From Acidimicrobiales bacterium (GTDB taxonomy: Bacteria; Actinomycetota; Acidimicrobiia; Acidimicrobiales; Acidimicrobilacustridaceae), in NCBI GenBank assembly GCA_018401565.1, contig JAGYKS010000039.1, forward strand, positions 124,001 through 188,000: a stretch of DNA of 64,000 nt, given 5' to 3'. The position numbers were made by a program, and so were the translations under genes. Below are positions 1 through 64,000 of the stretch, one piece after another. Each line of letters begins with the position of its first letter. Within the stretch, counting starts at the first letter, position 1. The notes below the pieces were generated by a model that saw only the letters and a program-made list of their open reading frames with translations, ran no database searches and was not told the DNA's origin.

Positions 1-113
1 TTCCAGTCCTCGATGATGAAGCGCCGGTACTCGCCGCGATCGGCGAACCAACGGGACTTCCAATCGGTGGTGATACCCAGGCGGAAGCCGTAGGGGTTGA
101 CTTTCTGGCCCAT
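1..113 (-). CDS. rpsC: 30S ribosomal protein S3 (uS3), N-terminal part only
   Basis: Small-subunit protein at the mRNA entry channel. Only the first 37 or so codons are inside the window. They read [14 protein letters not shown] and continue with DWKSRWFAD, the classic S3 amino terminus. The ATG overlaps the TGA of rplV by one base (TGATG), which suggests translational coupling in the S10 operon. The rest of the gene lies beyond position 1. Confidence 0.95.
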
Positions 114-835
114 CAGGCGTCGCCCTTCTTATCGGTGTCGTCGGCAGGGCTCTCGTCGGCAGCACTGTCGTCGGCGGGTTCCGCCTCAGCGACTGCCTCG
201 TCGCTGGAAGCCTCGTCAGTCACGACCTCATCAGTCACGACCTCATCAGTCACGACCTCATCAGTCACGACCTCATCGGTCACGACCTCGTCAGTCACGA
301 CCTCGTCACCTTCGTGCTCGTGGTCATGATCGTGTTCTTCACGCTCGGCGGTGCGCTCGGCCTTGGCCGCACGGCTGCGCGAGACGCGCTCACGACGGGC
401 GGCGGCAGCAGCCGAGGCGGTGCCAGCGCGGCCACCGGCTTCTTCACGAGCCCGGATCTTTTCGAGCTCGGCCTCGTCCATGCGGGCCACGATCACCGTG
501 ATGTGACAGGTTCGCTTGTTGATGCGGCTGGCACGGCCCCGGGCACGGGGACGGAAGCGCTTGAGCGTTGGGCCCTCATCGGCGTAACAGGCCACAACGG
601 CCAGTTCGTCGGCGGCGAGAGAGTCATTGTGCTCGGCGTTGGCAACGGCGGAGTCCAGCACCTTGCGAATGGTGGTGGCCACGTCGCGCTCGGTGCCGTC
701 GAGGATCTCCAGGGCGTCGGCCACGGACTCGTTGCGGATCAGGTTCAGCACCATGCGGGCCTTGGAGGCCGACACACGGGCGTAGCGGACCTGGGCACGG
801 GTGCCGGGTCGCTCGTTTGTCTTTGCAGCAGTCAT
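113..835 (-). CDS. rplV: 50S ribosomal protein L22 (uL22) with long acidic repeat tail
   Basis: Large-subunit protein that lines the peptide exit tunnel. Residues 1 to about 120 are a normal L22 core, including [15 protein letters not shown] and the [20 protein letters not shown] loop region. The protein is 240 aa, about twice the usual length. The extra C-terminal part has an Ala/Arg/Glu-rich stretch, a His/Asp/Glu patch ([10 protein letters not shown]), six perfect DEVVT pentapeptides (about residues 179-208), and an acidic end. The core ends near the ribosome surface, so the tail probably projects into solvent; its role is unknown. The start overlaps the rpsS stop by 4 bases. Codon use of the core resembles its neighbours; the tail is encoded by a 15-bp minisatellite. 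Confidence 0.96.
211..300 (-). repeat. 15-bp tandem repeat, six copies, inside rplV
   Basis: Six head-to-tail 15-base units, on the plus strand cctcrtcagtcacga with one g variant in unit 5. They encode the DEVVT pentapeptides of the L22 tail. The period is a multiple of three, so copy-number change would not shift the frame. Units are almost identical, which points to recent expansion. Confidence 0.95.
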
Positions 836-1110
836 CGGCGTCCCTTGCGCTCCTGGCCAGCGTGGAACTTGAACGTCCGGGTGGGTGCGAACTCACCGAG
901 CTTGTGTCCCACCATGGATTCGGTGATGTACACCGGTACGTGCTTGCGCCCATCGTGCACCGCCATGGTGTGACCGACCATGTCGGGGATGATGGTGGAT
1001 CGGCGCGACCAGGTCTTGATCACGCGCTTTTCACCCGACTCGTTCTGGGCGTCCACCTTGGCCAACAGGTGGTCGTCAACGAAGGGGCCTTTTTTGAGAC
1101 TGCGAGGCAT
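832..1110 (-). CDS. rpsS: 30S ribosomal protein S19 (uS19)
   Basis: Small-subunit head protein that pairs with S13 near the A-site finger. It is 92 aa, the usual length. It starts [15 protein letters not shown] and contains [13 protein letters not shown] and [19 protein letters not shown], all diagnostic of uS19. ATG start. It lies 13 bases downstream of the rplB stop and overlaps the rplV start by 4 bases, in the normal S10-operon order L2-S19-L22-S3. Confidence 0.98.
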
Positions 1111-1123
1111 CGATTCCTACTTC

Positions 1124-1951
1124 CTACCGGCGCGCTTTGCGACGGCGGACGATCATCTTCTGGGACGACTTCTTCTTGTTGCGGGTACGGCCCTCGGGCT
1201 TGCCCCACGGCGACACCGGATGGCGGCCACCTGAGGTCTTGCCCTCGCCACCACCATGAGGATGGTCGACCGGGTTCATCACGACACCACGGGACTGCGG
1301 GCGAACGCCCTTCCAGCGGTTACGCCCCGCCTTGCCGATCTTGATCAGCTCGGCCTGGGCGTTGCCCACCGTGCCCACCGTGGCTCGACAATCGATGGGT
1401 ACACGACGCATCTCGCTGCTGGGCAGGCGCACGGTGGCGTAGTCGCCCTCCTTGGCCACGAGCTGGATCGACGAACCAGCGGAGCGGGCCATCTTGCCCC
1501 CGCCACCGGGACGCAACTCAACGTTGTGAATGGTGGTACCCACCGGGATGTAGCGCATTGGCAGCGCACAGCCCGGACGGATGTCAGCGTCACGACCCGA
1601 CCGGACCCGGTCACCGACGTTCATGCCCTCGGCAGCCAGGATGTAGGCCTTTTCGCCGTCGAGGTAATGGAGCAGGGCGATGCGGGCGTTGCGGTTGGGG
1701 TCGTACTCGATGGCAGCGACCTTGGCCTCAAAGTCGTCCTTGACCCGACGGAAGTCGACGATGCGGTACTGGCGCTTGTGGCCACCACCACGATGCCGGG
1801 ACGTCTTGCGGCCGTGGGCGTTGCGACCACCGGTGCGGGGCCGCGGTGCCAGCAGGCTCTTTTCCGGTGTGGTCTTGGTGATCTCGGCGAAGTCGGAGAC
1901 GGTCTGGAACCGACGGCCGGGGCTTGTGGGTTTGCGCTTGCGTACTGCCAT
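1124..1951 (-). CDS. rplB: 50S ribosomal protein L2 (uL2)
   Basis: Large-subunit protein needed for subunit association and peptidyl-transferase activity. It is 275 aa, the family length, beginning [14 protein letters not shown] at the ATG 1951-1949. The conserved C-terminal block around [16 protein letters not shown] is present and includes the functionally critical His. The reading frame stays open upstream into rplW only because of the indel in that gene, so the long merged frame is not a real fusion. The start lies 5 bases after the rplW stop. Confidence 0.98.
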
Positions 1952-1956
1952 GTCAG

Positions 1957-2248
1957 TCAGGCCTCGAACATGTCGATGGTCTCGCCGGGGGCGAGAGTCA
2001 CGTAGGCCCGCTTGACGTCGGGCCGCTTGCCGAATGTGGGGGAACGCCGGTTCCGCTTGCGCTTGCCCTTTTTGTTCAGGGTGTTGACCGAGAGCACCTT
2101 CACCTTGAACAGGGTCTCGTACCGCGCTGCGGATCTCGGGCTTGCTGGCATCGGGATGAACACGGAACGTGTACACCCCGGTGTCCTGCAGTGCGTAGGT
2201 CTTCTCACTCACCTCGGGGGCGATGACCACGTCGTGTGGGTACTTCAT
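1957..2248 (-). CDS. rplW: 50S ribosomal protein L23 (uL23), one-base frameshift
   Basis: Tunnel-exit protein and docking site for trigger factor and SRP. The N-terminal part ([20 protein letters not shown], then SAV) is in one frame. The C-terminal part ([19 protein letters not shown] to DMFEA) is in the next. Removing one base at about 2120 (GCG GTA CGA restored to GCG GTC GAG) gives a continuous 96-aa L23 of normal length. The start overlaps the rplD stop by 4 bases. An essential single-copy gene is unlikely to be broken, so a sequence error is the best reading. Confidence 0.93.
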
Positions 2249-2997
2249 GCGTCGTCCTCCGCAGGGGTGGCAGCATCGTCAGCTTCGGTGTCGCCGGTGT
2301 CGGCAACGTCGGCAACGTCGACAGCGGGCTCGGGCTCGGTGGCAGCAGGAGCGGGCTCGGTGGCAGCAGGAGCGGCCGACGAAACCACCTCGGCACCGGG
2401 CAGTGCGTCAGAGGTGAACACGACCCAGTCGCTCACCAACACGTCGTAGGCGTTGAGCTGATCCGACTCCAGCAGGTGCACCTCGGGAAGGTTGCGGAAG
2501 CTGAGCGCCGACACGGCATCATCCCGACGCAGCACCATCAGCACCCGACCACCGACGCCCAGGGCGGCGAGGGCTTCACGGCCCGACTTGGTGCTGGGTG
2601 CTTCAAATCCCCAGTTGTCGATCACGACGACCTTGCCATCAGCGGCACGGTCTGACAGCGCCGATCGCAGGGCGAGGCGCACCATCTTCTTGGGGGTGCG
2701 CTGGGCGTAGGAACGGGGCTTCGGTCCAAGGGCCACACCACCACCACGCCACTGCGGCGAGCGGATCGAACCCTGTCGGGCACGGCCGGTGCCCTTCTGA
2801 CGCCACGGCTTGGCACCACCACCGCGGACCTCGGCCCGGGTCTTGGTGGACTGCGTGCCCGAACGGCGTGCGGCCAGCTGGGCCGTCACCACCTGGTGCA
2901 TCACGGCAACGTTGGGCTCGATCCCGAACCACTCGTCGTTGAGTTCAACAGAGCCGGACTTCTTGCCGGCCGGGGTACGAACATCGATGCTTGTCAT
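2245..2997 (-). CDS. rplD: 50S ribosomal protein L4 (uL4) with acidic C-terminal tail
   Basis: Large-subunit protein with a tunnel loop; in some bacteria it autoregulates the S10 operon. Residues 1 to about 207 are a full L4, including [20 protein letters not shown] (about 53-72), the tunnel-loop signature. About 43 extra residues follow, rich in Ala, Glu, Asp and Pro ([13 protein letters not shown], then [10 protein letters not shown]). Total 250 aa against about 205-215 usually. The start shares one base with the rplC stop (TGATG). Confidence 0.97.
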
Positions 2998-3659
2998 CAG
3001 TCAGCCTCCCCCGCTGCCACGACGACTGCGCCCTTGATGGCGTTGCGGACCACAACCCGGCCGCCACGGGGGCCGGGAACCGATCCACGCACCAGCAGAA
3101 GGCCAGCTTCGGCATCAACCTCGACGACCTTCAGGTTCATGGTGGTGACCTTGCCGCCACCCATGCGCCCAGCCATCTTCTTTCCACGGAACACCCGAGC
3201 GGGCGTGGCGCACGCACCGACGGAGCCGGGCTTGCGGTGGACCCGGTGGGTACCGTGCGACGCCTTCTGGCCCGAGAAGTTGTGACGCTTCATCGTGCCG
3301 GCGAAGCCCTTGCCACGACTCACCGAAGTGACGTCGACAAGCTGCCCCTCGGCGAAGACATCAGCCTCGATGTGCTGGCCGACCTCGTAACCCGAGATGT
3401 CGTCGAGGCGCAGCTCCACGAGCTTCACCCCGGGATCCACACCGGCGGCGTCGTAGTGACCGGCCGTGGGGCGGTTCACCTTGCGGGGGTCGCGGGTTCC
3501 ATAGGTGACCTGCAGGGCGCCGTAACCGTCACGCTCGACGGTCTTGATCTGCACCACACGCACCGCAGGAACGCGCAGCACGGTGACGGGGACGACCTTG
3601 TCGTCCTGCCACATCTGGGTCATTCCGACCTTTACGGCCACAAGAGCTGTGTTCGCCAT
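2997..3659 (-). CDS. rplC: 50S ribosomal protein L3 (uL3)
   Basis: Early-assembly large-subunit protein reaching the peptidyl-transferase centre. It is 220 aa with the signatures [15 protein letters not shown] and [23 protein letters not shown] start at 3659. It normally follows rpsJ directly. Here 1229 bases and an opposite-strand gene separate the two, so rplC probably begins its own transcription unit from the candidate promoter at 3837-3866. Confidence 0.97.
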
Positions 3660-3713
3660 CTCTGAAGCGTTCTTCCTGTTTCCTGGGTGAGCAGCCGAGG
3701 CCGTTCACACCAA

Positions 3714-3743
3714 CGCTCCGCACGGGACAGGCCCGCCGGAGCG
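3714..3743 (-). other. stem-loop in the rplC leader
   Basis: A perfect 7-bp stem, CGCTCCG pairing with CGGAGCG, encloses a second CGGG/CCCG stem with a 5-base loop. It lies about 55-85 bases upstream of the rplC start, inside the transcript expected from the candidate promoter. It could be an autoregulatory leader element for a ribosomal protein, but no specific family is recognised. Confidence 0.45.
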
Positions 3744-3836
3744 CTCGGTTGGTTTCGCCGTGGGGTACCTGTGGACATGCCAAGGCCGTCACGGACATCG
3801 GTTAGCGGCCGGATGAGTCCGGCGCACGGAGAGATC

Positions 3837-3866
3837 ACCCTAGCGGGACCCGGCCCGACAGTCCAA
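3837..3866 (-). promoter_or_regulatory. candidate promoter for the rplC-rplD-rplW-rplB operon
   Basis: On the minus strand TTGGAC (3866-3861) is followed after 18 bases by TAGGGT (3842-3837), a good actinobacterial -35/-10 pair. It lies in the 343-base gene-free stretch 3660-4002 between the divergent rplC and TMEM175-like genes and would give a leader of about 170 bases. A separate promoter is expected here because the usual upstream gene, rpsJ, has been cut off. Confidence 0.5.
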
Positions 3867-3989
3867 CTCGCCCTGGGCGTGGGGTGCCAACGCCTCCAAC
3901 AATGGGTTCCGGCCCCACCACCGGGCTCCCACATGATCACCCCCTGCGCCCGCCACGCAGGCACCCACGGCGATTCATGGCGGGGACCC

Positions 3990-3995
3990 TAGGAT
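3990..3995 (+). promoter_or_regulatory. -10 box for leaderless start of the TMEM175-like gene
   Basis: TAGGAT sits exactly 7 bases upstream of the ATG at 4003. That spacing puts the transcription start at or next to the A of ATG, the arrangement of leaderless actinobacterial genes. I saw no convincing -35 box. Confidence 0.4.
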
Positions 3996-4002
3996 CTCCG
4001 GC

Positions 4003-4707
4003 ATGGCGTCGGACCCCCAACACGATCCGTCGGATCGGCAGAAGTCAGCGGGGTCCCCTTCCCCGCCGCCGTCCCCGACCCCGCGCCACCGGGGCCCATT
4101 TTCTGGCACTGCCGGAGTTGGAACCGAACGCGTTGAGGCGTTCAGCGATGGGGTCTATGCCATCGCCATCACCTTGCTGGTCCTCAACTTTGCCATCGCC
4201 ACCGACCTGACTGACGACCAGGTGTGGCCGGCGATCACCGATCAGGCGCCCCAACTTCTGTCGGCTGCCCTGAGTTTCGCCGTGATCGGGGTGTACTGGG
4301 CCGGGCACAACACCTTGTTCCGCCGGATAGAGCACTGCAGTGGCTCGCTGACCGTGGTGAATCTGCTCCACCTCGCCACCATCGTGTTCCTTCCCTTCCC
4401 CACCCTGGTGCTGGCCGAATACGCCGACAGCTTCGCCGGAGTGTCGTTCTACGCCGCCACGCTGGCGCTCACCGGGTTTAGTGCAGCACTGGTCACGTGG
4501 ACGGCATGGCGCCAGGGGCTCATGGCATCGTCGGTTGACCGCCAGTGGATTGAGGCCCGCCTCATCGGGCTGTGCAGCACACCCATGGTGTTCGTGCTGT
4601 CCATCGCCGTGGCCTCGGTGAACCCCACCGCCGCCACCTACTTCTGGCTGTTTGCACTGGTGGCAGACCGGGTGGTGACAAAGCTGGTGTCGCTCATCGG
4701 GCGCTGA
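4003..4707 (+). CDS. TMEM175/DUF1211-family potassium channel-like membrane protein
   Basis: Predicted integral membrane protein of 234 aa with a Pro/Ser-rich cytoplasmic N-terminus (about residues 1-40) and about six hydrophobic helices. Helix 1 carries RVEAFSDGVYAIAITLLVL, the FSD-containing motif of TMEM175/DUF1211. YWAGHNTLFRRIE and NLLHLATIVFLPFPTLVL are further family blocks. Bacterial relatives are tetrameric potassium-permeable channels; conductance here is inferred from family only. It lies on the opposite strand between rpsJ and rplC, an unusual insertion site. The upstream TAGGAT suggests a leaderless mRNA. Confidence 0.85.
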   Translation: MASDPQHDPSDRQKSAGSPSPPPSPTPRHRGPFSGTAGVGTERVEAFSDGVYAIAITLLVLNFAIATDLTDDQVWPAITDQAPQLLSAALSFAVIGVYWAGHNTLFRRIEHCSGSLTVVNLLHLATIVFLPFPTLVLAEYADSFAGVSFYAATLALTGFSAALVTWTAWRQGLMASSVDRQWIEARLIGLCSTPMVFVLSIAVASVNPTAATYFWLFALVADRVVTKLVSLIGR

Positions 4708-4727
4708 GGCACGGCGCTGGTCACGAC

Positions 4728-4791
4728 CAGCTTGTGCCGACAACGACCCCAGCTTGTGCCGACAACGACCGCAGCTTGTGCCGACAACGAC
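4728..4791. repeat. three tandem 22-bp repeats with an internal dyad
   Basis: The 20-base unit CAGCTTGTGCCGACAACGAC occurs at 4728, 4750 and 4772, so the period is 22 bases, about two helical turns. Each unit contains the dyad TTGT-gccg-ACAA. The array lies between the convergent ends of the TMEM175-like gene and rpsJ. It looks like a cooperative protein-binding array or a mobile intergenic repeat; it is not coding. Confidence 0.85.
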
Positions 4792-4888
4792 AGGAACCCG
4801 ATCCCCAAGGACCGGGTCCGAGCCATCAATTCAGTGTCAGTACTTCGCTTGGTGTCAGCCCGGCACGCATGCCGGCCAACAGCGGCCA

Positions 4889-5208
4889 CTAGGCCTGCTG
4901 GAGCTTGATCTCAACGTCCACGCCAGCGGGGAGGTCAAGGCGCTGCAGCGAGTCCACCGTCTTGGCTGACGGCTCGAGGATGTCGATCAACCGCTTGTGG
5001 ATCCGCATCTCGAAATGCTCCCGGGAGTCCTTGTCCTTGTGGGGTGAGCGAACCACCGTGTAACGGTGACGCTCAGTGGGCAAGGGACCGGCCCGCGAAT
5101 GGTTGCGTTGGTTCGCACCACGGTCTCGACGATCTTCTTCGTCGACTGATCGATCAGCTCGTGGTCGTACGCCTTGAGCCGGATTCGGATCTTCTGCTTC
5201 TCAGCCAT
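4889..5208 (-). CDS. rpsJ: 30S ribosomal protein S10 (uS10/NusE), one-base frameshift
   Basis: Ribosomal head protein that also acts in antitermination with NusB and NusG. It starts [20 protein letters not shown]. At RGPVP the frame breaks and resumes one base off as [20 protein letters not shown], ending EIKLQQA. Adding one base to a C run at about 5083-5085 restores 106 continuous residues. An error in the sequence is more likely than loss of an essential gene. It is the last gene of the str block (tuf copy 1 upstream) instead of the first gene before rplC. Confidence 0.92.
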
Positions 5209-5336
5209 AATCGTCGCTTCCTGGTGCCGGGCCAACACTGTCGTGGTGACCCGGGATCCACTGGGTTGTCAATGTTCGCATCCCCGCTGGGGATGATGCC
5301 GACGGATGCCGACAGGGATTCGGTTGTTTGCGGTGG

Positions 5337-6533
5337 TCAGTCGATGATCTTGGTGACGCGGCCGGCGCCCACGGTGCGGCCACCCTCACGGATGGCGAAA
5401 CGCAGACCCTCGTCCATGGCGATCGGAGCAATCAACTCCACCGTCATGGCCGTGTTGTCACCCGGCATACACATCTCCAGTACCGTCAGGCAACGTCAAC
5501 CGAACCCGTCACATCAGTGGTCCGGAAGTAAAACTGCGGGCGGTACCCGTCGAAGAACGGCTTGTGACGGCCGCCCTCCTCCTTCGTCAACACATACACC
5601 TGACCCTCAAACTGGGTATGCGGCGTAATCGAACCCGGCTTACACAACACCTGACCACGCTCAACATCTTCACTGCTTGGTGCCACGCAACAACGCACCC
5701 ACGTTGTCACCCGCCTGACCCTGATCCAACAACTTACGGAACATCTCCACACCCGTACACGTCGTCTTTTGCGTGTCTTTGAGACCAATGATCTCAATCT
5801 CGTCAGAAGTGTTCACCACACCTGCTCGATACGACCTCGTCACCACCGTCCCACGACCAGTAATCGTGAACACATCCTCAATCGGCATCAAAAACGGCTT
5901 ATCCAAATCACGCTCAGGCTCAGGAACCGACGCATCACACGCCGCCATCAACTCCATGATCTGCGCCGTGCGCACGCCGCATCCCCCTCAAGCGCCTTCA
6001 ACGCCGACACCTTCACCACCGGAATGTCATCACCAGGGAACTCATACTCGCTCAACAACTCGCGAACCTCAAGCTCCACCAAATCCAACAACTCCTCATC
6101 ATCCACCATGTCCGACTTATTCAAAGCCACCACAATGTAAGGAACACCCACCTGACGAGCCAACAACACATGCTCACGCGTCTGCGGCATCGGACCATCA
6201 GTAGCCGCCACCACCAAAATCGCCCCATCCACCTGAGCCGCACCCGTAATCATGTTCTTGATGTAATCCGCATGACCCGGCATATCAACATGCGCATAAT
6301 GACGATTCTCCGTCTCATACTCAATATGAGCAATATTGATCGTGATACCACGCTCACGCTCCTCAGGCGCCTTATCAATATCCGCAAACTGCGTAAACGA
6401 CGTCGACGAAGGATCAGCATCAGCCAACACCTTGGTCATCGCCGCCGTCAACGTCGTCTTCCCATGATCAATATGACCCATCGTGCCCAACATTCGCATG
6501 GGGCTTGTTCCGCTCAAACTTCTCACGTGCCAT
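5337..6533 (-). pseudogene. tuf: tuf copy 1: EF-Tu gene broken by seven indels
   Basis: Second gene for elongation factor Tu, in the standard str position after fusA. Compared with the intact copy at 25016-26206 it has seven indel events: +1 near 5478, +1 near 5497, +1 near 5672, -1 near 5822, +1 near 5834, +2 near 5970 and +1 near 6490. The net +6 agrees with 1197 versus 1191 bases. Between the indels the protein is well conserved and most differences are silent. It is therefore either a very recent pseudogene or a functional gene damaged by sequence error, which is common in repeated genes. The last 141 coding bases (5337-5477) are identical to copy 2, a sign of gene conversion. T-ending codons are common in the remainder, unlike in neighbouring fusA. 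Confidence 0.85.
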
Positions 6534-6629
6534 GGGAGGCGCTCCTCTTTATTCCTGATGATGACGTACTGGCTGGATGGTGTTGGACTGACTACTGGAC
6601 GACGGCGGGTCCCGCCGGGCACTGCGAAA

Positions 6630-8711
6630 CTATTCCCCACGGACCCGGGTGACGATCTCTTCCTGGACGTTGGACGGAGCCGCCTGGTACGAGTCGAACT
6701 GCATGGTGTAGTTCGCCCGGCCCTGGGTCTTCGACCGAAGATCGGTAGCGTAACCGAACATGCGGTCCAGCGGAACCTGCGCCCGCACAACCTGGGCGTT
6801 GCCCCGCTGCTCGGTTCCCTCCAGCTTGCCCCGGCGTGACGACAGGTCACCCATGACGTCGCCGAGGTAATCGTCGGGGGTCACAACCTCAACCTGCATG
6901 ATCGGCTCCAGAAGCACCGGCTTGGCCTTGCGGGCAGCCTCCTTGAACACCATGGAGCCGGCGATCTTGAACGCCATTTCCGAGGAGTCCACGTCGTGGT
7001 ACTTGCCGTCGTGCAGGGTGGCCCGGATGTCCACGGTGGGATAGCCGGCCAGAACGCCCGAGGTCATGGCCTCCTGGATGCCGGCATCGATGGAGGGGAT
7101 GTACTCCTTGGGGATGCGGCCGCCGGTGATCTTGTCCACGAACTCGTAGCCCCCACCGGGCCCGGTGGACTCGATGGTCACGGTGACCTCGGCGTACTGG
7201 CCCGAACCACCGGTCTGCTTTTTGTGGGTGTAGGTCACCGACTCGGCGGCCTTGGTCACCGTCTCACGGTAGGCAACCTGCGGCTTGCCGACGGTGGCGT
7301 CCACCTTGAACTCGCGCAGCATGCGGTCGACCAGCACCTCGAGGTGGAGCTCGCCCATGCCCGAGATCACGGTCTGGCCGGTCTCTTCGTCGCTGCGGAT
7401 CCGGAAGGTGGGGTCCTCTTCGGACAGCGACATCAGGGCCTTGGACATCTTGTCCTGGTCGGCCTTGGTCTTGGGCTCCACGGCCACGTGGATGACGGGC
7501 TCGGGGAACACGAGCTGTTCGAGCACGATGGGGTGGGCCGGGTCGCACAGGGTGTCACCGGTACGGGTGTTCTTGAGTCCGATGGCGGCCACGATGTCGC
7601 CGGCGTAGACCCGATCCACGTCCTGCTGGGCGTTGGCGTGCATCTCAAGCAGGCGACCCATGCGTTCCTTGTCACCCGAACGCACGTTGAGCACCTGCTC
7701 ACCCTGGGCCAGTGACCCCGAGTACACCCGGAAGTACGTGAGCTTGCCCACGTGAGGGGCGCTCATGATCTTGAAGGCAAGGGCGGCGAACGGGGCGTCG
7801 TCGGCGGGCTCGCGCTCAAGGGGCTCGCCCGAGCGGGTGTTCTCGCCAACAACGGCTCCCACGTCGAGAGGCGACGGCAGGTAGGACACCACGGCGTCGA
7901 GCAGGGGCTGGACGCCCTTGTTCTTGAATGCCGACCCGGTCAGCACCGGCACGAACTCGCCGGCCAGCGTGCCGGCCCGCAGCGCCGCCCGCAGTTCGTC
8001 TTCGGTGATTTCTTCTTCTTCGAGGAACTTCACCAGCAGCGTCTCGTCGGACGACGCCACCGTCTCGAGCAGGGCATTGCGGTACGTCTCGGCCTTGTCA
8101 GCGAGTTCGGCGGGAATGTCCACCACGTCCCACTCGGCGCCGAGATCCTCGTTGCGCCAGACCAGCGCCTTCATGGTGACCAGGTCGACCACACCGGCGA
8201 ACTCGCTCTCGGAGCCGATGGGCAACTGCAACACTGCCGGGACTGCACCCAGCCGATCCACGATGGAGTCCACGGCGCCGTAGAAGTCGGCTCCCATGCG
8301 GTCCATCTTGTTGATGAAGCAGATGCGGGGCACGCCGTACTTGTTGGCCTGTCGCCACACGGTCTCGGACTGCGGCTCCACGCCGGCCACACCGTCGAAC
8401 ACCGCCACGGCACCGTCGAGCACACGCAGGGACCGCTCGACCTCCACGGTGAAGTCCACGTGGCCCGGGGTGTCGATGATGTTGATGCGGTGATCGTCCC
8501 ACTCGCACGTGGTGGCGGCCGACGTGATGGTGATGCCGCGTTCCTGCTCCTGCGCCATCCAGTCCATGGTGGCCGCGCCCTCGTGAACCTCACCGATCTT
8601 GTAGCTCTTGCCGGTGTAGTAGAGGATTCGCTCGGTGGTGGTGGTCTTGCCCGCGTCGATATGGGCCATGATGCCGATATTGCGGGTCTTGGCGAGTGAG
8701 TGCCTGGCCAT
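6630..8711 (-). CDS. fusA: elongation factor G
   Basis: Translocation GTPase, 693 aa, the usual length. G1 is [19 protein letters not shown] (about residues 16-34), followed by the switch-I block [12 protein letters not shown]3 DTPGHVDFT and G4 [10 protein letters not shown]. Domain IV contains the [20 protein letters not shown] block. ATG start at 8711. It lies between rpsG and tuf copy 1 in the classic str order S12-S7-EF-G-EF-Tu. Codons are strongly GC-ending, in contrast to tuf. Confidence 0.98.
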
Positions 8712-8782
8712 CGTCTTTGTCTTCCGTGTGGTGGGGGGCTAGCGGATGGAAATGGGAGTACGTCGGCACGAGGCCGCCGGGC

Positions 8783-9253
8783 TCACCAGCGGTAGTGGGC
8801 GAAGGCCTTGTTGGACTCGGCCATCTTGTGGAGGTCTTCACGACGCTTCACCGAGGCACCAACACTGTTGGAGGCATCAAGGATCTCGTTGGCCAGACGC
8901 TCGGCCATGCTCTTTTCCCGACGCTGGCGGGAGAAACCCACGATCCAGCGGACGGCCAGAGTGCTGGACCGACGGGGACGAACCTCAACGGGCACCTGGT
9001 AGGTGGCGCCACCGACTCGACGGCTGCGCACCTCGAGCTGGGGCTTCACGTTCTCGATGGCCTTTTTCAGCGTGGCGACGGGCTCCGACCCGGTGCGGGT
9101 CTCGACCAGCGCCAGGGCGTCGTACACGATCTTCTCGGCGGTGGAGCGCTTGCCGCGCTGAAGGACCTTGTTGACGATCTGGGTGACAAGCACCGACCGA
9201 TAAATCGGATCGGGGGCGAGTTCACGGCGGGGTGCTGGACCCTTGCGAGGCAC
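8783..9253 (-). CDS. rpsG: 30S ribosomal protein S7 (uS7)
   Basis: Primary 16S-binding assembly protein of the 30S head. It is 156 aa starting [10 protein letters not shown], with [21 protein letters not shown] and the C-terminal [21 protein letters not shown], all diagnostic. The start codon is GTG, two bases after the rpsL stop, so the two are likely coupled. Confidence 0.98.
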
Positions 9254-9255
9254 GT

Positions 9256-9626
9256 TCAGCCTTCTTTCTTGGCGCCGTAGCGGCTACGGGCCTGCTTGCG
9301 GTCACGGACACCGGAGGTGTCGAGCGCACCACGGACGATCTTGTATCGGACACCAGGGAGGTCCTTCACACGGCCACCACGGACCAGCACGATGGAGTGC
9401 TCCTGCAGGTTGTGACCCTCACCGGGAATGTAGGCGGTCACCTCGACGCCACTGGTGAGACGCACACGGGCCACCTTGCGCAGCGCCGAGTTCGGCTTCT
9501 TGGGGGTGTTGGTGTACACGCGGGTACACACCCCCGACGCTGGGGCGATCCCTTGAGCGCCGGCGTCTTGGCCTTCTTCGGCTTTGTCTGACGGCCCTTG
9601 CGGACCAGCTGCTGGATGGTGGGCAC
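9256..9626 (-). CDS. rpsL: 30S ribosomal protein S12 (uS12), one-base frameshift
   Basis: Decoding-centre protein and classical streptomycin target. It starts at GTG (9626) preceded by AAAGGA 7 bases away, giving [20 protein letters not shown]. At PQRRG the frame breaks and resumes as [20 protein letters not shown]. Restoring one base in the C run 9531-9535 gives a normal 123-aa S12. The streptomycin-sensitive motifs TPKKPNS and [11 protein letters not shown] are unchanged. The 219 bases upstream, to the rpoC end, probably hold the str promoter, but I could not pick one with confidence. Confidence 0.93.
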
Positions 9627-9845
9627 GCGATGTCCTTTGCGTTGTTGCTGTAGTGGTGCTCGGTATGGCCGTCACCGGCCGGTACCGACCGGGTGTGTCA
9701 CCCGGTGCACCCGACTCCTGGAGGGCGGTTGCACCGCTACCTCACCGGATGCCGGACCGATACCACCCATGCGGGCGGACACGTGACCGGCTTCTGAGGC
9801 TAACGGTGCGGGGGTGACGGTGGCAAGCCGTGATGTGGACGGGGA

Positions 9846-13995
<4,150 letters not shown>

Positions 13996-14006
13996 GATGT
14001 TTTCCC

Positions 14007-17000
14007 TCAGCTCCGTTCGGCCCGCTCGGCCTGGCGACGTGCGTCCTCTTCATCGCTGCCCCGTTCGGGCCTCGACAGGTCGATACCCAGCTTTTCGCTG
14101 GCCTCGTAGACGTCCTCGTCGAGTTCACTCATCTCGATCTGGTGACCCGTGGTGGAGATGACCTCCACGTTCAGGCACAGTGCCTGCATCTCCTTGATGA
14201 GCACCTTGAAGCTCTCGGGGATGCCCGGCTCGGGGATGTTCTCCCCCTTGACGATGGCCTCGTACACCTTCACCCGGCCCAACACGTCGTCGGACTTGAT
14301 GGTCAGGAGTTCCTGCAGGCAGTAGGCGGCGCCGTAGGCCTCGAGTGCCCACACCTCCATCTCGCCGAACCGCTGGCCGCCGAACTGGGCCTTGCCGCCC
14401 AGGGGCTGCTGCGTGATCATCGAGTACGGACCGGTGGACCGTGCGTGGATCTTGTCGTCCACGAGGTGGGCCAGCTTGAGGATGTAGACCACACCGACGG
14501 TGACGGTGTTGTCGTAGGCCTCGCCGGTGCGGCCGTTGTACAGCTGCATCTTGCCGTCGGGCCCGATGAGCCGGCCGGCGTTGCCGTACTGCATGCTCAG
14601 CTTGTTGCCGTCTTCGTCAGTGCCCTCCCACAACTCGGTGACCGCTTCGGGCCGCAGGTTGGTGAGGATCTGCTGGATCGTGGGATGACGACCGGCGTCT
14701 TCGACCTCGTCCCAGTGGGCGCCGTCGAACACCGGAGTGGCCACAAGCTGGGCCGGAGGCGTGGTGGGCCGGGTGGTGGACTGCGTCGGCAGGGTGGGGG
14801 CATCGCCCACGCCCTTGCCATCGACGTCCCAACCCCAGCGGGCGGCGTAACCCAGGTGGGCTTCGAGTACCTGGCCCACGTTCATGCGCGACGGCACACC
14901 CAGCGGGTTGAGCACGATGTCGACGGTGTTGCCATCGGCCATGAACGGCATGTCCTCAACCGGGAGGATCTTGGAGATGACGCCCTTGTTGCCGTGACGG
15001 CCGGCCAGCTTGTCGCCCACGCTGATCTTGCGCTTTTGGGCCACGTACACCCGCACCAGCTGGTTGACGCCGGGGGGAAGCTCGTGGCTCTCGTCACGGC
15101 TGAACACCTTGACGTCGATGACCTTGCCGGACTCGCCGTGCGGCACCTTCAGCGAGGTGTCGCGCACCTCACGGGCCTTTTCACCGAAGATGGCCCGCAA
15201 CAGGCGCTCTTCAGGGGTGAGCTCGGTCTCTCCCTTGGGGGTGACCTTGCCCACCAGCACGTCGCCGGGGGTGACCTCGGCGCCAACACGGATGATGCCG
15301 CGCTCGTCGAGGTCGGCGAGGATCTCGTCGGACAGGTTGGGGATGTCCCGGGTGATTTCTTCGGGGCCCAGCTTGGTGTCACGGGCGTCGATGTCGTGCT
15401 CGTGGATATGGATCGACGTGAGCACGTCGTCGCGCACCAGACGCTCCGACAAGATGATGGCGTCCTCGAAGTTGTAGCCCTCCCAGGTCATGAAGGCCAC
15501 GACCAGGTTCTTGCCCAGTGCCAGCTCGCCGGCGTCGGTGGACGGCCCGTCGGCCAGCACGTCGCCCTTGCGGAACTTGGCGCCAGCGGTGCGAACCACG
15601 GGCTTCTGGTTGATCGACGTGTCCTGGTTGGAGCGCTCGAACTTGGCCAGCTTGTAGGTGCGGCGACCCAGCTTGGTGTACTCCACGGTCATGGTGCGAC
15701 CGTCGACTTCCACCAGCGTGCCGTTGTCGGCGGCCACCACCATGTCGGCGGCGTCGCGGGCGGCTCGGGCCTCGATGCCGGTACCGATGTAGGGCGCCTC
15801 GGGGCGCACCAGCGGTACGGCCTGACGCTGCATGTTGGCACCCATCAGGGCACGGTTGGCGTCGTCATGCTCGAGGAACGGGATGAGTGCGGTGGCCACC
15901 GACACGATCTGCTTGGGCGAGACGTCCATGAGCTGGACCTCGACCGGCGGCACGTAGGAAATCTCGGTGGTGGCGGCGAAGTAGACGTCGCGCTCCAGCA
16001 TCAGCTTGAGGTCACCAAGGGTGGCGGCCTGAGGCGAACGACGCACCAGAACGCGGGCATCCTGGAACGACCCGTCGGGATTCAGCGGGGCGTTGGCCTG
16101 GGCGACGACGTAGTCCTCTTCCTCATCAGCAGTGAGGTAGAGGATCTCGTTGGTGACCTTGCCGTCTGTCACCACGCGGTACGGCGATTCGATGAAGCCG
16201 AACTCGTTGACCCTGGCGTAGGTGGACAGCGCGCCGATGAGCCCAATGTTCGGGCCTTCGGGCGTTTCGATGGGACACATCCGGCCGTAATGGCTGAAAT
16301 GGACGTCCCGGACCTCGAAGCCGGCGCGCTCACGCGACAGGCCACCTGGCCCGAGTGCCGACAACCGGCGGCGGTGGGTGAGGCCCGACATGGGGTTGAC
16401 CTGGTCCATGAACTGGCTCAGCTGGCTGGTCCCGAAGAACTCCTTGATGGCCGCGACCACCGGACGGATGTTGATCAGGGACTGCGGGGTGATGGCTTCC
16501 ACGTCCTGGGTGGTCATGCGCTCACGCACAACCCGCTCCATGCGGGACAGGCCGATGCGAACCTGGTTCTGGATCAGCTCGCCCACCGAGCGGATGCGAC
16601 GGTTGGCGAAGTGGTCCTGGTCGTCAAGGCGGTAGCCCGGGTCACGCTTGACCAGGTGCAGCATGTAGGTGGCCGCAGCCAACACCTCTGACGGCGACAG
16701 CACCGACTGGTCGGGCTCGGGGCGCTCCAGCGTGATGCCGAAGACCTCTTCGATGCGACCCAGTTCCGGCCCCAGCTTGCGGTTCAGCTTGTACCGGCCG
16801 ACCCGGCTGAGGTCGTAGCGACGTGACTCGAAAAAGGCGTTCTTGAAGTAGGCGCGGGCCGACTCCACTGACGGCGGCTCACCGGGGCGGGCACGCTTGT
16901 AGATCTCCAGCAGTGCCTCGTCCTGGGTGGTGGCGAGTTCGCGGTCCTTTTCCCACTGGCCCTCGAGGAAGTCGAAGTGGGCCACGAAACGGTCGAGGAA

Positions 17001-17654
17001 TCCGGGGTAGTTCTCTTCGTCGTAGCCCAGGGCACGCATGAGGGTGAACAGGCTGATGCGGCGCTTGCGGGCCACGCGGGCACCGGCGGTGACGTCCTTG
17101 CCGGGCTTTTGCTCGACGTCCATCTCCAGCCATTCCCCGCGGTAGGGGTGGATGGTGCCGGTGACTTCCTGGTGCTTGGCCAGGTTTCGCAGGCGGTAGC
17201 GCTCACCGGGCTGGAAGATCACGCCGGGGCTACGCACCAGCTGCGACACCACGACACGCTCGGTGCCGTTGACGATGAAGGTTCCCTTGTCGGTCATCAT
17301 GGGGAAGTCGCCCATGAACACCGTCTGTTCCTTGATTTCGCCGGTGGTGGCGTTCATGAACCGGGCGCGCACAAAGATCGGCGCGGCGTAGGTCATGTCG
17401 TTTTCCTTGCATTCCTCCACCGTGAACTTCGGCGGCGGGCGCAGGTCCTCGTCGTCGGGATCGAACTCCAGCTCGAGCTGGAGGGTCTCGGTGAAGTCCT
17501 TGATGGGGCTGATGTCACGGAAGGTCTCGGCGAGACCCCGATTCACGAACCACTCAAATGACGAGCGCTGGACAGCGATGAGGTCAGGAAGCTCCAGAAC
17601 CTCGTCCAGATTGGCAAAGGAGTAGCGTTCCCGGACGGTCGGACGTGCAGGCAA
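14007..17654 (-). CDS. rpoB: RNA polymerase beta subunit
   Basis: Forms the active-site cleft with beta-prime; rifampicin target. It is 1215 aa. The TTG start at 17654 is chosen because AGGAG lies 7 bases upstream and it gives [16 protein letters not shown], a typical N-terminus. The rifampicin region (about residues 405-440) reads [20 protein letters not shown]. Key positions Asp516, His526 and Ser531 (E. coli numbering) are wild type, but position 518 is Val and 521 is Met. The catalytic-region motif [12 protein letters not shown] is present. It is separated from rplL by an unrelated gene. Confidence 0.98.
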
Positions 17655-17761
17655 GGATCACTCCTGGATTGGGCGCGGACTGGACGATGTGGCAAACAGG
17701 GCGCGTGATTCCCCACCACTGGGGTTCGGGTTCACGCGACAAGCAACCACTGCAACACGTC

Positions 17762-17790
17762 AGACTAGGCGGCACAGCCGCCGAGCACAA
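17762..17790 (-). promoter_or_regulatory. candidate promoter for rpoBC
   Basis: On the minus strand TTGTGC (17790-17785), a 17-base spacer and TAGTCT (17767-17762) lie about 107 bases before the rpoB start. The -10 fits the actinobacterial TANNNT pattern; the -35 matches only its TTG core. This is the best candidate in the 302-base gene-free stretch 17655-17956, where I see nothing else definite. A local promoter is plausible because a foreign gene separates rpoB from rplL. Confidence 0.4.
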
Positions 17791-17956
17791 CCCGGGCGCC
17801 ACAAGGTCCACCACACCGCTGCCGAGCAACGACGTGGACCGGGCACCAGGCCTGCAAACACCCGCTGGGCGGGCTATGGGCACATCCGGTTGGGGTTAGG
17901 GACCCACCGGACAGCATTTGCGTTGGCGCGGACCATAGGCCCCCGGGGGGGCAAGG

Positions 17957-19489
17957 TCAAGCATCCCCCACGGTGCGCACGATCAGGCGGTGACCGGCCG
18001 ACAGCGCCCGGTAGGTCACCCAAAGGTCACCACCAACCAGTTCCGCACCCGACAGTGACCCACTGGACTGCACCCGCACGGTCAGCCCGGGGAGGTTCCA
18101 GCGACCCGGTTCCACCATGGACGGCACCAGCAGGCCGCCAGGTCCGGCTGAGATCACGACGATCAGGTCAGCCGGCTCGTCCTCGTCGGTGGCCAGGGTG
18201 GTGACACGCAATACGCCGTCGGTGGCGCGGGCCTCGGTGGGGTCGTCGCACAGCACCCGGGCCGTCCCCACCACCGTGGGTGCAGGCGGGCCGGAATCGT
18301 GATCGTCACCGGTTGCGACCCGCCAGTGGATGGTGGCCGGTGCGAACTGGCCCGTGGCGGCGTGACGGTGGTCCCCTCCCTCGCCACCAAAGGCCAGGCC
18401 GGGCTCCAACCATGCCGTAGCCACACGCTCGGGGTCGTCGCTGATGCGCCGTTCGACCTGCCGCACACCGTCGTAGGAGGTGAGGAACTCGGCCATGCCG
18501 GCAGGGATGCGCCCCGCCAGGCGCGACACCAGGGGCCCCAGCAGCAGGTCGTGACCGTGGTTGATGCTGTCGGCATCCAGATCGGGCAGTGGGGAGGCGC
18601 TGCGGCCGAACGTCGGCCACCACCACAGGCCCACTGCGGCCAGATAGCGGCCCATGTCGATTCCGTAGGTACGGGAGTAGGGGCCGACCAGATTCCCCAG
18701 CCCGGCATGGAAGAACATGGCGATGTCCTCCCACAGGGCGGCCTCAAGGCGAGTGCCCCACGCCTGCAGCCGCGGCGAGGCCGAACAGGTGCGCCACAGG
18801 GCGAGACCCAGCAGGTCGATGCCGTAGTAGGTGGGTGCGTTGAACTCGTCGAACGTGCCGTGCCGATCGAAACGGGCGACCACGGCTGCGGCCAGGTCCT
18901 CCCCGGACTCCACCAGGTCCGCATCCCCGATGGAACCGCCGTACTCCACCTCCAGCACCGCCTTCATGATGGCGATGTTGGTGTAGCCGGGGGTCACCCG
19001 CCCGGCGGGCTCACCCCGAATGGCCAGATCGATGGCCTGGTCGATGCGGGCCCGCAGTACCTGGTCGAGGCCGTCCCCGTGGTGGCGCAGCACCAGCAGC
19101 AGGGTGGTCCCGATGAACTGCCGCCAGTTGGGGTCGTAGTCGACCCATTCACGCGCCCCGTCGGCGGGCTCGGGCATCTCGGCGACCTGGGCGAAGGTGC
19201 CGTTCCACGGGGTCCCGGGCCGGTCGTATTGAAGCCGCAGCACGGCATCGATCACCACCAGCGCCCGCTCACGGTCCCCGGGGGCACCGCGCTCGAGCAG
19301 GCCGAAGGCGTACCACGCCGACTGCGGGAGCATGTGCACCGTGGCGTCGCGCACCACGGGCGCGAACGACCCGGCCGGGTTCCACAGGAGCCCCACGGCC
19401 GGGTCGTACCATCGGTCCCCGAAGGACACCGACACGTCCACAAGATCGTTGCCGGCAACTGACCGAGACCCAGTGGCACGGTTGGTCAT
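17957..19489 (-). CDS. unrecognised 510-aa protein, possibly an (alpha/alpha)-barrel enzyme
   Basis: I do not recognise this family. No signal peptide or membrane segment is evident. Visible blocks are ARWVDYDPNW-like EWVDYDPNWRQFIGTT, VTPGYTNIAIMKAVLEVEYG, DEFNAPTYYGIDLLGLALWR and VGPYSRTYGIDMGRYLAAVG. Repeated aromatic helical hairpins with clustered Asp/Glu, Tyr and His recall six-hairpin glycosidases or polysaccharide lyases; that is a resemblance only. The C-terminal 150 residues look beta-rich. It sits between rplL and rpoB, normally adjacent genes, 66 bases after rplL and on the same strand, so it may be transcribed with rplJL. ATG start at 19489; GC-rich codons like its neighbours. 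Confidence 0.6.
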   Translation of the reverse strand: MTNRATGSRSVAGNDLVDVSVSFGDRWYDPAVGLLWNPAGSFAPVVRDATVHMLPQSAWYAFGLLERGAPGDRERALVVIDAVLRLQYDRPGTPWNGTFAQVAEMPEPADGAREWVDYDPNWRQFIGTTLLLVLRHHGDGLDQVLRARIDQAIDLAIRGEPAGRVTPGYTNIAIMKAVLEVEYGGSIGDADLVESGEDLAAAVVARFDRHGTFDEFNAPTYYGIDLLGLALWRTCSASPRLQAWGTRLEAALWEDIAMFFHAGLGNLVGPYSRTYGIDMGRYLAAVGLWWWPTFGRSASPLPDLDADSINHGHDLLLGPLVSRLAGRIPAGMAEFLTSYDGVRQVERRISDDPERVATAWLEPGLAFGGEGGDHRHAATGQFAPATIHWRVATGDDHDSGPPAPTVVGTARVLCDDPTEARATDGVLRVTTLATDEDEPADLIVVISAGPGGLLVPSMVEPGRWNLPGLTVRVQSSGSLSGAELVGGDLWVTYRALSAGHRLIVRTVGDA

Positions 19490-19555
19490 CAGCGTTGCAA
19501 CCTCACGACGTCAGTTCCCGGGCCCGACCGACATGCGGCCGGACCCGGGCACCCA

Positions 19556-19933
19556 CTACTTCAGTTCGACGGAACCGCCGGCGGCCTCGAGGGCCTCCTT
19601 GGCCTTGTTGGCGTCGTCCTTGGAAACCTTCTCGAGGACGGCCTTGGGGGCGTTGTCCACCAGATCCTTGGCCTCCTTGAGGCCCAGGTTGGTCAGCGAA
19701 CGCACCTCCTTGATGACCTGGATCTTCTTGTCACCGGCCGAGGTCAGCACGACGTCAAACTCGTCCTGCTCCTCAGCAGCCTCAGCACCCCCAGCGGGGG
19801 CAGCGGCACCGGCCACGGCCACGGGGGCGGCGGCGGTGACGCCGAAGCGCTCTTCGAATTCCTTGAGCAGTTCGCTCAGCTCGAGGACGGTCATTCCGGA
19901 AATGGCGTCAAGGATCTCTTCAGTGTTTGCCAT
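19556..19933 (-). CDS. rplL: 50S ribosomal protein L7/L12 (bL12)
   Basis: Stalk protein that recruits translation GTPases. It is 125 aa: N-terminal dimerisation helices ([20 protein letters not shown]), an Ala/Gly-rich hinge (about residues 35-52), and the C-terminal domain with [20 protein letters not shown], the GTPase-binding face. One base separates it from the rplJ stop. Confidence 0.98.
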
Positions 19934-19934
19934 G

Positions 19935-20804
19935 TCAGCTCTCCTGTTCTGGCTCGGTCGACTCGGCGGAAGCCGAGGGTGTTTCGGTCTCGTCGCCCGC
20001 TACTGCGGACTCCGGGGTTGTTTCAGTCGATGCGTCAGCGGCGGGTGCCTCTTCAGCGGGTGCCTCGTCGGCGGATGCGTCAGCGGCAGAAGCCTCTTCA
20101 GCGGGTGCCTCGTCGGCGGATGCGTCAGCGGCAGATGCCTCATCAGCGGGAGATTCGTCGGTGGCGGGTGCGTCAGTGGCGGGAGCCTCGTCGGCCGGTG
20201 CCTCTGCCACGGGTGCCTCGTCGGCGGGTGCCTCGTCGGCGGGTGCCTCTGCCACGGGTGCAGGTGCACCAGGGGCGCCGCCCTTTTCGATGAGCGCAGC
20301 CAGGCCGTAGGCCAGATTGCGGGGCAGGGCCTGCAGCGCCGAAGCGAACTGCTGCATGGGGGCGGCAAGGCCACCGGCCAGACGGGCCAGCAGTTCCTCT
20401 CGAGGGGCCACGTCGGCCAGTGCCTTGATGTCGTCGGCACTCAGCACCCGATCGCCCAGCAGTCCACCCTTCATGACCAGGGCGGGGTTGTCCTTGCCAA
20501 ACGCCTTCAGCGCCTTGGCTACGACAGCAGGATCCACGCCCTCTTCATCGGGGACGAAAGCGATTGCTGTCGGCCCGGTGAGCATCTCGTCGATCTCGTG
20601 CCCGAGTTCACGCGACGCAATGCGCACCAGCGTGTTCTTGTACACCTTGTAGTCACCGCCGGCTTCGCGCAGCGCACGGCGCAATGTGGCCATGCCGCTG
20701 ACGTTGATGCCTCGGTATTCGGTGAGCAGTACCGCCTTGGACGAACTGAGACGCTCTCGCACCTCGTCGACCACAGCCACCTTCTCCGGCCTTGGCTGGT
20801 CCAT
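19935..20804 (-). CDS. rplJ: 50S ribosomal protein L10 (uL10) with about 110-residue acidic repeat tail
   Basis: Base of the stalk, binds 23S rRNA and L12 dimers. I chose the ATG at 20804 ([19 protein letters not shown]), which matches the family start. Residues 1 to about 175 are a normal L10, with [19 protein letters not shown] and [12 protein letters not shown]. The remaining 110 or so residues are a low-complexity Ala/Pro/Glu/Asp tail of five-residue units ([15 protein letters not shown]), including a duplicated 15-residue block. L10's natural C-terminal helix carries L12, so this tail extends directly from the stalk. It is preceded by an L10 leader. Confidence 0.95.
20047..20135 (-). repeat. 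45-bp direct duplication within the rplJ tail
   Basis: Bases 20047-20090 recur at 20092-20135, giving two copies with a 45-base period (15 codons). They are embedded in a longer region with an underlying 15-base period. Confidence 0.9.
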
Positions 20805-20924
20805 GCCACCTCCCCTCGTGTCGGTCGTGTCGTACGTGTTGGTTGCCCGGTCGCCTGTGGTTCCCGCCGTGAGGCAGGTGGCCACCCCAGCCGATGAACG
20901 ACACAGGGCGTCCGCCACAGCGAA

Positions 20925-21010
20925 CGCCCCGAAAAAGAGGAGTCCGCCTCGTCAGGAGGGTTTCCCCGTTACGCCCCTGGGGGCACCTGATGTCTTCGGC
21001 GACCGAAGAT
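20925..21010 (-). ncRNA. ribosomal protein L10 leader
   Basis: The minus-strand RNA contains GCCGAAGACATCAGGTGCC, a GGGGCGTAACGGGG segment and CCTCCTGACGAGGCGGAC. These are the conserved sequence blocks and order of the bacterial L10 leader, which binds the L10-L12 complex and represses rplJL. It ends with GAGG-CGGACT-CCTC followed by a T run, which could be an attenuator hairpin. It sits 120-206 bases upstream of the rplJ start, in the 360-base gene-free stretch 20805-21164. Confidence 0.75.
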
Positions 21011-21071
21011 AGGTTGTGGCCGGGACGAACCCGGCAGATTGACGAATGTAGCCGGTGACCGGCCAGACCAC

Positions 21072-21134
21072 CAGTTGACAACCACCGGTAGGCAGTTGAC
21101 AACCACCGGTAGGCAGTTGACGACCACCGGTGGG
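21072..21134. repeat. three tandem 21-bp repeats upstream of rplJL
   Basis: Units start at 21072, 21093 and 21114. The core CAGTTGACAACCACCGG is exact in the first two; the third has one a-to-g change in it. Each unit contains the dyad GTTG-A-CAAC and an ACCGGT palindrome, repeated at two helical turns. The array lies between the rplA stop and the L10 leader, where the rplJL promoter is expected. Confidence 0.85.
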
Positions 21135-21164
21135 CGTCTTCGACTGGCGACCGCAGGTCAGCGG

Positions 21165-21881
21165 TCAGGCGACGTCGTCACCCTCGAAGGTGTTGACATT
21201 GCCGATGTCGATGCGGATGTTGGGCCCCATGGTCGATGACAGCCCGACCTTGCGGATGTAGCGACCCTTGGCCGATGCCGGCTTGGCCCGCTCGATCTCT
21301 TCGACCACGGCCCGGTAGTTGGCCGTCAGCGCCACAGTGTCGAAGCTGGCCTTGCCGATGGGCACATGAACGTTGCCGTAGCGATCGGTGCGGTATTCGA
21401 CCTTGCCGCCCTTGAAGTCGGCCACTGCCTTGCCCACGTCGGTGGTGACGGTGCCGGTCTTGGGGTTGGGCATCAGGCCACGCGGTCCCAGAACCCGACC
21501 CAGCTTGCCCACCTGGGGCATGAGGTCCGGCGTCGAGATGGCGACGTCGAAGTCAAGACGCCCACCCTCAACCTCGGCCAACAGGTCGTCGGCGCCCACC
21601 AGGTCGGCGCCAGCGGCCCGGGCCTCGTTGGCTGCCTCGCCGGCGGCAAACACGGCCACCCGCACGTCGGTGCCGGTGCCCGAGGGCAGACCCACGGTGC
21701 CACGCACCACCTGATCGGCCTTGCGGGGGTCCACGCCCAGCCGCACCACCAGTTCGACGGTCTCGTCGAACTTGGCCGTCGCCAGCGTGCGCACCAGTTC
21801 GATGGCCTCGGCCGGGCCGTGGAAGGCCTCAACGTCGAAGCGCTTGAGCGTGTCGGTGTACTTCTTGCCCTTTTTCGCCAT
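21165..21881 (-). CDS. rplA: 50S ribosomal protein L1 (uL1)
   Basis: L1-stalk protein and, in many bacteria, translational repressor of rplKA. It is 238 aa with [37 protein letters not shown] and the C-terminal [12 protein letters not shown] start at 21881. It follows rplK with a 130-base gap. Confidence 0.97.
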
Positions 21882-22011
21882 GTCTGGCTCCCTCGTGTTT
21901 CGCCCCTTGCGGGCGACTCCGCCCGGGTGAGGTGTTCCCGGCCACAGAGTTTTCGGATGGAATTGCTACTGGATCAGTTGTCTCACTGGTGTCGGGCAGC
22001 GCCCGACGTCA

Positions 22012-22437
22012 TCACACGACGACGATGCCCATCGACCGGGCGGTGCCGGCGACCTGCAGCTTGGCGGCGCCGAGGTCGTTGGCGTTGAGGTCAGGCAGCT
22101 TGGTCTCGGCGATCTCGGTGAGCTGCGCATCAGTGATGGAGCCCACCTCCTTGCGGCCGGGCTCGTTGGACCCGCCCTCGAGGCCGGCGGCCTTGGCCAG
22201 CAGCACCGACGTCGGCGGAGTCTTCAGCTTGAACGTGAACGAGCGATCTTCGAAGATCGTGATGTCCACCGGCACGATGATGCCCTTTTGGGCTTCGGTG
22301 GCGGCGTTGTACTCCTTGCAGAAGTCCATGATGGCGATGCCGTGCGGGCCCAACGCGGTGCCCACCGGGGGCGCCGGAGTGGCGCCACCAGCCGGAATCT
22401 GGATCTTCACCAGGGCCGAAACCTTCTTCTTGGCCAT
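22012..22437 (-). CDS. rplK: 50S ribosomal protein L11 (uL11)
   Basis: GTPase-centre protein needed for RelA activation and the thiostrepton response. The ATG at 22437 ([20 protein letters not shown]) gives 141 aa, the usual length; the frame is open further upstream but without family similarity. [20 protein letters not shown] and the C-terminal [11 protein letters not shown] are diagnostic. Confidence 0.97.
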
Positions 22438-22551
22438 TGCTGCATGCCTCACGAACTCAGGGGACGGGACTGACCATCGTTGCAGTACACGGGGTGCCAC
22501 CGCCAGTTGACGCTGGGAACCACCGCCGGATGCACCGGCTGGCCGGGGTAA

Positions 22552-23316
22552 TCAGAGCTTGGCGACCTGGCTGAACTCGAGTTCCACCGGGGTCTCACGA
22601 CCGAAGATGTTGACCAGCACCTTGAGCTTGAGCTGGTCCTCGTTGATCTCGACCACCTCGCCGGAGAAGTCCGCAAACGGGCCTTCCTTGACCCGAACGG
22701 TTTCCCCTGCTTCGTACTCGAAACGGGGACGGGTGCGCTTGATGGTGGCCTCGTCGTCAGCGGTGGGAACCTGCAGGAACAGCTCCACGTCACGTCGCGG
22801 AAGCGGTGACGGGCGGGGGCCCTGGCCCACGAAGCCGGTGACTCCGGGAGTGTTGCGGATCACGAACCACGAATCGTCGTCGAGCCCGCAGCGGACCAGC
22901 AGATAGCCGGGGAACATCTTCTTTTGCACAACGACCTTCTTGCCGCTGCGGAACTCCACCACGTCTTCCATGGGGATGACCACCTCGTAGATGCGGTCGT
23001 CCATGTTCATCGACGAGATGCGGGCCTCGAGGTTCTGCTTGACCTTCTTCTCGTAGCCCGACTGGGTGTGAACCACGAACCACCGTCCCGGACGGTCGTA
23101 GGGGCTCTCGACGGGTTCGGCCTCAGCTGCCGACTCAGCCAGCATGGCGTCCTCGTCGAGCACAAGATCGTCAGCGGGCGCGACGATTGCGTCGGGCGCG
23201 TCGGGGATCTCGGCAACGGCGGTGTCAGCGGCCTCGGCCGCATCCACTGAACCGGTGTCGACGGTGGTGTCGGAGGAATCGACCACGTCGGTCGTTTCAT
23301 CGTCTGGAAAGCTCAT
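22552..23316 (-). CDS. nusG: transcription termination/antitermination factor NusG with acidic N-terminal extension
   Basis: Binds RNA polymerase through its NGN domain and Rho or S10 through its KOW domain. The protein is 254 aa. Residues 1 to about 73 are an acidic Asp/Glu/Ala-rich extension. The NGN domain begins at [20 protein letters not shown] and includes [10 protein letters not shown] and the [10 protein letters not shown] block. The KOW motif is [17 protein letters not shown]. The ATG overlaps the secE TGA (TGATG). Acidic N-terminal extensions are common in actinobacterial NusG. Confidence 0.96.
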
Positions 23317-23615
23317 CACACCTCGAAGAGTTTGAGTATCAGGTTGCTGAAGATCCAGTCAACGCCGAACACGAAGGCCATCACGATAATCAGGGTGACC
23401 AGAACGACCAACGAGTAGTTGAGCGTTTCGGACCGCGTCGGCCACGCAACCTTGCGCAGTTCCCCGCGGACCTCTCGCACGAACTGACGGGCCCCGACCT
23501 TCGAATCGGACGGGGCTGCAGGCTTGGGTGCACGACGCTGGCGCGTAGGGTCGCCCTCGTCGTTGATGTCACCCTGCTTGCGCAGCAGGCGCTTTTGTTC
23601 CCTGTTCATTGCCAT
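23316..23615 (-). CDS. secE: preprotein translocase subunit SecE
   Basis: Clamp subunit of the SecYEG channel. 99 aa: a basic cytoplasmic N-terminus, the amphipathic block [20 protein letters not shown] typical of SecE, then one transmembrane helix (about residues 70-92). ATG start at 23615. It lies between tRNA-Trp and nusG, the conserved order. Confidence 0.95.
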
Positions 23616-23642
23616 GACGACTTCCTTGCGAGCATCGACGAG

Positions 23643-23715
23643 CAGGGCAGGGGGGACTTGAACCCCCAACCTTCGGTTTTGGAGACCGGTGCTCTTCCAA
23701 TTGAGCTACTGCCCT
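23643..23715 (-). tRNA. tRNA-Trp (CCA anticodon)
   Basis: 73-base cloverleaf: acceptor AGGGCAG/CTGCCCT, D-arm GCTCAATTGGAAGAGC, anticodon arm CGGTCTCCAAAACCG with CCA, T-arm GGGGGTTCAAGTCCCCC, discriminator G. The CCA end is not encoded. It sits directly upstream of secE, as in many bacteria. Confidence 0.97.
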
Positions 23716-23803
23716 TAGCGGTCCACAATCTGGACCGGAGGGGACACGATAGCAAACGGACCCGCTGGGCCCACAGGCGAGATTTGCCAGCACCGCGCCA
23801 GCA

Positions 23804-24169
23804 TCAGCTGGCGATGCGGATTCGGCGACGCGATCGGTTGACAATAACCAGTGCTCCGCCGGCCGCAGCCGCCGTCGCAGCAGCGGCAAGACCGCCCACG
23901 TACACCACTTTGCGGCCCCGCAAAATGCCGACCACCGCACCGTGTTCGGCAGCCGACTCCACGGCGGCCAACACCTCAGCGAGCAGGCCAGGGGCCGGCT
24001 CGATCACCTCGGTACGCAGGGTGCGCAACGCCCTCAGCAGCTTGCGGTACTGAACCAGCTCGGCCTGACAACGCAGGCAGTGCTCCACGTGGTGACGCTC
24101 ATCGCCGTCGAGCAGCGACCGCCCCGAGGCTGCGTCACCCAGGTGGGGAGCCACCTGGTCACACCGCAC
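23804..24169 (-). CDS. zinc-finger anti-sigma factor, membrane-anchored
   Basis: Probable partner of the sigma factor immediately upstream. Starting at GTG 24169 it is 121 aa and overlaps the sigma gene by 11 bases. The N-terminal part holds the anti-sigma zinc motif H-x3-C-x2-C (HHVEHCLRCQAE, about residues 24-35). A helical linker follows, then one transmembrane segment (VVYVGGLAAAATAAAAGGAL, about 88-107) and a basic tail RSRRRRIRIAS. Cytoplasmic sigma-binding domain with a membrane anchor is the standard plan. The GTG start is a judgement from the overlap. Confidence 0.85.
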   Translation of the reverse strand: MRCDQVAPHLGDAASGRSLLDGDERHHVEHCLRCQAELVQYRKLLRALRTLRTEVIEPAPGLLAEVLAAVESAAEHGAVVGILRGRKVVYVGGLAAAATAAAAGGALVIVNRSRRRIRIAS

Positions 24170-24731
24170 GCGCTGCCTCCTCGGCAGGCAACGGGAACAG
24201 GTCCTCACGCAGTTGCCGTCGGGCCCGGTGCAGACGCACCTTGGCCGCCGACTCGGAGATGTTGAGTTCGGCTGCGATGGCCTCGTGGGGAAGGTCGTAG
24301 ACGTCGCGGAGCATCACCACGGCCCTCAGCTTGGGTGGCAACCTGTCCACTGCGGCCGTCAGGCGGGCACGCAGGTCGCCGGCCTCGGCCCGCAGTTCCG
24401 GACTGGTTCCCGGCGCGTCATCGGCAACGGGGGCGTCATCGAACAACTGGTCGTGACGGTGTCGGCGACGTCGCCCCAGATGGGTGGCGGAACAGTTCGC
24501 CGTGATGCGGTACATCCAGGTGCTGAACTGCGCGTCACCACGGAAGCGCTTCAGCCCCTTGAAGGCACGGAGATAGGCATCTTGGGTCACGTCGCGTGCA
24601 TCCTCCTCGTTCCCCGTCAGGCGATAGGCCAAGGTGTAGGTCTCGGCATATGTCTGGCGGACCAGTTCGTCAAACGCCTGCCGGTCGCCTGTCTTCGCTG
24701 CGCTCACAAGTGCAGCTACGTCGCTCGGCAT
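24159..24731 (-). CDS. ECF-family RNA polymerase sigma factor
   Basis: Group IV sigma factor of 190 aa. Region 2 is FDELVRQTYAETYTLAYRL with DARDVTQDAYLRAFKGLKRF and FSTWMYRITAN (about residues 20-85). Region 4 is LPPKLRAVVMLRDVYDLPHE plus the helix-turn-helix IAAELNISESAAKVRLHRAR (about 130-180). The ATG at 24731 has GGAGG 11 bases upstream. It is translationally coupled to its anti-sigma. The pair sits inside the rpmG-tRNA-Trp-secE block, an uncommon place; the stimulus cannot be read from the sequence. Confidence 0.93.
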   Translation of the reverse strand: MPSDVAALVSAAKTGDRQAFDELVRQTYAETYTLAYRLTGNEEDARDVTQDAYLRAFKGLKRFRGDAQFSTWMYRITANCSATHLGRRRRHRHDQLFDDAPVADDAPGTSPELRAEAGDLRARLTAAVDRLPPKLRAVVMLRDVYDLPHEAIAAELNISESAAKVRLHRARRQLREDLFPLPAEEAARAV

Positions 24732-24772
24732 CGTTTGTCGGACCTCCGCAAGGGGGTTGGGGTTACGCGACC

Positions 24773-24796
24773 CTCCTGGCCCCGCAGGGCCAGGAG
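24773..24796 (-). terminator. strong hairpin after rpmG
   Basis: A perfect 10-bp stem, CTCCTGGCCC with GGGCCAGGAG, closes a 4-base loop 13 bases after the rpmG stop and before the sigma gene. There is no U run, but such hairpins often terminate in high-GC actinobacteria. It would isolate the sigma/anti-sigma unit from tuf-rpmG transcription. Confidence 0.6.
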
Positions 24797-24809
24797 ACCA
24801 ACACAACGG

Positions 24810-24977
24810 TCAGCGGGTCTCCTTGTGCAGCGTGTGGCGCCGCTCCCACCGACAGTACTTCTTGAGTTCGATGCGCTCGCGGTCGTTCACCTTGTTCTTC
24901 TTGGTGATGTAGTTACGACGCTTGCACTCGGTGCATTCCAGGGTTACCTGGATCCGCTTGTCACTGGACTTGGCCAT
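24810..24977 (-). CDS. rpmG: 50S ribosomal protein L33 (bL33), incomplete zinc motif
   Basis: Small 50S protein of 55 aa, starting [20 protein letters not shown] and ending HTLHKETR. The first half of the zinc ribbon (CTEC) is intact. The second half, CxxC in the zinc form, reads [10 protein letters not shown], so the fourth Cys is Glu. The gene lies between tuf copy 2 and the sigma gene, matching the tuf-rpmG-tRNA-Trp-secE-nusG order known from other bacteria. Confidence 0.93.
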
Positions 24978-25015
24978 TGCATTAACTCCCGTTCACGTAC
25001 CCGCGGTGGGTCAGG

Positions 25016-26206
25016 TCAGTCGATGATCTTGGTGACGCGGCCGGCGCCCACGGTGCGGCCACCCTCACGGATGGCGAAACGCAGACCCTCGTCCATGGCG
25101 ATCGGAGCAATCAACTCCACCGTCATGGCCGTGTTGTCACCCGGCATACACATCTCAGTACCGTCAGGCAACGTCACCGAACCCGTCACATCAGTGGTCC
25201 GGAAGTAAAACTGGGGGCGGTACCCGTCAAAAAACGGCTTGTGACGGCCGCCTTCTTCCTTGTTCAACACATACACCTGAGCCTCAAACTTGGTGTGCGG
25301 CGTAATGCTGCCCGGCTTGGCCAACACCTGACCACGCTCAACATCTTCACGCTTGGTGCCACGCAACAACACACCCACGTTGTCACCAGCCTCACCCTGA
25401 TCCAACAACTTGCGGAACATCTCCACACCAGTACACGTCGTCTTTTGCGTGTCTTTGAGACCAATGATCTCAATTTCGTCAGAAGTGTTCACCACACCCT
25501 GCTCGATACGACCCGTCACCACCGTGCCACGACCCGTAATCGTGAACACATCCTCAATCGGCATCAAAAACGGCTTGTCCAGATCACGCTCAGGCTGAGG
25601 AATCGACGCATCAACAGCAGCCATCAACTCCATGATCTGCGCCGTGGCCGCCGCATCACCCTCAAGAGCCTTCAACGCCGACACCTTCACCACCGGAATG
25701 TCATCACCCGGGAAGTCGTACTCACTCAACAGCTCACGAACCTCAAGCTCAACAAGGTCCAACAACTCCTCATCATCAACCATGTCAACCTTGTTCAACG
25801 CCACCACAATCGCAGGCACACCCACCTGGCGGGCCAACAACACATGCTCACGAGTCTGCGGCATCGGACCATCAGCAGCCGACACCACCAAAATGGCGCC
25901 ATCCACCTGAGCCGCACCCGTAATCATGTTCTTGATGTAATCCGCATGCCCCGGCATATCCACATGGGCGTAATGACGATCCGCAGTCTCATACTCAACA
26001 TGCGAAATATTGATCGTGATACCACGCTCACGCTCCTCAGGAGCCTTATCAATATCCGCAAACTGCGTAAACGACGTCGACGAAGGATCAGCATCAGCCA
26101 ACACCTTGGTCACCGCCGCAGTAAGCGTCGTCTTCCCATGATCAATATGACCCATCGTGCCCACATTCGCATGGGGCTTGTTCCGCTCAAACTTCTCACG
26201 TGCCAT
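25016..26206 (-). CDS. tuf: elongation factor Tu (intact copy 2)
   Basis: Delivers aminoacyl-tRNA to the ribosome. 396 aa starting [17 protein letters not shown] rejected the open upstream extension because it runs through the tRNA-Met region. G1 is [16 protein letters not shown] (about residues 17-32), G2 [15 protein letters not shown]3 [12 protein letters not shown] and G4 [10 protein letters not shown]. Codon choice is odd: most of the gene uses T-ending codons (GAT, CAT, TTT, ATT, GCT) whereas its neighbours prefer C or G. The last 141 bases switch to GC-ending codons and are identical to copy 1. The gene lies downstream of tRNA-Thr and tRNA-Met, as in tufB-type loci. Confidence 0.98.
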
Positions 26207-26286
26207 GATCGCTTGCGGCCTTTCTCGGTGGCGGCCGGTGGCCGCCAGGTTCGTTGATGTTGGTGCCGGTCGGAGAACCGACGATG

Positions 26287-26363
26287 TGGTGGCGGCGGTC
26301 GGATTCGAACCGACGACCACTCGATTATGAGCCGAGTGCTCTAACCACCTGAGCTACGCCGCC
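26287..26363 (-). tRNA. tRNA-Met (CAT anticodon)
   Basis: 77 bases including an encoded CCA. Acceptor GGCGGCG/CGCCGCC, D-arm GCTCAGGTGGTTAGAGC, anticodon arm CTCGGCTCATAATCGAG with CAT, T-arm TCGGTTCGAATCCGA. It resembles elongator Met; a CAT anticodon could also belong to lysidine-modified tRNA-Ile, so identity is slightly uncertain. Confidence 0.92.
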
Positions 26364-26400
26364 GGGCGCAGCGGCGGGTGTGTTGCACCCCACTGCGGCG

Positions 26401-26473
26401 AGCCCCCTGTCAGAATCGAACTGACGACCTTTTCCTTACCATGGAAACGCTCTGCCGACTGAGCTAAGGGGGC
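26401..26473 (-). tRNA. tRNA-Thr (GGT anticodon)
   Basis: 73 bases: acceptor GCCCCCT/AGGGGGC, D-arm GCTCAGTCGGCAGAGC, anticodon stem TTTCC/GGAAA with loop ATGGTAA (GGT), T-arm GTCAGTTCGATTCTGAC, discriminator T. CCA not encoded. It precedes tRNA-Met and tuf copy 2. Confidence 0.96.
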
Positions 26474-26615
26474 TTGTCAACCTCGGCCCCGAGAGGCTCC
26501 GGCAACGACTGTCAATCATGCCACGTCCGGGGCCCACCTCCCAACCTGAACCTGCCCGGCCGATGGACAACCCGTGGACAACCCGGTGGGTCACTGCGGG
26601 TAGCGTTTGGACACC

Positions 26616-27158
26616 ATGGACGTACGAGCAGCCACCGCTGGCGATGCCGAGGCCATCCGCGACATCTACAACCTGGAGGTCACCACGTCCACGGTGACGT
26701 TCGACATGGTGCCGCGCACGCTGGCCGACCAGATCGAGTGGCTGGAACGCCGCTCGGGGACCCACGCAGCAGTGGTGGCCACCGACGGTCCCACCGTGGT
26801 GGGCTTCGGATCCCTGTCGTCGTACCGGGATCGACCGGCCTACAACACGACGGTGGAGGATTCGGTGTACGTCCATCGCGACCACCGCGGTCGGGGCGTG
26901 GGGAAGCTGGTGCTGGCCGAGCTCGTGGACACCGCCCGGGCCCGGGGATTCCACACCGTGCTGGGTCGCATCGTGGGCGGACACGAGGCATCGATCGGCC
27001 TGCACGGATCGTTGGGGTTCGCCATGGTGGGCACCGAGGTTGAGGTGGGACGCAAGTTCGGTCGATGGCTCGACGTGGTCGTGATGCAGTTGCTCCTTGA
27101 CGGGCCTCCCGAACCCGGTGCCAGCCCGCGATCGCGGCCCCCGGTTCTCGGGGAGTGA
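26616..27158 (+). CDS. GNAT-family N-acetyltransferase, phosphinothricin/methionine-sulfone acetyltransferase-like
   Basis: 180 aa acyltransferase using acetyl-CoA. It starts MDVRAATAGDAEAIRDIYN, the usual GNAT N-terminus. TTSTVTFDMVPRTLADQIEW and EDSVYVHRDHRGRGVGKLVL match the PAT/bar subgroup; the latter holds the acetyl-CoA loop R-x2-G-x-G (about residues 89-96). VGGHEASIGLHGSLGF is another subgroup motif. Substrate is not predictable: relatives acetylate phosphinothricin or methionine derivatives. The ATG at 26616 has TAGCGT 9 bases upstream, consistent with a leaderless mRNA. It opens a short plus-strand island. Confidence 0.88.
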   Translation: MDVRAATAGDAEAIRDIYNLEVTTSTVTFDMVPRTLADQIEWLERRSGTHAAVVATDGPTVVGFGSLSSYRDRPAYNTTVEDSVYVHRDHRGRGVGKLVLAELVDTARARGFHTVLGRIVGGHEASIGLHGSLGFAMVGTEVEVGRKFGRWLDVVVMQLLLDGPPEPGASPRSRPPVLGE

Positions 27159-27231
27159 CCCCACCGACCGGCAGGCTTGGCCCGATCAGGGCCTGAACCG
27201 GTAGGGTGGCCCCCGCCCTGCGGGGTGAACT

Positions 27232-27313
27232 GGGTCGGTGCCCGAGTGGCCAAAGGGAGCGGGCTGTAAACCCGCCGGTTTCGCCTACGTTGGTTCGAAT
27301 CCAACCCGGCCCA
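27232..27313 (+). tRNA. tRNA-Tyr (GTA anticodon)
   Basis: Class II tRNA: acceptor GGGTCGG/CCGGCCC (one G-T pair), anticodon arm GCGGGCTGTAAACCCGC with GTA, a long variable arm, T-arm GTTGGTTCGAATCCAAC, discriminator A. CCA not encoded. It lies on the opposite strand from the other tRNAs here. Confidence 0.96.
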
Positions 27314-27454
27314 CATCTGGATCCGGCGGGTCTGCTTCGGCAGGCCCGCCGGTTTCATGTCGGGCCCATCGCGAAGCCGGACTGCTCGAGCCGGACTACC
27401 CACCGCCGGATTGGGTCAGGTCCGCAACTCATGCACCCAACCTGTGGGGCACGG

Positions 27455-27460
27455 TAGCGT
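27455..27460 (+). promoter_or_regulatory. -10 box for leaderless start of yajQ
   Basis: TAGCGT lies exactly 7 bases before the ATG at 27468, with no Shine-Dalgarno sequence between. That spacing predicts transcription starting at the start codon. Confidence 0.4.
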
Positions 27461-27467
27461 CGGGGTC

Positions 27468-27962
27468 ATGCCGACTTTCGACATCGTGTCCGAACTTGAA
27501 CTGCAGGAAATCCGCAACGCGGTCGACCAGGCCAGCCGGGAGATCACCAACCGTTTCGATTTCAAGGCCACCAACACGCTGGTGGACCTGAACGAAAAGG
27601 ACAACACCATCACCATCACCACCGTGGCCGAGGACCGGTGCAACGCCGCCCGCCAGGTGCTGGAGGAGAAGCTGGTGAAGCGCAAGGTGTCGCTCAAGTC
27701 CCTGGACTGGGGCAAGGTGATCGACGCCGCTGGTGGGACCGTGCGTCAGGTGGCGGCCATGCAGGCTGGCATCTCCAGCGACAAGGCCAAGCAGATCAAC
27801 CGAACGATCAAGGAACTTGGCCTCAAGGGCATCACGTCACAGACCCAGGGCGAACAGGTTCGGGTGACCGGGAAAAAGCGCGACGACCTTCAGGAGGTCA
27901 TCGCCGCCCTCAAGGAAAAGGACCTCGGCATCCCGCTGCAGTTCGAGAACTTCCGGGACTGA
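27468..27962 (+). CDS. YajQ-family nucleotide-binding protein
   Basis: 164 aa cytoplasmic protein made of two ferredoxin-like folds. MPTFDIVSELELQEIRNAVD, the NRFDFK motif, the internal VAAMQAGISSDKAKQINRTI and the C-terminal IPLQFENFRD are diagnostic. Some members bind cyclic di-GMP and act as effectors (Xanthomonas); others bind RNA or nucleotides, so the ligand here is open. The ATG at 27468 is set by the family start; the upstream open frame shows no similarity. Confidence 0.93.
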   Translation: MPTFDIVSELELQEIRNAVDQASREITNRFDFKATNTLVDLNEKDNTITITTVAEDRCNAARQVLEEKLVKRKVSLKSLDWGKVIDAAGGTVRQVAAMQAGISSDKAKQINRTIKELGLKGITSQTQGEQVRVTGKKRDDLQEVIAALKEKDLGIPLQFENFRD

Positions 27963-27982
27963 CCACCACCCGCCCCGCAGCG

Positions 27983-30484
27983 TCAGTCGTAGTACCCGGA
28001 GTGGATGTAGACGCACGGGACGCCTGCGGCGTGGAACATGTCCACGTTGCGCTGGTCGTCTTCGAAGGCCAGCCGGAGGTCGAAGCCCATCGATCGCAGG
28101 TCGTCGACCACGTCACGCTTGTACTGCCGTGCCGCCGAGTAATCCCCCATCGACCGCATCACCAGCAGATCCCAGCGCAGCCGGTACCGCTCCAACCATC
28201 CGAGGGTCTGGGGTCGCACCCGCAGCGGTCGGGCGGTGAGCAGCACCACCCGCAGCGCAGGGTCCAGCAGGTCCAGCAACCGGGCCACCTCGTCAATCAC
28301 CCGGTCCTCGCCGCAGGCCTCGAAAAAGGCGTCCCAGTCACGTCGAGGCCAGTCGAGGTAGTGCTGGCGGCCTGCAGCGTCAGACAACACGCCGTCCATG
28401 TCGAACACCACGGCCGGTCCTACCGGCACCACGCCGTCACGCCATTGCCAGTTGGACGGGGTGTGGGCCAGCGGGCTCAGTTGGCACCACCCGGTGCTCG
28501 GGCCGTCGTCAGCCGCAGTGGAGTCGTTGGTGCCCATGCCGTCGGCTTCGAGGGCCCGGCGACGGATCTCGTCAACCACCCCGGCGTCGGCCAGCGTGGT
28601 GGTGTCGCCCAGGATGCGTCCCTCGGCCACGTCACGCAACAGCCGGCGCATGATCTTGCCCGACCGGGTCTTGGGCAGGTCGTCGACCACCATCACCGCC
28701 CGGGGCCGGGCAGTGGGGCCAATCTTTTCGGCCACGTGCTGGCGGATTTCCTCCACCATGGCGTCGTCGGGTTCGAAGCCAGCGCGCAGGATCACGTACC
28801 CCACGATGGCCTGGCCGGTCAGCGAGTCGGTGGCGCCGACCACGGCGGCCTCGGCCACCGCCGGATGGTCGACCAGTGCCGACTCCACCTCGGTGGTCGA
28901 CACCCGATGGCCCGACACGTTCATCACGTCGTCGACCCGGCCCAGCAGCCACAGGTAGCCGTCGGCATCCACCTTGGCCCCGTCGCCAGCGAAGTACCGG
29001 CCCTCGTAGGTGCTCCAGTAGGTGTCGCGGTAGCGCTGGGGATCTCCCCAGATGCCGCGCAGCATTCCCGGCCACGGACGGGTCAGGGTGAGATAGCCCC
29101 CGCCCTCGGTGACGACGTCACCGTGGTCGTCGACAACTTCCACCCCGACGCCAGGGAATGGCCGGGTGGCCGACCCGGGCTTGAGCGTGGTGAGGCCGGG
29201 CAACGGCGTGATCATGTGGCCACCGGTCTCGGTCTGCCACCAGGTGTCGACCACCGGACAACGGTTGCCACCGATGTGCTCGCGGTACCACATCCATGCC
29301 TCGGGGTTGATGGGCTCGCCCACCGTGCCGATGACCCTGAGGCTCGACAGATCGCAGCGCTGCGGGTACTGCTCGCCCCACTTCATGAACATGCGGATGG
29401 CGGTGGGAGCGGTGTACAGCTGGGTCACGCCGTACCGCTCGATGATCTGCCACATGCGGTCCTTGTCGGGCGTGTCGGGGGTTCCCTCGTACAGCACCGA
29501 CGTGGCCCCGTTGGCCAGCGGTCCGTAGACGATGTAGCTGTGCCCGGTGACCCACCCGATGTCGGCACCGCACCAGTACACGTCGGTGTCGGGACGCAGG
29601 TCGAACACCCACGAATGGGTCAGCGACGCCTGGGTCAGGTATCCCCCGGTGGTGTGCATGATGCCCTTGGGGCTGGCCGTGGTGCCCGACGTGTACAGCA
29701 AGAACAGCAGGTCCTCGCTGTCCATGGCCTCGGGCTCGCACACGTTTGATGCCGCAGGGGTGACCTCGTGCCACCAGTGGTCGCGACCGTCGACCATGTC
29801 CACGGGCTCGCCGGTACGCCGCACCACCACGACATTGGCCACCGTCGGGCACGAGCCCATGGCGGTGTCCACCGCCGGCTTCAGGGCAGCCGGGGCGCCA
29901 CGGCGGTACCCACCGTCGGCGGTGATCACGGCGACGGCGGCGGCATCGTTGACCCGGTCGATGATGGAGTCGGGCGAGAACCCGCCGAAGATCACCGAGT
30001 GCACGGCACCGATGCGGGTGCACGCCAGCATGGCCACCGGCAGCTCGGGGATCATGGGCATGTAGATGGCCACCCGGTCGCCGCGCTGCACACCAAGGCC
30101 ACGCAGCACGTTGGCGAACCGGGCCACCTCGTCGAGCAGGTCGGCATAGGTGATGGTTCGGGTGTCGCCCGGCTCACCTTCCCAGTGGAACGCCACCTTG
30201 TCGCCACGACCGGCGTCCACGTGGCGGTCGAGGCAGTTGTAGCTCACGTTGAGTTGGCCGCCGACGAACCACCGGGCGTCGGGCAGTTCCCACTCCAGGG
30301 TGGTGTGGAAGTCGGTGAACCACGACAGCTGCTCACGGGCGGCGGCGGCCCAGAAGGCCTCGGGGTCGGCCTCGGCCCTGTCGTACACCCCGGGGTCCGA
30401 CATCACCGCACTGGCGGTGAACTCCGCCGGCGGCACGAAGGTGCGGTCCTCGGTGAAGTAGTCCTCGATGGTGGGTTCATTCAT
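27983..30484 (-). CDS. acs: acetyl-CoA synthetase fused to a C-terminal HAD (PNKP/PseT-like) phosphatase domain
   Basis: Residues 1 to about 655 are an AMP-forming acetyl-CoA synthetase (acetate + ATP + CoA to acetyl-CoA + AMP + PPi). Adenylation motifs are LYTSGTTASPKGIMHTTGGY, WWQTETGG and the catalytic-lysine block PKTRSGKIMRRLLR. After a linker of about 45 residues comes a HAD domain: motif I FDMDGVLSD, motif II VVLLTARP, a motif III Lys in QYKRDVVDD, and motif IV FEDDQRNVDMF. This resembles the 3'-phosphatase domain of T4 polynucleotide kinase. ATG 30484 has AAGGAG 6-7 bases upstream and overlaps midA by 8 bases. The two parts share one unbroken frame, but given the many indels here the fusion needs confirmation. 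Total 833 aa against about 650 for Acs alone. Confidence 0.88.
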   Translation of the reverse strand: MNEPTIEDYFTEDRTFVPPAEFTASAVMSDPGVYDRAEADPEAFWAAAAREQLSWFTDFHTTLEWELPDARWFVGGQLNVSYNCLDRHVDAGRGDKVAFHWEGEPGDTRTITYADLLDEVARFANVLRGLGVQRGDRVAIYMPMIPELPVAMLACTRIGAVHSVIFGGFSPDSIIDRVNDAAAVAVITADGGYRRGAPAALKPAVDTAMGSCPTVANVVVVRRTGEPVDMVDGRDHWWHEVTPAASNVCEPEAMDSEDLLFLLYTSGTTASPKGIMHTTGGYLTQASLTHSWVFDLRPDTDVYWCGADIGWVTGHSYIVYGPLANGATSVLYEGTPDTPDKDRMWQIIERYGVTQLYTAPTAIRMFMKWGEQYPQRCDLSSLRVIGTVGEPINPEAWMWYREHIGGNRCPVVDTWWQTETGGHMITPLPGLTTLKPGSATRPFPGVGVEVVDDHGDVVTEGGGYLTLTRPWPGMLRGIWGDPQRYRDTYWSTYEGRYFAGDGAKVDADGYLWLLGRVDDVMNVSGHRVSTTEVESALVDHPAVAEAAVVGATDSLTGQAIVGYVILRAGFEPDDAMVEEIRQHVAEKIGPTARPRAVMVVDDLPKTRSGKIMRRLLRDVAEGRILGDTTTLADAGVVDEIRRRALEADGMGTNDSTAADDGPSTGWCQLSPLAHTPSNWQWRDGVVPVGPAVVFDMDGVLSDAAGRQHYLDWPRRDWDAFFEACGEDRVIDEVARLLDLLDPALRVVLLTARPLRVRPQTLGWLERYRLRWDLLVMRSMGDYSAARQYKRDVVDDLRSMGFDLRLAFEDDQRNVDMFHAAGVPCVYIHSGYYD

Positions 30485-31858
30485 GGCCTGACTCCTTGGC
30501 CCTGCCAGGCAGGGTGACATTGGCTTGGGTGGCGATGGGTTCTGTGGCGATGGGTTCTGTGGCGATGGGTTCTGTGGTGACGGGTTCTGTGGTGACGGCT
30601 TGCGTGGCAGCCGTCTGGGCGTCCCCTGCGGGCACGGTGGCGGAGCCTACCCGCAGGTCCCACTCCAGCACCCGGTGGGCCCCGAGACCGTTGAGGTCGG
30701 TGAGCGCTTCAGCTTCGGTGATCCGGCTGCGGGCCCGTACCGCGGCCAGGTCCCCCACCCCGACACGCTCGGCCCACACCCGTCGACCCTCGTCCACCAG
30801 CGCCCCGATGCCATGGGCGGCCAGAAAGGCGGCCTGGGTGCGCTCGGTGGTGGGGGGCTGCACCAGTGCCAACTGATCCACGGCCACGTCGCAGGTGAGG
30901 TCCTGGGCGCCGCAGGCCAACAACGGCCCCTCCCCGGCCGTGGGCGGCATAGGTGCGCATCCATTGCTGCTGGCCACGGGTCGCCATCGAACTGGTGGTG
31001 TCGGCATAGTCGAACACCACCACCCGACCCGTCGGCCCGACCACCGACAGCATCCGCCGCAGCCAGTCCATGGCCTGGTCCTGCCACGCGATGCGCTGGC
31101 CAACCGCAGCCCTGCTGGCAAGCTCCGTCACCATCGCCATCTCCGGAGCCGAATCATCGGAGGTCCACCAGGGTTTCCACCAGAACCAGCCCGTGGGCAC
31201 CGTCGGATACGTCCACCCATACCTCGGCCCAGCCAGTGGAGGTGCGTTCCAACACCCGCACCGCCAGATTGTCGAGCAGTTCGTTGGCCACCACGACGTC
31301 GATGGGCACATCGTCAGGCAAGGTCGGGGAGCGACACCAGCTGGACCCGCCCCCGTCTGACGGCCCGGCACTGGCACTGGCCCCGGTTCGGGTGCGGGTG
31401 GGGGTGCGGTGAGGGTGCTCGCCGTGGCCAGGCAGCCCGGTGGCCGCACCCAGCCTGTCGACATGGCCGGCACGCTGGGCGGCGGTGCGCTCCACCATCA
31501 GCCACTGCAGGACCCCCGCACAGCGTGGAGCCGCCAACCGGACCGCTGCGGCCAGGGTGCCAGGACCTGCCCCCACCTCGGCCACGGTGAACGCTGACGG
31601 CTGTCCGGCGGCATCCCACCATTGGTCGACCGCCGCAGCCAGTACGGCGCCAAAGAGCGGGCCCACCTCGGGACTGGTGAGGAAGTCGCCGGCCCGGGCA
31701 CCGGCGCGTCCTCCTGCGGCGTAGAAGCCACCAGTCGGGTGGTACAGCACGACGTCCATGTAGGCGTCGAACCGCATCGGACCGTGGGTGGCGATACCGG
31801 TGGCGATCTCGGTTGCCAGCGGCGTCGGGGTGTCGGGGCCGGGAGTGTCCACGGCCAC
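30477..31858 (-). CDS. MidA/NDUFAF7-type SAM-dependent methyltransferase, two frameshifts
   Basis: DUF185-family methyltransferase. The human homologue NDUFAF7 dimethylates an arginine of the complex I subunit NDUFS2. Visible blocks are GDFLTSPEVGPLFGAVLAAA, the SAM loop VAEVGAGPGTLAAAV and DVVVANELLDNLAVRV. Two one-base insertions interrupt the frame, near 31160 (CTCC for CTC) and in the C run 30932-30935. Removing them gives about 459 aa. The C-terminus has a TTEPV/ATEPI pentapeptide repeat. GTG start at 31858, 8 bases after the nuoN1 stop, so it appears to be the twelfth gene of the nuo1 operon. That position fits a complex I maturation role. Confidence 0.85.
30531..30605 (-). repeat. 15-bp tandem repeat in the 3' end of the MidA gene
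   Basis: Five 15-base units, ggygaygggttctgt on the plus strand, three identical, one with two changes and one degenerate. They encode TEPIA/TEPVT pentapeptides. The period equals that of the arrays in rplV and nuoI2. Confidence 0.9.
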
Positions 31859-31866
31859 GCTCGGGC

Positions 31867-33375
31867 TCAGCCGCCCAGGGTGAGGAACGACTCGGAGCCG
31901 GTGACCGCAGCGAGGATCTGTGGCACGACGCCAACCACCACGGTGACGGCCACGGTGATGACCAGAGCGGCACTGATCGACACCGGAACCTTGATGGCGG
32001 TGGTATCACCGTCGGGCACCTCGTCAACCCACATCACCCGGGTCACCCGGGCGTAATAGAACAGGGCGATCACCGAGCTGACACCCACGATCACGGCCAG
32101 CACGTAGCCGGAGATGCTGCCGGGTTCGATCAGGGCCAGGAAGATGGCCAGCTTGCCGTACCAGCCCGCCAGTGGCGGGATCCCGGCCAGCGAGAACATG
32201 AAGATGGTCATGCACACCGCCAGCACCGGCGAGTAGGAAAACAGTCCGCCCATTGAGCTGATCTCGGCTGAGCCGGTCTTGCGGGCCACGGCGATGACCA
32301 CGGCAAACGCTCCGAGGTTCATGGCGGCGTAGATCACCAGGTAGGTGGAGATGGCCTCGACGGCCGACGACGCCCCACTGCCGGCGAAACCGGCCACCGC
32401 CAGCGGGGCCAGCATGTAGCCGGCCTGGGCAACGCCCGAGTAGGCCAGCATCCGCACCAGGTTGGTCTGGCGCAGCGCAATCAGGTTGCCCACCACCATG
32501 GTGACTGCGGCCAACGCCCAGATGAGCGGTTCGAACAACTGGGGCTGTGACCCGAAGCCCACCAGCACCACGGTCATGAGGGCCACGAACCCGGCGGCTT
32601 TGGACCCCACGGCCAGAAATGCCGTGACCGGGGTGGGGGCGCCCTCGTAGGTGTCGGGTGCCCAGGTGTGGAACGGCACCGCCGACACCTTGAAGGCAAA
32701 ACCGACGATGACCAGCACCACCGCCAACGCCACCAGCGCCGGCACCTCGGTGCCGCTGATGGACTCGGCGATGTCGACCAGCAGGGTGCTTCCGGCCATG
32801 CCGTACAACAGGCTCATGCCGTACAGCAGCAGCGCCGAGGCGAACACACCCATGAGGTAGTACTTCATGCCCGCTTCCTCGCTGCCGAGGTCACGCTTGC
32901 GCCACGCCGCCATCATGTAGGCGGGGATGCTCAACAGTTCGAGGGCCACGAAGATCGAGATGAGGTCACGGGCTGACGCCATGACCACCATGCCCAACAG
33001 CGACGCCACCAGCAGCTGGTAGTACTCGCCTTCCCAGTAGTCACCCTCGGCGATGTAGTTGGTACTCAACAGCACCACCACGTACCCGGCGATGAGGAAC
33101 AGGGCCTTGAACATCAGGGCGTAGTTGTCGACCACGAAGGCGCCGTCGAACATCGACCGGACGTTGCCGTCGTAGGCAAGGGTGGCCACCGGAACCAGTG
33201 CCACGAGCAGGCCGATGCCGGTCAGCGACGGCATCGCCCACTTGCTGCGCTCCCCGCCGAAGGCGTCGACAAGCAGCAGCACGGCAAGCAAACCCACCAG
33301 CACCAGTTCGGGGCTGAAGGCGTGCCAGTCGATCGCCGGGTTTTCGATCCCGACCACTGCGGCGGTGTCCAGCAT
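31867..33375 (-). CDS. nuoN: NADH-quinone oxidoreductase subunit N (complex I, 11-subunit set)
   Basis: Antiporter-like proton-pumping membrane subunit of 502 aa with about 14 transmembrane helices. Blocks include AYMMAAWRKRDLGSEEAGMK, FKVSAVPFHTWAPDTYEGAP (the conserved pump-module lysine helix) and RMLAYSGVAQAGYMLAPLAV. It is four bases after nuoM1 and is the last Nuo gene of the shorter operon. It is clearly diverged from the second NuoN at 42693-44447. Confidence 0.95.
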   Translation of the reverse strand: MLDTAAVVGIENPAIDWHAFSPELVLVGLLAVLLLVDAFGGERSKWAMPSLTGIGLLVALVPVATLAYDGNVRSMFDGAFVVDNYALMFKALFLIAGYVVVLLSTNYIAEGDYWEGEYYQLLVASLLGMVVMASARDLISIFVALELLSIPAYMMAAWRKRDLGSEEAGMKYYLMGVFASALLLYGMSLLYGMAGSTLLVDIAESISGTEVPALVALAVVLVIVGFAFKVSAVPFHTWAPDTYEGAPTPVTAFLAVGSKAAGFVALMTVVLVGFGSQPQLFEPLIWALAAVTMVVGNLIALRQTNLVRMLAYSGVAQAGYMLAPLAVAGFAGSGASSAVEAISTYLVIYAAMNLGAFAVVIAVARKTGSAEISSMGGLFSYSPVLAVCMTIFMFSLAGIPPLAGWYGKLAIFLALIEPGSISGYVLAVIVGVSSVIALFYYARVTRVMWVDEVPDGDTTAIKVPVSISAALVITVAVTVVVGVVPQILAAVTGSESFLTLGG

Positions 33376-33379
33376 CAGG

Positions 33380-34960
33380 TCACACCCCTGCCATGCCCAG
33401 TGTCGTCACCACGGCCGGGTTGGTCACGTTGAACAGGATTCCCGGAATCATGCCGAGCACCACGATCAGGATCACCAGCGGCAGCCATGCGATCCATTCG
33501 GTGGTGTTGACGTCGGTGATGTTGGGGTCATCGGCGAACTCGTCGCTGGGTGTCCCGAAGGCCACCCGCTGGTACAGCCACAGCAGGTAGCCCGCCGCCA
33601 GCACCGTGCCGATGGCGGCGATCACCATCAGGGTGCGGAACAGCGCCACGTTCAACCCCTCGGCCGGGTTGTAGGCCGACAGGATGGCGGGGAACTCGCC
33701 CCAGAAACCGGCCAGGCCGGGCAGGCCCAGCGAGGCCATCACGGCCAGACCCATGATCCAGCCCATGTGGGGAGCCTGCTTGAGCAGTCCACCCAGACGG
33801 CTGATCTCCAGGGTGTGGTAGCGCTCCTTGGTGGAGCCGGCCAAAAAGAACAGCAGGCCGGTGATGAGGCCGTGGGCCACCATGCCGTAGATGGCGGCGT
33901 TGAAGCCGAAGTCGGTCAGCGTGGAGATGGCCAGCATGGTGAAGCCCATGTGGGCAACCGACGAGAAGGCGATGAGTCGCTTCATGTCGGTCTGGGCCAG
34001 ACAGCACAGGGCGCCGTAGATGATGCCGATCACCGCCAGGATGCCGATCACCGGAGCCCACGTCTGGGCGGCGTCCGGCAGGATGGGGATGGCGATGCGG
34101 ATGAACCCGTAGGTTCCCAGCTTCAGCAGCACCGCCGCCAGAATCACCGAACCCACCGTGGGGGCCTGGGTGTGGGCGTCGGGAAGCCAGGTATGGAACG
34201 GGAACATCGGGACCTTGACGCCGAACCCGATGAACATGCCGGCAAAGATCCACAGGGCGGCGCCTGTGGCGATGCCTCCGGCCAGCGTGGGCAGCAGCGT
34301 CATGTCGAAGCTGTGCATCAGGTCACCCGATGGGGTGAGCACCTCGTCGGACAGGAAGTACAGGGCCAAAAAGGCCACCAGCATGAGCGCCGAGCCAAAC
34401 AGGGTGTACAGGAAGAACTTGATGGAGGCGTACTGGCGCTGCTCGCCGCCCCACACCCCGATGAGGAAGTACATGGGCAGCAGCACAACCTCGAAGAACA
34501 CGAAGAACAAGATGAGGTCAAGCGCCACGAACGACCCCAGCATGCCGGTCATGAGGACCATCAGCAGGGTGAAGAACGCCTTGGGGTTACCCGGCGACGG
34601 CAGGTGGTTCCACGAGTACACAATGCACAGCGGCATGATCAGCAGCGTCAGCATGATGAGCGGCAGCGAAATGCCGTCGATGCCGATGATGTACCGGGAG
34701 TTGATCACCTCGATCCAGCTGAGGTTGGCCGTGAGCTGCTTCTCCCCGGCGTTGTCGAAGTTGAACTGGGTCAGGATGTAGACGCCGATGCCGGCCGTGA
34801 TCAGGGTGGTGGCCAGGGCCACCACCTTGAGGACCATCTCGTTGCCCTTGGGGATCAGCAGTAGAACCAGCGCCCCCACCAGTGGTGCGAACACCAGGTA
34901 GGTAAGCGGGTTCCAGAAGCTGCCCTGGTTCGAGACCTCTAGGAGCTGTTGCATGTCCAT
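33380..34960 (-). CDS. nuoM: NADH-quinone oxidoreductase subunit M (11-subunit set)
   Basis: Antiporter-like proton pump, 526 aa. LTLLIMPLCIVYSWNH, FFVFFEVVLLPMYFLIGVWG (with the conserved TM5 Glu) and VKVPMFPFHTWLPDAHTQAP (with the key Lys helix) are the NuoM signatures, as is LIAFSSVAHMGFTMLAIST. ATG start at 34960, 12 bases after nuoL1. Confidence 0.96.
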   Translation of the reverse strand: MDMQQLLEVSNQGSFWNPLTYLVFAPLVGALVLLLIPKGNEMVLKVVALATTLITAGIGVYILTQFNFDNAGEKQLTANLSWIEVINSRYIIGIDGISLPLIMLTLLIMPLCIVYSWNHLPSPGNPKAFFTLLMVLMTGMLGSFVALDLILFFVFFEVVLLPMYFLIGVWGGEQRQYASIKFFLYTLFGSALMLVAFLALYFLSDEVLTPSGDLMHSFDMTLLPTLAGGIATGAALWIFAGMFIGFGVKVPMFPFHTWLPDAHTQAPTVGSVILAAVLLKLGTYGFIRIAIPILPDAAQTWAPVIGILAVIGIIYGALCCLAQTDMKRLIAFSSVAHMGFTMLAISTLTDFGFNAAIYGMVAHGLITGLLFFLAGSTKERYHTLEISRLGGLLKQAPHMGWIMGLAVMASLGLPGLAGFWGEFPAILSAYNPAEGLNVALFRTLMVIAAIGTVLAAGYLLWLYQRVAFGTPSDEFADDPNITDVNTTEWIAWLPLVILIVVLGMIPGILFNVTNPAVVTTLGMAGV

Positions 34961-34972
34961 GTCGTGTAAGCC

Positions 34973-37209
34973 TCAGGCGTTGATGAACGAACTGACAATG
35001 ACGAAAATGATTCCCAGGGCCACGGCCCCGCCGAACAGGAAGGCGCCATACTGCTGCACCTTGCCGGTCTGGATCCGACGCAATAGCTGGCCGGACTCAT
35101 CTGAGGCGGTCCCCGTGGCATTCACCACGGTGTCCACCACACCCTGATCCACGTACTTGTAGGCATTGTCGCCCACCAGTCGTGCACCCACCCCGGCGCC
35201 ATTGACCACACGGTCGATGACGGCGCCGTTGAACCAGCTGGCGGCCCGGGCCACCGGGCCCTTGACCCCACCGACGATGGTGTCGGTGTACAGCACATCG
35301 AGATAGAGCTTGTTGTCCAGCAGCTTGTAGCCGGCGGCCGCCGCCCGGTTGCGGGAGGTGAGGCCGTGCAGGCCGATCTTGCGCTGGTAGTAGAGCCATG
35401 CGATGGCCAGGCCGGAGACGGCGAGACCAAGTGAGATGACGGCGATGATCGGGTTGAAGCTGGCAACCTCGAGTTCACTGGGGAAGGCGAACGTGGGCTG
35501 CACGATGTCTTCAAACCAGTGGGCCGGGATGAACCCAAGACTGAACGGGAAGTTGATGAGCCCGGCAAACACGGCAAACACCGAGAGAGATCACCAGCGG
35601 CACCGTCATCGACCGCGGCGACTCGTGCGGGGTGCCGTGGCCGCGGTACTCGCCCCAGAAGGTCATGAGGTAGGCCCGACCCATGTAGGCGGCGGTGAGC
35701 AGGGCGGTGAGCATGCCCATGCCCAGCATGATGTAGTACGCCCCAGCCCCCTGCTCCGGCATTGGCGCCGGTCAGGATCTCGTCTTTGGACCAGAAACCG
35801 GCGAACGGGAAGATGCCGGCCAGCGCCAGGGTGCAGACCAGGAACGTCTTGTGGGTGGTGGGCATGTACTTGCGCAACCCACCCATCTCGCGCATGTCAA
35901 AGGTGTGGTGGGCGGCGTGGCTGACCGAGCCGGCGCCAAGGAACAGAGCCGCCTTGAAAAAGGCGTGGGTGAACAGGTGGAACACCCCGGCGGTCCAGGC
36001 GCCCACGCCCAGAGCCATGACCATGAAGCCCAGCTGGCTGATGGTGGAGTACGCCAGCACCTTCTTGATGTCGTTTTGCACGAAGGCCAGCACGGCGCCG
36101 ACCACGGTGGTGAGGCCACCGATGAAGGCCACGTAGTGGAACGTGGACCCGCTGATCTCGAGACCGCCCCAGAACACGGCGTACAGCCGGGCGATGAGGT
36201 ACACCCCGGCAACCACCATGGTGGCGGCGTGGATGAGCGCCGACACCGGCGTCGGTCCGGCCATGGCGTCGGGCAACCACGTATGCAGCGGGAACTGGCC
36301 CGACTTGGACGTGACGCCACCGAACAGCAGCAGCGCACCGACGAGCAGCAGGGTGGTGTTGGCTGCTCCCGACAGGGCGTACTCGTTGAGGTGGAACACG
36401 TTGAAGCTGGTGGCACCGGCGGCGAAGAACACCACGATGATGCCCAGCAGCAGGCCAACGTCACCGACGCGGTTGGTGATGAACGCCTTGAGGGCGGCGT
36501 CGGAGTTCTTCTTTTCCTCCCACCAATGCCCAATCAGGCCAAACGAACACAACCCCACCAGCTCCCAGCCCATGAGCATCTGCAGGGTGTTCGACGACAG
36601 CACGTAGAACAGCATCGAGGCCGTGAACAGGCTCAAGAAGGCGTAGTAGTGGGTGTAGCGGACGTCGTTGCGCACGTACTCACGGGAGTAGATGTGGACC
36701 AGCAGGGAGATGCCGGTGACCACGAACAGCATCATCACCGACAGGCCGTCGACCAGGAACCCGAACTCGAAGTTCACGTCGCCGACCGAGAACCACGTGA
36801 CGGCACACACCACCGGCACCGTCGACTTGACCTCGCCCTCCTCGGCGGCGGTCACCGCACCGGCGGCGGCGCTCTCACCGGTGGGAATGGCCACCGGTCC
36901 GATGGCCTGGCCGTCGGGTTCGCCGGCAAATCCATCGTCGCTGGGCTTCTCGCCCTCCACGGGGTTGGGCCGGTAGTCCTCGTTGCCACACGCCACGACC
37001 TCGGAACCGCTCGGGCCCTCGACGCGGTCCACCCAGCCCAGCACCATGACCAGCGACAGGACGAAACAGATGGCGACGGCGGCGATCCCGATGGCCGACC
37101 GGGCCGATTCGGGCAGGCGCTTGCCGATCAGCAGGATGACCAGGAATGACGAAGCCATGACGGCCGGCAGGATCCAGGCACGGGTGAGCATCTCGGTGGC
37201 GAAGTCCAT
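34973..37209 (-). CDS. nuoL: NADH-quinone oxidoreductase subunit L (11-subunit set), two frameshifts
   Basis: Distal proton-pumping subunit with the lateral helix. Core motifs GWELVGLCSFGLIGHWWEEK, KSGQFPLHTWLPDAMAGPTP and VLAYSTISQLGFMVMALGVG are present. Two one-base insertions break the frame, one in a G run near 35755 and one in the gagagaga tract near 35587. Corrected length is 744 aa. A hydrophilic insertion of about 70 residues, rich in Gly, Glu and Asp, lies between TM1 and TM2 and is bracketed by two Cys (VVACGNEDY and VPVVCAVTW), which could form a disulfide outside the membrane. Confidence 0.94.
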
Positions 37210-37222
37210 GGCGGTGTCCGGG

Positions 37223-37522
37223 TCAGCCCTTCAGCTGGTCGACGGAGTCGATGTCGATACTGCGGCGGGATCGATAGAGCATCAGCACGATGGCCAGCCC
37301 CACGCCAACCTCAGCGGCAGCAACGGCGATGACGAACAGGGCGAAGGCCTGACCGGTGGGGTCAGACAGGTGGGTGCCGAACGCAATCAGGTTGATGTTC
37401 ACGGCGTTCAAAATGAGCTCGATGGACATGAGCACCATCACGCCATTGCGGCGGGTGAGCACGCCGTACACGCCAATGGCGAACAGCACGGCGGCCAGAA
37501 GCAGGAACTGGTTGAGAAACAT
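37223..37522 (-). CDS. nuoK: NADH-quinone oxidoreductase subunit K (11-subunit set)
   Basis: Small membrane subunit, 99 aa, three helices. GVYGVLTRRNGVMVLMSIEL carries the conserved helix-2 Glu, followed by LNAVNINLIAF and a second conserved acidic helix (AAAEVGVGLAIVL). The start overlaps the nuoJ1 stop by one base. Confidence 0.96.
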   Translation of the reverse strand: MFLNQFLLLAAVLFAIGVYGVLTRRNGVMVLMSIELILNAVNINLIAFGTHLSDPTGQAFALFVIAVAAAEVGVGLAIVLMLYRSRRSIDIDSVDQLKG

Positions 37523-38058
37523 CAGTCCCTCCTCGCCAGCACGATGGCCCCGGTCAGCGCCGCCAGCAGCAGCACCGACACCACCTCGAACGGCACCAGG
37601 TAGGTCAGGAACAACGAGTCGCTGACCTGGGCGGTGGTCTGGCCCAGCTCGGCGGTGCTGCGGCCCATCACCTCGAGTTCGGTGTCACCAAAAAAGTCCC
37701 ACAGCGAGTACGCCATGAGCCCGAACATGGCAACAGCGATGACCATGGCGGCCGGGCGCATCTTCTTGTTCACCATGTTTTCACCGCCGAGGCGGGCACG
37801 GGTGAGCATGATGCCGAACAAAAACAGCACCACGATGGCACCGATGTAGACCAGAACCTGCACGATGGCGGTGAACTCTGCTGCCAGCAGGATGTACTGG
37901 GCGGCGATCCCGCCGAGCACCACCACCAGCCACAGGGCGGCGTGCACCACGTTGTTGGTCGTCACGACGCGAACGGCGGCCACCACAATGGCGATGGCGA
38001 TGATGCCGAAGGCGATGTTCTGGGCCACGAGCACCTCGGTGGCAGCGAAGACACTCAC
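37522..38058 (-). CDS. nuoJ: NADH-quinone oxidoreductase subunit J (11-subunit set)
   Basis: Membrane subunit with the pi-bulge helix that couples quinone chemistry to pumping. 178 aa from GTG 38058 ([15 protein letters not shown]), which overlaps the nuoI1 stop by 4 bases (GTGA); the longer open frame has no family similarity. [20 protein letters not shown] and [16 protein letters not shown] are NuoJ signatures. Confidence 0.94.
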
Positions 38059-38561
38059 CGCGGCACCTTTCGACCCTTGGCTTCGGAGCCGGCCTCGTAG
38101 GGCTCGAACTCGGGGACGGTGTCCATCCATTCACCCAGACGCTGCTTTTCATGGAGCAGGTCGGCGATGGACACCTCAGAAAACTCGTACTCGGGACTCC
38201 AGAACAAGGCGTCGAACGGACACACCTCGACACAGATTCCGCAGTACATGCACAGCGAGTAGTCGATGGCGAAACGGTCGAGCTTGTTCACCTGTCGGGG
38301 CTTGCCCCCGGCGCGGCGCGGCGGCGCAAGGGTCTTGTGGGCCTCGATGTAGATGCACCAGTCGGGGCATTCACGCGAGCACAGCATGCACGAGGTGCAG
38401 TTCTCCTCGTGCAGGGCGATGACTCCGCGGGCGCGGGCCGCCGGCTCTTCCTTTTCGTGCGGGTACTGCACCGTGGCCGGCCCACCCGAGGGCTTGAGCG
38501 TCTCGACCATGGTGCGGAACGTGACGCCGAGGCCCTTGACCATTCCGGGAACTTTTGGCAT
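38055..38561 (-). CDS. nuoI: NADH-quinone oxidoreductase subunit I, 2x[4Fe-4S] (11-subunit set)
   Basis: Carries clusters N6a and N6b that pass electrons to N2. 168 aa. Cluster motifs are [15 protein letters not shown] and [16 protein letters not shown]-terminal [12 protein letters not shown] is the amphipathic anchor. In complexes lacking NuoEFG this protein is the likely entry point for electrons from an external donor such as ferredoxin. It lacks the His-rich tail of the second NuoI. Confidence 0.96.
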
Positions 38562-38610
38562 CAGCTGGCCTCCCGTGTGCTCGATTGTCCGGCGACGACG
38601 ATGACGTGCA

Positions 38611-39648
38611 TCACAGTGCCACCACCAGTGCGCCGGTGATGGTGATGTTCACCAGCGCCAGGGGAATGAGGTACTTCCAGGCGAACCGCTGCAACTGGTC
38701 CTCGCGGAACCGAGGGTAGGTGAAGCGGAACCAGAAGATCAGGAAGGCCACCACCATGATCTTGACGAACAAGGCGATGGGGCCGACCACGTTGGCCAGC
38801 ATCGAGTCGGGGTCGATACCCGGCACGTACCAGCCGCCCAGGAACAAGGTGGCGGCGATGGCGGCGAAGGCGAAGGCGGTGGCGAACTCGGCCAGGAAGA
38901 AAAACAGGAAGCGGAAGCCGGTGTACTCCACGTGGAAGCCACCGACCACCTCGGACTCGGCCACCGGCATGTCGAACGGGGGCTGGGTGAGCTCGGCCTG
39001 GATGGCAACCATGAAGATGCCGAAGCCCAGGATCTGGGTGATCAGAAATGGCAGACCCACCCCGGAAAAACCGAGCATGGAGCCGTTGGCCTGGGCCAGC
39101 ACGATGTCTTGCATCGACAGCGAACCGGCCTGGATGACCACACCGACCACAGCCAGGATGAGAGGAAGCTCGTAGGCGATGAGCTGGCCTCCGGCGCGCA
39201 GACCGCCCATGAGTGCGTACTTGTTCGACGACGACCAACCGGCCATCAGCACGCCGATCACCGACAGCGACGACACCGCCATGGCGAAGAAGATGCCGGT
39301 GGGCAGGTCGGAGATGATCAGATCAGGACCGGCCGGCAAGATGACGTAGATGAGGAACGTGCTGGCCAGCACCACCACCGGAGCGGCCTTGAACACGAAA
39401 CGGTCGGCCTTGTCGGGGATGATGTCCTCTTTTTGGAGGAACTTGGCGCCGTCAGCCAGCAACTGCAGCAAGCCGCGTGGTCCGGCCTCCTGCGGGCCCA
39501 TGCGGCTTTGCATCCACGACATCACCTTGAACAGGAACACAATGCCAAAAATGAGCGCGGTGGTGGGAACCAGAACCGCAGCCACCAGGACCTTGATGAG
39601 GGTCTGCTGCCAAAAGGCCAACTCGATGGCCAGGACGAGTTCGTTCAC
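38611..39648 (-). CDS. nuoH: NADH-quinone oxidoreductase subunit H (11-subunit set)
   Basis: Quinone-chamber membrane subunit, 345 aa, eight helices. [40 protein letters not shown] and [14 protein letters not shown] are the conserved NuoH loops, with acidic residues lining the E-channel. GTG start overlaps the nuoD1 stop (GTGA). A 49-base gap separates it from nuoI1. Confidence 0.96.
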
Positions 39649-40819
39649 CGGTCGATGTCTCCAAGGATGAAGTACAGCGACGCCATGATGGTGATGAGGT
39701 CGGGAATGATCACGCCGCGGCTGACCCAGGGCACGACCGAGATGTTGTTGAACGACGCCGACCTGATCTTGACCCGGAACGGCACCAGATCACCCTTGGA
39801 CACGACGTAGTAGCCCATCTCACCCAGGGGGTTCTCGGTGGCCACGTAGGCCTCGCCAGCGGGCACCTTGATGATGCGCGGCACCTTGGCCATGATCGGC
39901 CCTGACGGGATGGAGTCCAGCAGCTGGTCCACGATGTGGGTGGATTCACGCACCTCTTGCAGGCGGACCCAGGTACGGGCGTACGAGTCGCCGTCGGGGT
40001 GGGTCCACACTTTCCAGTCGGCCAGGTCGTAGCTGAGGCCCGGGGGACACGCATCGCGCCGAAGGTCCCAGTCCACGCCGGTGGCCCGGAGGTTGGCCCC
40101 CGACATGCCGTAGCTGAGGGCGACGTCAGACGGGATCACACCGACGCCACGGGTCCGGGCGGCGAAGATCTCGTTGCCCAGCACCAGTTCCTCGAACTCG
40201 TCGCACAGGCGCCGAATCCGGTCCATGGCCCGCTTGGTCTCGGCGATCCACCCCTTGGGCAGGTCGTCCTTGATGCCGCCGATGCGATCGAAGTTGGGGT
40301 GGAACCGTCCACCGGTGGCGGACTCGATCTGGTTCAGCACGAACTCGCGGTCACGGAAGGCGTAGAAGCCGATGGTGAGGCCACCAAGCTGGATCCCGAG
40401 GTCACCCAGGAACAACGAGATGTTCCCCAGTCGGGACAGCTCGAACAGAATCGTTCGGATCACCTGGGCACGGGGCGGTGCCTCCACGTCCATGAGCTTT
40501 TCGGCCGCCAGGATGAACGGCACTTCGTTGGCGAAGCTGCCGAGCCAGTCGATGCGGTTCACCAGGGTCGTGACCTGGGGATAGGTGCGCACCTCGCAAA
40601 GCTTTTCGTAGCCACGATGCATGTACCCGGGGATGGGTTCACACCGCACCACCTGCTCGCCGTCCAGCTTGGCCACGATACGGAGGGTGCCGTGGGTGGC
40701 GGGGTGCTGGGGCCCATGTTGAGGGTCATGCCCTCTTCGGTTTCGAACTGCATGTTCACCCTGGCGTCAGCGGCCTGGGCGGCCACGTAGGCCATCTTCT
40801 GGGAGTCGGTCACCGTCAC
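39645..40819 (-). CDS. nuoD: NADH-quinone oxidoreductase subunit D (11-subunit set), one-base frameshift
   Basis: Quinone-binding 49-kDa-type subunit, 391 aa after restoring one base in the GGGCCCC tract near 40712. That restores GPQHPATHGTLR, containing the quinone-site His, joined to VAKLDGEQVVRCEPIPGYMH. Residue Arg69 in GYMHRGYEKL appears to correspond to the arginine methylated by NDUFAF7 in mammals; the second NuoD has Thr there. The C-terminus ends [15 protein letters not shown] start at 40819 with GGAGG about 7 bases upstream. Confidence 0.94.
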
Positions 40820-40831
40820 TGGTCGCCTCCT

Positions 40832-41605
40832 TCACTGCCTGCGGCATCGCCTGCGGCAGCGCAGATCGCCTGCGTCTTCGTCACCATCGGTGGGCATCTG
40901 CTCCACGTCCACGATGCCTGGCCACGGCTTCACCCGACGGGCCAGCAGGGGGAAGTCCTTGCGCAGCGGGTAGCCCTCGAATTCACCGGGCAGGTAGAGA
41001 TTCACCATGTGGGGATGGCCGATGAAGTTGATGCCGAACATTTCCCGGACCTCGCGCTCGTGCCAGTCAGCGCCGAGGTAGGTCGTGCTCCACGTGGGGG
41101 CAGCAAGGTCGTCGTCAGGCAGGTCGGCCCGAAACGTCACCCCGATGTGGTTGCGCACGTCGTACACACGGGCCAGCAGCTGGAAGCGGGTGTCGCCCCC
41201 GGCGTACCCGGTCTCCAGAGCGACCGGGCCTGCGTCGGCGTCGGCCTCGCCTGGTGAGGCGTCGGCGTCGTCGACCGCAACGGCCCCCGAGGTGTCTTCC
41301 TGGGCGTCCATGTCCCGACCGAACGGCGACGGCAGCCAGTCCATGGCCGACAGGAAATCAAAGAAGGTGAACCCCAGCCGGTTGCGGGCCACGTCGGCAG
41401 TGGTGGCCCACGCATCACGGGTGACCCGGATCCACACATCGTCTCCGGGGCGAATGTGGGACTGCACAACGGCATCGCCGAGCAGCTCGGTGAACTGGTC
41501 AACCACGGCCTGACGACGCTCGTCGACCTCTACGGTCTCGACGGCCTCATCAGCGGGGGCCTCGGCTGTCTCGTCGGTGGTGTCAGCTGACGACAATGGG
41601 TTCAC
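40832..41605 (-). CDS. nuoC: NADH-quinone oxidoreductase subunit C (11-subunit set)
   Basis: 30-kDa-type scaffold of the peripheral arm. The family core runs from [19 protein letters not shown] through [18 protein letters not shown] to [15 protein letters not shown]. About 30 acidic residues precede it and an Asp/Ala-rich insertion (about residues 97-125) interrupts it. Start choice is uncertain: GTG 41605, or TTG 41596 with GGAGGG 9 bases upstream; both overlap nuoB1. The last residues ([11 protein letters not shown]) look out of frame, and one base shift near 40860 would continue to a TGA overlapping the nuoD1 start, so another indel is possible. Confidence 0.9.
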
Positions 41606-42083
41606 CCCTCCACCGCTTGGACATGTCTTCGGTACCGATGCGCTCCTGCAGCAAGATGATGCCTTCGAGCAGGGCTTCGGGACGCGGCGGACAGCCCGGC
41701 ACGTACACATCGACGGGGATGATCTGGTCGACGCCCTTGGTCACCGAGTACGAATCCCAGTAGGGACCGCCGCAGTTGGCGCACGAACCCATGGAAATCA
41801 CGTACTTGGGGTCGGGCATCTGGTCGTACAGGCGCTTGACGGCCGGGGCCATCTTGTCGGTCACGGTGCCCGAGATGACGACCAGATCGGCCTGGCGGGG
41901 GCTGGCCGGGAACGGAATGACGCCCAGACGCATCACGTCGTAGCGCGGTGAGGCGAACGCCGAGCCCATCTCGATGGCGCAACACGCCAGACCCCACTGG
42001 TACACCCACAGCGAGTACTTGCGACTGAGGCTCAGCAGCGTGGTCAGGGGCTTGGGCATCTTGCCGCTCTCAACGAGTCCCAT
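41583..42083 (-). CDS. nuoB: NADH-quinone oxidoreductase subunit B (11-subunit set)
   Basis: Carries the terminal cluster N2 next to quinone. 166 aa. N2 ligands are visible in LACCAIEM (adjacent Cys pair), [13 protein letters not shown] and [14 protein letters not shown] start at 42083, 28 bases after nuoA1. Confidence 0.96.
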
Positions 42084-42111
42084 CAGAACAACCTTCCAGC
42101 GACAATCACGG

Positions 42112-42579
42112 TCACATCCATCGGAGCACCTTCTTGCGCCAGGCGTACACCAGGCCCAGGGCCAGCACGAAGATGAACAACAGCATCTTCACCAGGCCGT
42201 AGGAACCGTAGGGGCTCAACACGGCGAGGACCCCACCGGTGCTGTCGACCAGGTTGGTTTCGCCAGCCAGACGTGTGGCCCACGGGAAGATGAACACGGC
42301 CTCGACGTCGAAGATCACGAACAGCAGGGCGAAGATGTAGTACCGGATCTGCGTCTGTGGCCAGCCCTCGCCCACCGGGTCGACACCCGACTCGTAGGTG
42401 ATGTACTTGCCCGGCTGGGGACGGTTGGGACGAATGAGCGCACCGGCCCCGAGGATGGCGGCAACCATGGCCAGCGCCAGCAGGGCGAAGATTCCGACGG
42501 TGAGATACTGGCGCAGAAAGTCCGAGTAGGACTCGCCGGCAGTGGTCGCCGACAGCAGGAGCGGGGTGTCCGTCAGCAT
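42112..42579 (-). CDS. nuoA: NADH-quinone oxidoreductase subunit A (11-subunit set)
   Basis: Small membrane subunit, 155 aa with three helices. [20 protein letters not shown] and the following [18 protein letters not shown] are NuoA signatures. First gene of the shorter operon. There is no Shine-Dalgarno sequence; TAGATT lies 9 bases before the ATG, so the mRNA is probably leaderless. Confidence 0.96.
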
Positions 42580-42588
42580 CGGACGTCG

Positions 42589-42620
42589 AATCTAGTGACT
42601 GACGACGGGACCGGCGAAAT
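42589..42620 (-). promoter_or_regulatory. candidate leaderless promoter of the 11-subunit nuo operon
   Basis: On the minus strand TAGATT (42594-42589) lies 9 bases before the nuoA1 ATG, and a weak TTCGCC is found 18 bases further up. The 113-base gap between nuoN2 and nuoA1 is the only large gap in the two nuo operons, which supports an independent start of transcription here. Confidence 0.45.
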
Positions 42621-42692
42621 CGTCATGCCCGACCTGCCCAAAGCGGCCATCAGCGTGCCTGACTCGGTGCCCGAGGCAGTGTGCGACGCCAT

Positions 42693-44447
42693 CTACCGAC
42701 CCCCGGTGGCGGGGGTTTGCGCACCACCGGCACCACCGGCACCACCCTCGCCAAGCAGGCCGAGCAACTGGTCAACGTTGAGATCGCCAGTTCCGTTGGC
42801 GACCGGGGCAGGCGGCTGCACGACGACGGGTTGTGCCTTGTCCACCACCTTGGTGAGCGGATCAGGAGTGATGCCGATGAACAGCGTGACGGCCACACAG
42901 GCCACCAGTGCGATACCGGTTGACACCGGAATCACCAGGCCACGAGACGGCGTCTGGTCACCGGGGGCCACAAACCACATGGTCACCACCAGGCGCAGGT
43001 AGAGGTAGGCCGCCACCACTGCCGACAGCATGGCCACCACCGCCAACCACGCCGACTGGGCGTCCACCGCTGCCACCACGGCGTAGAACTTGGCGTAGAA
43101 CCCCGAGGTGAACGGTATGCCGGCCTGCGACAGCAACAAGAAGGTGAACGTGGCCGCCAGCGCCGGGGACACCTTGCCCAGACCCCGGTAGGCGTCAACG
43201 CTGTGCATGGCATCGCCGGTGCGTCCCACGATGGACACCACCGCAAACGAACCGATCACCATGAAGGTGTAGGCCACCAGATACACCAGCACGGCGCGGT
43301 TGCCCTGCTCACTGGCGGCTTCGACCCCCAGCAGGATGAAACCGGCATGACTGATCGACGAGTACGCCAACAGCCGCTTGACGTTGGTTTGCACCACCGC
43401 CAGTAGCGCACCGCCCACCAGCGACAGCACGGCCAGCACCTGCAGGATGGGGCGCCAGTCGGCGGCGAAGGTGTCGAAGCCAACCACCAGTACCCGGACC
43501 ATGCCGGCAAAGGCAGCCACCTTGACCACGCTGGCCATGAACGCCACCGACGCCGTGGGGGCGCCGTCGTAGACGTCGGGGCTCCAGGCGTGGAACGGCA
43601 CCGCTGCGATCTTGAAGGCGAAGCCGGCCACCATGAGGGCGATACCCAGCAATACCAGCACCGACGAACCACCCAACAGGAGGTTGGTGGACAGGAAGTC
43701 GGTGATGTCCACCAGTGAGGTGGAGCCGGTGCCGCCGTAGACCATGGCGATGCCGTACAGGAAGAACGCCGACGAGAACGCCCCCAGCACGAAGTACTTG
43801 AGGCCCGCCTCCTGCGACTCCACCCGGCGCAGGTTCATTGCCGCCAGCACGTAGACCGCCATGGACAGGGTCTCCAGACCCAGGAACAACACGATCAGGT
43901 CGTTGGCTCCCACCATGACCACGCCACCCACTGCCGACAGCAGCAGCAGCACATTGGCCTCAACGTGACGGTCGCCCTCGCGGCGCGCAAACCCCGACAG
44001 CACCAGGGCACACACCACCACGGCCAGCGCAATCAGCATGGTGAGCAGGACGCTGAATCCGTCCACGCCCATGGCCCCGCCCAGGGTGGAGAACGGCCCG
44101 GAGGCAGAGTCGGCGGGATCCCACCACAAAAACGACTGTTCCCAGCCCTGGACCTGAGCCCACACCGGAATGGCGGTCACGAACGACACCAGTCCGACGC
44201 CAATGGTCCAACCGGTGAAGAACCCCGGGCCAATCCGACCCCGAAGAAGCGAGGCCAGCGTCAACAACAGCAAGGCACCGAGTGCCAGCACGATGATCGG
44301 CACCAGAGCCGACCATGCCACCACCGGGGCGGCGATCTCAGCCACGCCGGCGGCACCGCCGGTGGCGTCCACCGACTGCAGCAACTGCTCGAGCTCGGCG
44401 GGGAGCTGGCCGCCGCCGTCGATCTGGCCCAGCATCAGCGCGCTCAT
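42693..44447 (-). CDS. nuoN: NADH-quinone oxidoreductase subunit N (14-subunit set)
   Basis: Proton-pumping antiporter-like subunit, 584 aa. Signatures include AVYVLAAMNLRRVESQEAGL, FKIAAVPFHAWSPDVYDGAP and RLLAYSSISHAGFILLGVEA. The N-terminus is extended by a hydrophilic Gly/Gln-rich segment and the C-terminus by a Gly/Ala-rich tail (GEGGAGGAGGA). Its start overlaps the nuoM2 stop by 4 bases. Last gene of the operon. Confidence 0.95.
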   Translation of the reverse strand: MSALMLGQIDGGGQLPAELEQLLQSVDATGGAAGVAEIAAPVVAWSALVPIIVLALGALLLLTLASLLRGRIGPGFFTGWTIGVGLVSFVTAIPVWAQVQGWEQSFLWWDPADSASGPFSTLGGAMGVDGFSVLLTMLIALAVVVCALVLSGFARREGDRHVEANVLLLLSAVGGVVMVGANDLIVLFLGLETLSMAVYVLAAMNLRRVESQEAGLKYFVLGAFSSAFFLYGIAMVYGGTGSTSLVDITDFLSTNLLLGGSSVLVLLGIALMVAGFAFKIAAVPFHAWSPDVYDGAPTASVAFMASVVKVAAFAGMVRVLVVGFDTFAADWRPILQVLAVLSLVGGALLAVVQTNVKRLLAYSSISHAGFILLGVEAASEQGNRAVLVYLVAYTFMVIGSFAVVSIVGRTGDAMHSVDAYRGLGKVSPALAATFTFLLLSQAGIPFTSGFYAKFYAVVAAVDAQSAWLAVVAMLSAVVAAYLYLRLVVTMWFVAPGDQTPSRGLVIPVSTGIALVACVAVTLFIGITPDPLTKVVDKAQPVVVQPPAPVANGTGDLNVDQLLGLLGEGGAGGAGGAQTPATGGR

Positions 44448-46171
44448 GACCCAACCCCCACCGGTGCAGTGGCACCCTCTGAGCCGCTCGACGCATCTGA
44501 AGAGGCACCGCTCACGCCACCGGTCCCGATCGCCTCCCCGGGCGCCTTGGCCTCGCCTGATGGGGTGTCGGGCTCGCCTTCACCGCCGGCCACGGGTTCG
44601 AGCTGCGAACCGTTTTGGGTTCCGGGCGACTCAAAGCCGGGCACCTTGGACTCGATGTGTTCCACCAGCACCCGCACCGACGGCTCGATGCGTTCGAGGA
44701 TGGGCTTGGGGTAGATGCCGATGAACACCACCAGGGCCACCAGCGGCACCAGCGGCAGCACCTCGCCCACCTTGAGATCGCGGAAGCTGCGGTTGGCCTC
44801 ACTGGGCTCTCCGTGAAATACCCGCTGGTAGGCCCACAGCATGTAGATGGCGGCCAGGATGACCCCAACGGCAGCGACCACCGCCCACCAGCGATGGGCC
44901 AGGAACGTACCGAGCAGCACCAGGAACTCGCCGACGAAGCCGGCCAGGCCGGGAACACCGATCGACGCCAGCATGAACAGGGTGAACAGCCCGGCGAACA
45001 CCGGCGCCACCTTCTGCAGACCCGAGAGCTCCGAGATCTCGTAGGTGTGGCGACGCTTGTAGAGATAACCCAGCAGGATGAACAGGGCCCCGGTGATGAT
45101 GCCGTGGTTGATCATCTGCATGATCGAACCCTGCAGACCCTCGACATTGAGGGCGAAGATGCCCATGACGGCGAAGCCCATGTGCGACACCGACGAGTAC
45201 GCCACCAGTCGCTTCAGGTTCTTTTGCATGGCGGCCACGATGGCGCCGTAGATGATGCCGATGACCCCCAAAGAGATCAGGGCGGGGGCGAACCACACGG
45301 CGGCCTCGGGGAACAGGTAAAGCCCGTAGCGGATGAATCCGTAGGTGCCGAGCTTCAGCAGCACACCGGCAAGGTCCACCGACCCGGCGGTGGGGGCCTC
45401 GGTGTGGGCATCGGGCAGCCAGGTGTGCAGCGGGAACACGGGCACCTTCACGGCGAACGCCACGACGAACCCGAGGAACAGGACCCGGGCAGTGGTCTCG
45501 CTGAGCACATGCCCCTCGGCGATGCGGATCAGGTCGAAGGTGACGCCTCCGTTCTCACCGGCACCGGCCAGCACCGCCAGGGCCACGATGCACACCAGCA
45601 TCAGCGCCGACCCGGCCATGGTGAACAGGAAGAACTTGTTGGCGGCGTACACCCGGCGGCCGTGTCCCCACTTGCCGATGAGGAAGTACAGCGGCACCAG
45701 GGTCAGTTCGAAGGCGAGGAAGAACAGGAACAGGTCGCCCGACAGGAACACGCCCATGCAGCCCGCACCCAGCAGGGTGAGCCAGAAGTAATAGCCCTTT
45801 TCTGAATGCTCGGGCTTGGCGGCGAACAGTGCGATGGGGAACAGGATTCCGGTGAGCACGACCAAAAACAGCGAGATACCGTCGACGGCCAGGATGAACT
45901 TGATGTCCAGTGACTGCACCCAGGTGGTGCTGGACACGAACTGGAAGCCGGCGTCGGAAGTGTTGAACGCCGCCAACAGCCACAGCGACAGTGCCGCGCC
46001 CAGCATGGCGGTGAAGATGGCCGTGAACCGGTGGAGTTCGGCCCGGGCCGCCGGGATGATGGCCACCACTGCGGCCCCGATCACGTACACGAACACCAGG
46101 GCAGGCAGGATCGGGAAACTGATGGACGGTCCGCTGGCGGCCAACACGGTTGTGAACAGCGAGGACGACAT
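44444..46171 (-). CDS. nuoM: NADH-quinone oxidoreductase subunit M (14-subunit set)
   Basis: Proton-pumping subunit, 575 aa. FFLAFELTLVPLYFLIGKWG, VKVPVFPLHTWLPDAHTEAP and RLVAYSSVSHMGFAVMGIFA are diagnostic. A hydrophilic C-terminal tail of about 70 residues (Gly/Ser/Glu-rich) follows the last helix. The start overlaps the nuoL2 stop by one base. Confidence 0.96.
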   Translation of the reverse strand: MSSSLFTTVLAASGPSISFPILPALVFVYVIGAAVVAIIPAARAELHRFTAIFTAMLGAALSLWLLAAFNTSDAGFQFVSSTTWVQSLDIKFILAVDGISLFLVVLTGILFPIALFAAKPEHSEKGYYFWLTLLGAGCMGVFLSGDLFLFFLAFELTLVPLYFLIGKWGHGRRVYAANKFFLFTMAGSALMLVCIVALAVLAGAGENGGVTFDLIRIAEGHVLSETTARVLFLGFVVAFAVKVPVFPLHTWLPDAHTEAPTAGSVDLAGVLLKLGTYGFIRYGLYLFPEAAVWFAPALISLGVIGIIYGAIVAAMQKNLKRLVAYSSVSHMGFAVMGIFALNVEGLQGSIMQMINHGIITGALFILLGYLYKRRHTYEISELSGLQKVAPVFAGLFTLFMLASIGVPGLAGFVGEFLVLLGTFLAHRWWAVVAAVGVILAAIYMLWAYQRVFHGEPSEANRSFRDLKVGEVLPLVPLVALVVFIGIYPKPILERIEPSVRVLVEHIESKVPGFESPGTQNGSQLEPVAGGEGEPDTPSGEAKAPGEAIGTGGVSGASSDASSGSEGATAPVGVGS

Positions 46172-48246
46172 CAGCCCACCACCCTCGAGAACATGAAGGC
46201 CAGCATCAACAGCGAGCCAACCCCGATGGCCAGTGCGTAGCGTCGCACGTAGCCGTTTTGGAACTGGCGCAGGGCCTGGCCCATGCGGGGCACGCTGCCA
46301 CCCACGCCGTTGACCGCCCCGTCGATCACGGTGCGGTCGAACGAGGCGGTGGCCTCAAAGGCGCCAGTGCCGGGACCACCCACCACCTTGGCCAACGCCG
46401 TGTCGTAGTACCAGGCGTTTGCGAACAACTTCGACTCCAGCCGACGGGCGTTGATGCGCTTGTACAGGAATGCGGCGGCGGCGAACGCGGTGCCAAGCAA
46501 CGCCACAACGGTGGAGAAGGTGAGCAGGCCCACGATCGTCCCGGTGCTGAGTTTCAGCTTCACTGCCGAACCCTCGAACACCGGCTCCAGCCAGTTGTCC
46601 AGGTAGTGGGCACTCCTGGGGAACGGAAGGTTGAGCAGACCGCCCACCAGCGACGCCACCGCCAACACCAGCAACGGGATGGTCATGAGCCACGGGGACT
46701 CGTGGGGGGTGAACCCGTCGGGCAGTTCGTGGAGCTCGACGTCGTCGTCGAGTCCGTCGCCAGGGGTGTCACTGACGGCGAGCGCCGTGGCGGCGGCCAA
46801 TGCCGCCTCGTCCTGGGCGTCGGTGAGGGGGCCAGCGGGCTCATCGACCGATGCGCCAACGGCGGCGGCCTCGTTGGCGGCCTCAACGGCCGGAGGGACA
46901 ACGGCCAGCTTGGCCAGGTACGCCGGCCAGCGCTGCTCGCCGAAGAACACCATGAACGCCTGGCGTCCGATGTAGATCGCAGTGAGGAAGGCGGCGATCA
47001 TGCCCACCACCCACAACGCCTTGTTCTCCTGCCAGACGTAGGTGAGGATCTCGTCCTTGCCGAAGAACCCACTGAATGGCGGGATACCGGCCAGGGAGAA
47101 CCACCCCGCCAGGTAGGCGATGAACGTGATCGGCATGAGCACCCGAAGCCCGCCCATGACCCGCATGTCCTGGTTCTCGTGCATGCCGTGGATCACCGAT
47201 CCGGCGCACAGGAACAGCAGCGCCTTGAAAAAGGCGTGCACGATCATGAGGAAGATGGCCGTCCAGTAGGCACCGATGCCCACGGCCAGGAACATGAACC
47301 CCAGCATTTCCACCGTGGAATAAGCCAACACCTTTTTGATGTCGGTCTGGGCCAGAGCGACCGTTGCCGCCAGCAGGGCGGTGATGGCACCGGTCCAGGC
47401 GATGAGCATCGGCACCCAGTCGGCCGACACGGCGATGATGGGGTTGATGCGGCTGAGCAGGTAGACGCCGGCGGTGACCATGGTGGCGGCGTGGATGAGC
47501 GCCGACACCGGAGTGGGTCCGGCCATGGCGTCGGGCAGCCACACCGACAGCGGGAGCTGGGCCGACTTGCCGATGGCACCGATGAACAGCATCACGGCGA
47601 TGAACGTGGCGGTGGTCTGGGCCAGTCCGTCAGACGCCGGCAGGATGTCGGAGTAGCTCAGCGAGCCGAAGGTGAAAAACACCATGAAGATGCCGACCAG
47701 AAATCCCCAGTCACCGATGCGGTTGGTGACGAAGGCCTTCTTGCCGGCGGTGGCGTTGGCCGGCTTGCCGAACCAGAACGAGATGAGCAGGTAGGAGCAG
47801 GCGCCCACGCCCTCCCAACCCAGGAAGGTGAGGAGCAGGTTGTCACCCAGAACCAGCACCAGCATCGAGAACACGAACAGGTTGAGGTAGACGAAGAACT
47901 TCGAGAAGTTCTCGTCGCCGTGCATGTACCCGATGGAATACATGTGGATCAACGCCGAGATCCCGGTGATGAACAGGATCATGGCTGCCGACAGGGGATC
48001 CAGATACAACCCGATGTCGACCACGAAGTCGCCGGCGGGGATCCAGGTGAACAGGGTTTGCACGAACACGCGGTCGTCGAGCCCCACAAGACCCAGGAAC
48101 ACAATGACCGACACCACGAACGACGCCGCCACCACGGCCGTCGCCAGCCAGCCGGCCACCGGTTCACCCAGGCGTCGCCCGGCGAACACCAGGATCACGA
48201 AACCCAGCAGTGGCAGGGCAGGGATAAGCCAGACAAGTTCAACCAT
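46171..48246 (-). CDS. nuoL: NADH-quinone oxidoreductase subunit L (14-subunit set)
   Basis: Distal proton pump with lateral helix, 691 aa, intact frame. Signatures: GWEGVGACSYLLISFWFGKP, KSAQLPLSVWLPDAMAGPTP and VLAYSTVEMLGFMFLAVGIG. An acidic insertion of about 75 residues (Ala/Asp/Glu-rich, then DDDVELHELPDGF) lies before a late helix, a region where NuoL1 has none; NuoL1's insertion is instead near TM1-TM2. Confidence 0.96.
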   Translation of the reverse strand: MVELVWLIPALPLLGFVILVFAGRRLGEPVAGWLATAVVAASFVVSVIVFLGLVGLDDRVFVQTLFTWIPAGDFVVDIGLYLDPLSAAMILFITGISALIHMYSIGYMHGDENFSKFFVYLNLFVFSMLVLVLGDNLLLTFLGWEGVGACSYLLISFWFGKPANATAGKKAFVTNRIGDWGFLVGIFMVFFTFGSLSYSDILPASDGLAQTTATFIAVMLFIGAIGKSAQLPLSVWLPDAMAGPTPVSALIHAATMVTAGVYLLSRINPIIAVSADWVPMLIAWTGAITALLAATVALAQTDIKKVLAYSTVEMLGFMFLAVGIGAYWTAIFLMIVHAFFKALLFLCAGSVIHGMHENQDMRVMGGLRVLMPITFIAYLAGWFSLAGIPPFSGFFGKDEILTYVWQENKALWVVGMIAAFLTAIYIGRQAFMVFFGEQRWPAYLAKLAVVPPAVEAANEAAAVGASVDEPAGPLTDAQDEAALAAATALAVSDTPGDGLDDDVELHELPDGFTPHESPWLMTIPLLVLAVASLVGGLLNLPFPRSAHYLDNWLEPVFEGSAVKLKLSTGTIVGLLTFSTVVALLGTAFAAAAFLYKRINARRLESKLFANAWYYDTALAKVVGGPGTGAFEATASFDRTVIDGAVNGVGGSVPRMGQALRQFQNGYVRRYALAIGVGSLLMLAFMFSRVVG

Positions 48247-48258
48247 CGCCGGTTTCCC

Positions 48259-48564
48259 TTAGCCCCGAAGGACCCTGATGTCATCCGCGGTGGCACCGGG
48301 CTTGCGCCGTGACACCGCCACCACGATTCCCAGGCCAACCACGACCTCGGCTGCCGCCACGACCAGAACAAACATGACGATCACCTGTCCGGCGATGTCA
48401 CCAAGCATCATGCCGAACGCCACGAAGGTGAGGTTGACGGCGTTGAGCATCAGCTCCACGCACATCAGCATCACCAGCGGGTTGCGTCGCACCAGCAGCC
48501 CGAAGGCGCCAATGGAAAACAGGATGGCCGACAGCACCAGGTAACCGGCGTCGATGCCGCGCAT
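48259..48564 (-). CDS. nuoK: NADH-quinone oxidoreductase subunit K (14-subunit set)
   Basis: 101 aa, three helices. GAFGLLVRRNPLVMLMCVEL includes the conserved Glu; LNAVNLTFVAFGMMLGDIAG and AAAEVVVGLGIVVAVSRRK follow. Start shares one base with the nuoJ2 stop. Confidence 0.96.
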   Translation of the reverse strand: MRGIDAGYLVLSAILFSIGAFGLLVRRNPLVMLMCVELMLNAVNLTFVAFGMMLGDIAGQVIVMFVLVVAAAEVVVGLGIVVAVSRRKPGATADDIRVLRG

Positions 48565-49178
48565 CAGTCGAACACCTCCTCGGCCTCGGGTTCGACCGGT
48601 TCGGGGGGTTCCATCGACGAGCTTTCCTGGGGCAACGGTTCAACCTCGGTGGGCTTGCGGGCCATGACCACAGCCGCCACCACGGCGATGGTCAATAGCA
48701 CGGCAGTGATCTCGAGTGCGTAGACGTAGTCGGTGAACAGCACCCGGCCGATCTGCTCGATGTTGGGCACGTCGTCGGTGATGGCAGCAGTGGCGGCACG
48801 GGCACCGCTAACAAGGTCGCCGCCCACAATGGTGACCCCGGCAATGACCAGACCGGCCACACCAGCGGCGATGACCAGGGCGATGACCCTCTGACCCACC
48901 AGCGGCTCGGCGTCAATGTCGTCGGCGGTGTCGACACCCAACAGCATGATCACGAACAAGATGAGCACCACGATGGCGCCGGTGTAAACGATCACCTGCA
49001 CCGCCGCCAGGAACTGGGCGTTCATGTTCAAAAACAGCACGGCGACACCAAACAGCGTTGCCACCAGACTCAACGCCGACTGCACCGGGTTGCGGAACCA
49101 GATGACACCGAAGGCGCCACCCAGAACGATCAGGGCACAGGCCACAAATACGACGGCCTCAACGGTGTCGGTGCCCAT
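48564..49178 (-). CDS. nuoJ: NADH-quinone oxidoreductase subunit J (14-subunit set)
   Basis: 204 aa membrane subunit. NPVQSALSLVATLFGVAVLF and VQVIVYTGAIVVLILFVIML are NuoJ signatures. The C-terminus extends into an acidic Pro/Glu tail. ATG start shares one base with the nuoI2 stop. Confidence 0.95.
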   Translation of the reverse strand: MGTDTVEAVVFVACALIVLGGAFGVIWFRNPVQSALSLVATLFGVAVLFLNMNAQFLAAVQVIVYTGAIVVLILFVIMLLGVDTADDIDAEPLVGQRVIALVIAAGVAGLVIAGVTIVGGDLVSGARAATAAITDDVPNIEQIGRVLFTDYVYALEITAVLLTIAVVAAVVMARKPTEVEPLPQESSSMEPPEPVEPEAEEVFD

Positions 49179-49867
49179 CAGTGCCCCCCGCCGTGCTCGT
49201 CGTGACCGTGCTCGTCGTGACCGTGGTCGTCGTGACCGTGATCGTCGTGACTGTGCGTGCGCACGGCGTCACGAGTGGCCTGATCACCCTCGGCCGAACG
49301 GATTCCGTACCCAAGCTCGCCCGACCACGCCACCTTGTCTTCGTAGCTGGCGTCTCCTGACGGCGACGTGGCGCGCATCCAGCCCGAGGTGTACTCGTCT
49401 TCACCCGGACGCCAATCTTCCCACGGCATGTGCTGGGGCAGGCCGGCGTCATCAACCAGGAGTTCGTCCTTGGTGTAGATGGCGTCGGCCCGGTTGGTGA
49501 AGGAGAACTCAAACAGCTTGGTCTCGGTGATGGCCTCGGTTGGGCAGGCCTCCACGCACAGGTCGCAGTGGATGCACCGCAGGTAGTTGATCTCGTACAC
49601 GTACCCGAAACGCTCACCCGGCGACACCGGGTCGGCCGGCGGGTTGTCGGCGCCGCGCACGTAGATGCACCGGGCCGGGCACACCCCGGCGCACAGCTCG
49701 CACCCGATGCACTTTTCCATGCCGTCTTCGTACCGGTTCAGCACATGGCGCCCGTGCAGCCGCTCGGGCTTGGGTGCCTTGGGACCAGTGCCGATGACGT
49801 ACGCCGTGGTGACAGGCTTTTGGAAGATCTGCTTGAACGTGACGGCGAAGCCGCGCAGGTACCCCAT
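49178..49867 (-). CDS. nuoI: NADH-quinone oxidoreductase subunit I with His-rich C-terminal tail (14-subunit set)
   Basis: Carries N6a and N6b: [15 protein letters not shown] and [32 protein letters not shown] and [15 protein letters not shown] are typical contexts. The protein is 229 aa, about 50-60 longer than usual. The C-terminal 25 residues are a [10 protein letters not shown] repeat ending HGGGH, a probable divalent-metal (Ni, Zn, Co) binding tail. It may bind metal non-specifically or help assembly; no such tail exists on NuoI1. Confidence 0.96.
49191..49250 (-). repeat. 15-bp tandem repeat encoding the NuoI His/Asp tail
   Basis: Four 15-base units, ccgtgntcgtcgtga on the plus strand, the first two identical. 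They encode [10 protein letters not shown] pentapeptides. Confidence 0.93.
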
Positions 49868-51111
49868 CAGTCAACAACTCCCGACTCGCGCAGTTTGCGC
49901 CCTGAACGAACAGCTGACCGCAGCAAACCCCACGCCACCATGAACACGGCGATGGCCACAAGAACCACCGCCGCCTTGTTCCAGCCGCGGAAGTCTGCCA
50001 ACTCGAGGGCGGTGAGAAACAGCAACCAACCCAGCGCAAGCGGGATGAGCAGCTTCCACCCCAGGTCCATGAGCTGGTCGTAACGCATGCGGGGAAGTGT
50101 GGCCCGGAACCACACGAACATGAACAGGAAGATGAAGACCTTGGCCAGGAACCAGAACACGCCCCATGCCCAGCCTGGCCCCACCGGAGCGGGACCCGAC
50201 GGACCGCCCAGAAACAGGGTGACGAAAATCGCCGACATGGTGATGGTGTTCATGAACTCGGCCAGAAAGAACAGTGCGAACCTGATCGAGGAGTACTCGG
50301 TGTGAAAACCACCCACCAGTTCCTGCTCGGCCTCGACGAGGTCGAACGGGGGACGGTTCAGCTCGGCGGTCCCGGCGATGACGAAGATGATGAACGGCAC
50401 GCCCAGGGTGAGCAGCGCGCCCCAGTTGGGCAGGATGCCCCCGATGCCCGCACCGGCCTGGACGACCACCATCTCATGGGTCGACAACGTGCCGGTGACC
50501 AGCACGACAGCGGCGGCCGAAAGGCCCAGGGCCGCCTCGTAGGACACCATCTGGGCCGAGGCCCGCACCGATCCCAAAAGCGGGTACTTCGACCCCGACG
50601 ACCAGCCCGCCAGCATGGCGCCGTAGACCGCCAGCGACGACATGGCCAAAACGAACAGGATGCCGATGGGGGGGTCGGCGATCTGCAGGAACGTCTGGCG
50701 TCCAAAGATCGTGACCACGCCGTCGTTGCCGTTGTTGAAGTCTCCGCCGAACGGCACCACGGCGAACAGCAGGAACGCAGGGACGAAGGCCAGATAGGGG
50801 GCCAGGATGAAGATCCGGCGGTGGGCCTTGTCGGGGATGACGTCTTCTTTGAAGAAGAACTTGATACCGTCGGCGAGCGTCTGCAGGATGCCGAACGGTC
50901 CGGCCAGGTTGGGCCCGATCCGGTTCTGCATGTCGCTGATGAGCTTGCGCTCGAACCACACCATGAGCATCGTGCCCACCAACAGCATGGCGAAAATGAT
51001 CAGGACCTTGCCGATGACGATGCCGACGGCTACGGCGTCAACATCAAACAACAGCGGATCGCCAGCTTGCCCCAACGGCAGCGTTGCCACGCTGGACAGC
51101 ACGGCGCTCAC
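49867..51111 (-). CDS. nuoH: NADH-quinone oxidoreductase subunit H (14-subunit set)
   Basis: Quinone-chamber subunit, 414 aa. [40 protein letters not shown] and [20 protein letters not shown] are diagnostic. GTG start overlaps the nuoG stop (GTGA). C-terminal extension of about 30 residues with one more hydrophobic segment than NuoH1. Confidence 0.96.
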
Positions 51112-53689
51112 AACGCAGCTCCGCTGGAACCCAGGGTGTCGATCTGCACGGTTGTCACCGGGGCGGTGGCGTCCACCAGGTCAGCGGCACAGAGTCCGGG
51201 CTGGTTGAACCACACCCCCACCGAACCCCGCGGCAGCGTGGAGTCCAGAGCCACCTCGACAACGACCGACGATCGCGGTGACGTCAGCCGGACGGTGTCA
51301 CCCTCGGCCACGCCCAGGCGGTCGAAGTCGTAACGATTGATCCGCAGGACGCTGCCGACAGGGAGCGCCGCCATGGCCGGTGACGTGGACACGGCCACGC
51401 CCTGGTCGTACAGCTTGCGCGACGCCACCAGACGCAGGGAGTAGGAATCGCCAGGTGCCAGCGGCTGTGATGGCGGCGGGGTGAACACCACGGTGGGCAC
51501 CACTGGGGTCACACCCGTCAACGGGACCACCACACCGTCACCGGCCGCCTCAGACGCCAGCATCTCGCCGGTGATGCCGGCGTGTGACGGTGCCAGCCGT
51601 GCCACCTCGGCCCAGATGTCGTCGGAGGATTCGAGCCCCAGATCGATGCCCATGGTCATGGCCAGCTCGGCGGCGATGATCCAGTCACTGCGTGAGGTCC
51701 CCGGCGGGGTGACCTTCTGGGTGACCACGCTGACGCGGCCCTCAAGGTTGGTTGTGGTCCCCGACACCTCGCTGAACCCGGCTGCCGGGAGCACGACGTG
51801 GGCCATGGCCGACGAGGCGTTGAGCACGGTGTCGGTGGCGATCACGGTGTCGACGGCTTCGAGGGCCCGGCGGGCCAGGTCACGGTCACAGAAGTCGCCG
51901 AGGGGGTCGGCACCGATGAGCACCAGGGTGCGGATGCGACCCTCGACGGCGGCCTGCAGGATCCCGGCGGTGTCGAGCCCGGTGGAGGCGGGCAGCGTTG
52001 GCCAGGCTGCGGCGAAGTGCGACCGACCGGCGTCGAGGGAGACCCGCCCGGGGAGCATGCCCGGGGCAAGACCATGTCCAGCGCCCCGCGCACGTTGCCG
52101 CGCCGTAGCGCCACCAGGAACCGGGCGTCGTCGAGATGCGAGTGCAGCACGCCGGTGGCGTCAGTGGTGAACACCGCCGACTCGGCCAGCGACGACCGAC
52201 CCACAACCACACGAACGGGGCCCTCGGCCCGGTCCAGCATGGCCTGGGCAGCAGCCAGCGTGTCGGAGTCCACGCCGCCGAAGTCCGACGACGGGCCGGC
52301 AACGCCCATGAGCGCCCGGGCGGCCTCGGCAACCTCGCCGGGGCGGTGAACCAGAGTGAGCGACGCGTACCGGCTCAGCCCGGTCGATGCCGGGGTGATC
52401 TCGATCAGCTTCACCCCGTCGTTGACGGCGGCGTGACGCAGGCGCAGGTACAGCACCGGGAGTTCTTCTTTGATGTCGGCACCCATGAGCACCACCGTGC
52501 CGCCGGGTGCGCACACCTCGTCGATGGTGGCCGCCGGCAGGCCGAGGACCAGTTCAGCGGGCAGGCCGTCACCCATCTGGGCGTCCACGTTGTCGGTGCC
52601 CAGCACACCCTTGGCCAGCTTGGCCCAGGCGTAGGCGTCTTCGTTGGTCAGGCGGGCCCCACCGATCACGGCCAGAGCGTCGGGGCCATGGGTCTCGACG
52701 GTGGACGCCAGAGCGTCAGCCGCGGCCCGAAGGGCGTCCGACCAGCGCACCGGGACCAGGTCGGCGCCCGATCGCATCAAGGGCTCACCGAGTCGGGCCT
52801 CGGCGTTCACCGACTCGAAGGCGAAACGCCCCTTGTCGCACAGCCAGCCCCAGTTGACCGGGTCGATGTCCACGCCCTGGTAGCGCAACACCTCGTTGCG
52901 CGACGACTCCACCGACACCCGGCAACCCACCGAACAGGTCTGGCAGGTGGACTCGGCCTTGGACAGGTCCCACGGGCGGGCCTTGAAGCGGTAGGGCACC
53001 GCCGTGAGCGCGCCCACCGGGCAGATCTGCACGGTGTTGCCGCTGAAGTACGAGGCGAAGGGCTCGTCGGGGAAGGTGTTGACCTCGGTGTGGTTGCCCC
53101 GGTTGATGAAATGGATGAGCGGGTCACCGGCCACGTCCTTGGCGAACCGGGTGCACCGGTCGCACAGGATGCAACGCTCACGGTCCAGCAGCACCAGCTC
53201 GCTGATCTCGATGGGCTTTTCGTTGTGGCGCTTGGACTCCACGAACCGGCTCTCGCCGGGACCGTAGGCCATGGTCTGGTCCTGCAGCGGGCATTCGCCG
53301 CCCTTGTCGCACACCGGGCAGTCCAGCGGGTGATTGATGAGCAGAAACTCCAGGATGCCGTCCTGGGCCTTGGTGGTGACGTCCGATGTGGTGTCGACCA
53401 CCATGCCCTCAGTGCACTCGAGCATGCACGACGGCTGGAGTGCCGGACCCCGACCGGTGTCCACCTCCACGATGCACATGCGGCACATGCCCACCGGTTC
53501 CATGCGCGGGTGGTAACAAAAATGCGGGATGTACACGCCGTGTCGCTCGGCAGCAGCAATCAGCAGTTCACCCTTGTCGGCGTCGACCTCCACGCCGTTG
53601 ATGGTGAGCGTGATCTCCTTGCGGGTCACCACGGGTTCGGGGGCTTCGTCAACGATCTCGTCGTCGGCGGTGGTGACGTCGTCAGCCAT
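51108..53689 (-). CDS. nuoG: NADH-quinone oxidoreductase subunit G, one-base frameshift
   Basis: Large iron-sulfur subunit of the NADH module. Clusters visible: [2Fe-2S] N1b (HFCYHPRMEPVGMCRMCIVE), N4/N5 (CPVCDKGGECPLQDQ, ERCILCDRCTRFAKDV) and the extra N7 motif C-x2-C-x3-C-x27-C starting CQTCSVGC. The rest is a degenerate molybdopterin-oxidoreductase-like domain. Restoring one base near 52070 joins ALDMVLA to PGMLPGRVSLDAG, giving 860 aa. The ATG at 53689 overlaps nuoF by 8 bases and is preceded by no alternative family start. The N-terminus has an acidic extension of about 35 residues. Confidence 0.95.
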
Positions 53690-55025
53690 GTGAACCCACC
53701 GTGATGGAAACCGGAGTGCTGGTGCGGGCCGCAACGGCAGCGTCGATGAGGGCGGCGAACTCCTCGGGGAATCGACGCACCGCCGAGGCGATGGGCGACA
53801 CCGCCGACGGGCCGAGCGGGCAGATGGTGGTCTGCTTGGGTGGCCAGGCGATTCCGGGTGAGATGTTGTCGGAGATGTCCATGAGCAGGTCCACGTCGCT
53901 GGCCCGCCCCTGGCCGGCCATGATTCTCGACAGGATGCGCTCCAGCCACGTCGTTCCTTCACGGCACGGGGTGCACTTGCCACACGACTCGTGGGAAAAG
54001 AACCGCACGAGGCTGAGGCAGGCACGCACCACGTCGGTGGTCTCGTCCATCACCACGATGGCGCCCGAACCCAGCATCGACCCGGCCTTGTCCACCGCCG
54101 TTTTCTCCAAGGGCAGGTCGAGGTGCTCTTCGAAGAACCACGGTGCCGACGCCCCGCCGGGGATGAAGGCCTTGAGCTGACGATCCCCGCTGATGCCGCC
54201 ACCGTAGACGGGGGCGAAGATGATGTCGCGGAACGTGGTGGTGCCGAACTCGACTTCGTACACCCCGGGCCGCTTCACGTGGCCCGAGACGGCAAACATC
54301 CGGGTGCCGCGCGAACCCTCGGCGCCCAGGGCGGTGTAGGCGGCCGAGCCGTTGGTGATGATCCACGGCACGTTGGACAGCGTCTCGACGTTGTTCACGA
54401 TGGTGGGCTGCATGTACAGCCCCTTTGCCGCCGGGAAGAACGGAGGCTTGAGCCGGGGCATGCCCCGCTCGCCCTCGAGGCTTTCGATCAGTGCCGTCTC
54501 CTCGCCCACGATGTAGGCGCCGGCACCCCAGTGCAGCACCACGTCGACCGAGAAGTCGGTACCCATGATGTTTCGACCCACCAGGCCGGCGGCGTAGGCC
54601 TCGTTGAGGGCAGCGGCGATGCGCTCCTGGGCCAGCGCCATCTCGCCGCGCACGTACAAAAACGCCTGGGCGCAGCCCACGGCGTACGCAGCGATGAGCA
54701 CACCTTCGATGAGCTGGTGGGGATCGCGCTCCATGAGCATGCGATCCTTGTAGGTGCCGGGTTCGGACTCGTCGCCGTTGACCACCAGGTAGCGCGGCCA
54801 CACACCCTCGGGGCAAAAACCCCACTTCACGCCGGCTGGGAAGCCTGCTCCACCGCGACCCAGCAGGCTGGCGTCTTTGACCTCGGCGGCCACCGCAGCC
54901 GGCGTCATCGACAACGCCTTGCGCAATCCCTCGTACCCACCGGTCTGGCGGTAGCGGTCCAGCGTGTGGGCTTCGGGATCACCGAACCGGGCGGTGATGA
55001 TCGGGGCGGCGTCACTCACGGCCAT
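53682..55025 (-). CDS. nuoF: NADH-quinone oxidoreductase subunit F (NADH-binding)
   Basis: Binds NADH, FMN and cluster N3. 447 aa. GRGGAGFPAGVKWGF (about residues 57-71) is the FMN/NADH loop; GDESEPGTYKDRMLMERDPH and the N3 ligands SCGKCTPCREGT plus TTICPLG are present. The ATG at 55025 overlaps the restored nuoE TGA (TGATG). This subunit is absent from the 11-gene operon. Confidence 0.96.
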   Translation of the reverse strand: MAVSDAAPIITARFGDPEAHTLDRYRQTGGYEGLRKALSMTPAAVAAEVKDASLLGRGGAGFPAGVKWGFCPEGVWPRYLVVNGDESEPGTYKDRMLMERDPHQLIEGVLIAAYAVGCAQAFLYVRGEMALAQERIAAALNEAYAAGLVGRNIMGTDFSVDVVLHWGAGAYIVGEETALIESLEGERGMPRLKPPFFPAAKGLYMQPTIVNNVETLSNVPWIITNGSAAYTALGAEGSRGTRMFAVSGHVKRPGVYEVEFGTTTFRDIIFAPVYGGGISGDRQLKAFIPGGASAPWFFEEHLDLPLEKTAVDKAGSMLGSGAIVVMDETTDVVRACLSLVRFFSHESCGKCTPCREGTTWLERILSRIMAGQGRASDVDLLMDISDNISPGIAWPPKQTTICPLGPSAVSPIASAVRRFPEEFAALIDAAVAARTSTPVSITVGSHG

Positions 55026-55649
55026 CAGGTGCCTCCACTGGCGTCGTTGGCGGTGTCCATCCACACTGGTGCAGCACCGTGCTCGGGCGAGACGGCGCCG
55101 GCGGCGCGATCTGGCGGGGATCACCTGGCGGATGCGGGCCACGGTGCCATGGGGTGGAATCTCCCCGTCGAGCTGGCCGGAGGCGAGATCGTCGATCAGT
55201 CCGTCGAAGCTGTCGGCGGTGACCGAGCAGCGGTAGCGGTAGTTCACCTGAAGGCACGGAGCCTCGGTGCAGGCGGCGATGCACTCCACGCCCTCGAGGG
55301 TGAAGGTTCCGTCGGCGGTGGTCTCTCCGGCGGTCACCCCCAGGCGTTGTTCGGCATGGGCCAGCAGATCGTCGGCACCAAGCAACACGCACGAGATGTT
55401 GGTGCAGATGTTGACCAGGAACTTGCCCACCGGCTCGCGCTTGAACATCTCGTAGAACGAGCATGTGCCCAGCACCTCTGCCGGCGTGATGCCCACCAGC
55501 TCGGCCAGGTGGGTCATGGCGTCGTCGCTGACGTAGCCGTCCTGCTCCTGGGCCAGATGCAACAGCGGAATGAGTGCGGACTTGGGGCGGGGGTACCGGG
55601 CGATGATCCTGCCGGCCAACGCCTCGTTTTCGGGTGTGAGGCGGGCCAT
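55025..55649 (-). CDS. nuoE: NADH-quinone oxidoreductase subunit E, one-base frameshift
   Basis: Thioredoxin-like [2Fe-2S] (N1a) subunit. It starts MARLTPENEALAGRIIARYP. Ligands are C-x4-C in VNICTNISCVLL and C-x3-C in VECIAACTEAP. One extra base near 55110 sends the frame through an Arg-rich nonsense stretch into nuoF. Removing it gives a 207-aa protein whose TGA overlaps the nuoF ATG, the normal arrangement here. The ATG shares one base with the nuoD2 stop. Confidence 0.92.
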
Positions 55650-57016
55650 CAGCGGTCCACCTCGCCCATGATCGGGTCCACTGACGAGATCACCGCCACC
55701 GCATCGGCCAGCAACCCGTTGTGCATCATGTGCGGCAGGGCCTGCAGGTTCACGAAACTGGGGGCCCGCACGTGCATGCGATACGGGTTCGACGAGCCGT
55801 CGGACACGATGTAGCAACCCAACTCACCTCGTGGTGACTCCACCGGCACGTAGACCTCGCCTTCGGGCACCTTGTACCCCTCGGTGAAGATCTTGAAGTG
55901 GTGGATGAGGGCCTCCATGGACTCGTCGATGCGGGCCCGCGGTGGTGGGGTCACCTTTTTGTCCTGCACCCGGTAGTCGCCGGCCGGCATGGCGTCGAGG
56001 ATCTGCCGGATGATGTTGAACGACTCCCGAATCTCGTTGAGGCGAATGGCGTAGCGGTCAAAGCAGTCGCCGTAGCTGCCAACGATGACGTCGAAGTCGA
56101 GCTCGTCGTAAGCCAGGTAGGGGTCGTCACGCCGCAGGTCCCATGCGTATCCGGTGGAACGCAGCAACGGGCCGGTGACGCCCAGGGCCAGACACTCGGC
56201 GGCGGTGATGTGTCCCACCCCCTGCAGGCGCTTGCGGAACACCGGCTGGCCGGTGAGCAGGATGTCGTATTCGTCCAGACGAGGCGGAATGGTCTCGAGC
56301 AGCTCGAGCACGTCGTCACGCCATCCCGGCGGAAGGTCGGCGGCAACTCCACCGGGGCGGATGTAGTTGTGGTTCATTCGCAGGCCGGTGACCTTTTCGA
56401 AGAACCGCAGCACCTGCTCGCGCTCGCGCCAGCCGTACAACATCATCGACACCGCCCCGAGGTCCATGCCGTTGGTGGCCAGGAACAACAGGTGCGACGA
56501 CACCCGGTTCATCTCGGTCATGAGCATGCGGATCCACGTGGCCCGCGCCGGAACCTCGACACCGATGAGCTTTTCCACCGCCAGCGAGAACGCCAGCTCG
56601 GTGAACAGCGGGGCGGCGTAGTCCATGCGGGTGACATTGGTGGGACCCTGCAGGTAGGTCAGCTCTTCGCCGGTCCACTCCATGCCGGTGTGCAGGTACC
56701 CGATGATGGACTTGGTGCGCAGCACCGTCTCACCGTCGAGTTCCATCATGAGCCGCAGCACGCCGTGGGTGCTTGGGTGCTGGGGCCCCATGTTGATGAT
56801 CATGGTTTCGTCGACGGGCACCGACGGGAACTCGTCACCCTCGTCGACGTGCACGGCGATGGCGGCAGCTTCAGCCTCCGACATGCGCAGCACGGCACCG
56901 CGCTGATGCAGCAGTTCGGCCGCCGAGGTGACGGCGGCGCCGTCGAGCTCCTGGGCCCCCTCGCTGGTGAACGCGGCGGTGGCCGAGGTGGGGGTGGGAT
57001 GGTCGGTGGTGGTCAT
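55649..57016 (-). CDS. nuoD: NADH-quinone oxidoreductase subunit D (14-subunit set)
   Basis: 49-kDa-type quinone-site subunit, 455 aa. MGPQHPSTHGVLRLMMELDG holds the quinone-site His; the C-terminal SVDPIMGEVDR is typical. About 60 N-terminal residues are extra and low in similarity. At the position of NuoD1 Arg69 it has Thr110 (GYLHTGMEW), a form also seen in mycobacterial NuoD. Intact frame. Confidence 0.96.
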   Translation of the reverse strand: MTTTDHPTPTSATAAFTSEGAQELDGAAVTSAAELLHQRGAVLRMSEAEAAAIAVHVDEGDEFPSVPVDETMIINMGPQHPSTHGVLRLMMELDGETVLRTKSIIGYLHTGMEWTGEELTYLQGPTNVTRMDYAAPLFTELAFSLAVEKLIGVEVPARATWIRMLMTEMNRVSSHLLFLATNGMDLGAVSMMLYGWREREQVLRFFEKVTGLRMNHNYIRPGGVAADLPPGWRDDVLELLETIPPRLDEYDILLTGQPVFRKRLQGVGHITAAECLALGVTGPLLRSTGYAWDLRRDDPYLAYDELDFDVIVGSYGDCFDRYAIRLNEIRESFNIIRQILDAMPAGDYRVQDKKVTPPPRARIDESMEALIHHFKIFTEGYKVPEGEVYVPVESPRGELGCYIVSDGSSNPYRMHVRAPSFVNLQALPHMMHNGLLADAVAVISSVDPIMGEVDR

Positions 57017-57026
57017 GGTGGGGTCC

Positions 57027-57560
57027 TCATCGCGACGGAGCCGGGCCCTTGAACTGCACGGGGATACGACCCGAGTCGTAGTCCTTGCGAAGCGGGTGAC
57101 CGACCCAGTCCTCAGGCATGACGATGCGGGTCATGTCGGGGTGGCCTTCGAAGGTGACGCCAAAGAGGTCGAACACCTCACGTTCAGCGGCATCAACCCC
57201 GGGGAAGATGGCGGTGAGCGTGGCCAGCACAGCGTCATCGGCGGGAACCTGAACCCTGAGACGAACGCGACTACGGCTGCTGTGTGACAGCAGGTTGGCC
57301 ACGACCTCAAATCGTTGGGGCGTCACGCCGTCGGGAAGCGGCCGGCCGGGGTGGGTGAGGTAGTCCACCGCCGTGAGGTCCACGGCAACGAGGTAGCCCT
57401 CGTCGAACAGGGCGGTGGCCACCGGAACCCAGTGCTCACGATCGGGATGCAGGACCTCCTGCCCCCTCGACATCGACACCGGCACGCCGTGACGCAACAC
57501 CGGTCCCGGCGATGCCGGCATCTCGTCGCCGTCGACGGCGTCCCCCTCGGCTACCGACAT
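57027..57560 (-). CDS. nuoC: NADH-quinone oxidoreductase subunit C (14-subunit set)
   Basis: 30-kDa-type subunit, 177 aa. RVRLRVQVPADD, FPGVDAAEREVFDLFGVTFE and HPLRKDYDSGRIPVQFKGP match the family. It is shorter than NuoC1 and lacks its acidic insertion. Starts 3 bases after the nuoB2 stop. Confidence 0.94.
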   Translation of the reverse strand: MSVAEGDAVDGDEMPASPGPVLRHGVPVSMSRGQEVLHPDREHWVPVATALFDEGYLVAVDLTAVDYLTHPGRPLPDGVTPQRFEVVANLLSHSSRSRVRLRVQVPADDAVLATLTAIFPGVDAAEREVFDLFGVTFEGHPDMTRIVMPEDWVGHPLRKDYDSGRIPVQFKGPAPSR

Positions 57561-57563
57561 GGC

Positions 57564-58154
57564 TCAGCGCTTCCCCAGCGTGACCGGGGTGAAGGCCTGA
57601 CCGTCACGCTGTTCGATCACCAGATTGGCGCCTTCGCCCGGACGGCGGGTGAGTTCCCCGTTTCGGATCTTGTCGTGCAGCGTCAAGATGGCGTGCAACA
57701 GCGTTTCCGGGCCGGGCGGGCACCCGGGTGCGTACACGTCCACGGGAACGACCTGGTCCACGCCCTGGACGATGGCGTAATTGTTGAACATCCCGCCGCT
57801 GGACGCGCATACGCCCATGGAGATGACCCACTTGGGTTCCACCATCTGGTCGTAAATCTGGCGCAGCACCGGAGCCATCTTCTGCGACACCCGCCCGGCC
57901 ACGATCATGAGGTCGGCCTGACGAGGCGAAGCCCGAAAGGTTTCCATGCCCAATCGGGCGATGTCGTAGTGCGGTCCACCGGTGGCCATCATTTCAAGGG
58001 CACAACACGCCAGACCGAACGTGGCCGGCATGAGGCTGCGCACCCGGGCCCACTTCACCACTTCCTCAAGGGTTCCGGTGATGAAGTTGTGCGGCAGGTT
58101 CTCAATGCCGGTGCGGCCCATGTCGACGTCCTGGGGCTTGATGTCGCTGGCCAT
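57564..58154 (-). CDS. nuoB: NADH-quinone oxidoreductase subunit B (14-subunit set)
   Basis: N2-cluster subunit, 196 aa. Ligands in [34 protein letters not shown] and [25 protein letters not shown] precedes the Cys pair as usual. The start overlaps the nuoA2 stop by one base. Confidence 0.96.
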
Positions 58155-58651
58155 CAGGCAGCCGCCCCATGGTCGCCGGCCACACCAGCAGCGGCTGACG
58201 CACCCACAGGGGTCCGGCCCTCTGCACCGACCCGACGCACGGTGGTGGCGGTGGTCCGCTCGGGCGTCACCAGTCCGGGGGCCACACGACGAGCCACGGG
58301 ACCCCAGTCCAGGGCGCCACTTCCGATGAGGTAGAGGAACGACTCAAACAGCGCCACCGAGAACACCAACACGGCCACGAACCCGAACACCCCGACCTGG
58401 TTGACCACGGTGGCATACGGGAACAGGAAAATGACCTCGATGTCGAACACGATGAAGATCATCGCCACCAGGTAGAAGCGGACCGAGAACCGCTGGGGTG
58501 GTTCGCGCCCGGGCACGATGCCGCACTCGTAGGGACCCAGCTTGGTGCTGGTGGGAAGACGGGGGGCCAGCAGCTTTGACGCCACAAAACTCCCTGCCCC
58601 AAAAAGCATGGCCAGAACCAGAAGTGCGAAGATCGGGAGGTACTGGCCCAT
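58154..58651 (-). CDS. nuoA: NADH-quinone oxidoreductase subunit A (14-subunit set)
   Basis: 165 aa, three helices. [20 protein letters not shown] (TM1-2 loop with the conserved Cys) and [16 protein letters not shown] are signatures. A hydrophilic Ala/Gly/Thr tail of about 45 residues follows. It begins only 3 bases after the upstream membrane-protein gene, linking the nuo operon to the bc cluster. Confidence 0.96.
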
Positions 58652-58654
58652 GGG

Positions 58655-59590
58655 TTATGCCCCCGCCGGAGCGGTGGCGGCCTCTTCGAGGTTCCGCTTG
58701 AGGGTCTTGTCCCGGTAATGCAGGATCAGGGCAAAGATGACGAACCCGATGAGCGAAATCATGAAGTAGGTGAACGGAAGCAGCCGGGTGGTTCCGAGCT
58801 GACGGTCCATCACGATCCAGATGGCGGGCTGGGACTCGTCAATCACCGGCCGGGGTGGCGGCTGGCCGGGCAGGGTCTCCTGGGGGATCACCGGCTGGAT
58901 TTCAACCACCGAGTACTGCGACGGGTGGCTCAGGAATGGCTCCTTGACCCGGTGCCACGCCTTGCAGGCGTTGAGTACGACCCAGGGGTCGTCAAAGTCA
59001 CATGCCCGGGTGACCGGTGTCTTGCCCCCGATGGTGAACACACTGGTGTGGGCGTAGTCGGCGGGCGACTCGAAAATGCCTTCTTCCACCAGTGCGGCGT
59101 CGGCAGCCGCCTGGGCCTCACCGGCGTCGGCAGTTGGCACGACGAACCATCCGCCGAACAGGTCCTCGGGAAGCAGGTCAGGGTCGACCCCGGCGATGTC
59201 GGACAACTCCGGCTCGGCTGGGAGTTCGGCGCTCAGTTCGGGAGATTCCGCAACAAGCTGCTGGGGAGTGATGCGATCCCCGGGGGCAGGCAGGAACTGG
59301 GTCTCACGCTGCACCGGTGGTTGGTCTCCGCCGGTGACGTGCACTTCGGTCACCTGCCAGAACGGAGGCGCGCCCGTCGGCCCGATGGCCGGTGGATTGA
59401 CCCACCAGAACAGGGTGAGAATCGTCATCCACCCGAAGACGCCAGCCAGCGCCATCAGCATGCCGAGACGAGCTCCCATGTTGGTGGACAGCAGCAGGAA
59501 CACCGAACCACACAGCACGACCACACCCACCAAAACGGCGAGAATGCCCCTGATCTGTGGATCCCAGGCGATTCCCTGGGCAACAGTCAT
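58655..59590 (-). CDS. unrecognised membrane protein between the bc complex and complex I
   Basis: I do not recognise the family. 311 aa from ATG 59590, which has GGAG 6 bases upstream. Two hydrophobic helices near the N-terminus (about residues 15-35 and 43-62), a large hydrophilic central domain, and one C-terminal helix (about 270-292). The central domain contains FGGWFVVPTADAGEAQAAAD, a pair of Cys 12 residues apart (RACDFDDPW, VLNACKAWHR), and Pro-rich linkers. The central domain probably faces the outside. Its location, 13 bases after the diheme cytochrome c and 3 bases before nuoA2, suggests an accessory subunit or assembly factor of the respiratory chain. Confidence 0.75.
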   Translation of the reverse strand: MTVAQGIAWDPQIRGILAVLVGVVVLCGSVFLLLSTNMGARLGMLMALAGVFGWMTILTLFWWVNPPAIGPTGAPPFWQVTEVHVTGGDQPPVQRETQFLPAPGDRITPQQLVAESPELSAELPAEPELSDIAGVDPDLLPEDLFGGWFVVPTADAGEAQAAADAALVEEGIFESPADYAHTSVFTIGGKTPVTRACDFDDPWVVLNACKAWHRVKEPFLSHPSQYSVVEIQPVIPQETLPGQPPPRPVIDESQPAIWIVMDRQLGTTRLLPFTYFMISLIGFVIFALILHYRDKTLKRNLEEAATAPAGA

Positions 59591-59603
59591 CAGTGACTCC
59601 ACG

Positions 59604-60737
59604 TCACATCCCCCGCTCGTAGTCGACGACCGCCCGGATCTGGTCGGGGGTATACATGGTCTGGTCCGGTGACATGAGGCTTCCGGGTTCACCGGCGTTG
59701 GGGTTCAGGCCGTAGCCGGGCATCGTGCCGTCGCCGGCCTGGCCGTTGGCGCCGTAGGCCTTGCCGATCTCGGCACCCTCGGTGATGAAGTCGATCTGGG
59801 ACTGCACCGTGGGGAACTGGCGCAGCGTGGCCCCGTTGGTCAGGTTCGGGCCCAGCGCTCCGCCACCAGCGACACCGGGGTCACCCCACGACCAACCGGC
59901 GGTGTGGCACCGACCGCACGAGAACGCTCCCCCGGCAAAACCGGTGTTGAGCCCCATGTTGAACATGGCCTCGCCCACCGTGGCGAACTCGGCGTCGGGA
60001 AGGGTGCACAAGCCGGCGTCGTCAGGCGCACAGGTGTCGGCGAGTTCCTTGGCCACCGACTCGCGAACCTCGTCAGCGGGAAGCTGGATGGACTGGAGGT
60101 AGTCGATGATGTTCCACAGCTGCTGGTCGGTGAGAGGTCCGCCACCCTTGCTGCCCCATGCCGCCATCGGGCTTTGGGCCCGGCCGTACTGCAGGACGTC
60201 GAACACCTCTTGTTCGGAGTAGCGGTAGAGCACCGTGTTGAGCGCCGGAGCCTGCCAGTTGATGAGCGACACGAATTCGCCGCGGTCGTTGAGCAACGAG
60301 GTCTGGGCCACGCCACCCACGCCGTTGGGTCCGTGGCAGTTGGCGCACTGGGCGCCCACGTTGTACAGCTCCTCGCCGCGTCCGACGAACTGCTCCTCGA
60401 AGCCTGCGGCGGCGTTTTCCTGACGGCTGGGCTCACCCAACCAGTACAGGGGCAGGGCCACCCCGACAATGGCCAGCAACACCAGCCCGAAACCGAGGGT
60501 TCGGTCCAGCTTGCGACCTTCGAGTTCCTCGTCAGACAGGTAGGGGCGCCGGTTGGCGGCCAGTTCGAGTTCGGCGCCCACCTCCTTTCGCCCACGCCGC
60601 ATGTTGAGAAACACGGCGATGGCAAATCCGATGATGACGACAGCGAACAGCACCCAACCGATGGCGGTGCTGGATGTTGAGGTCGCTTCTGCCTGGCCGA
60701 CGACCGGCAAAGACAGAGAGGTGGCGATGGCGCTCAA
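59604..60737 (-). CDS. membrane-anchored diheme cytochrome c of the bc complex
   Basis: 377 aa with two N-terminal transmembrane segments (about 25-44 and 81-100) and two cytochrome c domains outside the membrane. Heme motifs are CANCH (131-135) and CGRCH (274-278). Likely axial Met residues lie in SPMAAWG and TMPGYG. It takes the place of cytochrome c1 or f, as in actinobacterial bcc complexes. The TTG start overlaps the Rieske stop by 4 bases (TTGA). A Cys pair, TCAPDDAGLC, may form a disulfide between the domains. Confidence 0.88.
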   Translation of the reverse strand: MSAIATSLSLPVVGQAEATSTSSTAIGWVLFAVVIIGFAIAVFLNMRRGRKEVGAELELAANRRPYLSDEELEGRKLDRTLGFGLVLLAIVGVALPLYWLGEPSRQENAAAGFEEQFVGRGEELYNVGAQCANCHGPNGVGGVAQTSLLNDRGEFVSLINWQAPALNTVLYRYSEQEVFDVLQYGRAQSPMAAWGSKGGGPLTDQQLWNIIDYLQSIQLPADEVRESVAKELADTCAPDDAGLCTLPDAEFATVGEAMFNMGLNTGFAGGAFSCGRCHTAGWSWGDPGVAGGGALGPNLTNGATLRQFPTVQSQIDFITEGAEIGKAYGANGQAGDGTMPGYGLNPNAGEPGSLMSPDQTMYTPDQIRAVVDYERGM

Positions 60738-61405
60738 TGTGCCCCGCCCGTCACGCAGTGGGGACCCTGGGGCTCCTGACCGATGGTGTCGACGCCGATG
60801 GGACGACCCTCGATGATGGTTCCGGTATCAACGGTGAGCTGTCCACCGGTGACGTCCATGGCGAACCCGTCCATGCCACGAGGGGCCGGGCCACCCTGCT
60901 TCTCGCCGACCTGGTTGTACTGCGATCCATGGCACGGGCACTCGAACCACTGGGAGCTGACACATTCGGGCACCCGGCACCCGAGGTGCGGACAGGTCTG
61001 CCACAAGGCGATGACGCCGGCTTCCATGCCCGTCAGCTGCGTCGGCGGGTACGAGGTCTTGGCGTTCTTGATGGCGCTGGACGGGTACTCGGTCAGCCAC
61101 ATGCGCCCTTCGGCGAAGTACAGGAAGCCGTTGTTGTTGGCGATCTGGTCCTTGACCTCGGCGAGGCTGCCGATCTGGATGGCGGCACCGAAGCCCTCGG
61201 TGGGTCGCGGCCACAGCATGGCCAGCACCGCAGCGCCGAACCCTGACAGGCCGAGGATGAAAAAGGCCACGATGCCGCGGTTGAAGAACTGGCGGCGGGA
61301 CACGCCAACCTGCTCGGGGTCGGGCGGAACGAACGGGGCGAGATCGGCCACCGAGTCCCGGGTGGCCACCTCAGCGCTACCGGTCCGAGCGGCCACAGCG
61401 GCCAT
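60734..61405 (-). CDS. Rieske [2Fe-2S] subunit of the bc complex
   Basis: Quinol-oxidising iron-sulfur protein. 223 aa from ATG 61405, which has AAGGAG 6 bases upstream. Cluster ligands are CPHLGC and CPCHGSQY. A twin-arginine motif VSRRQFFN precedes the membrane anchor (about residues 44-64). The Tat route is usual for Rieske proteins. The frame is also open upstream of the ATG. If one base were removed near 61450 it would join the small membrane ORF at 61595, giving a longer protein with an additional N-terminal helix, so the true start is uncertain. Confidence 0.92.
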   Translation of the reverse strand: MAAVAARTGSAEVATRDSVADLAPFVPPDPEQVGVSRRQFFNRGIVAFFILGLSGFGAAVLAMLWPRPTEGFGAAIQIGSLAEVKDQIANNNGFLYFAEGRMWLTEYPSSAIKNAKTSYPPTQLTGMEAGVIALWQTCPHLGCRVPECVSSQWFECPCHGSQYNQVGEKQGGPAPRGMDGFAMDVTGGQLTVDTGTIIEGRPIGVDTIGQEPQGPHCVTGGAH

Positions 61406-61595
61406 CTCGATCTCCTTGCCGGCTGCGGGCGCGTCGGATCTGGCCGAGCACCGACGGCTCACCCCGGTCTTTGTTGACGGTCTCACGGGCCAACGCTCCG
61501 ATGGCGTCGCCACTGTCGCGGCGTCGGGCCGAGGCCACGACGACCACGATGGCGAGTACCACCAGGACGGGTACGAGGATCACGAGTGGGTTCAC
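61377..61595 (-). CDS. small one-helix membrane ORF, possibly the displaced N-terminus of the Rieske protein
   Basis: 72 codons starting MNPLVILVPVLVVLAIVVVV, a single hydrophobic helix, followed by ARRRDSGDAIGALARETV. It overlaps the Rieske start. Its last 20 or so residues look unnatural (Arg/Gly/Asp-rich), whereas the alternative frame there reads ARSDAPAAGKEIEM and runs into the Rieske protein. A one-base insertion would explain this. I therefore suspect one gene, not two. Confidence 0.5.
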   Translation of the reverse strand: MNPLVILVPVLVVLAIVVVVASARRRDSGDAIGALARETVNKDRGEPSVLGQIRRARSRQGDRDGRCGRSDR

Positions 61596-61610
61596 GATGG
61601 TCTCCTCAGA

Positions 61611-62422
61611 TCACAGTTCGAAGAACAGTCCGTCATTCCAGGGAAGGACGAAGTTGTAGCCAGGACCCCGGAAGAACGAGCTGATGATGGTGAGCACGGC
61701 CCAGAACATCATCTGCACGGTGAACAGGGCAATGGCGAATTTCCTGTCCTCGGGCTTGTTGGATGGGTTGCGGTCGACGTAGGGGGCGAGGATGAGCAAG
61801 AAGATGCCCATCCCCGGAATGGTCACACCGGCCACCATGGGATGGAACATGGTCAGCAATTCCTGCAGACCCAGGAAGTACCACGGGGCCTTGGACGGGT
61901 TCGGGGTCTGGTTCACGTTGGCAACAGCCAGCAGCGGGGCGTTGACAAAGAACGAGAAGATCAGGGTGAAGGCGGTCACCGCCAGGGCAGCGACAAACTC
62001 CACGGCCAGCAAATGCGGCCACACGTGCACCTTGTCCACCGGGACTGCCTTGACATCCTGGATGGACCCTGACTTCACCACCGTCAGCAAGCGCTGGGTA
62101 TGGCCCGAGGGTCCGGTGGCGGCTGGGGGCGGGGCAGCTGCGGCTACTGCGGCTGCGGCTCCGCCTACCGACGCACCCACCAGCTCCGCTGATGCGCCGA
62201 CGGGTTCCTTGGCGGCCTTGGCCGCCTTGGCCGCCTTGCTGCGCTCGAGCAGATGGGCCGGGATCCGGCTGTCGCCAGCATCTGCGGCGGCGTCGGAGCC
62301 TCCGGCTTCGGCCGCGGGGCAGCCGAAGCGGCGACCTCGCCGGCCTCGGCGGCCTTTTTGGCCTCTGCCTTCTTGCGGGCCTCCTCGGCCCTTTTCCTGA
62401 GGTGCTCTGGGATTTCAGCCAT
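61611..62422 (-). CDS. cytochrome b C-terminal subunit (subunit IV-like), one-base frameshift
   Basis: Second half of a split cytochrome b, corresponding to subunit IV. The membrane part has FVNAPLLAVANVNQTPNPSK, APWYFLGLQELLTMFHPMVA (a PEWY-type loop as PWYF) and three helices. A soluble N-terminal extension of about 120 residues precedes it, Ala/Lys/Glu-rich, with two related short motifs, AEIPEHLRKRAE and SRIPAHLLERSK. One base missing near 62275 splits the gene. Restored length is 270 aa against about 160 for subunit IV. Confidence 0.87.
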
Positions 62423-62538
62423 CTCTGCCTCGTATGTCTTGGGTGACTCGGGTCCTGGCTACTTGTCGCTCGGTCGTTCGGTTGCTGCGTCGTGTCGGGT
62501 GTGGTTGACGTGTGGAATGGTGTGGGGAGTCCACCGGC

Positions 62539-63318
62539 CTACAGCGGACCAGAGATCCCACCGTCCTTGCGCACCCGCCAGAAGTGGATGGCAAGGAAGA
62601 TGACGGTCACGAACGGCACGAACAACACGTGCAGTACGTACCATCTCAATAGCGTGTCGGTGCCGATCTCCTGACCGCCCAGCAGCACGAAGCGCACTTG
62701 GTCGCCGAATACAGGAGTGAAGCCCATCATGTTGGTGCCCACGGTCACCGCCCACAGGGCCAGCTGATCCCACGGCAGCAGGTAGCCGGTGAACGACAGC
62801 AGCAGGGTGAGGGTCAGCAGGATCACGCCGATCACCCAGTTGAATTCACGTGGGGGCTTGTAGGCCCCGTGGTAGAAGACCCGGGCCATGTGCAAGAACA
62901 CGGCCAACACCATGAGGTGGGCCGCCCATCTGTGCATGTTTCGCACCAGCAGGCCGAAGGTGACCGAAGCCTGCAGGGCGTACATGTCGTCCCATGCCTG
63001 AGCGGCAGTGGGGCGGTAGAAGAACATCAGGAAGATGCCGGTCACGGTCAGAAGAATGAACAAAAAGAAGCTCAGGCCACCAAGGCAGAGGGTGTAGCTC
63101 ACCTTCACCGCATGACGCTTCACCTTCACCGGGTGCAGGTGGTACAGGACGCTGTTCATGACGACGTACGAACGGTTCCTGGGGCTGTCGGTGTAGCCCT
63201 TGCGGAACACCGAACCCGGCCGGAAAATGGAGTTCCACGCCTGTGAGGCCTGGACCTTCTCGGTCAGTTCACTCATCTTTTGGCCGATGCTGCTCTTCGG
63301 CTCCATGGTCTTGGCCAC
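62539..63318 (-). CDS. cytochrome b6-like N-terminal subunit of the bc complex
   Basis: Heme-bearing half of the split cytochrome b, 259 aa. Heme ligands are H-x13-H in MHRWAAHLMVLAVFLHMAR and H-x14-H in the fourth helix (LHVLFVPFVTVIFLAIHFWR). The x14 spacing is b6-like. GYLLPWDQLALWAVTVGTNM is the Qo-side block. GTG start at 63318; an in-frame ATG follows four codons later. The split b arrangement separates this from the single-chain QcrB of mycobacteria. Confidence 0.92.
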   Translation of the reverse strand: MAKTMEPKSSIGQKMSELTEKVQASQAWNSIFRPGSVFRKGYTDSPRNRSYVVMNSVLYHLHPVKVKRHAVKVSYTLCLGGLSFFLFILLTVTGIFLMFFYRPTAAQAWDDMYALQASVTFGLLVRNMHRWAAHLMVLAVFLHMARVFYHGAYKPPREFNWVIGVILLTLTLLLSFTGYLLPWDQLALWAVTVGTNMMGFTPVFGDQVRFVLLGGQEIGTDTLLRWYVLHVLFVPFVTVIFLAIHFWRVRKDGGISGPL

Positions 63319-63388
63319 GCGCTCTACTCCCTGGACTGGGTGGGGACGTTGGGGGTGGACGAAATGGTCACTGCGGGGAAAGGACGGG

Positions 63389-63805
63389 TCATGCCAGCCT
63401 CATTCCGTAGCCGTAACCGTGGGTGCTGGTCCTTTGGTGGGCATCACCGGTGCCGGGGGCTGCGCCCACCTTGCCCATGATGATGACACCGGTCGGACAG
63501 CGGTCGACACACAGCGCACACCGGGTGCACACGTCGTCGTCGATGATGAAGGCAGCATGATCCTTGGGATCGGCGCCAGGCAACTCGGTGTTGGTGGATT
63601 CGGCAATGGCGCTGGTCGACACCAGATGAATGCACTTCCACGGGCAGATATCGACGCATCCCTCGCACATGATGCACTCGGACTGGTCGATATGGATGAA
63701 CTGCTTGGGCTTGACCGCAGCCGACAGCCACGCGGCGTCGACCTCCTGCAGGACGTAGTCGGCCCGGAACTCGGGCATCGGGGGGTTGGCGTCGGTCTTG
63801 CCCAT
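63389..63805 (-). CDS. 2x[4Fe-4S] ferredoxin-like protein of the bc cluster
   Basis: 138 aa soluble protein. Cluster motifs CIMCEGCVDICPWKC and CTRCALCVDRCPTG are separated by about 40 residues. The extra 20-residue N-terminal and His/Gly-rich C-terminal parts are unusual. Its location at the head of the bc genes, 5 bases after a membrane-protein gene with GAGG before its ATG, suggests it docks on the quinol-oxidising complex. It could also be a donor to the 11-subunit complex I; nothing in the sequence decides this. Confidence 0.88.
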   Translation of the reverse strand: MGKTDANPPMPEFRADYVLQEVDAAWLSAAVKPKQFIHIDQSECIMCEGCVDICPWKCIHLVSTSAIAESTNTELPGADPKDHAAFIIDDDVCTRCALCVDRCPTGVIIMGKVGAAPGTGDAHQRTSTHGYGYGMRLA

Positions 63806-63809
63806 CGCC

Positions 63810-64000
63810 TCAGCTCTTCCTCACCAGCGGGCGTCCGAAGTCCGAGGTCACCAGTTCAGTGGCCTTGGCAGCGGCGGTTCCACGCTTCTGCCACCAGGCG
63901 AACAGGTAGATGTTGATGCCCAGCAACACGACGTAGAGAAGCACCACAAGAAGGTCCCGAACGTGCTTCATGTTGATGCTGACCGGGAACCAGCCCCCGG
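63810..64000 (-). CDS. C-terminal part of a small membrane protein, incomplete at the window edge
   Basis: Open to the window edge. Reads GGWFPVSINMKHVRDLLVVL, then a hydrophobic helix (LYVVLLGINIYLFAWW), and ends TSDFGRPLVRKS. An ATG at 63971 would make a 53-aa one-helix protein, but it has no ribosome-binding site and the upstream frame stays open, so the gene probably begins outside. Not recognised. It is tightly spaced with the ferredoxin gene. Confidence 0.65.
   Translation of the reverse strand, partial: GGWFPVSINMKHVRDLLVVLLYVVLLGINIYLFAWWQKRGTAAAKATELVTSDFGRPLVRKS

Follow-up and report, generated by a model that had tools for sequence, protein, structure and literature searches.

Leaders through which ribosomal proteins regulate their own synthesis are usually found at the head of the operon concerned, and mimicry of the rRNA site of the protein is frequent, though not universal, among them. 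The E. coli-type leader of the S10 operon sits before rpsJ in Gammaproteobacteria. To our knowledge, the junction between rpsJ and rplC is regarded as nearly invariant in bacteria. L4 controls the S10 operon of E. coli through its leader (PMC10931766), an L4 leader candidate lies upstream of rplC-rplD-rplW-rplB in Archaeoglobi (PMC7247131), a Firmicutes S10 leader is named in the same source, and the rpsJ motif of Peptostreptococcaceae lies upstream of rpsJ (PMC11109978).

In this work, we analyse a stretch of 64,000 nucleotides from an Acidimicrobiales bacterium (hereafter, the window), in which rpsJ and rplC are separated and a structured leader candidate lies before rplC. Like the E. coli S10/L4 leader, it is a structured 5' leader that heads the S10 operon, although control by a protein of the operon is here only proposed; it differs in its position before rplC, in having no detected likeness to 23S rRNA and in having no match in Rfam. 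The Archaeoglobi candidate, compared here by its position, also lies directly before rplC but is archaeal. The Peptostreptococcaceae motif and the Firmicutes leader are also S10-operon leaders found by comparative analysis, but in another phylum. In the PMC literature, which covers subscription journals only in small part, we found neither a leader before rplC in actinobacteria nor a report of the split, and the leader is apparently unlisted.

Gene order and contents of the rpsJ-rplC gap

The minus strand of the window carries, in order, rpsL, rpsG, fusA, tuf and rpsJ, and then rplC, rplD, rplW, rplB, rpsS and rplV; genes other than rplC and rpsJ were named by eye from their translations. The last gene of the str unit, rpsJ (about 4889-5238), is an ORF in two pieces that encodes S10, and its 3' part matches Pfam Ribosomal_S10 (E = 1.5e-22). 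The first gene of the shortened S10 operon is rplC (2997-3659), an ORF that encodes ribosomal protein L3 (Ribosomal_L3, E = 3.7e-17). Between the two, the first-pass annotation had described a TMEM175-like gene on the plus strand and a repeat array, and both are borne out by the ORFs, the Pfam matches and a repeat scan. As a separate observation, the products of rplV and rplD have long, acidic and repetitive C-terminal tails (113-320 and 2245-2400, respectively), and the tail of rplV is encoded by a 15-nt tandem repeat with 6.5 copies at 211-308.

A protein search found homologues of rplC in 50 and of rpsJ in 42 of 61 genomes, the source genome being included in the 61. A misassembly at 3660-4890, which would have undone the claim of a split, is unlikely, and we rejected it as the cause of the gene order: both G001, a genome of the same genus whose rplC is 88% identical, and G006, from another genus of the same family, carry this layout, down to the orientation of the channel gene. 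In addition, CAMAQM010000002.1 (L131) has the same locus as G001. This entry is titled Bifidobacterium breve MAG GH-07nov19-52; its locus is of the Acidimicrobiia type, and the title is evidently wrong. The window assembly does contain frameshifts in rpsJ (near 5083-5110), tuf (5340-6540) and rplW (2100-2170), all of which are expected to be essential. Since relatives carry unbroken copies of these three genes, the frameshifts look like sequencing or indel errors of the assembly; fusA and rplC are unbroken despite the frameshifts nearby.

The TMEM175-family gene (4003-4707, plus strand; an ORF of 234 aa) points towards rpsJ (convergent) and away from rplC (divergent), and is the only gene of its family in the window genome. 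As in prokaryotic TMEM175 potassium channels, its product matches the full length of the domain (PF06736, model positions 1-88 of 88; E = 4.4e-25, 88.4 bits with a cut-off of 25) and contains the FSD motif; potassium conductance is here only predicted, and the gene is unusual solely in its genomic setting. A first contig scan with the TMEM175 protein as the query gave no match. The family is present in 18 of the 61 genomes, at the rpsJ-rplC site only in G000, G001 and G006, and the channel proteins of G001 and G006 are 52% identical to that of the window. When the TMEM175 tree was examined for a single vertical insertion at the site, these three site copies and four copies from genus g12 made up one supported clade of seven (100/99), and the site copies by themselves did not form one group (two changes on the tree).

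The gap between the convergent genes contains a 3 x 22-nt tandem repeat (4727-4792). The 20-nt core of this repeat, with up to two mismatches allowed, was found nowhere else in the window genome and is absent from G001, G002 and G006. Elsewhere in the window, a second array of 3 x 21 nt (CAGTTGACAACCACCGGTAGG, at 21072-21135) resembles it in form.

For a comparison of gap contents, the rplC-rpsJ region was taken from all 49 relatives with rplC. In these loci, the two genes are between about 200 nt and several kilobases apart, and the passenger genes vary by genus. Besides TMEM175, a chosen subset of 28 gap ORFs was scanned, and 18 of these have a Pfam match at 1e-5; the matches include short-chain dehydrogenases, glutamate dehydrogenase, SpoIIAA-like, luciferase-like monooxygenase, carboxylesterase, AI-2E transporter, 2OG-Fe(II) oxygenase, PGA_cap, solute-binding protein and trypsin-PDZ. 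Two further features of these gaps were seen. Loci of genus g12 (L055:2033-2874, and L046, L047, L051 and L056) contain two small, adjacent opposite-strand ORFs, of 143 and 148 aa, which resemble a toxin-antitoxin pair by eye, neither having a Pfam match at 1e-5. In L039 and L045 (G009 and G016, of one genus), long direct repeats are apparent in the gap from the translations.

The leader RNA and its predicted promoter

Upstream of rplC, on the minus strand, lies a conserved RNA core with two hairpins (3703-3805). A covariance model, R1, which was built from sequences of the order alone, matches the window at exactly these positions (77.7 bits, E = 2.2e-16), the window being a member of its training set. 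The core consists of helix P1 (3790-3794 with 3758-3762), an inner helix P1b (3782-3785 with 3768-3771, of whose four pairs three form in the window) and the G+C-rich hairpin P2 (3732-3744 with 3713-3726). In most leaders, the stretch joining the P1/P1b part to P2 is GCACAACCGA. RNAfold of single sequences places a variable 5' hairpin, P0 (3806-3832), between the predicted transcription start and the core, and a hairpin of this type follows the promoter in most such folds.

Covariation was assessed on an alignment drawn from 50 leaders (49 loci and the window), of which 38 were kept after leaving out L054 and L067, which are cut by contig ends, and L076, which is without the 5' motif, and after removing duplicates and near-duplicates (more than 93% alike and of the same length). 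RNAalifold predicted 21 pairs for these distinct leaders, with compensatory changes in 12. In the structure of 23 pairs named above, 94.8% of the cells are paired, and two-sided changes occur in 13 pairs and 86 cells; 500 shuffles had a mean of 18.4 such cells (sd 5.3) and none reached 86, and slid controls had 16-21. P1 and P1b are paired in 97.8% and 97.3% of the cells, with two-sided changes in eight of their ten pairs, and P2 is paired in 92.7%, with two-sided changes in five of 13. The 11 R1 matches from outside the order for which loci were returned (10 of them distinct), when fitted to R1, have 95.0% pairing and 17 two-sided cells versus 5.4 in shuffles. When folded alone, the window leader is not significant or unusual (z = -1.32), and the case for the leader is made by covariation.

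Searches of Rfam 15 found no leader family at the leader, either in positions 1-14000 of the window (E up to 5) or in the loci of eight relatives (E up to 1). Attenuation at P2 is not evident because this hairpin, which ends well upstream of the rplC start codon, has no U-run, and a terminator scan at the window locus gave none above chance. As for mimicry of rRNA, none was found: five leader segments were compared with one 23S gene at the sequence level, and no stretch resembled it beyond the range of the shuffles.

The conserved promoter predicted upstream of the leader has in the window a -35 element TTGGAC (3861-3866) and, 18 nt from it, a -10 element TAGGGT (3837-3842), both on the minus strand, which would place the transcription start near 3830. 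The first-pass annotation had proposed a promoter with this start together with a leader hairpin, and comparison of the 38 leader sequences supports the proposal. Upstream of the core, TTG-N19..23-TANNNT occurs in 29 of the 38 (shuffle mean 0.6, maximum 3), and 26 have TANNNT with a YKTG element after it (shuffle mean 1.8, maximum 5); note that both patterns were picked after inspection of the sequences. Enrichment is confined to the -35/-10 pair and to a -10 element at a larger, variable distance; a -10 element that is close to the core at a constant spacing is not clearly enriched (5/38; shuffle mean 2.4, maximum 8). A scan of the window with the sigma-70 consensus found no promoter, because the -35 element is TTGG-like.

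Distribution of the leader and of the split

R1 matches 87 of 198 genomes of the class, nearly all of them once per genome, and finds the leader in families of the class beyond its training order. In 84 of the 87, the leader is followed on its own strand and contig by rplC, at a distance of 24-203 nt; the other three loci are broken by contig ends or have no listed rplC row. Two secondary leader rows at contig ends (G045 and G082) did not enter the count separately. Of 246 genomes drawn from the phylum, 18 matched, all within this order or class.

A set of 80 named rplC loci, which overlaps with the genomes above, gave 41 matches. Where the title of a matched locus names a group, this is Acidimicrobiia, Acidimicrobiales, Acidimicrobiaceae, Ilumatobacter(aceae) or Microthrix(aceae), the exception being the mistitled Bifidobacterium entry. 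In 38 of the 39 unmatched loci (Streptomyces, Nocardia, Mycobacterium, Agromyces and others), rpsJ precedes rplC by 14-65 nt. The remaining one, L148, is a MAG titled Acidimicrobiaceae with a gap of 251 nt and no R1 match; this gap (L148:3040-3300) is A+T-rich and possibly holds a divergent leader.

The leader and the split go together. Where the leader and both genes are on one contig and strand, the rpsJ-rplC gap is at least 201 nt in 73 of 73 genomes: it is at most 402 nt in 33, 481 and 640 nt in two, and 884-14,087 nt in 38. In seven other leader genomes, rpsJ is on another contig. Genomes without the leader have a gap of 3-117 nt in 42 of 45 among the matches listed, these 45 being a subset in which the reduced family f35 is under-represented (about 25 of its rpsJ rows were omitted) and from which the rplC rows of G224, G208, G204, G157 and G216 are absent. 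The three exceptions are G223 (195 nt), G097 (223 nt) and G175 (354 nt), and a search with R1 found no leader in them even with filters off. Under the same setting, the match in G073, which belongs to the order, is no more than weak (14.7 bits, E = 0.053).

On a tree of 63 rplC rows, hand-picked for spread from those available, the leader label needs two changes, versus 18.2 in shuffles. Groups on this tree are moderately supported and the leader rows are not one strict clade; the outgroup falls inside the class sample, which limits what the tree says on the root and on a single origin of the leader. G175 and G223 are placed among the leader-bearing rows, a position that suggests that these genomes lost the leader or that it decayed in them. 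We also considered a move of the leader from a place upstream of rpsJ and rejected it: with filters off, none was found there in 12 loci with joined genes (L115-L126), of which L124 extends just 43 nt beyond rpsJ, and L121 gave one weak match on the opposite strand (11.5 bits, E = 0.34). Judged from these sequence comparisons, the split is ancient and shared by most of the class, which record titles identify as Acidimicrobiia, and the class shows both the joined and the split state.

Proposed regulation and alternatives

We consider it fairly probable that the S10 operon was rewired at the level of the class, and that one of the ribosomal proteins encoded by the rplC operon controls its own synthesis through the leader. 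In an ancestor shared by most of the class, a promoter and a structured leader would have originated, or become established, at the rpsJ-rplC junction. The str unit would from then on have ended with rpsJ, and rplC would have headed a separate unit, rplC-rplD-rplW-rplB-rpsS-rplV and onward. A ribosomal protein made by this unit would then bind the two-hairpin RNA, upon which expression of the whole unit would fall. The first candidates for the ligand would be L3, which the first gene encodes, and L4, which regulates the S10 operon in E. coli. That the RNA regulates and that its ligand is a ribosomal protein we infer from its place in the presumed 5' UTR of rplC, its covariation and its single place per genome; a conserved, covarying structure directly upstream of a ribosomal protein gene was found in 84 of the 87 genomes.

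Since rpsJ would no longer need to stay joined to rplC, the stretch from the end of rpsJ to the rplC promoter may tolerate insertions and serve as a landing site in which genes come and go, TMEM175 being the passenger in the genus of the window. We lean slightly towards the stronger statement that the leader is specific to the class and, unlike those listed, is a new autoregulatory switch, and that the junction turned into an insertion hotspot with many unrelated uptakes. Several observations count against the explanation: wide gaps without a detectable leader (G223, G097, G175 and L148), the weak match in G073, the absence of a U-run at P2 and of any detected sequence likeness to 23S rRNA, and the moderate support of the tree groups, in which the leader rows are not one strict clade.

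The first-pass annotation had instead attributed the separation to the channel gene, whose insertion would have broken up the operon and made the evolution of a new promoter necessary in this genus. The gene does lie between rpsJ and rplC in G000, G001 and G006, and the g12 copies, which are the four nearest to it in the family, are on other contigs without a match to rpsJ, rplC or tuf. However, throughout the class the split, the leader and the promoter are found in genomes whose gap has no TMEM175, a gene that 3 of 61 genomes carry there, and in 33 of the 73 leader genomes the gap of at most 402 nt is too small for the gene; we therefore rejected it as the cause of the split and give this account hardly any weight. 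Since lineages that have no TMEM175 there possess the leader and promoter too, the channel gene most probably arrived later, into a boundary already present. What holds of the earlier description is that rpsJ ends the str unit and that rplC opens a unit with its own predicted promoter and leader hairpin. The promoter and leader, which it took to be new, are common to most of the class and not particular to the window genome, and the synteny in relatives, which it had proposed as a check, indicates that the split predates the channel gene.

Two other readings concern the function of the RNA. The leader might serve something other than a ribosomal protein, by sensing a small molecule, ppGpp, a growth signal or an RNase, or by acting as a stability or start-site element. 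Sequence comparison found no mimicry of 23S rRNA, and the core ends 24-203 nt before rplC, so that a ribosome binding site is not simply covered, both of which fit such a role; its occurrence once in nearly every matched genome and before rplC in 84 of 87, as is usual for autoregulatory leaders of ribosomal proteins, makes this reading unlikely, though it deserves some weight. It is less plausible still that the hairpins are a terminator or boundary element that insulates the remainder of the S10 operon from the str unit or from passengers. Such an element would account for the strength and G+C-richness of P2 and for the coincidence of the leader with the unit boundary, but P2 is not followed by a U-run, P1 and P1b covary as well, the window locus has no terminator above chance, and the element lies downstream of the conserved promoter, within the presumed 5' UTR of rplC.

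With autoregulation by a ribosomal protein as the preferred reading, the locus adds a candidate ribosomal protein leader in a phylum with few characterised ones. The gene insertions in the gap look like a consequence of the boundary and not its cause. A single class that contains both states, in which the split tracks one structured RNA, offers a natural experiment on the cohesion of ribosomal operons.
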